This document shows, in pieces, positions 1 to 64,000 of a stretch of DNA of 64,000 nucleotides. Each line of letters opens with the position of its first letter. Position 1 is the stretch's first letter. A program made the position numbers and the translations under genes. The notes beneath the pieces were generated by a model, which worked only from the letters and a program-made list of their open reading frames with translations, had not been told where the DNA came from and searched no databases. Source of the stretch: Beroe forskalii (taxonomy: Eukaryota; Ctenophora; Nuda; Beroida; Beroidae); assembly GCA_011033025.1 (NCBI GenBank), contig WFMF01000238.1, forward strand, positions 62,001 through 126,000, given 5' to 3'.

Positions 1-2814
1 TGAAAATAATAAACGAGTTTGCCGAATAATTGATTCCATGGAAATAGAATATATCATCTGAGGATATTCATACAGTTATACTCAAAAACCCTCGAGACAG
101 GCTTTGGTCTGGTCGCTGCATCTTTGTACTGTGTTTTATAGATTACAATAAATCTCTGCAAATGCACTTTTTCGTGCACTTCTTTTTTACTTCATGCTAA
201 CGATCCGTCCTAAATTTGTTTACATCGATTACGGCATTTCATCAGGATTACTTTATTCATTATTCCTACTGTTATAGAAAGTTAATATATTGTGCGAAAC
301 CTCAGGAAGCCACTTCATTCCCATCAGCTGTAAGTTCAACAAAGTAACATCTTTCCTGTCAATATGGGTTTAGAAAAATATTTTCCCGTCAACTAAAGCA
401 TGAAGTCAATATATGTTATGGGTTTTGTAACAAGTTTTGGATCATGTTTTCCCGACGGAAAGACATTCCTTTCGTCGCCACTAAAATTCAATTTTCACGT
501 TTTAACATGAGCTGCCTATTTATTCACATTATGTTGTGGTAAAATAGTAATATAAATATTAAATCCCCAAAAGTCAAAACGGCATAAATGCACTCAACAT
601 TTTTTACTCAAAATGTGTAGCCTGAATTAAATTCAAATTATTTGAATTAAATGAGTGCCGGCATTACCTACGTCCTACAGATACGAAAAAACATTTAAAA
701 TAGAAAGGCACTGTAATTATAATTTGCCATACGCGTCGGTAATTTTTTTCAATAATAATTTAATAATGAAAGCTTAAAAGCGGCATCAAATTTAAGCCGA
801 ATGAGAATCCAGGTCGCCAAGGAAGAAGGAATTAGGAAACATATAAGTGACTGTTAAAATTTGCACCAAATATAATGCAAGGTTAGACCATTCATTACAT
901 GCTTTCTATTGAGCTGTGGGCAACGACAATGCAAGCTTGCATAATGGAAATACAATGGAGACAAGTCTGTCAAGGGCACGGCACTGATGTGAAATCGATA
1001 GTTGTGGATTTACAGCGATATATACATTGGTACACCACGGACTAAGGGACCAAGGGTCCGGTGCGGTGTGAAACAAAGCTCCATCTCAGTTGAAATTAAA
1101 AAGCCGTGGTTCATAATCATATGGAATATGTAAGTTTAACTGTCCGTTTGATAGTAAATTGACTTCGATCGGTAACGGACGCTCGATATGGTTATCAAGC
1201 AGTGATCGATTTACCAAATAATATCCTTCTAGACTATGATTAATGATGATAATGACGCCAGTCTCATCATTTGCTAACTAAAAACAGCTTTTAAAGAAGA
1301 TCTAGGAAAGGGAATGCTCGCATGATCAGACGACAGAAGTTGCTCTAATAATTCTCCTTTTACGATTGGAGAGGGGCCGATAAAGACGTGCGATTTACTG
1401 TTAATTGTTATCTTGCATATTAGATCTTGATTCAAATTAGCAATCACATATCAGGCGCTATCCGCTAGAATTATGCATCAGCATGTGTGCAGATCGCTCG
1501 ATTAATGGTTGGCTTAATAAAGACACACAATTTTGCTGTTCTTCACATTTACATTTTTGGAGGTTGACGTGCAAACTGTAAAATTGCGCGTCATTATAGT
1601 TATCGACCCCTCTGTCAATCGAGCAATCTGCACACCTACATACGTTACCCTACCTCCTCAGCTACGCCTGCAGAGGTGCCAGGGCGCGCTCCGTGTTATT
1701 GGAGAATCTTTATATTCATACACTTGGTACAACAGTCCTTATTATAAACCTTATTATTAATGTAAAATGTAGGCGGCGTGGCGTAATCATTTCCCCATTA
1801 TAAACCCAGGTAATCACGTCATAAATAAACACTGATTAGTCACCAGGGCCCTTACATAATTTGGATCTTATAGTCAAACGATATTAGTAATTAGCATTAG
1901 GAACTCGACTAGGAAGCGACTGGGACTATGAATAATAAACAACCCCAAATCTTTATGGTAGCCTGTAAAAGACGGTGTCTCCCAAGACGCGAACATATAT
2001 AGCAGTTTTACGACATCAACTCGCTGTTTAAAGTAGTGATAATGACGTCAATATGAGCTGCATAATAGAACGGCGCCCTATTTTACACAGGCTGACAGAT
2101 CCTGTGGAAATACATAAACAAGCGGTGAACCTCAAATTTCTTTCAATTGTAGTGATACTGCTAGTCTTCAAATATCAAATTTGTGCTTATAAGCTTTGTC
2201 GAGAATGACGTCATCATAATGATTTAACATGGTGAATTGATGACACAAAACTGTGCCATTTATGCGCGCAGTATCATCGGCCACACCAGTGATATAATCC
2301 TGGCTACAGGAACAATTCGGCAAACTAATGACTTACTGATGTTTCCAGACTTGCAGTGTGTATCTTGACATTAGCACTATATATTCACCATTCATAGCTA
2401 CTGGTGAGTTGGGCAAATGTCAGGAATAATATCACAGCTTTGAGTGAGGATAATCATACCAAAATTTCAGAGGCGCCATGCACGCATGTGGATATACTGT
2501 TAAATTATAGTATCACGTACGTACAAGTAGCAGCCGTGTGGAAATTACGGAAGAGACTTTCTCAGAAATCGTCATTCACGATATAGACGTATCGAAAGTC
2601 AGGAAATATCGCAGGTATTAGGAAAATTGGAACCGAACGGATATCAGTTCCGGTTTGGTTCGGGATCGGTTCGTTTTTGGGGCGATCCGGATCATTTCCA
2701 AAGCTCTGGTCCGGTTCATTAAAGCCCGATCCAGCCGGTTTCTGGGTATATATAGTCCTCAAGTAACCTAGTGCATCGAGTGTCAGGAGTAGTAAAATAA
2801 ATTATTGATGCAAA
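1..2814. other. intergenic, no gene recognised
   Basis: AT-rich sequence with only short, composition-driven open frames. Two TGACGTCA octamers lie at 2043-2050 and 2206-2213; the second is in a decayed copy of the 90 bp miniature element described elsewhere in this list. A patch at about 2625-2735 is rich in CCGGTT/GGTTCGG words and may be an old simple repeat. A possible 24-base micro-exon at about 307-330, between an AG and a GTAAGT, is too short to support. Confidence 0.5.
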
Positions 2815-3744
2815 GTAGGGGAGATAGGCGGCAAATGGGACAGTTTGTCAAATGGGACAGCTTCATATCTCACTTAATTTTGGTCACTATGTAACATGAG
2901 ACCTTTGAATATGTTCCAATTAGTGGAACATAGATGGGAATTGAATTGCAGGTTGAATGCAATAAGAATCACGGTTTAAGGCTACAAAGCTGAACGAAGT
3001 CATCAGAACTAGGAAGTTGAGATTTTCATTTCGACTGTTGTGTTCGCATTATTGTTTTTAGGTCGCTTTTTTCGGTTTTATAGCCGATATCAGACATCTT
3101 ATGATGTTATTCAAACGTCAAAAACGTTGCTTCTCTAATATTCAGAATATATTATGCGAATTATGCATGCCATGAAATGGTCAAATGGGACAGATCGAAA
3201 TTTGGAAAATGGGACACCCTTTCGGCAGAATATTTCCATCTCATTAAACGTATTATTGCTTTTTGACCAACTTGAATTAATAGAAATAGCGTATTTTTCA
3301 TCATGGAACAGCCGTACTGGTGTATTCGGCATTTCTCATCAACTTCGAAAATTTTCTCTCTTATTCCAGGCTAAAACTGATTATGGCATGTTTGCACGGT
3401 TTTTTCAAATCTGATCAAAAAGTCCATTTCTAATGCACAAAAATATCAAAATGACATCAGACACCCAATATCAGGCAGCAGACAACTATGGGGACTGGGT
3501 TTTTGCGTGATGGGACAGGGTGTCCCATTTGGTAATCATGGCACTTATAAAATGGGACACTGTCCGTCAAATGGGACAGCTCATTATCTCAGAAACCCTT
3601 CATATTAATGACCTTGGAATGTGCAACAGAACATATTTCCACAATTCGAGTATCCTGGAACATAAATTTCACACAAAGCGTAGATCCTTTCATTCAAAAT
3701 GTTCATCTCAAATTTTTGTCCCATTTGCCGCCTATCTCCCCTAC
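2815..3744. mobile_element. 930 bp terminal-inverted-repeat DNA element, non-autonomous
   Basis: Positions 2815-2842 and 3717-3744 are exact reverse complements over 28 bases, starting GTAGGGGAGATAGGCGGCAA. Inside, the word AATGGGACA recurs on both strands, mostly near the two ends and once mid-element, as expected for repeated transposase-binding sites. The longest internal frames (65 to 89 codons) resemble no transposase I know, so the copy is probably mobilised in trans. The outermost bases read GTA...TAC, so a TA target duplication is possible but cannot be told from the inverted repeat itself. The superfamily is not assigned. Confidence 0.8.
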
Positions 3745-3849
3745 GGCATACTGCTATTAGAATTAGCATTCCGCGTTAGTAATTCCTAGACCCATGAATA
3801 GATGGTTATAATATGGTCACTTATCATTTATGAATAGTCAATTTCTATA

Positions 3850-4520
3850 CTGCTGGTAGTAGAAATTATGGGGGTAGTAATAAGCAATTAGGGTGGTTAT
3901 ACCAACACACGACCGCTTATCAATAGAAATAGTAATACGATGGGTAATAATATGTTGCTAGCCCCGAAGGTGCGAGTCATCATAATATTTATTATGAACT
4001 GTATTACGTACTAATACTGCAGCCACTATATAAGTGTCGAACATATTTAAAAAAATCGATGAGATTTGTTGCGAAAAAGACTCGTTTTTAGTATAGTTTC
4101 ACAACAGAACGTATTAAAATTTATAGCAATTGCAATATTAAAAGTCAGTAATCACTGTTATTTGAACAAAAGCAAAAGTTTGAGAAAGCCCGTTTTTGCT
4201 GACCAAAGTCCAAGCAAACTCCACTCCGATCTTCTGGTAGTAGAAATTATGGGGGTAGTAATAAGCAATTAGGGTGGTTGTACCAACCCATTGTGACGGC
4301 TGGGACCGCTGATCATTTACATATATTGAATGGCACTGGTAGTGGTACGAAAGCAAAAGCAATTAGAAAAAGCCGATACTTTCCACTGGTGGCAGAAATT
4401 ATTGGGGCAGCAATCAGGGTGGTTATATCAACCCATTGTAATGGCTGGGACCACTGATCATCAATTCAAATAGAGCTGGTAGTGGTACAAAAGCAAAAGT
4501 AATTTGAAAAAGCCATTGCC
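3850..4520 (+). repeat. three diverged direct repeats of about 75-150 bp
   Basis: A block starting CTGGTAGTAGAAATTATGGG and containing GGGTGGTTATACCAAC occurs near 3850, 4233 and 4386. The last two copies also share GGCTGGGACCxCTGATCAT and a tail GCTGGTAGTGGTAC followed by AAAGCAAAAG. The first copy is truncated. The copies differ by scattered substitutions, so the duplication is not recent. Confidence 0.7.
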
Positions 4521-7500
4521 TGACACCGTAGCCACCTTTCTGGATTGCCAACTCAAGCTGAAGCTATGGCTAGCATTTAGCAATCCGCTGTGACAAACTG
4601 AGTTGAATGAGGCTATACGGTCTCTAATGTACTGTCAGTGTCACATCGATCAAATTATATGGACTAGGCACTTTCCTAACGAAAAGTAGAGTTAAAACCC
4701 TGTCAAAATTCGTAAGGAGTAATTGAAAATTGTAATCCGTCACTATAAAATCTAACCAGTACAGCATAAGACAAAATGGAGATTATATTCTTTCATCAAA
4801 AACCACCTCCAGCTTCTTAATCTGTCAGTGTCACAAATGGATTGTGCCTTTGCCGAGTCTATTCACTCCTTTCACGACTCTGTCACGATTCTTTAGAGAC
4901 TCTACCGTACTGACATACCGCGAACTAACTACAAAAACCGTGCAAACTGTATTGTGGTGAGAGCATGATTCATTTGAAGAAAGGAAAAAATATTCATTTA
5001 CGGTTTAACGGTTATTCAATACATTAAGCCAAGTCTAAGATCCAACCACTGATATCGCGAGTCAAAGAAGGTGGGAAGGAAGGGCTGCAGGTGTCAAGCT
5101 GAGCTGAGAAACGGACTAAATCATCACCAGCAGAGTAGAATAAAGGTTTGAGTCAGATAACTGTATCTATATCACCATACTGCATACTGGTTACTGAATA
5201 CGTGTATATTCAGTATCTGGAACATAACAAAAGTATCTGGAACAGTATCTGGAACAACGGTATTTGGAACATTTATAAATAATTACAAATATGATGAAAT
5301 GGTCGAAACACAAAAGAGAACTTGTATCCATTGATATGTACCTGCTGCAAGAGGTTTAATTGCATGTGGTCATGTGAGTATGCAACAATATTATCGGTTA
5401 CAAATTGGAGCAAGGGGGCATGGAATTGGGATAAGACGCGCGCGCGATCGAAATATTAATATTAACACTGTGTGCGCAAAACGGGAAATTAATTGCAGAG
5501 TCTTTCCTGTTCAAAGCATTTCCAAGCATTTCCAATTTACTATTTCAAGCACAAAACTTTTACACTTTATTTTAATGGTGGAAGGTCAGTGAGGAGAAAT
5601 GTCGATTGTCGGGCTCCCCTGCGACATGGAAGGGAGGTTGTAGTTCGCAGGGGACTATGGATCCATCCCAATTCATAAGCTAAAATACCTAACGAAGCAC
5701 CGCGATCCGAAAACCCGAGCTATACCATAAAGTAATAAGAGCCAATTCATTAATATTCTCTTGCAGTTGGCATTGATTGTTAAACAGCAGGCAATGAAAA
5801 CTTGAAGAGGCTGGCGCGTACAACAATCAACATATTATGAACAATATAAATTAATCAATGAATGTGTGAAGACAACCGGAGAAAAGACATGGGTAAAATG
5901 TGGTTCAGGGAGTCATCAGTTTACCACTTTAAACCAGAGAAGGTCCCTCTCCAATATTGTCCAACCAATACCATTCATTACATATTCCCTGCGCGGCTCG
6001 AAGTACAATAATAATAGTACTGAATTTCATTATCGCGAAGCGCGAACAGAGCCATTGGCCGAAGTCACTTCAATAATGGTTTTAAACACCGAGTTCAAAA
6101 CAATGTGTCATGAATCCTGAACCTAAATGGAGCCCACAAAAATTAACGCGCTAAAATACGTAATAACGTGAAAATAGACTTTGACAAGTAGCACACAGCC
6201 GTCAGACAGGTTGATGTGTAATTTACATCCGGCCGGATCAGAACAAATTAGTGCTAAATCGTTGGTGGTGTGTCTTGCAGGAAGAATCCCACTGCTGTAA
6301 ATTTAAAAAGACGTGTTTTGTTCATCGGAAGGAATTATCATATTCTATTTTGTCCCATCTTTTATCAAATTCGGACACTTTACTGATTGTATCATATAAA
6401 GTTGGTTCGTTCCCGACTTCCCCTTATAGTGTAAATGGAAGATTCCCACATTTGCAACATGGGGTTATAGGATCTGACCGACCCTATAATATAGAAATAC
6501 CCCGATGACATCCAAATAAGGGCCTTTCCATGTAATAATCGCCTGAACATGTTGCCTGCCCCCTATCAGGTGTCATGAATAAGAAATGGAATAAATTTAT
6601 TTGATTGTCACTCAATTTAAATACGTGTAGGGAGGGGGGAAAGAAATAATTATCATATTCATTAAACTTTTACTATGGGGATGTACTGAATTTGAGGAGC
6701 TTCCCCTTGCAAATTGACATCCATCCTCCAGATGTTGCCTGCCTTTATCAGACTCTCCGAGTCCAGAATTTTAAATAAATTTATTTGATTGAAAATATGG
6801 GCCAGAAAAAGTCTGACAAAATGTCAATGACAATAAATTGTTTCTGCACATATGATTTTAAAATCAAATTGTTAAATTCATGGATGGTTTTGAGCAAAAT
6901 AAACAGAGCACTAAAAATAACATATCTTCAAAATAAACCAAAATTGACAATTCAATAACAAAAACATACTGAATGATGAATATCGTCTATATAATATTGA
7001 AAAGCATCCCGTTTCAATATATTGAATTTTAGAAGTTTTCATATTTTCAATACCACAGCAACACTAAGTTAATAAGGCGCGTCGATAAATGGTGTTGAAT
7101 CAACACCATATTGACTGTTGATTTAAATTCTGATCCATCATCGAATGATAGTTTATTATCAATATAACCTTTGTCGGCATAGATTTGCACTGATTGAGAA
7201 ATTTTTGCCAAGGAAATTGAGTATTAAGTAGACTCAATCAGCACCGGAATGTCGCGACATAGTAAATTTAACGCCATGTCAAGCAGCCGATAAATATGAT
7301 TTTCAATTTTCGTGATGAAAATGCAACGCGGCGCTATAAAATTTTGATTTTTCACTCTCAAGTATCCAATTCACACGACACCATTGAGTTAAATTTCATA
7401 GCCATTTAGCCCATGAGCAATTAATCAATTATGTAATTTAGCAGCAAGAAAAAGTCAGCAAAAGTGATCGAGTAAATTCACGGGTTATTATCAGCAGACC

Positions 7501-7789
7501 GTCAATGTCTTCAATGTTTTCCAGGTGCACGGACAATAGACGGTGGTCGAGATTGGCCCCATCAATAATATTGATGGGTTGATGTCGTTATTATTATCCT
7601 TTTTAAGGATAATTTGAAAACCTCACCATTATGATTCAGATAGATGACAATAGTGAACTATTTCTCGCAACTGAGTATAAGTCTTTCTGAAGAGCAGCTG
7701 TCAACCCTTCTTCTCTTCTTCCAGATAAAATTGATGTGGATAAAAAGCGATAAAACATATTTTCAATAGCGTCAAGAATATATTTGTTT
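4521..7789. other. intergenic, no gene recognised
   Basis: No frame here convinces as coding. Minor structures: about four copies of AGTATCTGGAAC at 5211-5272; two copies of a GTTGCCTGCC...AAATAAATTTATTTGATTG segment near 6549 and 6733; and an 85-codon frame at 6251-6508 that follows a reasonable splice acceptor (TGTGTCTTGCAG) but resembles nothing I recognise. The 3' untranslated region of the thioredoxin-domain gene, which ends at 7790 on the minus strand, should lie at the right edge. Confidence 0.45.
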
Positions 7790-10591
7790 TCACTGAAGCT
7801 GCTCAAATCTCCAATCATCGTCCTTGACTTCGATCCTCCGTAATTTTCTAATCGTTTCATCCAACTTTATCCTGAAAGAATTATGATGAGATGAAGTTAT
7901 GTTACATCGGTTTGGGCACAATTTGATTTAGTCGATCGATTTGGGCAACCTGTCTAAAAAACTAAGTCAATACATAAAAACCCCAAAAAAGTTAAACAAA
8001 AAAAGGTTTTCTACCTGTTGGGTTCAGCGAACTTATCCAGCATGTATCCGCTTTTAAAGAACTGGAAGGTTGGCATGCAGATGACCCTTCTAGAGGTGGC
8101 TATTTCTTCACTGTCATCAACATCAACCTGGTGTGATGACGGAATTATCATGCGGATTATACTCCGCGCAGGAGAAATAGGCGGAAATTGATGTTGCCGA
8201 ATCCGCATTTATCATGTGATTGAAAGTGGAAATTGATGTTGCCGAATCGGTATGACGGTATTTATTTCCAGCACCTTGATCAAGAAATCAATCGGATTTT
8301 AGGATAGTTTGAAGGAATTTTGACATGGTGCGAGCAAAATATAGAACCGGCATATCAAGGGATGCCAAAGTTTGGAAAACATCATTATCAACTCGTTAAG
8401 TCAGCGAAGTCATCAACTCACCTCGTAAAATATGACATCCCCATGGATATGGCTGAGTCTGTGAACGTCTGGTTTTATCATCCTCCAGGGACCACACCAC
8501 TTAGCACTGAACGTCACACAGACCAGGGAGTCATGGTGGTGCAGGATAGCTCGTTTAAACTGGTCCAGGGAGTCAATGTACTTTATACGACCTAGTGGAG
8601 AATAGCTCGTTTAAACTGATCCAGGGAGTCAATGTACTTTATACGACCTAGTGGGGGATAGCTCTTTTGAACTGGTCCAGAGAGTCAATGTACTTTATAC
8701 GACCTAGTGAAGGATAGCTCTTTTAAACTGGTCCAGAGAGTCTATGTACTTTATACGACCTAGTGAAGGGGAATGAGAGAATCAAACTGGTCCAGAGAGT
8801 CAATGTGCTTTATAAGACCTTAGAGAGGGGTAACAGTAAACAGAGCTGTCACTCACAATGAGAAAAGGGGATACGATTGAAACATGAATGCTGATGTGTA
8901 AGGAAACATTTGTCATGGGAAATTGATGTTTCAGTCAAAAGGGTGATAATAAGTGGATAAGATAGGGGGGGGGGCTTAAGATTGGATTGGGTTGAGATAG
9001 AAGCGTTAAAGCGCAACATTTTTTGCGACATATGTAGAGGGGTGAATTGGAAACTTCAATTATGGGAAGAATAAATCCTGTGGGAAATTGATAAGAAGTG
9101 CAATTAATGGACTCACTGTCGTCAACTCCAGATATCCCGTCAAAGTTCTTATATCTCCGATGTAGGAGAGGGGATCTGTTGCTGAGGTTACGGACTGTTT
9201 TAACCTGAGACGAGGGGGTTATGTAGATCTACAAAGGAGCAAAGAGAAGTAGAAGAATTTGAACAATTATTATTTCAGAATTACAAATATTAGGAGATCA
9301 CACCTATAATGGTAAGGAAAAGTTGTACGGATTGTAGTGAAGAAAAGACGATTAGATGCTAGAGGTTTTAAGAAAACATTTGAATTTCCTTTTTGCTTCC
9401 ATTTCCAAAGAAACTAAATTTCCCACCTGGTTGAGAACATTGTTGTAGACGTTGTTCAGTGCGCCATTCCAAGATGGACTGAGAGTAGTGCCTGAAAAAG
9501 GCGAAATAGTGTCGTCATAATTTGGTTTCAAGGTAAATTGGTACCATAACAAAGTAATGCCAAGGTTAAGAATTGTCGTCATAAAGTGGTGTCAAGGTAA
9601 ATTGGTACCATAACAAAATGATGTCAAGGTTAAGAAGTTTCGTGATAAAGTGGTGTCAAGGTAAATTGGTGTCATTATAAAGTGATGCCAAGGCAAAGAA
9701 GTGTCGTCATAAAGTGGTGTCAAGGTATATTGGTACCATAACAAAGTGATGTCAAGGTTAAGAAGTGTCATGATAAAGTGGTGTCAAGGTGAATTGGTGC
9801 CACCATAAAGTGATGTCAAGGCAAAGCAGTGTCGTGATAAAGTGGTGTCAAGGTATATTGGTGCCATTATAAAGTGATGTCATGGCAAAGAAGTGTCATG
9901 ATAAAATGGTGTCAATGTAAACAGGTAACATTATAAAGTGGTGTCAAGGCCAAAAAGCATCGCTATAAAATGCTAAAATGATGTCAAGGTAAAGTTGAAA
10001 AACATAATAAAGTGGTGTCAAGGTGAAATAGTGGTGTCAATGAGAAGCGTAGTGTCGTAATTGAGTGATGTCAAGACGAAGAAGTGAAAATTGGTGTCAA
10101 CACAAAGTTGTAAATAGTGGTGTCAACTGTCAAGGCGAAGTTGTGAATAGTGGTGTCAAGGTGAAGCAGTGAAATGTGGTGTCAAGGTGAAGTATGGCAC
10201 TGGTTGCATACTTGCATTACCTGCCGCATTATTTCCTGGATGCCCATTCATCACTTCCCCAGGTAGCTTATGGTGCTTCTGTTGACCCTGGTGTTTCTGT
10301 TGTCTACTCTGAAGATGATGGGTGTCAGTGCTGAATGTTAATTGTCTGGCTTTGCACAACACGTATTGATATAACACAGGAGCTTCATTGACATCAATCT
10401 GTCATGAACTTTTAATTCATCAGCAGTACCTTTGATTTTCTTACTAGCACTTGTCAAGAAATACAGTGGTGAATTTCATATTTCAGCACTTTGATAGTCT
10501 CACCAACCTGTGACTTTGGAGGAAGAGAGATGGCTGGCTTCAACGAGGCGTAGTCAATATCAGCGCATGTTCTTTGACCAATTGTGAACAT
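7790..10591 (-). CDS. thioredoxin-domain protein with N-terminal extension and CGPW active site
   Basis: Seven exons on the minus strand: 10591-10508, 10398-10221, 9491-9427, 9204-9117, 8591-8422, 8127-8015, 7871-7790. All junctions are GT-AG and all phases agree, giving 780 bases, 259 residues and a TGA stop. The ATG is preceded in frame by TAA. Residues 1-138 are an unrecognised extension, His/Gln-rich around 55-75. Residues 140 to about 245 are a thioredoxin fold: FSAKWCGPWRMIKP (Cys 171), FYEVDVDDSEEIA, the cis-proline segment CMPTFQFFK, and a last helix IKLDETIRKL. Known thioredoxins use CGPC and a buried Asp in VVDF; here the second Cys is Trp and that Asp is Thr, so ordinary dithiol reductase activity is unlikely. 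A trapping, binding or monothiol role is inference. The domain assignment is firm; the first two exons are less certain than the last three. Confidence 0.88.
8542..8825 (-). repeat. five tandem copies of the start of thioredoxin exon 5
   Basis: A 56 bp unit (60 bp in the most upstream copy) repeats five times, ending at about 8597, 8653, 8709, 8765 and 8825. Read on the minus strand, each unit holds a splice acceptor (CTAG or TAAG) followed by codons for RIKYIDSLDQFKRAILH, the first strand and helix of the thioredoxin domain. Only the copy starting at 8591 continues into the CGPW active site; the other four run into a TAG that is part of the next acceptor. The most upstream copy reads LIKHIDSLDQFDSLIPLH. 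The upstream copies lie in intron 4. Confidence 0.88.
9507..10195 (+). repeat. GTGGTGTCAAGGT minisatellite filling thioredoxin intron 2
   Basis: Irregular tandem array with core AGTGGTGTCAAGGTxAA and spacers such as ATTGGTACCATAACAAA; more than 20 core matches with variable spacing. It occupies nearly all of the intron between the exons at 10221 and 9491. The core TGGTGTCA is shared with the arrays near 28.9, 39.1 and 52.0 kb. Confidence 0.85.
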
Positions 10592-10997
10592 TTATTGGAG
10601 GAATACTTGCTATATGTTGGGGACCTATATTGGAGATTGAGTGGTTCAAATTCGGAAGTAATAAAATATCAAATTCTTGCCAATGAAAAACACAAAAGGA
10701 GGATTAAGCAGCAGGCGGCAAAATATGATCGAAAATATGGATAAATTATGACAAATATATACGATCAAATAAAGCACAGCTACGTTAGCAAAAGGCAGAA
10801 AACAACTCAGCAATCAGCAATCAGCATACATGACACTAGAGCATAATTAATGCTATGAAAGAGATGAGAATTCTATGAATAAGACTATTGATTTATCGAT
10901 AAAGAAATCCCAAAAGTGGTCCTGTATGTATATGGACCTGTGAAGTTCGGACCAGAAGCAGTGCGAAGAGGCGATTAATATATTATCGGCGGCATAT

Positions 10998-11106
10998 GTT
11001 AGTTTACCCACCGGTTTCAGCTGTTCGACCAATCAATACGCAGGTTTAGTGGGGTTCTGCACGCTGATTGGACGTGGCTTGGAGTGCCTTGGGTAACATC
11101 TCATAT
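10998..11106. mobile_element. CCAAT palindromic miniature element, copy 1
   Basis: Outer inverted ends TTAGTTTACCCA and TTGGGTAA enclose GACCAATCAATACGC and GCACGCTGATTGG in opposite orientation. The same nested layout recurs near 20.8, 23.3, 39.3 and 39.4 kb. No coding capacity. Confidence 0.55.
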
Positions 11107-12022
11107 GCATTCAGCTATTACAAGGCACCACAAAGAAGCAATATTGGAGGCACATGCAGCTTTATGAATATGATTTGTGACGTCATTATCATAACGGAGA
11201 AAGGTAATTCGGTGACATCATGCAGTCAATTTCATGCGCACCAAGAACACCAGATTGTGAGAAAAAAGTTTAACCATGAATGATAATTGACCGTCAAAAT
11301 AGTTAAACCAATTGACCGTCACTCTTATTAATATCGTGTTTATGTTAAATCCCATGTAAATATTTACAGCAAACCTATATTTAACACCCACTAGAGTTTT
11401 GAATCAGGGAAATTAATAAGCGCTTAGTGATGACAGTAATATGTCACATTTAGAGCAGTCATTGGCGATTAAATGACATTTTGGTGGAAATATGAGTAAA
11501 TTATTTATAATTGACGCAAATTCTAATAACAAACTAAGGTATATCATTAAAAGGCAACTTTTATTGCGGAGCTGTAAGTTAGCCAAAATAGAATAGATTT
11601 CACCAAAAATCATTCATAATTGAAGCTATAACTTTAGTAAGTAAGAACTTTGGAATACGTTACATATTTAGAGACGTTTAAAGGGATAAATGTTGGAAAC
11701 TTTAGCTGGAAACCTGCATGAAATTGGTACGCGTTTTTGAATAATAAAAAGTTGAACTCTTAAAGTTAAACTTGTTATTCCGCTAGTTTAGAAAATAAAC
11801 TCGGAGCAGAAAATACCCCATGGAATTGGAGAAAACGTAAACGGAATTTCAGGAAATGTACAAGCTGAGTATTGCTGCCAATCGGTTCGAAGCAGTTTTG
11901 TGTAATAACTCCAAAAAGGGCTCAGTAAATTCGAAATTATGGAGAAGAGCGTACGGACTATAAGTAAGTTTAAGGTTGAAATGCGACGTGCACTTGTAAT
12001 ATTTGGAGTTGAAAACCATGCA

Positions 12023-12215
12023 TAGGAAAGTGACTGGTTACTACAATAACTGAAAGAGAGAAAGGGGTAAAGGGGGTTGGATCTACGAGAAAGTGACTGG
12101 TTACTACAATAACTGAAAGAGGTAGAGGGGTAAAGGGGGGTGGATCTACGAGAAAGTGACTGGTTACTACAATAACTGAAAGATAGAAAGGGGTAAAGGG
12201 GGATGGATCTACGAG
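12023..12215 (+). repeat. three tandem 58-60 bp repeats
   Basis: Three units of GAAAGTGACTGGTTACTACA followed by ATAACTGAAAGA, a purine-rich stretch with GGGGTAAAGGGGG and GGATCTACGA. An 85-codon frame on the minus strand here is a by-product of the repeat. Confidence 0.85.
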
Positions 12216-12240
12216 AGATTCAGTCATTCCCCCAGATGTT

Positions 12241-12741
12241 GGAGCGCCACCCCAAGTTTAGGGGCGCCACCCCGAGTTTAGGGGCGCCACCCCGAGTTTA
12301 GGGGCGCCACCCCAAGTTTAGGAGCGCCACCCCAAGTTTAGGGGCGCCACCCCAAGTTTAGGGGCGCCACCCCAAGTTTAGGAGCGCCACCCCAAGTTTA
12401 GGGGCGCCACCCCAAGTTTAGGGGCGCCACCCCAAGTTTAGGAGCGCCACCCCACAGTTACTCGGTTTAGGGCGCCACCCCAAAGGGCGCCACCCCCAAG
12501 TTTAGGCCACCCCAAGTTTAGGAGCGCCACGCCCCAAGTTTAGGGGCGCCACCCCAAGTTTAGGAGCGCCACCCCAAGTTTAGGGGCGCCACCCCAAGTT
12601 TAGGGGCGCCACCCCAAGTTTAGGGGCGCCACCCCAAGTTTAGGGGCGCCACCCCAAGTTTAGGGGCGCCACCCCAAGTTTAGGGGCGCCACCCCGAGTT
12701 TAGGGGCGCCACCCCAAGTTTAGGGGCGCCACCCCGAGGGA
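12241..12741 (+). repeat. 20 bp minisatellite GGGGCGCCACCCCAAGTTTA
   Basis: About two dozen 20 bp units with few variants (GGAG for GGGG, CGAG for CAAG), interrupted at about 12454-12535 by irregular units. Each unit contains the palindrome GGCGCC and a possible GGGG/CCCC hairpin. It is the most GC-rich non-coding block in the window and lies at least 1.6 kb from either gene. Confidence 0.95.
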
Positions 12742-12855
12742 ACACACCCTCACGATACTTGGGGACTGTGGATCATGGATGGGTACAAGTCCTCTACCTC
12801 CCCAGTACTCGGTTCAAGGAAATAAGTTGAGAGATTGCTGTAATGTAGGTACCTT

Positions 12856-12896
12856 TTCTGCTTAGAAATAGTTATCAAAACTATTTCTAAGCAGAA
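12856..12896. other. perfect 18 bp inverted repeat with 5-base loop
   Basis: TTCTGCTTAGAAATAGTT (12856-12873) and its exact reverse complement (12879-12896) flank ATCAA. It sits between two minisatellites. It is too short for a typical animal microRNA precursor. Confidence 0.85.
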
Positions 12897-12997
12897 GTAC
12901 ATAATAACAAGATATTGCTCTCTTGTCAACCGCGATAAGGTGACGAGAGAGAGAACGGCGAGGTTTCGTCCTCACAGTTTCGACTGGAAAACAAACA

Positions 12998-13057
12998 TGA
13001 AAGTCACTGCAGTTACATAAAAGTGACTGCAGTTACATGAAAGTGACTGCAGTTACA
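12998..13057 (+). repeat. three tandem units AAAGTGACTGCAGTTACAT
   Basis: Three 19-20 bp units; the first reads AAGTCACTGC instead of AAGTGACTGC. No coding signal. Confidence 0.8.
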
Positions 13058-13221
13058 GTGTTACACGGGCAATAAGCATTAAGCCTAAGGGATATATTGC
13101 TCCAGGCTCCTGTTAAAGGAGTTATACCCAGGTAGGAAGTAATGGGGATATATTGCATAATTGGTCAAATAATTACTATATTGTAACTAATATGAGACGA
13201 GAGAAGCGTAGAAGCTTTCAT

Positions 13222-13665
13222 CAGGAACTAATAATAGCAAACTTATGAAGTGAAAAGCAACTATAGAACCCTCTGACGTTTTCATTAATTGGTGTCTATA
13301 AAACAAAGATACTTGCCTGATCGGACCATATTAAGATATTAGTTTAGACCCTCGGGCCTTGCACTTTGAGCTGCAGATCTAACCTAAATCCATCCCTTCG
13401 GCTACAACCTCGGAAATACGAGAGAAGTCTACTGTAGAATTGCTTTCAACAGAAGTGTATAGAAGTAATAATAGCAAACTTATGAAGTGAAAAGCAATTA
13501 TATACAGTACGCGTCTACAGGACAACTGGACTTAAATTGAAAAGTACTACTTTTCCATTGGGAAGTGCTGAAGTAATAATAGCAAACTTATGAAGTGAAA
13601 AGCAATTATATGCAGTACTTCTAGTGGACTTATCAAATTGAAAAGTACTACTTTTCCATGGTAGT
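13222..13665 (+). repeat. three spaced direct repeats with ATAGCAAACTTATGAAGTGA
   Basis: A segment with ATAGCAAACTTATGAAGTGA and AAAGCAA occurs near 13226, 13473 and 13573. The last two copies continue into AAAAGTACTACTTTTCC, itself a small palindrome, making a roughly 100 bp tandem duplication. Confidence 0.75.
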
Positions 13666-14465
13666 ATAATGCAAAGCGTTCCCCGAACTAAATGCAAAAT
13701 TTACGAAATTTACTGCTGAGAAGAAAAATTTAGAGGGCAAAATGCAGTTACAGTTTAACCTGTACCAAGTAACTGTGACCCAAGATAATTCAAGAAATAT
13801 TCTTCCGCAGAAAAGAAATTCTTTCAAAAATTATTCGCGAGGCTGCAATCAGAAATTAAGGGTCCGTCTGGACTCTGGAGGCATGAATGACCTTACTTTG
13901 ATAATATATCATCACTTTTTCTTCTGAGCGCGCAGCTTTTTATTATCCAATGCAGCAGTGACCATTAGGGAGAACATGAGAGTCCCTATAGAAATTACAC
14001 TGAAAGTTTCGAAATGAATTCATCATACACAAACGCAGAGACTTCGAAATAGCCATAATCACAAACTGAACAATCTACTAATTCATTCGATAATTGGCTA
14101 TTAAGCACGAGATAAGCTCTTTGTTCAGCATATGGAAACTAAACATAATATTATCCTAATTTTCGTTTGCCCCCATGCGAAACTGCAAAGCATTCTCCAT
14201 TTACCAAAGGAACAATGTAAGCATGCCAACCATCATTTGAATATCTGAATATTCACGACTTGGAGACCTTAAAAAGACTCTGCGACTACGGGAAGAAAGA
14301 ATACGAGCATTGTAAGCTCTGGCGAAAAGGAATAAAACATGAGATGCATACAAAAGCGAGGCCTCAGGAATTCCAATCCATCCCACAAGGCACACATTGA
14401 AGACATGTCATATATTGCAAGAAAAGTACCTTGCATGCAAATAAAGGCATATTCAAGACTGCTGA

Positions 14466-14650
14466 ATGACATTCAGGAAATGCAGCATTCTCAGTGAATG
14501 ACATTTGCAAGAGATGTGGTATTCGGAGTAAATGACATTCGCAAGAGATGTAGTATTTGCAGTGAATGACATTCGCAAGAGATGTGGTATTTGCAGTAAA
14601 TGGCGTTCTGCAAATGACATTCGCAGTGAATCACATTCTGACATTCTGCG
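14466..14650 (+). repeat. about four tandem 43 bp units with GACATTCGCAAGAGATGTGG
   Basis: Units built of AATGACATTCGCAAGAGATG, a T/G-rich link and GCAGTGAATG, decaying at the right end into shorter ATTCTG words. An apparent open frame on the minus strand is a repeat artefact. Confidence 0.8.
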
Positions 14651-17165
14651 ATTGTCGCTATAAAGCCATCTCAGACACAGGCTAATGCACACATATAAGT
14701 AAGTTATTTATCTTTACAGTAGGAGAGTAGATCTTTACAGCTGCAGTCGACGTAAAATCACTTTCCCTGCTACTGTGAGTACTCAGTAATACACACTCTT
14801 ATACCTACATAAATCCATATCACGTCCTAAAAGAAGCATTTAATTTCCATACTCTAGAGCTCTAATACCTACATAAACCCATCACGTCCTAAAAGAAGTA
14901 TTTAATTTCCATCACAACGCGTCCAGGGACTCACGTGAAGAATCCTGATCAAAAAGCAAGTAGTATAGGCGGATAAATATGAGGTCACTATCATAGCTGA
15001 AAAGGATGCTTTGACGAGGTAATCATAGCATATTTTTGAATTTATAATCATATGATTTGCGTGATTATAGCACATCAGAACGACTAAGGGATGACTATAA
15101 GAGATGACATTTGCATAAATTATACCCACAATTATACCTCCTCACGCTCGAATGCAGTATAGGGCTGCTACCTTGATTATAGTACGAGCGAAAAATATAG
15201 GACGATATTTCGTCAACAGTTCAACATCTTACTCCCTGATAATAACGTCATGATTTTGAAGTCAAATAGAGTGCGTGCAACTGCATGATTACCTTTAAAG
15301 CAGTAGCTATACCCTGCAGTCACTACAAAAGTGAAGGACACGCGCGCGCATTAGGTTCATATAATACAGCTTAAAGCAAGGGGATCATGATGAAGTATAG
15401 TCGCAGTATTATAATCTTCAATCACTGCATATGATTAGTTGGGTAAACGTCATTATTTCGTCATTTCCATCTCTTATAATGACATCACTGACATTTGCAA
15501 ATGCTTCGTGTACGGCTTGTAAAATACTTGCTGTAAGGGTATGAGGGAAACAAATGGAGTGGTAATCATTCGCTCATTTGCAGAAATACACAGCAAATGC
15601 AAGGCGATCATTAGTTTCCAGTTCAGATCGTAGGAGAGGAATAGGAGTTTGAGAGTGAAGTGATTATCAAGGTTTAGAATGAGGAGTTGATGACTTATAA
15701 CCACGAACGTTTCACGCAAGGGAGTTATATCAGATCATAGCATGGGTTGCAACTACTGCTGTAAGTAAGTAAAAAGTCTCCAAATAAGCAAATATATACA
15801 GGGCATAATTGAATAAACACATCTGTTGACGAAAGAAAATGACGTCAAAATCTTATATGGATTCAATGCATGGATCTGAAACTCATGATTCTCTTTTCTT
15901 CAGAACCAGCATGAGATTCAAGAGTCAATTTTAATTTTCTGACTTGGGTTCAAAACTGGAGCAACGAATATTTCGGTTAATGATCGTGCTAAAATCTTGA
16001 ATCATAGTACACAAACTCTAAGGATTCATAGCAGCACTCTAATAAACACAAATGAGCGAAGGTAACACTATAACTGGACTTAATTAATTAGTTAATGGGC
16101 ACAATAAAAGTTATAGTAATTGAACTGCATAAATTTGACTCGAGACTTCAATCTTATTTGACTATTGACAATAAAGAGACATAATTTCAATGAGGTATTC
16201 AGATATTTTCATGTGGTAATTGAAAAGAGCCAATCAACAATCTTTTTAATTTTGATTCGCCGGGCATTTAATAATTCTACCCAATCATTTGAGCAAGAAC
16301 TGTCAAACCAAATTTTACGGACACGTGCACTGTACAAATGCATACTATTTTACATGCTGACATACTCCTACTAAAGTATTTAATTAATCAATATTTTATG
16401 CTGGTAATAGCATAAAGTACTAAAGTATAAGCTCCCACAGCAAGCATAATCCTACGAAATGAATCATTGAGCAGGTTTTAAATCATGTCATTGTCATGAT
16501 TTTAAGTATTAATCAATGACGTCACACTGCCTATTTTATACGCGGTGCATATAATCCCACAAAAAATGAACCAATTAATCAACGCGCTGTAGATCACGTG
16601 ACATGAATGCAGGTTTTTGATTGGTTGGCTAATGTGCTCCTTACACACACATGTGAAGATAGTGGGGCAGTGAACGGGTCGATGAACCGAGAGAAAAACG
16701 CTTGCTTTTGATTGCTTTTTACGCGTTTGATTGCTTTTGACGCGTTTCTTTTGAATTTCTTTCAAAATTAATTTTTTGCCTTATTTTATACCGCGCTATT
16801 TGCTTATCTGTGCATTTTATGGGCCGATTATGGGAAAAATATGCTAAGAGTACCATCACAATAAGAGGCTTGAATTCTGATATCTAAGCGTCTGAGCCAC
16901 AGAATTCTTTCTCTGAATGACTTATTATTTTCACCATGAGATCTGTTCATGAATTCCTATAATATCATCAGTTAATAATAATTTTATTGGAGGTATTGAA
17001 AAGAAGTTTACAGAATGAACAAAAAATATAAAAATATCGAATTTACAATTTACAGCTTTAATTTTTGACAATAAAGACTACAAAGAACGTCACAAAATTA
17101 TCACTCAGTAGAAACTTTCATCGAATCTATCATCTGTTATAATAGACCACGTCAATGCACCTCGC

Positions 17166-17176
17166 ACATAAAAGGA
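17166..17176 (+). promoter_or_regulatory. TATA-like sequence upstream of the protease
   Basis: ACATAAAAGG lies about 95 bases before the protease ATG at 17264, a suitable distance for a core promoter with a short leader. This is inference from position and base composition only. Confidence 0.3.
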
Positions 17177-17263
17177 AAATTCTGGAACTTTTGGGACCAA
17201 ACTTCATTGCCCTGGCCATTTCATCGAGTCTCTCACAAGAAGAGTTACCAAATTAACTGCACC

Positions 17264-18583
17264 ATGCGGATGTCCCTTTTTGTTTTATTTCTGGTTGTTG
17301 GATCAACAACCTCAAACGTTATCCGAGACTTAACCACAGAAGCACTTGAAAAGGCCCTCGCCTCTCCAACCCATCTATCCAACCTCTACGGACAATTTGT
17401 CAGATACCACAACTTGGATAGATGTTCAAAGGAGCATTCCCATCGACATAAGATCTTTAAAAAGACTTTGGAGCAGATCCAGAGACTACAGAAAGATGAG
17501 AGTGTCACATGGAAAGTTGGACTGACTTCAATTTCAGATCTGGAATCTCACGAACGACATTATCTGAGCGTAAACTCAACATACCGGGAGAATTGGAAGA
17601 AATCACGAACTCTGAAAAGCATCGCGTATGATAAAAACGCTGAGATCCCAGCTGAGTTTGATTGGAGAGACCCTTACAAGGATGGGGGTAGGATAACGTT
17701 TGTTAACCCGGTGCAGAGCCAGAAGGAGGGGAGTTGTTGGGCAAGAGCAGCAGTGGTTCCACTAGAGGCGCTGATGAAGAAAATAGGAGGGATCCTCTTC
17801 CAACTATCCGTTCAGGTTTGGTTGAATATCAGTTAATTCTATCTGGCATTCTGGTACGTTAGGACAAACCTTCTTAGTCCCTTTTATTTTCAGTTCATCC
17901 GAGTTTATGTTATGTTTTTAGCACTGCAGACAAGTGAATTACGGATATTGGTATATCCCTCGTGAGAATTATACGCCCCTTCGTGGCTTGCGCAAGTGGC
18001 TCACACATCGCATGAAAATATCTCCGTTCAGGAAGTTTACGACACAACCTACGACGGACTGAACTTTTTCGAAGGTGGGATCTGCACGGACGCCTGGGAG
18101 AAAATCATGACAACAGGTCGTCTGGGACTGAGATCCGAGATACCGGACGAACCCGGGAAGAAACCAAATCCCTACGCCAAACTCACTTACCAAGGAACAA
18201 CAAACATAATGAAACACTTCAGGATTACGGGCTATGAATACGTAGAAGACGAATAAGCTATGATATCCGCGGTCTACCTCAACTCTCCTGTCGTGGTAAT
18301 AATGGAAATAGGACTCCTGGATTTCAACGTGTATCGAGGTGATCCCTTTGGGGCTAGTTTGAAGGACTGTGGATCTGAATCTCTCCACGCTATGGCCGCA
18401 GTGGGGTATACAAAGAAAGTGCTAATAATAAGAAATAGTTGGGGAGATAACTGGGGCGAGGATGGGTATTTGCTGTGGAGTAGAGGGGTTAAGGGACATA
18501 ACTGTGGGATGTACTCTATTGATGCAGCCTATCCGACTATGGAGTTCAATGATGGGACAGAGGAGAGGGAGTTGGAGATTTAA
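17264..18583 (+). CDS. papain-family (C1A) cysteine protease precursor with one in-frame TAA
   Basis: Two exons, 17264-17815 and 18032-18583, joined in phase 0 by a GT-AG intron; the joint restores LSVQ-EVYD, matching the usual LSEQ-LVDC. The start is the ATG before MRMSLFVLFLVVGS, a signal peptide. Residues about 35-105 are an I29 inhibitor propeptide: the ERFNIN motif is present with its Asn changed to Thr, followed by GLTSISDL. The mature enzyme begins near IPAEFDWRD. Oxyanion Gln (VQSQ), catalytic Cys 158 (GSCWA), His 303 (LHAMAAVGY) and Asn 319 (IIRNSWG) are all present, with the papain spacing of 16 between His and Asn. Two of the three family disulfides are lost as pairs. An in-frame TAA at 18254-18256 interrupts the mature domain where relatives often carry an acidic residue. 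It is a young pseudogene, a null allele, or a sequence error; the downstream frame is intact for 108 codons. It probably acts in lysosomes or is secreted. Confidence 0.85.
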
Positions 18584-19266
18584 AGTAGTATGCTCAGACG
18601 ATGGTTGGTGGTAGGACCAGGACACAGTAGTAATTACAAGAACCTCTGCGAAATGTTTCAAAAGATAACTTTCATGAGTGAGATTTTGAACCCCGGTTGT
18701 TTTACTTTTTAATCAAAATATGAACAAATTATATTATGCGCGTAACAAAAGAAGATATAGAGGTTTAGAATACCAAAACCTCTAAAACCAAAGTTATTGT
18801 GTAAATTCAAAATTGAGAAAGGAGACTTTCAAAAAATACCCAAAGTTATGAGGATCACTGGAAATACACAGATCATAAACTGACGAGACAGATCAAATAT
18901 TCTAAGATTATACGAGATTGCAGTCATTGACCTAAGACTTACAATAGAAAAAGGAAGGCACTGAAGGTCTTGCATTATTCAAGCGCGCTATACAGCGGAC
19001 CTATATACAACTCCGAGATAACAAGAATTTCCTTTCACAGTCTCATAAACGAGTGTAAGGACCTATATACAACTCACTACATTGAGATAACAACCTAATT
19101 TCTCGTTTCACAGTCTGTCACGCAACATATTGGCAATATTTGACGAAATCATGTCGTTTCAGACGCAACATATTGGCACAGAAATACGCGATATAGGCGT
19201 TTCAGCATCACCAATTTTATTCACACCTCTAAACTTTGATAGTGATATCGGGGAATGGACATTTCT

Positions 19267-19448
19267 CTCTCGACACTTCATCTCACGACACTTTATCTCG
19301 CAATTTGTGAACTCTACGCAAAGGTGAGGATCTGGGTTAAGATTCAGGTTTGAAATGGGTAAGAGTTAGTGTTCCGCGGATACGGTTAGGGTTATGGTTA
19401 GGGTCAAGACAGGAATATAAAGTGTCCTGAAATGAAATGTCGAGAGAT
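19267..19448. repeat. inverted repeat enclosing telomere-like GGTTAGGG words
   Basis: TCTCTCGACACTTCATCTCA, continuing CGACACTTTAT (19267-19298), is mirrored by ATAAAGTGTCCTGAAATGAA and ATGTCGAGAGA (19417-19448). Between them lies GGTTAGGGTTATGGTTAGGG (19384-19403). It could be a small inverted-repeat element or a relic of end repair; the telomere likeness covers only about two and a half units. Confidence 0.6.
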
Positions 19449-19812
19449 GAAAGGTCTTACACCTAACGACCTCAATATACTAATCACCCAATATCCTAAT
19501 CACCAAATATTTAAATCACCTAATATGTAATCATCCAATATCCTAATCACACAATATTTAATCGTGACCTATATATAATACCTAAACGGCGATCATAAGA
19601 CATACTCACATAATAATGTGTGGCGAGACAAAGCTGCATGCCCAGACTAAGACACACAGACAGACACACATACATACAGACAGACACGCACTGACACACA
19701 CAAACGGACAGACAGACACCCAGACACGTACGGGGTTGTAGTATTAGGTTTATAACTGCTACCAATCTCAAATCAGGAATATCAACAAATGCTGTAAAAT
19801 AGTCCAAAATGA

Positions 19813-19903
19813 GGAATATAGGCGGATAAGATGTCGGGATGTTATCATAGCGCGATGTAGTCAAGTTGATGACGTATCGAAGCGCCTATTTTTTAGCGCA
19901 CGG
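19813..19903 (-). mobile_element. TGACGTCA-family miniature element, inverted copy
   Basis: Ends ATAGGCGG and CGCCTATTTTTTAGCGC enclose ATGTTATCATAGCGCGATGT and TTGATGACGTATC. The octamer has one mismatch (TGACGTAT). Length about 90 bp, no coding capacity. Confidence 0.75.
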
Positions 19904-20748
19904 AGTTCAAAAAGAGGCTGCAAACATCAAATAAACAGTTGAGCGTGAAGTCATTTCCTTTGATTTAAAGTGTTGAACTGATGACGTCACACCTTATCTA
20001 CTCCGCAATCAATACGATGTCAACAAGACGTCAAGGCAGAGTGAGCCGGGTCTGACAAGAGTGTCAAGAGGTACCATGGTAGATGTCGGTCAATATATAT
20101 TCATTAGACCTTGTCAATAAGAACATATATACCGGAAGAACGTATTCCGAGCTGAAAAGTAATGATATTGGTTGAAAAGTGATGGCATTATTAGGGTTTG
20201 AAATGGAAAATTGATGACATTTTCAGTTCATATAAGTTTATGTTTTTTTCAGAGTTTCCTGCCAAAAGTTTAAATCACTAAAAAAGTCAAAACAAGAAAT
20301 AACCATGAAGTTATCAGAGCACGGTTAGGCATATCAACAAGTTGAACTGGTGGCATACAGACCAATCAAACCGTTATATTTACTTTACCAGATCAGAGTA
20401 TCATTAAGTTTTAACTCGTGCTGAGATTATGTACCCTCCGCGGAACTTTGGCCGCAAAAATACGTTGAAAAACATGGAGCATTAATAGCTGAAGTTTTGC
20501 GCGAAGAGTCGAGCAGTCATGATTCATATGGTCCGCAGGACTCTTTGCAGCTTGCGTGAAACTTCGATTTTACATAAAGACATAATTTCGCATGAAGACA
20601 ATAGGAAGATTACTCCCACAGGGGGTTACCGCCCTGGCCAGGGCGCGAGGAATGAAGAGCACTACTGCTGTTCCTTAGGCTTTACAATATTCTTAGTTCC
20701 AAGAATTGCTACAGATGAATTAGGCCTGCGCATCGTACCATCATGCCA

Positions 20749-20866
20749 CATCTTACCCACTTACACGGAAAACCAGGATAACTGACCAATCAGCGCGAAG
20801 CATCGCAGAAATCCAGCGCGCTGATTGGCTAAGCTTCAGCGTGCTGGGAGTAAACTAATATCCATA
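20749..20866. mobile_element. CCAAT palindromic miniature element, copy 2
   Basis: CTTACCCA and GGGAGTAAACTAATA ends enclose TGACCAATCAGCGCGAAG and CAGCGCGCTGATTGG, inverted. Same layout as the copies near 11.0, 23.3 and 39.3-39.5 kb. Confidence 0.65.
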
Positions 20867-20929
20867 TGCCGTCGACGTAATTACGGAGTGCAACAGATGA
20901 ATTAGACATGTGCAGAGGATATGCCAATA

Positions 20930-21292
20930 CAATATCCTGCACAGGACACATTAGTACCCCCTGCACAGATAGAGATTCAGTGTACTTTAATTTTCTAGTA
21001 GCTTTCGAGACATATGCTTGTGTGGGATAATACATTTCTCTGGGTCGAAATTTTGGTGGTTCAAAAATCGAAAATTGTTAATTATTCCCGCGATACTGTC
21101 GGATTGAAATTTATTAAGGGGTGCAAAATTTAGGGATTTTTGTGAATTCCCCAAATCTTGTTCCACAATCCAGATAGATATGCCCCGTTTACTACCTCAC
21201 TAATACTACAATCCTGCATACGACCCCCTGCAAGCAAGCCTTCAATTCAGCGTACTCTAACTTTACAAGTTTTATGCGAGACATATATGGCA
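20930..21292 (+). repeat. diverged direct duplication of about 80 bp, 275 bp apart
   Basis: A segment with ATCCTGCA, ACCCCCTGCA, ATTCAG(T/C)GTACT, TTACAAG/TTTCTAG and CGAGACATAT occurs at about 20930-21015 and 21210-21290. Both copies are followed by similar text containing AAATTTTG and AAATCCC. Confidence 0.6.
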
Positions 21293-21600
21293 ATTTTATG
21301 TAAAAATCCCCATATATTTTCGCACCCCATAAGTCTGAAATATGACGGCATCATCATACGTTAAAATGGAAAATCTGTTTGAAACAAATCCCATATTTTC
21401 GATATTCGAACCCCCAAAATTTCGTTCCACACTAAATCCCCGCCTTGATGCTTTATGCCAGAGCAATTTCTTGGAAGACCTGTTCGTGTTGTGATAGAAA
21501 CTTTGCACGTTGCAGAGCTAAGTTAAACTCATAAAATCCCGGTGCTATTTTTCATCACGTGACGAAGCGTCTACAGCAATCAAAAGTGGGCGTAGAAAAT

Positions 21601-21679
21601 TTCAATAAAATCCTACTTGGTTTTCTTTTTTACTTCAAATTAAAATCCTATTTGGCTTTCTTTTTTACTTCAAATTAAA
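21601..21679 (+). repeat. two tandem 38 bp units
   Basis: AAAATCCTACTTGGTTTTC followed by TTTTTTACTTCAAATT is repeated once as AAAATCCTATTTGGCTTTC followed by TTTTTTACTTCAAATT. The copies differ at two positions. Confidence 0.85.
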
Positions 21680-23211
21680 GATAGCGATCATTTTTCTGAA
21701 GTAGGATCAACTCACTCATCATCTTCAACAAAGTACATACAAACTGAAAAGTGAAGAGACAATTGCACTGTATTTATATCTGTCATGGGAAATATTATTT
21801 ACAATCTCGCAGACAGACAACAATTCAGCATACAGACAGACAAAAAAAAGGAAAAATTCAATTCCCGAAACCATAATATCCGACATATATATAGGCGTGC
21901 TGTAGTAAGGGGGAGGTGTCCTAATGCGCTCTTAGGAAAATAAAAACTTTGGAATCCCTAAAAGCTAATATGGCCGCGCGCGAAAAATAGCTATTTGGAG
22001 TCACTGTTTGTTGTGTTTTAGACTATCATTGACACGCAGATGTTTTGGTTGGTAGTTTTCGAATAGCATGTTCCAATCGTTATAAACTCAAAACTGTAAA
22101 TATAATGTTGATGACATCAATTAAAAGCTTAAAACCCGTGATTTTAAGTGCGCGTCTTATCACTCACACAGCTTAGCAGCTTACGGCTCACTAATCACAA
22201 TTTCAATCAAAGATTATTTGATAATTATTTTTTATTACGTAAGAATTTCTCTAATAAGCCCTACAAACCCGAAAAAATTCGAGTGTTTTGTGTTAATAAT
22301 TAATATCTTTGGTGTAGCGTATTTTTGTCTGGGAATATAATTAAACATTCACACATTCCATATATGACAAACTATTTACGGGGTTTTCTGTTGTTTTTTG
22401 AACAATATTATATTTCGGCAGCTGGTTTGTCATTTTTTGCTTCATACGTAGTTGCAATATTTTTTGGAATTCCTCAGAATTCTAACAAATATGGCTTGGC
22501 AATTGTTGAAGGCGTGTTTTTTGAGTTACTCGACCATTGTGACTTTGACTTCCTCTCTTTTAAAACCCGTAACAATGCACGTGCATGGCATGAAAGTTCA
22601 TGCTCACCCAAAACATAGTCATTAGCTTATCATCATGATGTTCACTCATATGTTTTGCACTCGATCAAAACGCTTAAGATTCGACAGAAATTATATGAAA
22701 AGTGCCCCAAAGTAAATTGCGTGCGCTGTGAAATGCGCGTATTAATCAATTTCTTCGATCCATGAGCACACATGGGATACTCCCAATTGATAACATGGAA
22801 TAAGTGAAGTTGGGTATTGTACCAATTTGAAATATTACCAGATCATTCCGAATTCTATCTGCTGACAATTCATCAAATTTAAAATTCTGAGAAAAATATC
22901 TATGTATAAAACACGTTTTTCAGTAATATTCAAAAATTTATGACCTTTTTAGAAAAATATCTAAGTTTTCACGCGTGCTGAAATCGAATAAAGCTTCTGC
23001 AAAGTTATATAACGAAACGGCAGCAAATAAACTACCTAGGGTGAGTACAAAATCACAGGCACGGAGTTAAAATTCATAAGGCAAAGCATCCTTTACAAAG
23101 GCAGGGGACGATATAAGAGGGTACAGCTATCCAACTATAGGAAGATTCTAAGGTATAAGGGACAGGTGATTTAGAAATTTGCATTTTGCACAATCACTTA
23201 TATCGACGGAG

Positions 23212-23318
23212 TATTAATTTACCCCTAGGTTCCCGAAATCGACCAATCAGCGCACGAGTTCACGGTCTACTGATTGATTAGTGTCAAATGGGCCTTTGGG
23301 TAAGCTAATACACCTGCA
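23212..23318. mobile_element. CCAAT palindromic miniature element, copy 3
   Basis: GTATTAATTTACCCC and GGGTAAGCTAATAC ends enclose GACCAATCAGCGCACGAG and CTACTGATTGATTAG, inverted. This copy shows the outer ends best. Confidence 0.7.
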
Positions 23319-25261
23319 CCATAATTGCACGACTGACGACTACGTCCGTACTATGCGGTGATGGATCAGCAAGTCCGCACGATAATTATAATACACGACG
23401 CATCAGTATTCTATTGTGATGTTAATAAGTAAAGATAGGTGAGTAACTGCTTCATAATTCAGCACCCTCATATAGACTTATAGCTGATATAGGTAGGATG
23501 ATATTCTGAGATCCAGACACACCCCCGGTAGTGGAAGTCTACCAAATCACCATACTTAAACGCTTATTTTAGGGCTATCTCTATTTTTGGGGTAATATCA
23601 TAAAAATTTCCATGCGAGACGCGAGTATCACCCAATTAATTCTGAGAACAAGATCCCGATCCATGTTTTATTGTTTTAATTAATGAAGTCATACTCCATA
23701 GTTCAGACCAAATACAAATATATTGGGAAATATACGGTAAATCGATAGGAATCCTTCGGTTCATTTGCCAGATCTCAGGAAACCAGTTTCAAGTTACTAC
23801 AGGACTAAGGGCCTTGGTAGAGAGCCGTAAGTTGTCCAAGAAGTGCTAGTAGGTATATACGTAGAAATTTAATCTGGACTCAAAACCTGTGATGTAAGTA
23901 CAAATGTAGCCCCATTCTTTAAAGCAACGTATTTCAAGTGACTTATGATTTGTAATATGTTTTATGTTGTTTCGATGGGGCCACTGCTTTACTTCATGGC
24001 ACCTACATTGTCCAGAGGGTCATCGGTCTTCGTAATGCGGATATAAACCGGATAAATCCTCAGAAATTATCCCCAAATATAGACCCGAAAATGTAGCGTG
24101 TCTATGTATTTTACAAAGATGACACTCTTCTTGATTATTTGGTATTGATGGAACTCCAGTCACTTCAAAATTACCTCCGGTCATGTCAAAAGTGATGTCA
24201 AAGATCAAACATATTATCACAATTAAGTCAGAAGATGACATTTTCATCATTTCCCCATGAAGAACAGGACACAAACTTTTACATTTCCAATTACAGCGGC
24301 TGTTATTCAGGAATAAATGACAGAACTGAAAATACTATCCTCTTTGCGGATAGAACTCCAGTCATTTGCATCACCTGCTAAAGCCGTATATTACTCGATA
24401 ATATTTTATCCCTTTTTACATAATATTCCGAGCCGCGCATGAAATAAAGGCATTGCTACGTCATCAATATTCACTATTTTAAACTATGATAATGGCGTCA
24501 CTTTCCCAGTCAATTTCTTGAACACAACTAGTATGCCAAATTATGTAGAAGTTATGTGCCAGGCAAAACTTGGTTCGGTGGATAAGTCCTGATAATAGGA
24601 ATAATTTTGCAAATAATTTCTTGCCTCCTTTCTATCCAGGAAATTCTGTTTTCAGTTGCGTTTTTGTTGGTGTTTTTGGTTGTGTCAACTTATTTTTTTA
24701 AATCTTGGAGGCTGTATATTTCAAGCATTTTAGTTGCCTATTTAAAAAGTTATCATGTGGGGCCATGTCTCTCGTACATGACGTATAATCTTTAAAAGCA
24801 TATGAATTATAATTAGTGGAAATTATACATTATCTTAGTTTCATGTGGGGCTGGCTTTTATATTGAGGTTTTCACTTTTTTAGTCGCTGAAATTAATACT
24901 TTATTACAGCAACTGCTATACATTTGCAGTTTTTTTGCAAAACTGCTGAAAATGAGTGGTTTACGAAACAAATCTGATTAAAATATGTTTGAAACTATAG
25001 TGGTTGCAGTATTAGAAGGTAATACGGTTCGTTATAATGACTCGCCCCTTCGGGGCTCGACATTATTATTCGCCGTATAACTACATTTATACGTCAGGGT
25101 TACATTATAACGTCCTTTCAAATTTTCCGCCACTGGATAAATAACTATAAGGTGTCAAGACCAAAAATTCACCATTCCAAGCCATGATCATTTTTGCAGT
25201 CCGTTTTGCCATTCTCGTTTGTTTTTCATCAGCCACTGAACTGCAGTTACCGCACCTTTTA

Positions 25262-26075
25262 TGTGCGCGGCTTAAGGGGGCAGGGGGGGGGTCTTCGGGG
25301 TGTCGATGGCCAAAATGGAGTTTTTGACTAGAAATGATAGAGGAGCATCGTAGCTACCAGAAAAACTTTACGGAGTGAAAAAATCTTGTTCCTAGCCTGA
25401 GTTATGCGATTTTGAAAATCGGAATTTGCCTGTAATTACAGTACGCGCGCGAAATTCAATCGCGATTTGCCGAAAATGATCTTAAAAATCTATCTCCTCC
25501 TACATTTTTTGGAGAATCGTCTTGAAACTTTCCAGATATGTTCTAGGGATTAAAATAAAGAGATTTGTTTAGTAGATTTTTGATTTAGGCCTCAGAACCG
25601 AAAATATTCGATTTTGAAATTTCGAACCTGACAAAAATCATCAAAATTTGGCACCTCGAAATTTCAAAATCGAATATTTTCGGTTCTGAGGACTAAATCA
25701 AAAATCTACTAAACAAATCTCTTCATTTTAATCCCTAGAACATATCTGGAAAGTTTCAGGACGATTCTCCAAAAATGTAGGAGGAGATAGATTTTTTAAG
25801 ATCATTTTCGGCAAATTGTACCGTTTTGCCGTAATTACAGGCAAATTCCGATTTTCAAATCGCATAACTCAGGCTAGGAACAAGATTTTTTCATCTGTAA
25901 AGTTTTTTATTTGTAGCCACGATGCCTCTATCATTTCTAGTCAAAAACTCCATTTTGGCCATCGACACCCCGAAGACCCCCCCCCGCCCCCTTAAGTCTG
26001 CGCGGCGTATAATGAAATGTTATGCAGGTCATTAAGCCGCGCAAACTTAAGCCGCGCACACAAAAGACGCGCAAA
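25262..26075. mobile_element. GCGCGGCT-ended element, split by the palindrome inside it
   Basis: TGTGCGCGGCTTAA on the left and TTAAGTCTGCGCGGCG, AAGCCGCGCAAAC, AAGCCGCGCACAC and GACGCGC on the right belong to the same repeat family as the elements near 30.3 and 54.9 kb. The 716 bp palindrome separates the two parts, so this element was there first. Confidence 0.6.
25276..25991. mobile_element. 716 bp near-perfect palindromic foldback element with TTAA on both sides
   Basis: Left arm 25276-25625 and right arm 25656-25991 are reverse complements over about 340 bases with scattered differences, leaving a 30-base loop. The ends read GGGGGCAGGGGGGGGG and CCCCCCCCCGCCCCC, and each end abuts TTAA (25272-25275 and 25992-25995). 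TTAA duplication with a GGG-type terminus is the hallmark of piggyBac-type insertion, so a non-autonomous foldback moved by such a transposase is the best guess. There is no coding capacity, and arm differences cluster near ACGCGCGCGAAATTCAATCG, present only on the left. Confidence 0.85.
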
Positions 26076-26235
26076 GTGCAGTTCGTTTCCAGCGTCTGTA
26101 TTATTTTCAGAAATAACTCGGAACCTTGTGTTTACGTGTAATTGTGTAAATTGGATAGAATTTTCACACTTTGGAACTTGTAAATTTTTATGAGCAGGTT
26201 GTTAATAGTACGATGAAATTCTGGTAACACGAAGA

Positions 26236-26310
26236 AGATGTTGAGGACGGAAATAGGCATATAATCGTCATCAATTCAATAAAATTAAAACCATGATAAT
26301 GACGTTAATC
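26236..26310 (+). mobile_element. TGACGTCA-family miniature element, decayed copy
   Basis: GAAATAGGCAT, ATCGTCATCAATTCAATA and CCATGATAATGACGTTAATC follow the family order; the right end is lost and the octamer has one mismatch. Confidence 0.55.
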
Positions 26311-26462
26311 AGAAAAACAACAACTTATGTATTGTGAGTATCGCTAAACAGGAATTTAATTAGATCAATTAAATTTTATTAGTTAGTTATTGAATTCTTT
26401 CCCTCTTCTTGGGTATACCACTTGTTTTTCCGCCATGCCGGCTCCTTGAAATACCTATACGC

Positions 26463-26550
26463 CGCGCGCGAGAAATAGGCGGTTCAACGCCATCAACTTA
26501 CTACATTGAGCTTTGATAATGGCGTCATCCTAATCGCCTATTTTTCATTT
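26463..26550 (+). mobile_element. TGACGTCA-family miniature element, full-length copy
   Basis: CGCGCGCGAGAAATAGGCGG and ATCGCCTATTTTTC are the inverted ends. The inside reads TTCAACGCCATCAACTTACT, ACATTGAGCTTTGATAATGG, CGTCATCC. This is the clearest layout of the family although its octamer has drifted to TGGCGTCA. Confidence 0.85.
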
Positions 26551-27898
26551 CTGGGTTTTAATAAATAATCAAAAGTTGAATAATGCTACGGAGGAATAAA
26601 CGATAGGTGATGTCATCATCATGGTTCAATGTGGTGAATATTGAGTATGTTGGACTGCAGTTAATTTCACCGAATTTCCTCGTCGGTCTCGATTAGAATC
26701 AAACAGAATTCAAGTATTATGCCCTGAGTAAAGTATAGTTTTTGTTAGTCTGCAGATTTCTCCCGAATGACTCGTATTGAATAATGATCACTTTCGCATT
26801 AGGTATCATTTTTTGATCACATTGTTTCAACAAAATAGAAACCCTATACTTCAGAATGGCTATATAGCGGCATTGACTCATTTAATCAGATTTCACCGAC
26901 AAACCCTCAAATATAGGAATCGTGATGGAGCCTTATACTATTGTACCAAGGTAATCCTATTCATTGCATCATATTACAGTTCATTCTCACATAATTTATG
27001 CAATGGTTTTTCCTGAAGTATGTATGAAGCTCGGGTTTTGTGAATATATTATTGTCGCATCTCGGAGAAATATTTTCAATTTTATTTGATCATTGGTTAT
27101 ATTTCCGTTTTTGTCTCGTTATGTTATAGTTGCGCGCCACTATTTTTCATTCTATTTCAGTATTTTTAACTAGCCATAGACACCTCATCAGCACTTCCAA
27201 CTTCCGTAATGTACGAGATCACGGAGATCAAACCTGATATTTCCGTTTGTTAGAAAATTAGAACAGTTCCGCTGAGATGTTTGATTCATTTCATGTTATG
27301 AAGGATATTTATTTATTATCGAGCAAATTGTTAGACAAAATTTGAGGATATTTGCCTTGTTTAATTTATTTTTCGTGAGTCTGGGTGAATTTCCTCACTT
27401 GTTTTCTAAGATCATCATCTAAGCATTAAGTCCCAGCATTGACATGAGTATTGAGTAATGAATATATATCGGAAGCCCTATATCATCTTGAATCAAGTTA
27501 ACGATGAGAGGAAGCTTAATAAATGCCAGAATCTTATTGGAGCATGTTCGTGAAAGTTTGGTGGAACTGAAGTCATGTATCGAAGCCGATTAGAGCCTTT
27601 TAGAGGACACGCACGATTAAAACCTTTTGAAGCCACTAGCTATTTAATCGGCGTTTCAATTTTTAGAATAGTGTCATAATCTTGAATTAAATTGGTTATT
27701 CGATAACACCAAACCACTTTGTTTTGCTAGTGGCTTATGCCAATCAAACATGATTATTGACTGGCGTATATACCTTCAGAATTCAGACAAAAGTATAGTA
27801 ATCAGCATCCCATTACCCTTGACCCAAGATATGACGCTTGGTTGCTGGCATTAGACCACTATATTGTTGACTCAAGTGACATCATTGTGAGGTTGCGT

Positions 27899-28002
27899 CA
27901 CGTGACTAAAACCTCATGTCACGTGACTTTAACCTCATGTCACGTGATTTGCACGTGCAGATCACGTGATTTGCACGTGCAAATCACGTGATTGGTATAT
28001 AT
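27899..28002 (+). promoter_or_regulatory. cluster of seven CACGTG E-boxes followed by a TATA-like sequence
   Basis: CACGTG starts at 27899, 27920, 27941, 27952, 27963, 27974 and 27985, several as GTCACGTGAC or TCACGTGAT, with exact 21 and 11 base spacing. TATATATG follows at about 27995-28002. CACGTG is the core site of bHLH-ZIP factors (Myc/Max, USF, TFE/MITF). A 64-codon frame (28089-28283) downstream is not convincing as a gene, so this could be a promoter, an enhancer, or simply a tandem repeat. Confidence 0.45.
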
Positions 28003-28860
28003 GTACGAGGCAACTGTGATTACGACATATGTTCTGTGATTGCTTTCGATGCTTCTGTACATGCTCACAGTAGGGGGTACCGCTATGTATGTATATATGC
28101 CTTTTGTATAATCCAACAACCACTATACAGAAGTGCGCTGTGGCCAGTGGTTTAATCAGAGTACGATCTATGCGTGCTTCTACCTACGATCAAATTTGTC
28201 TTGTGTGTTACTTTGTGTACTTTACGTTTTGGCGTGGGCGGCTCATGGCAAATACTTGGCTTTATTTTGTGGGGCCTAGTTGATTACCAACTCAAATAGT
28301 GCTATTTGATGAATTACACCTTGGTATTTGGAGTAACACTTGATTGATAAGACTACATTCTGCTGTCGAAGAATTGATTGAGGTTCAAATGCGGGGGAAA
28401 ATATGAGCTAAAGAAATTATAAGATAGGGAGTAAAGGTGAAAGGTCAGCCAAGCCCAAAGGAGGGATAAGAAAGTGAAGCTCCAAAGAATTCAGCGTTAA
28501 ATAACAAAGAATCCTCGGAGCCAAATCATCTAATCACGCATTGTGTAGAATTATCTAATTCTTATTACAAAGGGGATAACGATATGAATAAGACATAATA
28601 TATTCAAATATTATATATGGCTTCGTTTAATTCATCTTAGAATAAGGGGATCTTCATAAAATTTCAATAATTACCTACATTTAGATCCCGACCAACCCAC
28701 ATGAATAATAGATGAATGGTAAATATAAGACTTTATCTTCTAAGAATACAGATCGTCGAGGGTTGGTATTGTTGAGGATTTCTGCCATGATCAAGCTCTG
28801 AAGGGGGTCCTAAATCCTAATCTCGATACCAAACAGACCTACTACTGTCTACTATTATAG

Positions 28861-29102
28861 TGGGTGTCAGCAGGATAAATACTGGTGTCAGCAATTTGCT
28901 GACTGGTGTCAGCAGGAAAAATACTGGTGTCAGCAATTTACTGACTGGTGTCAGCAGGAAAAATACTGGTGTCAGCAATTTACTGACTGGTGTCAGCAGG
29001 GAAAATACTGGTGTCAACAATTTACTGACTGGTGTCAGCAGGAAAAATACTGGTGTCAGCAATTTACTGACTGGTGTCAGCAGGAAAAAGACTGGTGTCA
29101 GA
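28861..29102 (+). repeat. minisatellite of 21 bp half-units with ACTGGTGTCAGCA
   Basis: Eleven and a half 21 bp units alternate between ACTGGTGTCAGCAGGAAAAA-T and ACTGGTGTCAGCAATTTACT-G, a 42 bp higher-order unit. Because 21 is a multiple of three, both strands are open here; the frames are artefacts. The core is shared with arrays near 9.8, 39.1 and 52.0 kb. Confidence 0.95.
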
Positions 29103-29904
29103 TGAACAACAAAGTGGCAACGAACTGTTGTTAACAGGACCAATATCAAACTTCCACCAACCTCGTTGGCAACTATCAAAGTAAAAGCCAACTTAAACTA
29201 CTACCAACAACAATGGCCAGAAAGTCGGAGAAAGGGAGAGGTGGTAAATTCTTGAAACATCGGAGGAACTCCCAATCTCTTCAGCAAGAATTCCATGTCA
29301 ACTAATACTAATAGAGTGATATATAGTTGTATCATTATACTGAAAGGACGTGTAATTCTTGAAGCTTTACAAAGTTAAGAGAGAGTTCTCGGCCACAAAT
29401 CCATATGTAAATACATACCGGGAAGAACTATAGGTGGTGGCTCATGATGTCACTTTCAGGGTTTAAAATGGGCAATTTATAAGACTTTGGAGTGTCTATG
29501 AGTGACGCATAACTCTTCATAGTAACCCAGCAGTTATAATACAGATAATCGTGTAAGGATTTCTATGTCATCTTAACGCCCAGGATGCAATATATTTCCT
29601 TCATTAATTCCTACTTTTATGCTTTGTTTGGTTGGGCAAACTGTGTTTCAGAGCGCTTCGCTTAAATCGTTTTCCATATTATGATGAGCCTTACAGGAGA
29701 GCAACATAACATTGGTACCTTGTGCTTACTTATTGAGATATATAAGAGCACGAAAAACTTCGCCCAATCAAAGAATTTTTCGGAATTTCTATCTGTCGAA
29801 TGTGAAGACTTCTATATTCCCAGAGTGCTTGAACAGACTACTTTTACCCTAGTGTGACAAGCACAAGGTAATAAAGATAGCGACAGCTCGCGTAGGCTTT
29901 AAGT

Positions 29905-30170
29905 ACATGACAGGAGGGGTTTCTTAGACTTTTATGAGAATATAGATACTGATTCTAGCAGTTCTGCAGAGTAGGCTTTGTGTAACGATACACGATAGTT
30001 GTTTTCGAGTTTCAGTTCTTTTTCTTTTGCAGCTCGCGTTTGCTATTGATTGGGAATATAGCGTTTGCTATTATTTGGCAGGAGGGGTTTGTTAGACTTA
30101 TTAGATAGGATGTGGACTGTGGAGACTGATTCCAGCATATAGGCGTTGGTGCGATAAGTGTAGCGCAAGA
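29905..30170 (+). repeat. diverged direct repeat, about 170 bp apart
   Basis: GACAGGAGGGGTTTCTTAGA with ACTGATTCTAGCAG (from 29909) resembles GGCAGGAGGGGTTTGTTAGA with ACTGATTCCAGCAT (from 30078). Both are near a GCTCGCGT or GTGTAGCGC word. Confidence 0.55.
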
Positions 30171-30275
30171 TGGGTTGTTTATTCGCGATGTTGCAATTGT
30201 AATTTAAGCTTTGCTTGTTGCTAAAAATTGATTTTAACAATTTTATTTCGGCTCAATAGATCAGTAGGATTTTCA

Positions 30276-30364
30276 TGCGCGGCGTAATCGTGCGCGGCTC
30301 ACAGCCAGTAATAACAGCCAGTGAGCCGCGCACAATGACCCAGCGCAGAAAAAGCCGCGCACGT
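30276..30364. mobile_element. GCGCGGCT palindromic element, compact copy
   Basis: ATGCGCGGCGTAATCGTGCG continuing CGGCTCA on the left and TGAGCCGCGCACAATGACCC, then AAGCCGCGCAC, on the right form nested inverted repeats around CAGCCAGTAATAACAGCCAG. No coding capacity. Confidence 0.75.
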
Positions 30365-32435
30365 ATTAGTCCAAACTCCAACACCCCCTGTTATAACTCG
30401 TGCAACCATCTACCTTGCTACCAAAAGATTAACTCGTAACGACGAAATTCACATTTGTTAGCAGATAAGGGTGGTCGTTCATTAGTGAGATAGGTAATTG
30501 GTTGTTGTATTATTAATTTAGTAAGTTATTCCATTGAATGACAGATGGTGCATTAGACATTCTGATGGGCTTATAGCTTGGTAATCAGCCAATTAAGAAA
30601 TAAGGAGGAGTGGTAATTACTAATTAATTATATGCCTTATGAATTTTATATGCCTCATGAAGTGGTTGCATGGCCTGCAGAGATTTATCTAAAGACTAAT
30701 GTGAATATACCCAAGGTTGAGAATGCTTCTATGAAATACATTAACTAGCTGCGCTGATTGGGTCCATTTTCGGACATTTTCCGAAGGTTTAGAAGAAATG
30801 GCCTCTTGAAAGCTAGAACCTATTGCTACAACATATTATTGACACCTACTTTTATAATTTTAAAAGTTTTGATAATTTAAGTACCAATATTTCAAATGTC
30901 ACTGATAAAACACTGTTCATTGACACTGTTGTACGTCAGTAGACACAGCTAATTTGGTTTCCAGGGATATTTTAATTAGGTTTCCATGCACATTCTAATG
31001 ACTCAGACCGAGAGTTGCAGGGCTTCGTGCTATCAATGTCATTAATGAAGTTATGCTCTTTTGTTATGAATAATTTATATGCGACACAAAAACTGCATAC
31101 AGTTTTGTGTACTATACGGGTGTTTTTAAACCATGTTCAATGTAATTGAGAATTAATTCACGGGAGAATTTCCCAGCAGTGTGACAGTGAACTATAGAAC
31201 TATATTCACTAACCTAGTGAAATAACTGTTGATTGCGAAAAATTCATAAACTTAAGCTTTAAATCACTTGTTTGGTTTCGAAAAATATTTCTTGAGTTTG
31301 TAAAACATCTCAGAGCAGCCATAGAATTCGTTCTCGTCACAGGAGAATCAAGTTGGCGTCAATACGTCATAAGCACTCGTAAAAATGGTGAAGTTGACGT
31401 TATATTCCGCCTTATTTTTCGTTCTTTCTATATTTTCGTATTTTTTCAATTCACAGATTTTCCTAACATATATCTGAGCAGGATAGGTATTTCATCGCAA
31501 ACAAATAAACACATGCCTCACATATAAATCCATGTTGATAATCCGATAATTCTCGCTTTATGTACATTGAGCTTCATAGTGATAATTCCTTGTGCGTGAT
31601 GGGAGGAGTGTCATAACCCATACCACAGAGTACACACTATCATAAAGTACACGCTATCGCTGACTACGATAGTACGATTGTTTGGATGCGTGGAGTAATT
31701 GACAATTGTATTGCTTGACTTGGTATTGCTCGACTTTGCTGTTGTATAGCTAGTAGTAGGTAAGGCCCCTATCACCTAGGTACTGGATGTACTGGTCTCT
31801 CCCAGTGAATACAATTCCTCTTTCAAAAGTAGAAGGTAGGAAAGTAGCTAAGTAAGTAAGTAGGTGCGCATCGATCAAGCAGCCAGACACATTTTGAATA
31901 ATTGGAATATTTGGTTTAGTCTCGAACTTTCGACTTTTGGTTTTAGCAGTAGGTAAGTCATCGAACTAAGTGCTCCATTGTAAACTTGACAGGTTCTAAA
32001 CAGGTGGGCTTACGAGTTACTAAAGGCACACGAAAGGTTTTGGCTTTGGGAAAGGTTTCATAACAGGCTCTCAAAAAGCTCGAATGTTTAGGACACGAGC
32101 TACTGCTAGTGCTCGTAAAGGCATATCATCATTTCCTGCATGAAGGTATGAAAGAATACCATGCACCATGTTACCATGCCATTACATTATCATGTCTAAC
32201 TTTTCCTCTCCATATACATCAGTACACAATGTCACCATGTAATTGCATTACCATGTCTAATTCTCCAATGTACATCAGTGCACAATGTCACCCTGCAAAA
32301 GACCAAATGTCGCACCCTGATGCTAAAATCACCCAGGTCTTGCCTATTTGGCATAATCGTTTCTCAAGACAATACCTGGACAACAATTAACAGCAAATTT
32401 AGACATGGGCACGCACCAAATGTATGTATTAGGCA

Positions 32436-32507
32436 ACTTGATTGATGACGTCATTATCAGAGTTTAGAATGGAGAATTGTTGACGCAGGAAACGCCTATT
32501 TTTCCAC
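32436..32507 (-). mobile_element. TGACGTCA-family miniature element, partial
   Basis: GATGACGTCATTATCAGAGT, TTAGAATGGAGAATTGTTGA and AACGCCTATTTTTCC follow the family order. The octamer at 32446-32453 is exact; the left end is lost. Confidence 0.7.
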
Positions 32508-34339
32508 TTTACATGTGTATCTTCGACATGCGACGTTCAGTACGTACCAATATGGGTTTTATATTTGCTGTTAATTTATATTACTCAGATGTATACTGCT
32601 TGTCCGAAACTAGAACTTTCATCCCTCGTCCGTACTTGTGGAACCTTACTGGCGACTTTACAACAGTTGCAGGCCGTGTTAGGTTAATTTAGTGTTGATA
32701 GAGTGATTATAGGTTTTTGTGGAACCGATATAATCTATTACATAAAGTAAAGTCACACGTGAATAATGTTTGTCTGTGCCGCCGTATACAATTAAATTTG
32801 AGCTTGCCAAGATGATATCAAGAGAAACGAAGGCTAAGCTGGGCTAAGTCGCGCCGTTGCTATGGAAACCAATTTTTCGCACGTGCAGATTATGGTCAGT
32901 TCTATGCGAGTGCTTTCTATTACGCTACGACTGTTTCATGCTGTGCTGTAGCTTTTTGAGATTTTTTGACGTTTCCTTAACTTCAAATTTAAGATCTCAA
33001 GATGGGGAATGGGTATAACTTGAATAACGGAGGATATTGCAGTTGCATTGCTTTCAGTGTGGCAGAGGTTGGTCGATAATCAAAGTTGAGTCGGTGAAAA
33101 CAGTAGTAGCTGCAGTTGTAAAAATAACCGTTAAGGTTACAAGGTGTGCACAATTCAATCGAGTCGAATGTAGGTTCGAAGACAGTTCCTGGCCTGCGAA
33201 CAAAACAAATTATCCAATGTCAGTGTCAGTATGAGAATCAGTTGCCAGAATTAACATCATCTTGCAATCAAAACGGAACGCTGGAACAAAACTCACATGG
33301 TTTAGCACGTCTAAGACTATAACCGACGAATTCGATCTATTTTCCACTCTGCTCCTTCATAAATTTTTTTGAATATTTGATTTTTGCGCATAACTTTTGA
33401 CCAAATTGGAATTTTTTGATGCGGTAAAAATTATCCAATCAATTCGAATGGCAGTGTTTAAAACTTGCGAACGAGGTGCTGCGTAGCAGCGCCGAGTGAG
33501 CTGTGTGTTTGCAGGCCCAACGGGCCTGCTAGTATAAAATATATAAAACCAACACGTATTTTGCACTCAATATAAATTTACTACATTTTGGTACTTTTAT
33601 TACTTCAAATTATACATTCGTTTGAATAAATCAGCAGTATTTTTCAGAAAAATATTAAAATACTCAATTTATAATTATATCACAACTTAATTTTGCATAT
33701 GTGGTTTAGTTTCTTCTATGGTATCGTACAAGACGAAGCCCTTCATAAAAATTGTAGAATTTTTCCGTTCGTTCTTCCTTCGTTTTGTCGATTGTTTTTA
33801 GAGTTCGTTTTCGATTGTCAAGTGTCATATATGATAACGTTACATTATCTACAACATTCGAAATTTTGAAAAATAAGTTCAAAGGCTGCTCTTATGCGGT
33901 CTAAAACTTCACTTAAACAGGGGCAATTAAAAGACTTGGCCCTTCACGAAATAAAATGCTGACCATTCTCTGCAATGAAAATAACGGTCCTTCCCTAATT
34001 GTAAATCCTGGAGACCAAAAATGACTTAGGATCAGGGGACAACGGCAAACCAAACACGAATGAAATTTAAAAATGCAAAATCCTCAAAATTAAATTTCAA
34101 ATAAACTGCGAAGGATACTCATAAAACTTACATCAAAACCAGAATGAACGGAAGAAGATAATATGACGTGTCTAAAATTGTACAAATTCCAAAATCCATC
34201 AATCCAAGGGTCAGAACAAGAATTCAAAAAATGAACAAATATTCAAAAGATGAGAAAAAAGAATTTAAAATGAACAAGATAACAAGAATTTAAAAATTGC
34301 ACAAAAATCAAAAAATGAACAAGAATTTAGAAAAAAAAA

Positions 34340-34740
34340 AATTAATGGGGAGAGATGCGCAACATCCTGAAACTTACAAGACGGCAATAAATAAAACATG
34401 AGTCCACCTCCCATATTCTTATGAATATAGTTATAGGAACAGTGCAGAGCCTTAGCTCTAGCCTCAATTACTGTTATTAACGTACGAATATTAGTTCCAT
34501 ACGATTTATAAATTCTAAAATATATTCCGAGTGTCAGAAAATTAACAATTAAACTAAAGAAGAAAAAATACGAAAAAAAGGAAATAGAAGAATAAAAAAG
34601 TCACAGACGGAGAAAGCGCGCAACATCTTCAAACTTACAAGCAATAAATCTAATGAAACATGAGTCCTCCTCCCCTCTTATTCCTACAGAGCCTTAGCTC
34701 CAGGCTCAATTACAACTATAAACGTCGAGTAGGAATGTTA
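34340..34740 (+). repeat. tandem duplication of about 250 bp, diverged
   Basis: GCGCAACATCCTGAAACTTA with CATGAGTCCACCTCCC and GAGCCTTAGCTCTAGCCTCA (from about 34345) is repeated as GCGCAACATCTTCAAACTTA with CATGAGTCCTCCTCCC and GAGCCTTAGCTCCAGGCTCA (from about 34617). The A-rich stretch between them contains many AAxAAGAATT words. Confidence 0.75.
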
Positions 34741-34934
34741 GACGACAAGCCTGATCACTACTGCACATTTTAGAGCGTGATAGTGATGTATGTCTTATTC
34801 GCCAAATATTCTCGGGCACCAGAAGTTAGTCATTCGCTACGTTTTTTGAATAATGGCCTACTGTGGACTATATGGCATGTACCTAATGTTATTGAATATA
34901 AGTCTCTATAGGAGTCATAGTAATATGGGTGCTT

Positions 34935-34996
34935 GTAAAATGGGCTGTTAACATCATCATCGAAACACTACATTGCGCTATGATAATGACGTCACC
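34935..34996 (+). mobile_element. TGACGTCA-family miniature element, fragment
   Basis: ACATCATCATCGAAACACTA, CATTGCGCTATGATAATGAC and GTCACC match the family's inner part; the octamer at 34987-34994 is exact. Confidence 0.6.
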
Positions 34997-35123
34997 ACAA
35001 ACGTATATATCCACAGAAGGTTGCATTATTATTCCATTATTATTCCATTATTCGGCTGGTATGGGCGTCAGGGGTTTACCCGGCGACATTACAAGTGAGC
35101 TGTTTAATACGACCACTAAATGC

Positions 35124-35222
35124 AGCGCACGAGAAATAGGTGGTTCAACGTCATCAACTCACAACATAATCATATGATAATGATGTCATCCTGTGACCTG
35201 TCCGCCTATTTCTCTTACGCGT
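35124..35222 (+). mobile_element. TGACGTCA-family miniature element, full-length copy
   Basis: AGCGCACGAGAAATAGGTGG and GTCCGCCTATTTCTC are the ends; inside are TTCAACGTCATCAACTCACA and CATATGATAATGATGTCATC (octamer one mismatch). Confidence 0.8.
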
Positions 35223-36961
35223 CGTTTGAGGTTGTCTCAAGCAGGTAAAGTTTAACACAACTCATTGAGCGCTATGCCCGTACAAAGGGATTATATAGTC
35301 GCTTTAGAGAGGTCGCTGGGAGTTGTTGCAGAAAAACTTTGGTGAAAACAAAGAAGCGAAACCCGAAACTTCAGTACAAAAGTAAAAGAAAAATGCACCA
35401 AAAAACAAGAAGTTATACTTTATTGTCGCCATATAGTTTATAAGTCAGTGAGCTGTTACAGAAAAAAAAGGAAGAAGCCAGAAACGTCAGGAAGAAACTA
35501 AAAAACTGAATGGAAGGAGAGATAAAACTAAAAAGTCATGATAAAACTAAGGAAGAAAACTCACCAAAGAACACAAGGTGGGCTAGAGACATATAAGATG
35601 AGAAAAACACACAAACTTTAAGCTGTTGGTCTCTATTGGATGATCGATTAATGGGAGGTAAAGCGGAAACGAGACGTATGGGAAAACAGTTGAAACAATT
35701 GGAAGAAAGTTGAAACAATTACTGTAAGTTTACAGCGACACGTCGCATCGATGACACCTGACTGACCCCTAGCCACAAAAATTGCAGCGTCCTGAGCTTC
35801 TGATTTGCCAGACTCAAGAATCCTGTTTTTCTCCAAACTGAATCCTGTGTTCGTGAGGTCAATGCCGTGCGCTAAAAACACGAGTGGTTCGGTGGAGTGT
35901 AATTAAAGTGGAAACTAACATGTCCTCAACCAATTCTGTAGGGTTCAGTCCTAAAAACCAAGGCATACGATTAAACCACTATACTATCAGTCTTTCCCAT
36001 GGTCAAACAGTCATTTGTAATCTTATCACAATATGCAAATATGAAGGAGACTGCATAATAAGGCAATGATCATATATACGGCATTCAAGGCCGAAGGGGC
36101 ACCATTTATAATATATTGCTCGATCCTAAATAAAATGCTGACTATGAGACGAATCATGGCGTCATAGCCACACTTCAGAATAGCAAAAAGACGTTGCCAA
36201 GGTGCTGCCCTTAAAGGTACTATACTCCATGTGTCCAGCATAATATAACCAATTCAGATTTATTTGATGCATAATAATACAAATATACAGCCCTGACGAC
36301 CTGTAGGTAACATGAAGTGGTAATCGTATATAACTTTGCGAAGGAGTGGTGACTAACTTTATAAAGGTCACCATACGTTTACATACACCCTTACCAATGA
36401 TCCGTGCTCTATAATGCACCTATATATTTGCTTATTTGTCTCCCGTACACAAGATTAGGCCACAACGTTGGCAATTTGCCATGTTAAATCGTAATAATGA
36501 CGTCACTCTCTCCACCAATAATTATTTGAGTATTTAGACGGGATATATAAGCGAGATACAATTAAAGATAATATTCAAATATATTCCTTACTAGCTTCCC
36601 TTATTCTAGACAGATATACATGATTATTGCTATTGTTATAGTCGGGAGGTGGATCCAAGGGCAAATAACGTTCATGATTTGCATATTATAAGGGTCCATG
36701 CATAATTTGAATAAATGTAACTCGGCTTCGCCAAGTCTAATAGTAATATGCACGAATATGCATTGCAAAAAACAAAAGCATGGAATTTTGGTTGCCTTCT
36801 GGAGCAGGAAGATAAGTTACAGTTACGCAAGTGTCGCTAGTTAGAGAAATACTTGCGTACTACTCAGTAAAATCAGCATCACGTACGAACACATGGTAGT
36901 TGTGTGGAAATTTCTAAAGGCGTTTTCAGAAGTCAAAACTTGCGTCATCTACGTCAAGAGT

Positions 36962-37014
36962 GATATTATCATCACATTATAACGTGACATCCTAATTTTT
37001 CGCCTGAAAAGTAA
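36962..37014 (+). mobile_element. TGACGTCA-family miniature element, fragment
   Basis: GATATTATCATCACATTATA, ACGTGACATCCTAATTTTTC and GCCTG match the right half of the family. Confidence 0.45.
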
Positions 37015-37817
37015 AACTTGCTGAACAAGTCACACAAAATCAAGTTTAGCAATGAATCATAATCACTCGTATTTCACCGAACTCTACCAAGGTCCATGGA
37101 CAGTCTACAGATATTATATCGGATGGACAACTTAAAATTTGGTTCTATTATCTCTGATATTTCTATACCTACTCCACGAACTCTTGAACTCATACTGTCA
37201 AGTGTCAGTATAAATCAGTGGTATTTCCCACGGCTAAAGACAGTAGTTCAGTATTCCCTATAGGTACAATTCCCAAATCCCAAGTTTGCGTCATTTCACA
37301 ATGAAATATGGATGTCAATATCAAATTGATAATTATTTCCACATTAAGTTCATTACTTCAATATGAAGTTTATTAGTTCATGTCGCAAGTCTTTGTCCCT
37401 TTCCCATTCAGTGACAATAACTTGACAGTGATTCATTGATAGAACTAGGGGTAGAATCAAGTTCATATTCGAGATCCTGATAAATAGAATTTTTAGTAAT
37501 TTCAAACTTCAAAACTCAATCCATAGCAGAAAGAAGTCTAAGGGAAGGCACAGTTTTGACTTTTGACAGCAAATATCCCACATCCGTGCACGTGTGTTGT
37601 GGGAACCTATCATAATATTTGTGTTCCGAGGAAAATTAGGTACAACTTGATTTTAACAATCGTGCCAACATTATGTGACATAATGTTGACACAATAGTTG
37701 AATTTAAGTCACTCGCCGCTCCCGATTCACAGGTCAATTCCATCCGATTCATGGGTCAATTCCATCTCCCCTCATTAAATCATGACGCCGTTGACATATC
37801 ATTAACTGTAACTCACT

Positions 37818-37926
37818 CACGCGTTACTAAGCACTATGACATCACGCGTTACCATGACGTAATCACGCGTTACCATGACAACAGGTCTCACGTGACCAGG
37901 CACAACCTTGACACATACGTCACGTG
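37818..37926 (+). promoter_or_regulatory. repeated CACGCGTTAC words, an X-box-like motif and two CACGTG
   Basis: CACGCGTTAC starts at 37818, 37843 and 37864. The third copy continues as GTTACCATGACAAC (37869-37882), close to the RFX X-box consensus GTNRCC-N-RGYAAC. CACGTG follows at 37889 and 37921. A TATA-like TTTATATATT lies near 37986. Direction and target are unknown, as no convincing gene follows. Confidence 0.35.
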
Positions 37927-38019
37927 ACACACATGAAGGTCGGGAATGTCATATATTATACCCAACTATAATCTTTCTCTTTGACTTTATATATTTGCTT
38001 CGCACTAGAACATAAACGT

Positions 38020-38086
38020 CTGTGACGTCATTGAAGCACCATTTTAAACTCTGATAATGACGTCACTAGAGTCGCCTTTATATTTC
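38020..38086 (+). mobile_element. TGACGTCA-family miniature element with two exact octamers
   Basis: TGTGACGTCATTGAAGCACC, ATTTTAAACTCTGATAATGA and CGTCACTAGAGTCGCC follow the family order. Exact TGACGTCA at 38023-38030 and 38058-38065. Confidence 0.65.
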
Positions 38087-38971
38087 CTACTCCTAGTCGC
38101 AGCTCTTGTCAACTCCTACAACTGTTACAGTACAGTTAATTCACACAATATTATCACTTCGTTTTTGTTTTCCGGCTTTCAGGCGCACATCACCGGACTC
38201 GTGTACCACTGTACTACTGCTTCATGTTTTAAAATTCACATGACTAAGGCATGTGAGGTTTTATTTTGTCTACAGGTTTTGTTTTTTGTTGCCTTATCCT
38301 CTTATTTCTCAGTTCCTCGATTGTTTTATAAGCTTGTTTTATAAGTAAGTTTGATTCGTGTTTGAAGCGCATGAAATGAAAATCGGCAAATCATAAGTGC
38401 TCCAGCAGAGAAGGTGGTCACGTAATAACCCGCTACATTTTTACATTGACAGTATGCACTCAATTACCAATTCCATGGAAAAATCAATAATTTGTAAATT
38501 TACTTATCAATTTGATGAATTTGTTCTCTTAATCCAATTTTCTGATAATCGGGGTTGCATAATCCTACAGGAGCATGACTTCCACAGTTCACTATGTCTA
38601 CGATCCACTGAATTATGATTGCTGAAGACATTCAAAAATATTTAAAAAAAACTAGCATCCTCAAAATTGCAAAATTGCCTGTATTTTTCCGTCTATAATT
38701 AACTTAAGAACGGTCCATGAAATGAGTTAATGTAATATTTTCATACCGATAAATATGCAATATAATTGCAGGTCATTGGGAGTCATATTTTCTTCTGTCA
38801 TAATATTGACCTACACAAATTATCATATTTCAATATTCCATGTTATGACGATATCACAATTAATATTATCACATCCGGAATTTTGCGAAAATCGTTGGTT
38901 GTAGTTGTAACGTTGTGTATGTGAATTTATTTTTGTACGCCAATAGCTCACTAGGTAATTTCAATTAGAGT

Positions 38972-39210
38972 TGACACCACTTTGCCTTGACACCAGTTTG
39001 ATTTAAATGAAAATTAATTAGCGCTGACTCCTAATGTCTTAGACACCACCTTGTTTAGACACCAGTTCGATTTTAATGGCAATTGCTTAGCCTTTGAAGC
39101 CACCTTGTTTAGACACCACTTGACTTTGACACCAAAAAACCACTTCGGTCTGACACCACTTTAATCTGACACCACTTTCCTCTGGAACCATTTTCCTTTT
39201 ACACCACTGT
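38972..39210 (-). repeat. degenerate minisatellite with TGACACCAC core
   Basis: About ten TGACACCAC or AGACACCA words in a poorly periodic array, the reverse complement of the GTGGTGTCA core in the arrays near 9.8 and 52.0 kb. Substitutions are many, so this is the oldest-looking of the four arrays. Confidence 0.75.
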
Positions 39211-39269
39211 CAATACAACTTTTCATAACGCAGGGTTACTTATATTGGTGTTGCATCAGCTTACAGTAC

Positions 39270-39490
39270 GATGGTTAAATTATCACGGTCGTCATTGACC
39301 AATTAGCACACATGTTCAAGGCAGGCTTGCACGCTGATTGGTCAATGTCAACTAAACTCAGTGCGTGAGCTAATACACTGTCGATAATAGTATCAACGGC
39401 GTTTTAGCTTACCCAAAGTTCCCTTAGGCACTGACCAATCAGCGCGCGAGCTGAGCGTAGACTCGCGCGCTGATTGGTCAATGTCGTGAC
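39270..39490. mobile_element. two adjacent CCAAT palindromic miniature elements, copies 4 and 5
   Basis: First copy about 39270-39378: TTGACCAATTAGCACACATG and TGCACGCTGATTGGTCAATG. Second copy about 39395-39490: AGCTTACCCAAAGTTCCC, TGACCAATCAGCGCGCGAG and CTCGCGCGCTGATTGGTCAA, the best conserved palindrome of the family. The two are in tandem, separated by AGCTAATACACTG. Confidence 0.75.
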
Positions 39491-39667
39491 GATTTTGCGA
39501 TCCTATGGCTGATCTTTTAAGACCCCTGAAATTACTCGGTAGTGGTTATGATCAAGAATATGAGTCAGCTCGTGAGGTTTAGCTTCAAAACCCATTGACA
39601 CATTCTTCAAATCATCAGCTGGAGCCAGCCTTATATTTCCTTAAAGTCGGTGTAAGAGAGCTCAGTA

Positions 39668-39742
39668 GGCAATGAAGAGTGACGTCATTATCATGGTTTA
39701 GAATGGTAAATTTATGACGTCTTGAATCGCCTAATTTTCGAG
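39668..39742 (-). mobile_element. TGACGTCA-family miniature element, near full-length
   Basis: AGTGACGTCATTATCATGGT, TTAGAATGGTAAATTTATGA and AATCGCCTAATTTTCGAGG. Exact octamer at 39680-39687. Confidence 0.75.
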
Positions 39743-41922
39743 GACGTCACGAATAATTTCACCGGGGGTTGGGTATACCATCGGTGTGTCTCGATTAGGG
39801 ATTATGTGTATGCATGCATTAGAATATGTTATTGACTTACGATGACTTGATGAATTTGTTCATTCTCTCTTAGTCCCTCACTCTTAGCAAACGGTTTATT
39901 GGTTTAACTTTCACAATAATGTTAAACAATTGTTTTTCCATCCGGCATCGAATTTTCAAATTCCATAACTTTTCGCCACGGATATTTCTGTCACTCCCAA
40001 GAAAAATCTCTCACATTTTCTTCGCACACATTGTCCAACACCTGCATATGCTATACAGCATAATATCAACATATATCTTTGCTATTGTTCTATTGTTTGC
40101 AGGACTCATTCTCAAGGCTTCCTATGTATCCCATAACAATTCACTGAATTAGATCTAAGTATCGTAAAAATACCATGAATTGCATACGGCACACACTGTA
40201 TAAAAAAGCTTCTAGAACCTGTTACTGTTATAAATTTTAGGGTCAGGTAAGAAATTAATCAGGCTGCTTTGACGTCATATATCGATTGGTCAATTAAATA
40301 CACGAAAAAATAAAATGGCGTCACTTACAGCATTTGTTTATGACCTCTGCCCTCAAAAATATGCATGAAATGTGCATTTTTGCGATGCTCTTTTTTGTCC
40401 TTTGAACGCAAGTCTGATTCGAAGAGTATATCTTGTTGCATTGTACGATTGCCTGAAATTGCCTGAAATCTCGGTTGAAATCGTCACGCGATTGCCTGAA
40501 ATTGGTTGAAATCTCGCCCGAAATCGTCCGAAGGAAAATACTCCTCTATAATATTTTGCGTTCCACGTCTCTGACTGCAACCACTAAACCAAGGTCCGAC
40601 TATAATAAGTTTAGATAGCGCATATAAAGTTTAATAAGTTTAGGTATATATTTTAGATAGCTAAAACTTATATACAGAGTTTTATAAGGCCCTCCGAGAG
40701 CGAGGATATATTAAACATCGATTAGGTGGAAATACAGATTAGGTCTTTTAGTCGGGTTTTATATCTTACTTTTATATCTTCGCTTATAACTCATAGCGGA
40801 AGTTTTTATATTAAACTATAATATATAATATTTCAGCGGTTTTATATTTTACTCTCGAGATGGTTTAAAGTTTTGTGAGCCGAAAGGAGACTTCTATCTT
40901 GACCGATCTTATTGATTGAGAGGATATTATCATAAACTTTGTATATATTTATTCTGTAAAAGGGATCTCCTGCGCTTGTCCGAATTCCTGATATAATCAC
41001 ACGGGTCACGCACTAAAATTTGGCGGGCTGACATCACCAAAACAGCACTGAGAATCTTGATAATAACGTCACTTCACCACACATTTCGCAGATGAGGAAG
41101 TGTATCTCATATTCATATCAGTCGGGTACGTCCTAAGTCCGATATATAGTTTGGTGATCTGAGGCTACCCGGGGGACTCTAAAGTCTTCTTACCCTGTCA
41201 CGGTGGTCTCTAGTCCAGAGCTACTTCTGTACTATGCAAGAGATCTTCTAAACCTAAACCTTGTATGCTAGAAGTGCGGTAGAGGTGAGACTGAAACGCG
41301 GCGGTTAGGGTCATATAGAACCTTCTGACCCTGATCAATATCATTGAGAACGGATGACCATATGGGGATGACCAAAACGTCATGACTTAATTACTTAATT
41401 AAAAATTTGCTGCTTGGTTTTCTTAATTTTCAATGAGTAAATAGGACAGCGAAATACCCATACAATTCTTTTATCGCGCTTTCGAAATACGTTGAAAACA
41501 TAGAAGCATTGCTCTCAGCTATTATAATGAAAGATATATAGGTAAGTACGTAAGTACGAACAGTAGGCGGATGAGTTTTACATCATTATAGTGTTCCAAT
41601 GTATTGAATTAGTGACGGTAAAAGGTTAAACAGAACAGCCATCAATTTATCAAAGCTGCAGCAGATACTACGGATACAAAGCTCTGCTGGATGACCAGGA
41701 ATGTGATTACCAAACGCTATATATTTTCTACTTTGATCTATGTAAGTGATACTTTTCTGGTTCTGGAGGTGAGATTTGCGATTCTCACCTCCGTAAAGCC
41801 AGAAAATCATATATTAACGTTGGAAAGCTAATTAGATTTGATCATAATGTATCTCTATGATTTTGGTCATCCTTGAGCTCTTGAGCGCAGAGGCATCATG
41901 ATATCACATAATATATGCTCAG

Positions 41923-42006
41923 AATAAATAGGCAGCCGCAATGACGCCATCAACTTTGTATGCACTGTCAAATTGTTGAAAATAACCGCCTATTTTTCGC
42001 GTGTGG
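41923..42006. mobile_element. TGACGTCA-family miniature element, full-length variant
   Basis: AAATAGGCAGC and ACCGCCTATTTTTCGCGTG are the ends; the inside has CAATGACGCCATCAACTTTG and a variant centre CACTGTCAAATTGTTGAAAA shared with the copy at 43695. Confidence 0.75.
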
Positions 42007-42754
42007 GGTATAATTGAGTGATAATAAGATCTTACTTGGCTGGGACCGGATAGATACGCTGATATGGGGGAATTGGAATGTTCTCAATTGTACCTATAGT
42101 ATGCGAATAAATTTATCAAGCACATGAACCACGAAAAACTTCACAGTGTTGTTTTGATACTAGCTCTTTTGTTCTAACATGTCGAAGTTCGCCCACAGGT
42201 AGGTATAATACATTTTAATTTATTACCTATGACCTATGCCCATGTCAGCCAACCCTGTAGAAACTAACATAATGAATGATTGTTGATTATAACATAATCT
42301 ATTTGTCTAAAATCTTCGATCAAAATTTCCTGAATACCATTGAGTTTTAAAGTTTAAAAATCAATATATTTTTTGTTCCAGAAAAAAAATTCAAAAAATG
42401 GATGACCAAATTTCACTTCGGGGATGACCAATTAGATACGATGTTGATATGGGCCTTCTGACATTTTCATCAGTGTCGATCATAAAACACATAAAAACAG
42501 ACCCTTCGGCCAGCGGGCGATAACCAGATATTGCATCCCAAGGGCTGTGCCCTCAATAAATGTGGGTCTATGATGCCCTCGATGAATGCTCCAAAAAACC
42601 GATAGGAGATGGCTTGAAGTTGTGGTCATACATCGTAATACGCATATATGAGCCTCTCTGGTTGCTTGACTTCCTCCCCTCCGAACCACCAGAAGATATC
42701 ATGAGGTGTATGATCGTAAACTCCGGTATATGCCCGCAACATCTAAATATCAGT

Positions 42755-42826
42755 AGTTCTGATGACGTCATTATCATAGGTTATAGTAAGGCGTTTATGA
42801 CGTTTCATAGCCTATTATTTTGAGCG
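42755..42826 (-). mobile_element. TGACGTCA-family miniature element, near full-length
   Basis: CTGATGACGTCATTATCATA, GGCGTTTATGACG and ATAGCCTATTATTTTGAGC. Exact octamer at 42763-42770. Confidence 0.7.
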
Positions 42827-43694
42827 ACAGGTTTTCAGTAAGTGGGTGAGTTGTCGGGTCGTTTGTTCGGGAGAACTTTATTAATATACTTTGGTCTATC
42901 AGCGCAGTATCCATGTCAGCAATTTATAGATGGATTACGTTCTTTCAAGCAGATCTTTTGACTTTCATAGGTTCTATCTATGTCAGCGAATCTATGGATT
43001 ACGTTATGTGCCTTATATTTTATCAGAGAGAGGACAAATTCTCTCATCCAGATCTTACGACTTTTAATACGGGATGCGTGCAGTGTGTTTGATATGTCAT
43101 ACGATTCATTTTGTTTTAGTCGAAAACTGTAAACCTTTTTCTTCAATGAATCAATGATCTAAGCTAAGACTTCACGTAAGTCATATAAAGTCATGTGACA
43201 TGTATTCTGTGCAACTCTGTCATATGAACTGTGCAGTGCGCACAGGAATTGTATCAGGAACAGTATGACAAATTGATACCTTCCCATTTTTAGAGCTGTG
43301 CAAATGCCGCCGAAACGGAGTCGAGGCGGTTGCAAAACTCGAAAATTGAGAAGGTATTAATTATCATAACGCTTGGAGAGGGTATTATATCATGATACCT
43401 AAAGTCCTCCTAGAAATCTTGCCATATAACAAGCTGGTACCCACTTCTTGTAATGTAAAAGGGGATAAGATCGTTGCCAATTAACCCTGTCAATGTCAGC
43501 CGATATTCTGGAATTTATGATATCTCTGACTACGCCTTTCAATGAACTTATTCCAAAGGACCGGAAGTCTTCCTGTATAACAAGCTGGTACCCACTCCTT
43601 GCAATGAACATGATATGAAGCCATACACCCTCCATCACACTCTCCTGACACATCACACATTTATTAATATGTGTTCTCACGAGATTAATAGATG

Positions 43695-43767
43695 GGTACG
43701 ATGAAGTCATTAACATTGTGCGCGCTGCCAAACCGTTGAAAATATAACCGCCTATTTTTCGTGGGCA
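43695..43767 (+). mobile_element. TGACGTCA-family miniature element, variant centre
   Basis: GATGAAGTCATTAACATTGT, GCCAAACCGTTGAAAATATA and ACCGCCTATTTTTCGTGG. Shares the GTTGAAAAT centre with the copy at 41923. Confidence 0.7.
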
Positions 43768-43811
43768 GGGTATTATACACCCAGTCACTGGCGATTAACA
43801 ACCGTTTCCAT

Positions 43812-43872
43812 GTCATCAATTCAGCGTGTTTATCTATCATAATGGCGTCATCATATCATCACCTAATATTTG
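43812..43872 (+). mobile_element. TGACGTCA-family miniature element, decayed
   Basis: TGTCATCAATTCAGCGTGTT, TATCATAATGGCGTCATC and CACCTAATATTTGAG keep the family order with drift in every block. Confidence 0.5.
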
Positions 43873-44293
43873 AGGGAGACCTGGTGTATTAACAACCTTG
43901 TTATTGTGTAGAATCGTGCGATTCATCGGATAGCTTTTGTTATAGCTTCACATTTTTCCCTTCATCATACTGCACGACTAGGCGGATGATACACTATTCC
44001 ATAAATGGGATAAATTTTAGAATCAATAGATTTTAGAATTTCGCCTTGGCGAAAATAAGGCATTTTAGCTCCAATTTAGGTTATTTAACCAGGCCGCCAA
44101 GCAACAGGCATGAATTCATCGCCGTAAATAGTAACCTCGATTTTCTAACAATTTCCTCCAATTTATTAGTTGAAGTACCTACCAAATGTATTCGGTGACT
44201 TATTGACAAGCCCTCGTATAGCGTGCAACCAGGCAACGTATGTAGTGGAGTGGTGACGACATTTCCTAATCCACACTCACACACTATTATACC

Positions 44294-44376
44294 CTCGTAC
44301 GAAAATAGGCGTCATCAACTTACTACATGGCGGTATGAATATCACGACATCTTAACCGCCTAACTATCTCGTGTGG
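44294..44376 (+). mobile_element. TGACGTCA-family miniature element, internally deleted
   Basis: CTCGTACGAAAATAGGCGTC, ATCAACTTACTACATGGCGG, ATCACGACATCTTAACCGCC, TAACTATCTCGTG. Ends well kept, centre degraded. Confidence 0.7.
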
Positions 44377-44419
44377 GATTATCATAAATGAACTAAACGA
44401 GGTCGTGATAGATTAACGG

Positions 44420-44490
44420 CGTTTGAAAGTGAAGTCATGATCATGGTTTGAAATGGTGGTATGCTGACGTGACACCGCCTATCTTTCAGC
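44420..44490 (-). mobile_element. TGACGTCA-family miniature element, near full-length
   Basis: GTTTGAAAGTGAAGTCATGA, TCATGGTTTGAAATGGTGGT, ATGCTGACGTGACACCGCC, TATCTTTCAGC. It lies 45 bp from the copy at 44294. Confidence 0.65.
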
Positions 44491-46165
44491 AGCCACATTC
44501 AGCCTACACATTCAAAGGTTTCGTCACTTAGCCCGTCACTAGGAGTAGGGTTATAATTTGAATATAGCTATAGCTCGTTGCTGACTGTGCTGCAAGTGGA
44601 CTAGTTGAAATTTGAAGAAATTATGGTCTTAAATTTTGGTGATAAAGAATACATCGACATCAAATGATGCTGTTTTATTTTTTAATATTTCTACTTCTTT
44701 ACTTTTGAAATTTCATGAAAATTAGCTAAGATATCCACGCATGCATTGTTCAACTATTTGTTTACGTGCCATCATATTTTGTTGCTTTACAGTTTTTACT
44801 ACTAATGTAGAAAGTTTATCATGCTTCTTAAGTTGACGTGTTTGATTTGTCATTTGACAGGTGCTTCGAAAGCAGTGTCATCAGAAGCAATGATATTATC
44901 TTCTTTGTAAGTTAAGTTTACGTAAGAGTTGCCATAATCCGAAAACCAGCTAAGTTTATACTTTATACCTACATAATTACTGTACTGCTTTCACTCTTCA
45001 GGTTATTCATCGGAAATTTGTCCCATATCTTACGTGTATTTCGGAGAATATTAGGGCAAAAATGCGCGTCAATAATCGATGGAAACAACCCCGCAAAACG
45101 CTCTAACTCCGCCTTACCGACTATTCTTGCCGTATATAATCGTAGTAACTTTCAAATATTTCTCTGCCTTCTAACTTTCTAAAGTTCTAAGAGTTATTAT
45201 ATATGAGACACATACTCAGATGTCATAACTCGCACTTGTCATATAGTATATATCGACTATTGAGCCCTAATATTTTACCGCACTTGTCATTTTTAGTTTA
45301 TATCGAATGTTATATCGAATGTTATATCGAATGTTACTTTTGTGCTCGGTTAGATTTGTGTTTTTGCAGTGACTGAGTACCTACCATGTATTCGTAGGCA
45401 TGATGATTGATGATCTCTGAGTATCTTACGAGGGATGTTTATTATACTAGCTTATATCATGGGACATAAAATGCAGTGTTCGACATTTTGGAAAGGGGAT
45501 TTTTTACAAAACAATTCACGAATTTTGCACTCATGCGTTGGCGTTTCACTTGTTCGTACACATATTCAAAACGCACATTCTCATATAACTCAAAAATAAT
45601 CACATTTATATGTTTGATTTATGCTTCTTCATTCTTCACTTCTGATGACAGCTGATGCTCATAACAAATCACTAACAAGAATCGCTCATAGCTCTCGCAC
45701 ATACGAAAAGCCAAAGAAATTACACATTTCCTGTTTTGAGTTTTGACCAGGATATATATTATCATGTTGACGGCTTATGATTTGTTGTTCAATGTTTGTT
45801 GATGATATTAAAGTAGTCTCGTGAACAGATCAATAAATATCCTTCATTCATGATTTGCTTAATAATGACTAAATCCAAAGTTGTAATTTTTGTGTAACTT
45901 TTGTAGATTAACATGTTTGTTTGTGTTTGTGTTTATGTGTTTTTTTGTTTTTTTTCGTTTTTTCCGTACTAGAAAATACAGAATAATTAAAGAATTTGCT
46001 CTTTTGTTCCTTAGAATCTGTTATTATTCCTTAGAATCTGTTGCTATACGATATGCGTGTAACTGCGCAGGTTTTTCTGTCAAATCAAACCACTAAAATT
46101 TGTGGCTGTTAACTTGTTACATGAAGTAAGCCTGTACGCAGCCGTGAACTAAAAATACTCGCCCA

Positions 46166-46222
46166 ATATTCATGGTTCAGAATGGTGAACTGCTGACGTC
46201 ATGCCGCCCATCTATCCCCTAG
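46166..46222 (-). mobile_element. TGACGTCA-family fragment 0.5 kb upstream of the first Gly/Lys-rich gene
   Basis: ATATTCATGGTTCAGAATGG, TGAACTGCTGACGTCATGCC and GCCCATCTATCCCC. The exact octamer at 46194-46201 is about 500 bases before the ATG at 46701, so it could act as a CRE-type site; this is inference from position. Confidence 0.55.
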
Positions 46223-46700
46223 ACGCCGTATATTCTACCTTTGTCGATGAAATATTTACATTTTATATTTTTGACGAAAATATTCGAACGCAAACTCCAA
46301 CAGTCTGCGTTTATAACACTGCCCTGCGGGTGGATACTATGTTTGCCTTTTCTCTGCCATATATTAAGTTGTTACTTCCGTTAGTGTGGTTAAAACTTGT
46401 TAACTTGTTATGTGTCGAGAGAGTAAACGACAGTAACAATGTTGCACCAGTTTATTTGTTGGTTATGCTCTTGCTTGCAGTGCAACCAAACGGCATAAAA
46501 TCTCAGTATTCCGATAGGCTTGCTGAGTTGTTTCGTGAGATTTTCTTCAATGATTTGGTACCATTTAAATTGCGATTTCTGTATTTCATCCCATCTTTTC
46601 AAATATTTCATTGAGTCCCCATCTTATCGTAAAAAACAAATTTCTAACCTTTTCCTCCCTCCTCTAGACCCCATGGCCGTGTGATGTAAAGATGTAACGC

Positions 46701-49700
46701 ATGGCACTTGGTGGGGACCCTAAGAACGATCCCAAGGGGGGTAAGGGCAAGCCTGGAGGAGGGAGCATTGGCAAAGCTGGCGCAGGCCGCCAAGATGCCC
46801 GCGGAGGAATGGGCGCTAAACCCGGCGCCAACAAGTCAGGAGGGCTTGGAGGGAACAAGCCGGGGATGGGCGGGAATAAGCCTGGTGGAAGTGTAGGGAA
46901 TAAGGCTGGTGGAAGTGGTGGCTTTGGCTCAAAGCCAGGGTCTTCATCGGCTTCAAAACCCGGAATGATGGGTTCTAAACCCGGGTCATCTGGGGGCGGA
47001 ATGATGGGCAAATCATCGGCCGGAGTAGGCGGCAAGATGGGCGGTATCAGCGCAGGGAAGCCGCCCATTGGGAAACCAGGGAGCACAGGACTTGGAGCCA
47101 AGCCGGGCACGGTGCCAGGAAAGCCAGGATCAGCCATGGGTGCCAAGCCAGGTGCCATTGGAGCTAAACCTGGGGCGCCGGGTGCTAAACCTGGCGCACC
47201 AGGTGTGAAACCTGGAATGCCTGGAGCTAAGCCAGGAGCGCCAGGTGCCAAACCAGGCGCACCAGGTGCTAAACCTGGCGCACCAGGTGCCAAACCAGGC
47301 GCACCGGGCGCCAAGCCAGGCGCACCAGGAGCTAAGCCAGGCGCTCCGGGTTCCTCAGCTGCAAAGCCTGGAGCTTTAGGCGCCAAGCCCGGCGCACCTG
47401 GCGCCAAACCTGGTGCAGCAGGTGCCAAGCCAGGAGGTCTGGGGGCTAAACCTGGCGCCGTCGGAGGGAAGCCAGGCGCCATGGCTGCCGTCAATGGGAA
47501 GATGGGAATAAAGAACGGAATGCAGGCTGGGAAGGCGATATCTGCTCAGTCTGCAGCTAGAACGGCGGTGGCACTCAAGACTTCACATGACGTGGCTAAA
47601 GGCATGGCACCTCAGAAATCAACAGGTAATATTTTATACTTTACTTTACTTTAAACTTTTTCATATAGTTTTGACCATGAAAAAAACAGGGAATTTGACT
47701 GGTTATTTCGCACTATTTGCGAAGGGATATTCGGATAAATATGTTCTGTACACCCACATATAATGCGCATATTCTGTTCTAGAACAGTGAATAATGTGTG
47801 CGATATCACACCTAAAATTAGCGATCATTAGCAGTGACATGTGCAAAAGAGAGAGAACCCAGAGACACTATAGGCCCCGCGAACAAAAATAGGCGGTTCA
47901 AAGTCATCAACTTCCCACATTTTACTATGAAAATGACATCATTTGATCCGCTTATTATTTTCGTGGGAGTGTATAAAAGTGAGATATTTCTCATGGCGTT
48001 ATCTCTAATTATGTTTAATTTACAGTACCCTAACTTTATCTAGGGTTATTCTGAAATGTCGACTGTCATCAGTAATATTTGTGAATATATCTGGTGGAGA
48101 GGGGTGTCATTATCAAGGTTTAAATGTGGAATTTATGCGACGTGGAAATGTCTACTTTATATTTTGGGATAAGTCTGATACTATCACGGAAAACTAAGTA
48201 ATTACTTCGTTAATTGAGGATAATTGTAGTAGGTTAAGAAGTAGCGGAAGTTTGTGAGAATGAAGTTCGGTAAATCGTAAAGCATAAAACTTGAAGCTCA
48301 ACATATAGCTCTGCCGTCTTATCTTCAAAAAATAATTTCCCAAAATATTTTCATCGTGACCAACGAATCAACGATACAAAGTTCCAAACTCACAGACACT
48401 TCCGCCGGATCCATCTTCTGAATCTCGACCCAGTCTCTCTCCCTATATGTGGATCTCTCGATCCAGCCTCTCCCTATATCTTGATCTCCATCCATTCTCA
48501 CCTTATCTGGATCTAAATCCAGTCTCTCCTTATCTGGATCTCAATCCAGTCTCTCCTTATCTGGATCTCAATCCAGTCTTTCTCTATAGTATATGGACCT
48601 CAATCCAACTTTTCCCTATGCTTCGGTCTCCATCTAGTGTCTCCATATCCCCCACATCAGATCTCCTCACGGAACCCTCCTTCAACAAAGAACACGAATC
48701 CTCTGACGATGGTTGCAGTGCCCCCAAACATCCTGGCAACCAGCCGATAACACCCCGCGGAGGAGAATCCGGAGGAGGGGGCCAGGACTGGAACACCTTC
48801 AAACGGATCCGTTGTGGGAGTCCAAACAAAGGTGCAGGAAACAAGAAAAACCGGAAGGAGTTTGGACACGGTCTGAATACTAAGGGAGCGGAGAGTGCAG
48901 AGACAAAGAAGGAAAGTCCGAAGACGAAGCGGGAGAAGCCGAGTCTTCCGAAAACGTATGCGGAAGAGGAGTGTGAACTGGCGACCTTCATGTCGCTAAC
49001 CTGTCCTGAAGGTATTCCTTGGAACGGTGCCAGCTACTTGTGTTCCTTGGAACAGTGCCAACTGAGTGCCAGCTAAATGTGCCCAGAAGGTTCATGTGTT
49101 CCTTAGAACGGTGCCAGCTAAGTGCCAGCTTAATGTGTCCAGAAGATACATGTGGTGCTTGGAGTAGTGCCAGCTAAATGAACCAGCTAAATCAGTTCTG
49201 TAACGCTCATGTCCAATGTTGGCTTGTCAGCTAAATGGAACGGTGTGAGCTAAATCAGTAACACTTATGTACAATTATAGGCTTGGAACAGTGCCAGATT
49301 CGTGCCAGCTAAATCAGTAACGCTAATGAGCTAATGTGATGTAATGTATCAGCAGTGTATCAGCACATTTAAGCCACTCAGCATCAGCAGCAGCAGCAAA
49401 TTCAGCACTCAGCACAGCTTTATAAATCAGCCAAGTGACCTAGGTGACTCAGCAATTAGCACATTCAAAGTGTCTCCGATATCAGCACATGAGTAACTCA
49501 GTTATCAGCAGTCAGCACAAGTCGCTCAGCAACTATAATTTCCTCGATGAAAATTGCAAAAATAGTTCCATCGGAGAAAAGTAGCAGCTATATAAAAAGA
49601 GACATAACTCCGCTCAACATTTTTGCCGGAATATATCCCAATATAAAGCAGAATATAATCCCATGCAGCTGGAACGACGACAATTATTAGAGGTAGAAAT

Positions 49701-51346
49701 ATTACGATATATCAACATTAATATATTATTATTATTATTTATAGTGTTCCGGGCGGAAACTCCAACAAACATATTATATTTTATTTTATTCACTTGCTAA
49801 GCTTTGAAGCGCTAATTTATATATCGTTGATACCGCCTGACCTATATAAACTATTAACTTATTGAGAAGCCCACTTCATTCATATTTTGCTTTTGTCCTT
49901 TTCAGGTTTTCTATGGCTTGGCAGGAAATTTTTTATTTTTAATTCTGATGTAATTTGTGTCACGAGAGCTTTAAAATGTTAATTTATTTTAATTTTGTTC
50001 ACCGTGTCGGCTAGTTTTCAGTTTAACTTTCCGATATTTCGAATCGTTCGGATACAAAAACGATGAATCATCGATATGATACGATTTTCAAAAACCATTT
50101 CATACTTTTTGAACAAAGAGGAAATTATGATAATAAAATGCTTCAAATTTCTGCCCCTTGAGGGAAAAGTGCTTTGATTGATTGCTTCAATTAAAAATTT
50201 TCATCTGATAGAAAAAACGAACAAAAAATTGCGGCAGTTGGGTAATAAATTAGTGATTTTAAAAATAATCATCTATTAATTTTTCTCACCCACTTTTTCC
50301 ATTTCAGGATCAAGTGGTGGCACAGGCCTTGAGTATATTTTTCAAGCAAGAAAAATAAATTGATATATCATTATCAAAAAATGTTTTTCTTCCACTTGTT
50401 CCAAGTTGCTCCATTGCTCCAGTCGATAAAAAATTCATCGATTAAAATGAATAACTGATCATACATTGTCCGCAACTGATAGCTCTCAATATCTTTCAGT
50501 TGAAAGAGAACAATCGGTTGTACGAGGAGGTGGAGGCGGGTGAGTGACACTTATTTCAAATTATTTTATTCTTTAATTATTTTACTTCAAATAATTTTAA
50601 TATGATTGATTATTGATGAGTGAATAATATAGTGATTCCGCACGGCTAAGAGCTTTCAATAAATGAGGGGGGGAATCATAAAGAAATTTTGATGTAGTGA
50701 TAAATATTGCAAATCGACCAGCTAATCAGCCACATGCAAATTACATAAATTAAACCCAAACCTTACCTTCTGATGAAATCTCACAATTATTAAAGGGGGG
50801 GGGGGGCAAACCAGCCACCTTTTCGAACACATACACACGTACAGATCCACAGATCATGCTTTTAAACCGAAATAAAATTATAATCCTCAGCAATAACCTA
50901 ACATATATCTCGCTTACCTCTTTTTAGTGCCGTTGTAGCAGCAGAAGTTGGCGGTATGTCACGAAACATTCCTCTCTCACAGCTGGATAAGCTGGACATC
51001 ACCAAGGTACGGAGCTGAAATTGATACAGACATTTAAGAATAAAAGGAAAAAATTATTAGAAAAAACAACGAAAAATTAATTAGAAAAACAACAAAAAAG
51101 TTTCGAAATTTTTTCTATTCTAGCTAAAAGGATTCTTTTTCTGGTCAAAGGGCAGTGGTGCTAGGTGAAAAATTCCGTGGCCCCTAAATCAAAAGATAAA
51201 TCAATTTGTGAAGGATGGAAAGCGCGTCAAATAACGTTTATAATCCAACTATTCATCTCTCAGATGGACCACCGAGATCTGCAGATGTTGGAACGACAGT
51301 ACGGTGCGGGGTGGCTGAAATCCCTAGCTCCAACCCAGTTCAACAG
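46701..51346 (+). CDS. Gly/Lys/Pro-rich low-complexity protein, gene 1 of the cluster (3' end uncertain)
   Basis: Not recognised. Five exons with consistent phases: 46701-47625, 48661-49011, 50500-50539, 50928-51006, 51264-51346. A strong acceptor at 46666-46667 (CCTCCCTCCTCTAG) precedes the ATG, so an upstream non-coding exon or trans-splicing is likely; two short upstream ORFs lie between. Exon 1 encodes 308 residues of Gly, Lys, Pro and Ala: MGGNKPGG-type words, then the heptad GAKPGAP repeated. Exon 2 is hydrophilic and charged (NKKNRKEF, KTKREKPSLPK) and ends near ECELATFMSLTCPE. Exons 3-5 give EREQSVVRGGGGG, AVVAAEVGG, IPLSQLDKLDITK and MDHRDLQMLERQYGAGWLK. No signal peptide or membrane segment. 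It is probably intrinsically disordered with a short folded or helical C-terminal part; any function is unknown. Exon 1 is far more GC-rich than its surroundings. The final exon is not settled: see the candidates at 54481 and 58556. Confidence 0.72.
47145..47475 (+). repeat. coding 21 bp minisatellite, GAKPGAP heptads
   Basis: About a dozen 21 bp units of the type GGTGCCAAACCAGGCGCACC plus one base, in frame with exon 1 of the Gly/Lys-rich gene. Codons vary at third positions (GCT/GCC/GCA, CCT/CCA) while the peptide is kept. The antisense strand is also open for 276 codons, which is a consequence of the repeat. Confidence 0.9.
47876..47968 (+). mobile_element. TGACGTCA-family miniature element inside intron 1 of the Gly/Lys-rich gene
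   Basis: CCGCGAACAAAAATAGGCGG and CCGCTTATTATTTTCGTGGG ends, with TTCAAAGTCATCAACTTCCC and TACTATGAAAATGACATCAT inside. Full length, octamer one mismatch (TGACATCA). Confidence 0.8.
48421..48645 (+). repeat. 25-27 bp minisatellite at the end of intron 1
   Basis: About eight units of CAGTCTCTCCTTATCTGGAT plus CTCAATC, decaying at both ends. The array ends about 15 bases before the exon 2 acceptor at 48659-48660. The open frame through it is a repeat artefact, although the pyrimidine-rich strand could contribute to the polypyrimidine tract. Confidence 0.85.
49012..49330 (+). repeat. degenerate tandem repeat with GTGCCAGCTAAATG
   Basis: Words CCTTGGAACGGTGCCAGCTA, GTGCCAGCTAAATGTG and CCAGAAGGTTCATGTG recur with a period of about 60 bases. 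The array begins immediately after the exon 2 donor at 49012-49013. The sequence then turns into CAG/TCAGCA-rich text to about 49520. Confidence 0.7.
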
Positions 51347-51734
51347 GTACATTTCAAAAATTCAAAAAATAAATACAAAAATTCAAAAAATAAATATATT
51401 AATACTGAAAATTTTAAATTTTAATTAATGGTTGGACATTTACATTCAACACCAGTTCCAACCATATCATTATATTTTGGCATTTTACACTAGGTTGCCC
51501 AGCAAAGTTAAACGGGTTAAATCCGTAATTTTGATTTTTTATGATAAAAAAGTTCATTGCAATGGTAAAATTTTTCCCAGAAAGTGAACTTATTGCGACA
51601 AACTTTTCTTGGAAGCAACTATGTGCAACTATCCATATCAATAATGGTGTGTTAATCGTCCAGCAATATGTTCAATGTTTATGGGGAATGGTTGGCTAAA
51701 TGAAGCACAGAAGTGATACTTTTGCAAAACGGTG

Positions 51735-52375
51735 CCATCAGTTAGATAGTCAGAGCAAAGTGGTTTACTGGTTAGTGGTTAAGAGTGTAAGAAGTGGTGT
51801 CAGAGTGTAGCGGTGTTAGAGTGAAGTGGTGTCAGAGTAAAGTGGTGTCAGCGTTTAGTGGTGTCAGCGCGTTGAGTGGTGTCAGCGCGTTGAGTGGTGT
51901 CAGCGTGTAGTGGTGTCAACGCGTTGAGTGGTGTCAGCGTGAAGTGGTGTCAGCGCGTAGTTGTGTCAGCGCGTTGAGTGGTGTCAGCGTGAAGTGGTGT
52001 CATCGTGAAGTGGTGTCATCGTGAAGTGGTGTCAGCGTGAAGTGGTGTCAGCGTGTAGTTGTGTCAGCGCGTTGAGTGGTGTCAGCGTGAAGTGGTGTCA
52101 GCGTGAAGTGGTGTCAGCGTGAAGTGGTGTCAGCGTGTAGTGATGTCAGCGCGTTGAGTGGTGTCAGCGTGTTGTGGTGTCAGCGCGTTGAGTGGTGTCA
52201 GCGTGAAGTGGTGTCAGAGTAAAGTGTTTTCAGGGCAAAGTGGTGTCAGTGTAAAAGTGGTGTCAGAGTAAAGAGGTTTCTAGATGGAGTGCTGTCAGAG
52301 TTAAGTGGTGTCAGACTCAAGGTGAGATAGAGTCAGAGAAAAGTGGTGTCAAAGGAGAGTGATGTCGAGAATTGA
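51735..52375 (+). repeat. minisatellite AGTGGTGTCAGCGTGA, about 640 bp
   Basis: More than 30 GTGGTGTCA cores separated by GCGTGA, GCGCGTTG or GCGTGT, with a homogeneous centre and decayed ends. If the candidate terminal exon at 54481 or 58556 is real, the array is intronic, as the 9.5-10.2 kb array is in the thioredoxin-domain gene. Confidence 0.95.
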
Positions 52376-54480
52376 TGCCAATATAAATTTGGTTTCGGAG
52401 TTGAATTAGTATTAAATTCAGTTAATCGACGAATGGATAATATGACCATCAGAATGATCATATTAGTCTTATACAAAGTAACCTTTGTAATTTTGTACTA
52501 AGAAAATAATTACTTCGCCAGCTACAATGAGACATTGGCTTTCTCAAAGGGTTACTTTCATCAAGACGCCCTCAATGTAGACCATTCTTCAATCAAAGTG
52601 TTTCCATGACGACCAATGTCTGTAGATTCAGAGTAATGGAAACGTTTCATTATTAGTGTAATAAAAGGTATCATCTTTGATACATGTGCCATTTGCTTCT
52701 ATTTTCTGAAACTATCATAAGATCTTAGTACCATTCGCTTCTGTTTTCTGAAGCTATCTTAATACCATTTAATTCTTAGAAAATGAACCAAACTGCTAAC
52801 ATTTCTGAGATCATTGCTGGCTCCCTTCTTTTATACATGAGTTGCGAAAGGAGCATCTGGCACTTTCGATCGACTGCTGCCAAAATTTAAACCAGATTCG
52901 TTAATGAATCGCCATACCTCGTCTGTTATCCAATATCCATATTTTAAGTCTCGGCCCCGCCTCAACCACTTGCAATTTTAACGATCACCACATCGAGATT
53001 TTACTTATTAAATCCTCCTTCAGTCGCCAATAATCTGCATGTAGCTCTTCCCATGATTGTACAGTTATTATAATAAGCGCTAATTAACACTTAGTATTGC
53101 TCGTTCATGACGCCTTGAAAGTTATATGATTGGGCGTTATAATTTCTTTAAAGTTTAGTATCGTACGTATTTCGTCGGGTAACCGTTGATTTAATCATCC
53201 AACAAAATATTCTTACAGTTTATGTTATTTAATTTTTATTTAATATCGTTCTATCTAAACCAAATGAGTATTGTATTTGAGCGTTCCTGATGTCCGATTT
53301 CTCAGAAGCTCAAAAAAACAATCAGTAATTTTCAAATAATCGTGCAAATAAATACACCAACTGTTTTGTCCAACAATTTAATTATTTCGCTTCGGCGCAA
53401 CAAATTTCCATGAGGATCAATTGTATAATTTATTACTTCGCATTGTGTCGAGATTCTCGGCAAGATCCAGCCAATAATTGCTCTAGAGCTCACGGGATCA
53501 CTGGATTAAATAGATTTTAGAAGTTTATATCATGATTGTCGGCATTGTAAAGGTAGCGCGCACAGAGAGAATAATAAGTTTCTATGTGTACCTCCAAAGA
53601 CGGCAATTGTGCCGCCTACAACCAACTCACAGCCTGTATGAGCTCAGAGCTCACCCTGTACTTCTACAGTAAATTAAGAATAAAACACCCCCAAACAGTT
53701 AATAGTATGAAAAGTTGGGCCCGTACAAAGCCACCCATTATCCACTATTATATTAAAAGTACAGTACATATAATCCTAAAGGGAAGAGAGTAGGAGATTC
53801 AGTGATTTAGGTCATAGGAGGTACAGGATTCCGCCCTTATTACAAAAGACAAAGAACAGAGGAATGGACTCATTTCTCACCTCACGGATTATAGTAATGT
53901 GCTCGGTATACATTGCTCCTTTTAAAATCAAAAGTTTATGCGTGATTGTAATATTGATTATTTATTTTTGGTTTTATTCAAATGGTGAAGTACTGAAGTT
54001 CAATTTTTCTTCAAAATTGAGACCATTTTGAATCTTTGTAATCCAATGAGCTTAATTTTCCTAGCGTTCCAATTTCTATAGCTAGGTTACTCAACAACCA
54101 TAAAGCTCAATGACATCACATGAATGACCTGTACTATTAATTCATTCTAATTTCTAAGTCCATACTTGTGAAGACAATAATGAAATTATTATAGCTGAAG
54201 AATTCGATTGACCATGGCTTTATAGATTCAAGAAAATATATTAGAATCTATGATTTTAACGCTGAATATGAATATATTGAATTACGCAGTTGAATCTAAA
54301 ATTCTACTTATATATGTATGACATTAATACGATTCTCACGATATTCAATACCTATAACCCAACTAATAGGCCCAATACAATAGTATAAGGTGAGGCACTT
54401 AACTGAAGCTGTTTTACTAGACTAAAGCTTAATTTATCTATATTACTGCCGTGTCTGTTGAAATTTTATTGTAGTTTCAG

Positions 54481-54622
54481 CTGCCTTGCTTCTAGTCGAT
54501 ATGTTTTTCGTAACCGTTTATTTGGCGGATTTCTTGCAGATTTTGATTTTGATTTTGACAGTTATTGGAGCATTGAATGGATTGATCGGACTATCATATA
54601 TCCTGATAAGTTAAAGGGTTAA
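54481..54622 (+). CDS. candidate terminal exon of Gly/Lys-rich gene 1
   Basis: A good acceptor (ATTGTAGTTTCAG) is followed by an open frame of 47 codons ending in TAA. Its phase fits the two-base overhang left by the exon 51264-51346, giving a total coding length of 1620 bases. The peptide includes RYVFRNRLFGGFLAD, a DFDFDFD run and YWSIEWIDR. Phase agreement has a one-in-three chance of being accidental, and the exon at 58556 fits as well. Confidence 0.3.
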
Positions 54623-54884
54623 GCGCTGGAACCAGATTGTGCTGATACCAGACACCAGTTTTTTAACTCTATGTCACACTGAAAGCAGTTTGGTCTTTAT
54701 CATAATTGGAACCATTTCACGCTGAAACCTGCACCTGTTTTTTCTAACCAAAGGTCATTCTATCTCAACTGGATATTTTATTTCGAGACGGCTTATAGGA
54801 GCTACATAATTGCGCTGGAAATCGCTTCTTAGTCAGATGTTTGTGGTAACATGTCGATTGTGGAACTCCTGCGGGCGCAGATTT

Positions 54885-54994
54885 TCGTACGCTGTGTAAT
54901 CGTGCGCGGCTCACTGCCTGTTATTAACACTACCAGCCCTTGGCCCAATGAGCCGCGCACGATTACGCCGCGCATGAAAAAGCCGCGCACGTAG
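54885..54994. mobile_element. GCGCGGCT palindromic element, best-preserved copy
   Basis: TGTAATCGTGCGCGGCTCA and TGAGCCGCGCACGATTACGC are inverted ends, followed outside by GCGCATGAAAAAGCCGCGCA. The centre CCTGTTATTAACACTACCAG differs from that of the 30.3 kb copy. Confidence 0.75.
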
Positions 54995-56599
54995 TAGTTG
55001 GACATGTCACCGCAAATCCCCATATTTAACGGTAATATCAGAGCCATTTTATAAATTTGTCCAAGCTCCAATAATTCCTAAAAATTCAGTTTAGACGTTC
55101 AGTTTATTTTATAAATAACTTTGGCTGTTGGTGTTTAACAAAAAACCTACATCCGACCTGTTGATGGGCACTCATATTTTCGAGAAAAACGACGCCAGTC
55201 TCAATTGGAAAAGTAAGATCAGTGGAGGGTAGTTATCCTTGAAATACCGAGTGATGAGGACATGATAAAATGCAAATTCGATAAATATGAAATCAGAAAA
55301 AGTTAAGTAGAAAATAATTTGCTCAGTTTTTGTCGAAATTGTTTTGTCCTATGATAGACTCAAGACGTGCTACTGCTAAGGCTGAGGAGAATAAATAAAG
55401 TTGTTCGACTTTGCGCTTCATCGAAGCAATCTAGATTCTAGTTAAATTTTCTGCTTAGTCGAATTAATATCGTTTTGTTTGTTAATACTTCTAAGTTTAA
55501 TTATAATTCACGCTACACCAGGATAACACACACATCTTAGTTATCCACATATAACAATAGGGCGGATAATTCAATTAGAATTTGCAATTATTCTCTTAAT
55601 TAATTTTAGAAAGCAGAGGAACCGTTTCTTAAATAAAATGGATAGTCCAGATAAAAACAATATCCTAAATTTTGGGTTACTGAGCAACCCATGAGTTTGT
55701 ATCAATGAATTCCAATCTTTTCAACCTTTACGTAACGTTAACTTTAATTAAAAAGTAACAAGGCCAACGTGAGTACATTATTCAGTGAAAACGAGATAAC
55801 TGTGACTTTACAATAATTGCAGACTTCGTAAAGGCCGGAGAACATATATTTTTTTGACTGTTTTTCTGTTTTCAGTTACCTGTCACATTTGATAATATAA
55901 TACGACCTGGTAAAATGTACCAACTTCGAATTTCCTGTTGACAAATCGATACGACAGATATGCCTGATATATGATTGAAACTTTGATATATCAAGGAAAT
56001 TGACTTATATTTGATGTCTTAAACACCTAGAAAACTTCATTCATCACTATATGTTGTCAGAAAATTTCCAAGATGCAAATACATGAAACAAATCCCATTG
56101 CTCATGCTTTCTGATTTATTGGCCGGAATCTTTTGTGAGATCTTTTTGTGATTTGTCACTGTGAGCTCAGATCTATCGAAACTTGCCAAAATAAAGCATA
56201 ATTTTTATTGTCTTGATATGTAAGATTCTACAGAATTTTCCGCCCCAACAGCTTATTCATGTGTGTGACTAACTAATGTACTAAGATGTGAGTAATGAGT
56301 TGCCTGTTGCTCTGTTGGTTCGTCTTGAACCATGCAGAGTCCAAAATCTCAGTGCACGCTGGGGCAGAGTAAAATCTTAGACAATAGTTCGTTTCAGCAA
56401 TTTAGAAATTCCAGCGCGGTTTGCATTAGAGCCGTTAGAGTAATTTTATGCTGATACTTTATAGCTAATTTTTTTCCATGTAGTCCACAAAATGTCGCAA
56501 CATGTGATACCATTAATCTGTATAGGCTTAACATTAGTTATACCTTAGTCCGACACTTAAGCGGTGTAAAGTTAATAAAATAACCAAAACTAGGATAGT

Positions 56600-56676
56600 T
56601 GGATGTGATGACGTCATTATCGGAGCTCATAGTGGAAGGTTAATGACGTTGAACGATCTATTCTTAGTACACGAGA
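56600..56676 (-). mobile_element. TGACGTCA-family miniature element, near full-length
   Basis: GTGATGACGTCATTATCGGA, CATAGTGGAAGGTTAATGAC and GATCTATTCTTAGTACACG. Exact octamer at 56609-56616. Confidence 0.65.
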
Positions 56677-58555
56677 GTTTTAAGTGCAAATGTCGCTGTA
56701 TCCACTTATCCAAATTATAAATTTGAGTTTATCAGTTTAGATTCCGGCTATTTTACATATTTAAAGTACAATTTTACACATAATACGCTACATACTTAGT
56801 ACTTACATAGGTGATACCGAGTTCTCTACTGGTATAACTGTTTAAATGTAATGGTAAACGCAGGCAGCTACTTCTTATTATTTCACTATTTCACTATTTC
56901 ACCTTTCTAAAGAATTCTAAGGAAAACGTCGTCACTTATACTTTATTAGTTCCCGAGTTCCACTGGTTTTACGAATTTGATACATTTTGTATAACTTGTC
57001 ATCAACCACTTTCAGATTTAAAAAAACGAAAGACCTTTCAACTTCACGCGAATATCGGCGATTCAATTGTTAGCTAAAACTCTAATTTTATACAGTAGCG
57101 TCTGATTATATAATACTGATTCAGCCTGACGAAGTATAATCAACACTTAACAGCTTATGAGATACCTAAATTAAGGGCCAACTAAAATTAACATGAGAGT
57201 GCTAACCGACTTCATTCCAAGTTAGATTCAAACTGGATGATGATTTAAAGCTTTGCTCTTCCTCCCCAACAAATTTTGCAGCGTAAGAGGTTACAACGCG
57301 CGGCATTTTAGAACAATTTTACGTGATTCATTAAGTGCCAAAGTGGCATTTCATACTTAAGACATGTCAAAAACTTTTCGTGACAACCAATGAATTTCAT
57401 TAGGGAACAATGAGTTACGTTTTTAAAATCCAGCAAGTTCAGAAAATGTTATTAACATTTCGGATTTAAAACACAAAATTAATGACAGAAACAGAAAACT
57501 TTTGCGACATACCATAATTTTGTCGATAAATCTTAATTTGTTAATTACACCGGCAACAAAAACAGTTTATATTTACGGAAATTTCTTCGGATACTTTTTT
57601 ATTTCAATAAAAAGCGTTTTTATTTCAATATATTATTCATATAAAACAATATTAAGTGCTATATCAAAGGGCATACTATAAAACATAATAAATTGGCCTA
57701 TATTTTGTCACCTTACATTACAGGGACAGTATTTAGGATAGGACACAATGAGATAATCTCGAGACACGTAATAAAGCCCATAGTGAGACACCACGCATTC
57801 CTTTGTTTCCTTTGTTTTAATGTTTCGGATCACGCTTTTGCGGCTCGGTTTGTATTTGTGCAGTTTCAATGTTTCATTGTTATAGAGTAATAGTTTTCAG
57901 CCTTTTGAGCTTGGTCAAATATTTCCTGAAGGACACGAATAGGCAGAATTACTGAATAATTCACAGTTATTTCGCGCACCCGGCACCTTAGTTTTTTTGT
58001 TTATATTGCCGCCACGTATGCGGTTGGTTCTAAACCAATGGTTTGAATAAAACAGTCATTTTGCTCGAACATTTTCCCAGAATCTTGAAGTATCACAACA
58101 AGAGGCGTATATCAATGACATCCTTCTCATAAATGCATCTGAATTCAGAGCGACATGAACTTTCAACTTGGCACAGAGGACATTGCTAAGCGTCTGATCA
58201 TTGAGGCAAATTAATGCCATTCATTCTAAGATCATCATCTGTCATCATGATCAAAGGAATGTCACTTGGCACGAATAAGTACGAGATATTGTACAAGATG
58301 CTTGATATGTTTTAATTTCAAAATATTGCGGCTCTAGATAACTCCCACTGAAATTTACTTCCACTTTCTGATTTAATTCCTGTCTCTAATTTAGCTGCTT
58401 TTTGAAATCTTGAAACGAGAAATATAATTTATTATTGGTTATTTTAGCACAAAAATTTGACAGGCGACTGCGATGTCATTGTTGTACTTTCCCATTTCAA
58501 ATATTCGACTTGTGGGAAAATTCGATAAAATTTGAGTAAATTTGAGTAGCGCCAG

Positions 58556-58646
58556 GACTTATTTCATGAAATTTCACGGAAGTTTGAAGAACCTGTCAAC
58601 AAATAGTGAAGTTCTGCGTGAAGCTTTTAAGTGCATTAGTAATCAC
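58556..58646 (+). CDS. candidate internal exon, plus strand
   Basis: Thirty codons between AG at 58554-58555 and the donor GTAAGA at 58647. The peptide (RTYFMKFHGSLKNLS, NSEVLREAFKCISNH) is well mixed and amphipathic, unlike the noise frames around it. It needs a two-base overhang, which the exon 51264-51346 supplies, so it could be an alternative continuation of Gly/Lys-rich gene 1. The acceptor lacks a good pyrimidine tract. Confidence 0.25.
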
Positions 58647-58796
58647 GTAAGAAAAGTAGGCGATCCTGATACAAAAATTCCCAGACTAAACCGCAACAGA
58701 AATTACAATCTTATTCTCCTATTGGTTATGTGTGACGATTCATGTCAATTTCATAGCCAGGAACTGTGACTTTTAGTCATTGATGATTAGACCCCA

Positions 58797-58887
58797 TGCG
58801 CGAAAAAAGACCGTTCAACGTCATCAACTTACTGCAAAACGCTATGATAATGACGTCATTTTTACCGCCTATTCCTCCCGAGCGCAT
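58797..58887 (+). mobile_element. TGACGTCA-family miniature element, full-length with exact octamer
   Basis: TGCGCGAAAAAAGACCG and ACCGCCTATTCCTCCCGAGC ends, with TTCAACGTCATCAACTTACT and GCTATGATAATGACGTCATT inside. Exact octamer at 58851-58858. This is the best template for the family. Confidence 0.85.
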
Positions 58888-60388
58888 AGTAGCCTCTGAA
58901 GCGTACTTTATTTTGTGATATTTCTGTGGCATCTGTGTGACATTTGTGACATTTGTGAGATTTTTTCTTTTTTAATATTCAGCAGAGTTTGATCCTCATT
59001 TTTCTTTGATTGCAAATTTTTGACAGAGTTATTACACTAATTGGCATGTCATTTTCAACATAATTAATTGATACACTTTTTGGCAGTTCTGTCTTCCTTC
59101 ATGCTGTCTGTTGATGGCATTCCGTTTCCGTTTCCCGTCCGTTCCGTTTTAATTTCATATGCAACTAGCTTTCCCTGACTTCACCAAATTTGACACATTC
59201 TGCACATAAAATAACAGCAAGTTTAAAATTATATTATGTTGAAAATATTCTTATTTAGTTAGTTCATATATAGTTATTTTCTCGTGTCAAGATTGTGTCT
59301 ACATAAATTTCGTAGTATTGACTTACATTGAAATTCGCTAAGCCAATCAAAATCTCCATTTTTCGCAAGCACCAAGAAATTAAGAAATTTAAAACTAGAT
59401 GGACCGGACAGAAATTTAACTCTACGGACAGTTAGCGTGGTTAACTCTGGTTACAACATCACCTTGATTTTATATTCAGCACGTCCGAGCCAATAATTTT
59501 TCAACTTCGGCAAAAAATGTTCGTGATCGTCCTTCGTACTAATTTTATATTTTTAATCATTGAAAGGCTTCCTTGAACCTCGCTTTTATAAAACTGGATG
59601 CGCTTAAAATTCGTGACCAGATCAGCAAATGCGCAGTTTGGCACCACTAGTTCACTATTTTTAATCTCCACTTTTCATCGACAATTTTGTGCACAAATTT
59701 GTGAAATTTCTTTTTCAAATATTTTTACAAATTTTGACTTCGCACACATGTTCACAGTTAATTTTTCTCCCCTTGTAATTTCATACTAAGTAAAAAGCCG
59801 ATTGCGTGATTATTAATAAACTAATATATCTAGACTTGATAAGTTTTGCGGTCCAATGAAAAATATAGCTTTATAATTAATATTTTGTCCCTCTCCAATC
59901 GCCGTCTTTTTATTTTCCTTTTATCTATAGGTGCCAGACGCGCAATTATGTAAATTGGAGTGATTTGTGGTTCAAAAACAAACGGCTTTTTAAATTGTCC
60001 TAAACTTCTATATCAGTTTTTTGCATTGTTTTAATAACCTTTTATTTTCTTCGTGATTTTTCTGTTAATCTCTTCTGAATCTCATAATCGATTCCATTTT
60101 TTCTTAATTATTGCAGCATACTATCAACTAAATTGTGTATTGGGTGCCTCATTTTGAAGACAATAGAAACATATACGTAGTATGTTTAATTGTTTAAGCG
60201 TAAATTGTAAAGAAACTTGAAATTCCCAAATTTAAACAGCGTTTGAAACAACAATTAAAATTCCCCATTATATTCAGAAGTACCATATCAAAAGTCCAAG
60301 TCTCGATGTCACCGCGTATGACCCAGTGGGTACCTTCTCCCAAGCACCCTCCTGCAACTGAGAACATCCAGTGAAAAGACCTTTAATA

Positions 60389-61674
60389 ATGGGAACAGGA
60401 GCTAAAATGGGAGGAGGAGGAAGAAGTATGGGTGGAAAAATGGGCGGTGGCAAGATGGGCGGAGGGAAGATGGGGAGCGCTGGAGCTAAGATGGGGAGTG
60501 GAGGATCGAAGATGGGGGCTGGATCCAAGATGGGCGCTGGATCGAAAACCACAGGAGTTGGATCGAAGATGACAGCTGGATCGAAGATGACAGCTGGATC
60601 GAAGATGACAGCTGGATCAAACCCTCGCAGCAGTGTTACCACAGCTGGAGTAGCAGGTAGAATTGGAGCTACCGGCCCAGGAAGAGTCAGCACAGGATCA
60701 ATATCAGGGGGCAGCTCGGCGAGTAAACCTGGAGTAGGGGCTATTGGAGGGCGGGTTAGTCATGGGTCAGCTAGTCATGGGTCAGCTAATATCGGTGGGC
60801 TGATGGGTGGTAAAATGGGGGTCAGTAGACCTGGCGCTTCCACTGTGGTCAAAGAAATTCATGGAGGAGGCGGGGGAATGAATAATGCTAACGCTGAAGG
60901 AAAGAAGAAGAAGATTAAGATCGGTAAAGCTCCTGATAGGCCTGGAAATGCAGGTAAAGATGAGAAGAAGAGTAACGGTGTACTGCCTCAGCATCAGAAA
61001 CCAACACATAATGGAGGTATGTCAGATCATCATGATATGGGTTATACGGGGTCAGGACCGGGGTATAGCAGCGCTGCTGACAAGATCAAACAAGCTGTTC
61101 CAGTGGTGTTGGTGAATGGACAGAAACCAGGGATGCATGTTGGGGGAGCGAAAGTTCCGGGTGGGAAACCTAATGGTGTGATAGGGAACACCAAACAAGG
61201 TCAACCTGCAAAACCTGCCGCCAAAAGTGCGGTAACATCTTCTGGGAATTCGGGTGCTGGGAATTCGCAGCCAGCTCAGCCAAGTCACTCTCCAAAACCC
61301 GCAGCCAAAGTTCCTCAAGGAAAAACTCCGCAGCCAGCATTGAACACTAAAGCCCCTCAGCCGGCATCCAACACCAAATCAGGAGCCCCAGCATCAAACG
61401 CAAAATCAGGAGCTCCAGCCAAAACTTCGAATCAGAAATCCCAGAAAAAAGACTCTAAACCGAGTACAACCTCATCATCGTATAAGTACGAGCGAAAAGA
61501 AAAACCGAAGAAATCAGGCATAACGATATACGCCCCATCTGAGATCCATGCTTCGAAAGAAGAAAATAAGAAGGAGAAACCACCACAGGCCCAGAAGAGG
61601 GAATATGAAGAGTTTGAGTTTCCAGAAATCTTTAGCGGGAAGAAGGACGAAGATAAAGACAGGAGAAGATTTTC
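60389..61674 (+). CDS. Gly/Lys/Met-rich low-complexity protein, gene 2 of the cluster (3' incomplete)
   Basis: Not recognised. One exon of 428 complete codons from ATG 60389 to a strong donor GTAAGT at 61675; the next exon was not found. The frame is closed upstream by TGA at 60359, but an acceptor between 60361 and 60370 could add an earlier exon. N-terminal third: MGGGKMGGGK and GSKMTAGSKMTAG repeats. Middle: SSASKPGVGAIGG, also seen as SSSASKPG in gene 1, then KKKKIKIGKAPDRPG and KIKQAVPVVLVNGQKPG. Next is a Pro/Ala/Ser/Lys-rich stretch with NTKSGAPASNAKSGAPA. The C-terminal 60 residues are highly charged (KEENKKEKPPQ, EYEEFEFPEIFSGKKDEDKD). No signal peptide or membrane segment. Composition, layout and shared words suggest a tandem paralogue of gene 1. 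The antisense 139-codon frame is a by-product. Confidence 0.75.
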
Positions 61675-62579
61675 GTAAGTTTTTGAATGGCGTTTTACTT
61701 ACTATTTTGAGATTATCACGTGATGTTTATTCATTTCCTCAAAACAAATGTTTTTCAAAACATCGCAAAACATAATCCACCACATAAATGCTATGAAGTT
61801 GCACGTAAAAGACTGTCAGGCTGTCTTTTCTAAAGAATAATTATAAAGTCGGAACTATGCGGCATGAGTCATCTGATTGAGTCAGACAGCAAAATGCAGC
61901 TGTTTACTATGCCACCCAGTTAAAGGAATACAGGAAATATTTTGCAATAAAAAATTATGACTGAAATTTTTGAGGCCTCAACAATCATTGACACTCGTCC
62001 AACGGTCCCTATCGTCAGTGAAAATATTTTTGCGCCTTGCGTACGAGATTCAGATATGAGCTCATGTTTATACACACAATATATTTGTAACTTTTTAAAA
62101 CCACGTGCAAACGATATGTTTCAAACTTTTAGAAGAAATCGTACGTTTCCAGTAGCATAAACATCGGTGTCACAAGTTGCACTAAACAATCTAGATTAAT
62201 ACGTGCTTGCGAACAAAGTGATTCATCTTAATCAGCAGACGGTGTTAAAACAATTCCAATTGTATTTTCAACTTTGTATTAAAGTTAATTATATACGCCT
62301 CATTTTTTCTAATTCTCTGGTACGTTACGTTGCCAAGCATCTTGTGCTAATTAACTTCTTGAGGAAAGTCTTTCGTGTAAAGAGTTCCTGACTCCTTGCT
62401 CAGTCCCTAAAGATTTCTTTTCAGTTGAAATCTTTAGAGACTTCTTCTGGAAAACATCCAACCTCAGTCGAAATCGAAAGTAAACTTTTAGAACTGTAAT
62501 CCTCAGTCAGCATCCTAAGTGTTTTCTTCTACAAAGTCCATCTTCTGTATAAATTATTCCATCTTTCCACATCTAAACC
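61675..62579. other. between Gly/Lys-rich genes 2 and 3
   Basis: No gene. CTAAAGATTTC (62407-62417) and GAAATCTTTAG (62427-62437) form an 11 bp hairpin with a 9-base loop. TATAAAT at 62548-62554 is only 26 bases before the ATG of the third gene, so if it is a TATA box the leader is nearly absent. Confidence 0.4.
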
Positions 62580-63300
62580 ATGCCTCCTAAGCCAGGAAAG
62601 AGAGGTGGAGGTGGAGCTAAGCGAGCAGGAGGTGGAGCTAAAGCAGGTGGGGAGCTAAGAAGCTGGTGGGGGTGGAGCTAGGAAGGGTGGTGCAGGGAGA
62701 GCTGGTGGAGCAAGGGGGTCTAAACCCAAGAAATCAACACACGCTGGGCGGACCCATTCTGCTGAATACGTCAAGGAATAGACTTGCTACAGGGTCCTCT
62801 ATTGATCTGATCAGACCGGTCAAAGAAAGCACAGACCGCCTCAACTTGAAAATAAGGTCTGAGCAAGTGAGGAACACGGGCCAAGGGTCTCCGAACAGAA
62901 GCCCTAAACAGAGTTCAGATGAACGTGACATGTTGATGGGAAGATTAGAACCAAACCGGGTAAAACGATCACCTTCTTCAGCAGCCACAACGACCTTCAA
63001 GGACACCATGAGAAGTAGTATTACCAACTTATTCCTGTCGAGTAAGGGTAAAAACCCTCTATCTCTCTTCAAGTCATCAGACCCTAATAAGACAAACTTG
63101 AATCAGCTTCCGGGGGCCTTTCCTCAGAAAAGCGATCAGAAAACGAAGGATATTCCGTTTTCTTCTTCTTCTGCTCAGATAGAAAGACTTCGTTCCAGAC
63201 CAAGGAGTTTGCAGTTGTGTAGCTATGATGAGAAGTCACTGCTTTCAACGATAGCTTCAGAGGATAGTGTGGAGGCAAGGGTCAGGCGGGATAGTACCAG
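62580..63300 (+). CDS. Gly/Lys-rich then Ser/Arg-rich protein, gene 3 of the cluster, frame disturbed
   Basis: Not recognised. ATG at 62580 (context AAACCATGC) opens MPPKPGKRGGGGAKRAGGGA, like the starts of the other two cluster genes. Near 62647 the G-rich DNA shifts: this frame stops at 62691-62693 or earlier. The Gly/Ala/Lys-rich reading resumes in a second frame (GGARKGGAGRAGGARGSKPK, to EYVKE and TAG near 62780), and a third frame is open to the donor GTAAGA at 63301. The third frame encodes a plausible Ser/Arg-rich tail: SSIDLIRPVKESTDRL, NLFLSSKGKNPLSLF, SSSSAQIERLRSRPRSLQL. A 35-base GT-AG segment at 62647-62681 would join the first and third frames, but it is shorter than any other intron here. 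Sequence errors in the G-rich tract or a true pseudogene are alternatives. Confidence 0.55.
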
Positions 63301-64000
63301 GTAAGAAGGGAGGAATCTGTTGTCATGAAAAACAAAGTAACCTAGGCTTACAGAATCTAGAATTACAGTAACCTAGCAACGTATATTAGTAACTTAACCA
63401 CCAGTAACCAAACAACTCAAAAAACCTAGCAACTGAAAACCTAAAAACTTTTATTTCACTCAGATTGTAGCCTAGCAACGCAGTTACTATGGCTAAAAAT
63501 ATGTCTCACTGTTACCGTTTGGGTTTCTTTACAATAATTTATATTTGTACAATTGTCATGGCCGTGGCCTACAACTGCTCTACAAAATTTTCGCGAAAAA
63601 CCATTGATTGTATTCAGCGCTGAATAGTCAACATTTTCCAAGCGGCGTATTATCATCACTATATAGTGAGCCATGGCTAGGAAAAATGACTTTCCAAGTG
63701 TTTATTATGCGGACTCAAAAGAAACGCGAAAGCCTTGGAAGTATCGAAACGACTTCAAAGGTTTAGCCAACTGTTATATAAAGCTAACCCGGTTTAAGAT
63801 GCATTATTCTGTCTTCCTGTTTGGCATTGATGTGTGCTGTGCAGCTGGCATCGACAAACTTCCTTGATTTCAGCACAAAATAGATTCTCAATCAACCAGT
63901 TAGTACTCACTTGAGTCACTGCTCTTTGTCCCTTGATTATAGAATGAAACGCAGTTATTAAAATATCCATGATGAGAATCATCAATTCACCATTTCTAAC
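63301..64000. other. downstream of Gly/Lys-rich gene 3, no exon found
   Basis: Starts with the intron donor of gene 3 (GTAAGAAGG). CCTAGCAAC and AGTAACC words recur at 63340-63480. A 64-codon frame at 63673-63867 starts with ATG but has no splice or homology support. Confidence 0.35.

Follow-up and report, generated by a model that had tools for sequence, protein, structure and literature searches.

A probable mirage minisatellite at an exon start of a thioredoxin-like gene in the ctenophore Beroe forskalii

Minisatellites that span an intron-exon boundary, called mirages, are known from amphioxus, where they have been described in the globin genes BflGb6 and BflGb9 and in Adh3 and are also named for troponin C (PMC3087553, PMC3902484). 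Similar repeats are found in amphioxus PGBD5, and the mirages reportedly leave regular splicing undisturbed (PMC3087553, PMC3902484); those of Adh and troponin C are stated to generate no aberrant mRNAs (PMC3902484). The traits of amphioxus-type mirages include haplotype length differences and somatic instability. A further system in which splice signals are multiplied is the intron gain model of Rogers, in which a segment containing AGGT is tandemly duplicated (cited in PMC3087553).

The array described here lies in a stretch of 64,000 nucleotides of the Beroe forskalii genome (contig WFMF01000238.1), hereafter the window, and is probably a mirage, that is, a minisatellite that arose from tandem duplication of an intron-exon boundary and whose copies have no protein function. 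Its unit consists of an acceptor AG and the first 53 nt of an exon, many units carry the splice signal, and the array adjoins the true intron-exon boundary of a gene whose frame is open from an exon at 9228-9117 to the stop codon. In the features given for them, amphioxus mirages and the Beroe arrays are alike, both being minisatellite-like tandem duplications across an intron-exon boundary in which many units retain splice signals (PMC3087553, PMC3902484). Unit spacing in the Beroe arrays is mostly 47-66 nt, compared with 150-160 bp reported for BflGb6 and 10-72 bp for Adh3 of amphioxus, and copies number up to 48, compared with 6 and 3 in the two BflGb6 haplotypes described. A contrast between shared and private variants, found in the Beroe arrays, has no counterpart in the amphioxus mirage account as far as the cited sections go (PMC3087553, PMC3902484). 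The Rogers model, as cited, also resembles the Beroe array in that tandem duplication copies splice signals; unlike in that model, the intron in the window is older than the array and the array lies inside it.

The Beroe arrays extend mirages to another phylum, with more copies than in the amphioxus globin example. No report of exon-start arrays in ctenophores was present among the literature matches listed, which is weak evidence of absence. What was a lancelet curiosity is now seen in a phylum near the animal root, and several times in one genome.

The thioredoxin-like gene and its array

The gene that carries the array is on the minus strand and is thioredoxin-like (PF00085, E 1e-17, 64.5 bits against a cut-off of 23.5), and thioredoxins are the best among the 60 solved relatives listed for its product. 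A CxxC redox motif is typical of redox-active thioredoxin (PF00085) members. It is missing from the window gene, where CGPW replaces CGPC and the second redox cysteine is Trp, and likewise from a paralog on contig C168 (locus L041, from about 5168), which also has CGPW and lacks the second redox cysteine. The product of the window gene is predicted to have a thioredoxin-like fold, and no claim is made of a working redox thioredoxin. The gene model begins with the upstream exon of Table 1 and ends at the stop, thus covering four exons, with the N-terminal part of the gene outside it. These four exons form a single open frame with GT donors and AG acceptors. The upstream exon, whose donor GTGAGT starts at 9116, had no match in the paralog locus and is less certain than the others. 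Rfam gave no match in the window at the gathering threshold. Outside the window, the mitochondrial contig (C1134) has 17.5% GC and a COX1 that follows code 4, and ARAGORN, set to the bacterial code, gave no tRNA in the first 10,000 bases of that contig.

Table 1 Features of the window array, its gene and three further arrays (window positions unless a contig or locus is given)
Feature	Position	Strand	Remarks
Upstream exon (IYITPSSQVKTVRNLSNRSPLLHRRYKNFDGISGVDD)	9117..9228	-	putative; 112 nt, open; acceptor TTCTCTTTGCTCCTTTGTAG, donor GTGAGTCC
Array-bearing intron	8592..9116	-	525 nt
Array as detected by TRF	8539-8820		period 56, 5.0 copies, score 390
Unit A, SLIKHIDSLDQFDSLIPLH then stop	8760..8818	-	59 nt, after AG 8819; 3' half diverged; ends in AG 8760
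Unit B, SRIKYIDSLDQFKRAILH then stop	8704..8759	-	56 nt, after AG 8760; exon-start copy
Unit C, SRIKYIDSLDQFKRAIPH then stop	8648..8703	-	56 nt, after AG 8704; sole non-synonymous variant of B-E (CCC)
Unit D, SRIKYIDSLDQFKRAILH then stop	8592..8647	-	56 nt, after AG 8648; end is the real exon's acceptor
Unit E, SRIKYIDSLDQFKRAILHHHDSL...	from 8591	-	after AG 8592; real exon start
Functional exon, thioredoxin fold with CGPW	8422..8591	-	start is unit E; donor GTGAGTTG
Next exon (VDVDDSEEIATSRRVICMPTFQFFKSGYMLDKFAEPNR)	8015..8127	-	joined in open frame
Last exon (IKLDETIRKLRRIEVKDDDWRFEQLQ then stop)	7790..7871	-	joined in open frame; contains stop codon
C169 array	C169:74,830-77,496 (L024 1646-3183, L077, L033 1-975)		48 copies of 56 nt, first truncated; consensus unit also contains donor-like GTAAGG
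C580:509k array	L036 1620-1801		three exon-start copies, spacing 55 and 66 nt
C580:494k array	L040 about 1650-3110		27 copies, mostly 47 nt apart; CAG + ESAVVHPLGSD exon start

As the original prediction had it, five tandem copies of a thioredoxin exon start, each behind its own acceptor AG, stand in a row on the minus strand, and the last of them is the true exon start (Table 1). The 56-nt repeats each consist of 53 nt copied from the exon start, followed by TAG. In unit A, two changes within 35 nt are non-synonymous. The DNA of the array has one match in the 216-Mb genome. That the array was produced by the assembly itself, a draft in 1134 contigs, is hardly conceivable, as it is only about 282 bp long, its units differ in their variants and such arrays occur at four loci. 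A birth in two steps by slippage, in which the intron ends preceding units A and B would be homologous, was considered and rejected, with 566 of 2000 shuffles aligning as well.

The paralog shares 71, 70 and 64% identity with the window gene in three matched stretches, and its exon begins after an AG at the same place and in the same intron phase; no array was found at the corresponding exon start of the paralog locus. Between the two genes dN is 0.20 and NG86 gave no dS, which was taken as saturation, and therefore both appear constrained. Just 5' of the second matched exon of the paralog (L041, about 5430-5530), the 3' end of the intron is duplicated.

Since the paralog shares the intron phase and has no array, the window array is derived, and the position and phase of its intron predate it. 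This comparison bears on the possibility that an intron gain is under way, in which duplication of an AG/GT segment would yield GT...AG units that are spliced as a mini-intron or recursively. Units do start with GT and end with AG in three of the four arrays, and the GTAAGG in the C169 unit resembles a donor. However, the intron of the window is not a new one, its place and phase being those of the paralog, GTCGTA looks like a poor donor by inspection (unscored), and the C580:494k unit begins with GA. Intron gain is therefore very unlikely.

Arrays at other loci

Tandem repeats were sought near family matches in 69 loci, several of which overlap one another or the window, and three more arrays of the same build were found, in PDI-type genes (Table 1). 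The exon at the C169 array is one that we take to be PDIA6-like. Exon-start arrays recur in the Beroe forskalii genome, a statement that refers to the 69 loci scanned and claims no genome-wide frequency. The array units of the four genes are unrelated in sequence, and copy numbers range from 3 to 48. The acceptor AG is retained in all five units of the window and CAG in 47 of the 48 copies of C169, where the exception is the truncated edge copy. The C580:494k array keeps the AG in 25 of its 27 copies, in two of these shifted by one base, and has lost it in the other two. An unusually flanked copy recurs in the same array after 255 bp, which looks like the duplication of a larger array segment.

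Used as queries, and apart from their overlap with themselves, exon-start windows matched a copy further upstream for 5 of 27 thioredoxin-family exons (L024, L033, L036, L040 and L004), some of these loci being near-copies or exons of one gene, and for 1 of 10 TCP1 exons, about three of which have short flanks at their starts. At least 30 exonic nt were copied at 3 of the 27 thioredoxin-family starts, while L033 and L004 show shorter, mainly intronic duplications at an acceptor. The TCP1 case is a 24-nt intronic match, and no copied exon start was seen among the 10 TCP1 exons, some with short flanks. Copies at exon-end windows were found in 2 of 27 thioredoxin-family exons and in 1 of 8 TCP1 exons (two TCP1 ends with too little flank were left out), the latter being a match of 29 bp with 12 exonic nt. 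An acceptor-side bias of the duplications is not claimed, the start and end counts being given without a significance test. Kinase loci were mostly single-exon full-length matches; about four repeats lie near the ends of kinase loci (L057, L066, L070, L073 and others).

Synonymous bias and the descent of the copies

The units had been predicted to diverge almost only at synonymous sites, and the counts bear this out. Units B-E differ at 8 variable sites in 53 nt, namely six third positions, one synonymous first position and one non-synonymous second position, and 8 of the 9 variants among them are synonymous. With a neutral synonymous fraction of 0.23-0.29, this corresponds to P = 5e-5 (kappa 1) to 3.6e-4 (kappa 4) in this frame. 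Taken by itself, the clustering at third positions (6 of 8 sites) is a weaker signal, with P = 0.02 in one phase and 0.06 when any phase is allowed. In 175,718 bases comprising the window and a set of further loci, eight arrays could be put to the same test with the best of all frames, a small control set that includes the window array itself. The window array gave 1.6e-4 and parts of the C169 array gave 0.025 (L024) and 0.75 (L033), with values of 0.38 to 0.76 for the remaining five rows, which represent four distinct places.

A non-coding minisatellite of the ordinary kind, with variants that are synonymous by accident, would fit a genome in which tandem repeats abound (the window gives 89 TRF rows at a minimum score of 40) and the small number of variants. 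Chance of this kind is nevertheless highly improbable in view of the P values of 5e-5 to 4e-4, of a last unit that is a real exon start and of three more arrays of the same build. Descent of the units from a coding copy answers the argument in the original prediction that a peptide should not persist in a non-coding minisatellite.

Part of the variation in the window array is ordered in space. The sites concerned are 22, 38 and 49, where the changes run along the array in unit order with the minimum number of steps, as they do in 4 of 120 possible orders; all four of these changes are synonymous. Of the changes confined to a single one of units A-D, 4 of 7 are synonymous. In this array of only 4-5 copies, the count for B-D alone is 4 of 5 (P 0.011-0.028), which is above the prediction of neutral decay.

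The two deep arrays allow variants that have spread to be set against those that have not. Among variants present in at least two copies, 7 of 8 are synonymous (5 of 6 in C580:494k, 2 of 2 in C169), while single-copy variants are synonymous in 3 of 11 cases (2 of 7 and 1 of 4, respectively), where the neutral fraction is 0.21-0.27. The difference between shared and private variants is significant in Fisher's test (P = 0.015, or 0.036 when adjacent changes in one copy are taken as one event), on the basis of 19 variants from two arrays, with just two shared variants coming from C169. These counts cover 21 of the 27 copies of C580:494k, six with indels having been dropped, and 47 of the 48 copies of C169, the truncated edge copy having been left out; when it is included, 3 of 13 private variants are synonymous (P 0.0067). 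Mean heterozygosity in the C580:494k array is 0.025, 0.016 and 0.147 at codon positions 1, 2 and 3, and 0.247 in the intron part.

As shared variants are synonymous and private ones look neutral, the data suggest that the copies originate from the exon under selection and decay afterwards. The duplicated segment would have comprised the last bases of the intron with the AG and the first 53 nt of the exon, with only the last copy serving as exon. After the duplication, unequal exchange or conversion may repeatedly have fed copies of the functional exon into the intron. The changes that spread would then be synonymous because the copies repeatedly derive from a functional exon under selection on the protein, and those arising after a copy became intronic would go unfiltered. 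In plain reading, variants that spread have passed via the functional exon, and later ones in dead copies have not been filtered.

Conversion with the functional exon was one of two explanations offered in the original prediction and is the better supported of them, by the contrast of shared and private variants and by the ordered changes of the window array, but the deep arrays do not show the corresponding gradient. In these, the copies showed no significant trend in their distance to the functional copy, nor were neighbours alike, and therefore exchange within the arrays must also occur. An order gradient as a general rule was discarded, being present in the window and absent from both deep arrays. 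The contrast between shared and private variants also suggests that dead copies can mimic selection on a protein, which would be a trap for methods that assess coding potential, and that synonymous changes an exon underwent in the past can be preserved in its array.

Splice-site choice and neighbouring repeats

Going by the reports on amphioxus, normal splicing in the window gene would pair the donor at 9116 with the AG at 8592, and use of an upstream AG would yield truncated transcripts, probably subject to nonsense-mediated decay. Use of an upstream acceptor in the window would indeed truncate the protein, as foreseen, since an in-frame stop follows after 18-19 aa. Of the 79 upstream copies in the four arrays (one truncated), 78 have no in-frame path into the functional exon. 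The exception is in C580:509k, where the middle acceptor would add 22 residues in frame (66 nt). As 78 of the 79 copies cannot reach the functional exon in frame, the sequences do not appear to favour translated isoforms, and the second explanation of the original prediction, truncated isoforms, found no positive support.

Why the last acceptor would win is not obvious, because the acceptors at 8819 and 8760 have longer pyrimidine tracts than the one at 8592 (pyrimidine fractions over 20 nt of 0.80, 0.90 and 0.60, respectively). Some mis-splicing is quite possible for the same reason, the functional acceptor having a shorter tract than those before units A and B. Perhaps the copies are alternative acceptors for short truncated isoforms, or a regulated switch of unproductive (poison) splicing that sets the protein level. 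In keeping with such a role, all five AGs are retained, the pyrimidine tracts preceding A and B are better than the one at E, and every upstream unit ends in an in-frame stop, which would make its use unproductive. However, the paralog does without an array, the units of the four genes are unrelated and vary from 3 to 48 copies, 3 of 11 private variants in the deep arrays are synonymous, a neutral-looking proportion, and the AG is lost in 2 of the 27 copies of C580:494k. A regulatory or isoform function is thus unlikely, and copies without protein function remain the preferred reading.

The arrays offer natural tests of how a 3' splice site is chosen, as one of them has 47 near-identical acceptors of which the last alone gives protein. 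It is conceivable, but doubtful, that exon-start arrays are frequent across the Beroe genome, that the spliceosome dependably selects the final one among as many as dozens of near-identical 3' splice sites, and that copy number possibly tunes the fraction of productive mRNA.

Other repeats are present in the window. At 12026-12216, three 63-bp copies each contain, on the minus strand, a pyrimidine tract with TTTCAG at its end and may represent a duplicated acceptor; no exon was recognised in these repeats. Long minisatellites occupy 12244-12735, 51791-52315 and 9508-9957, and repeats of the TGACACCA / TGGTGTCA type are found in the latter two as well as at L041 4291-4349. On the plus strand, at 17075-18583, the window also contains a papain-family cysteine protease with an I29 propeptide domain, matched in two separate frames.
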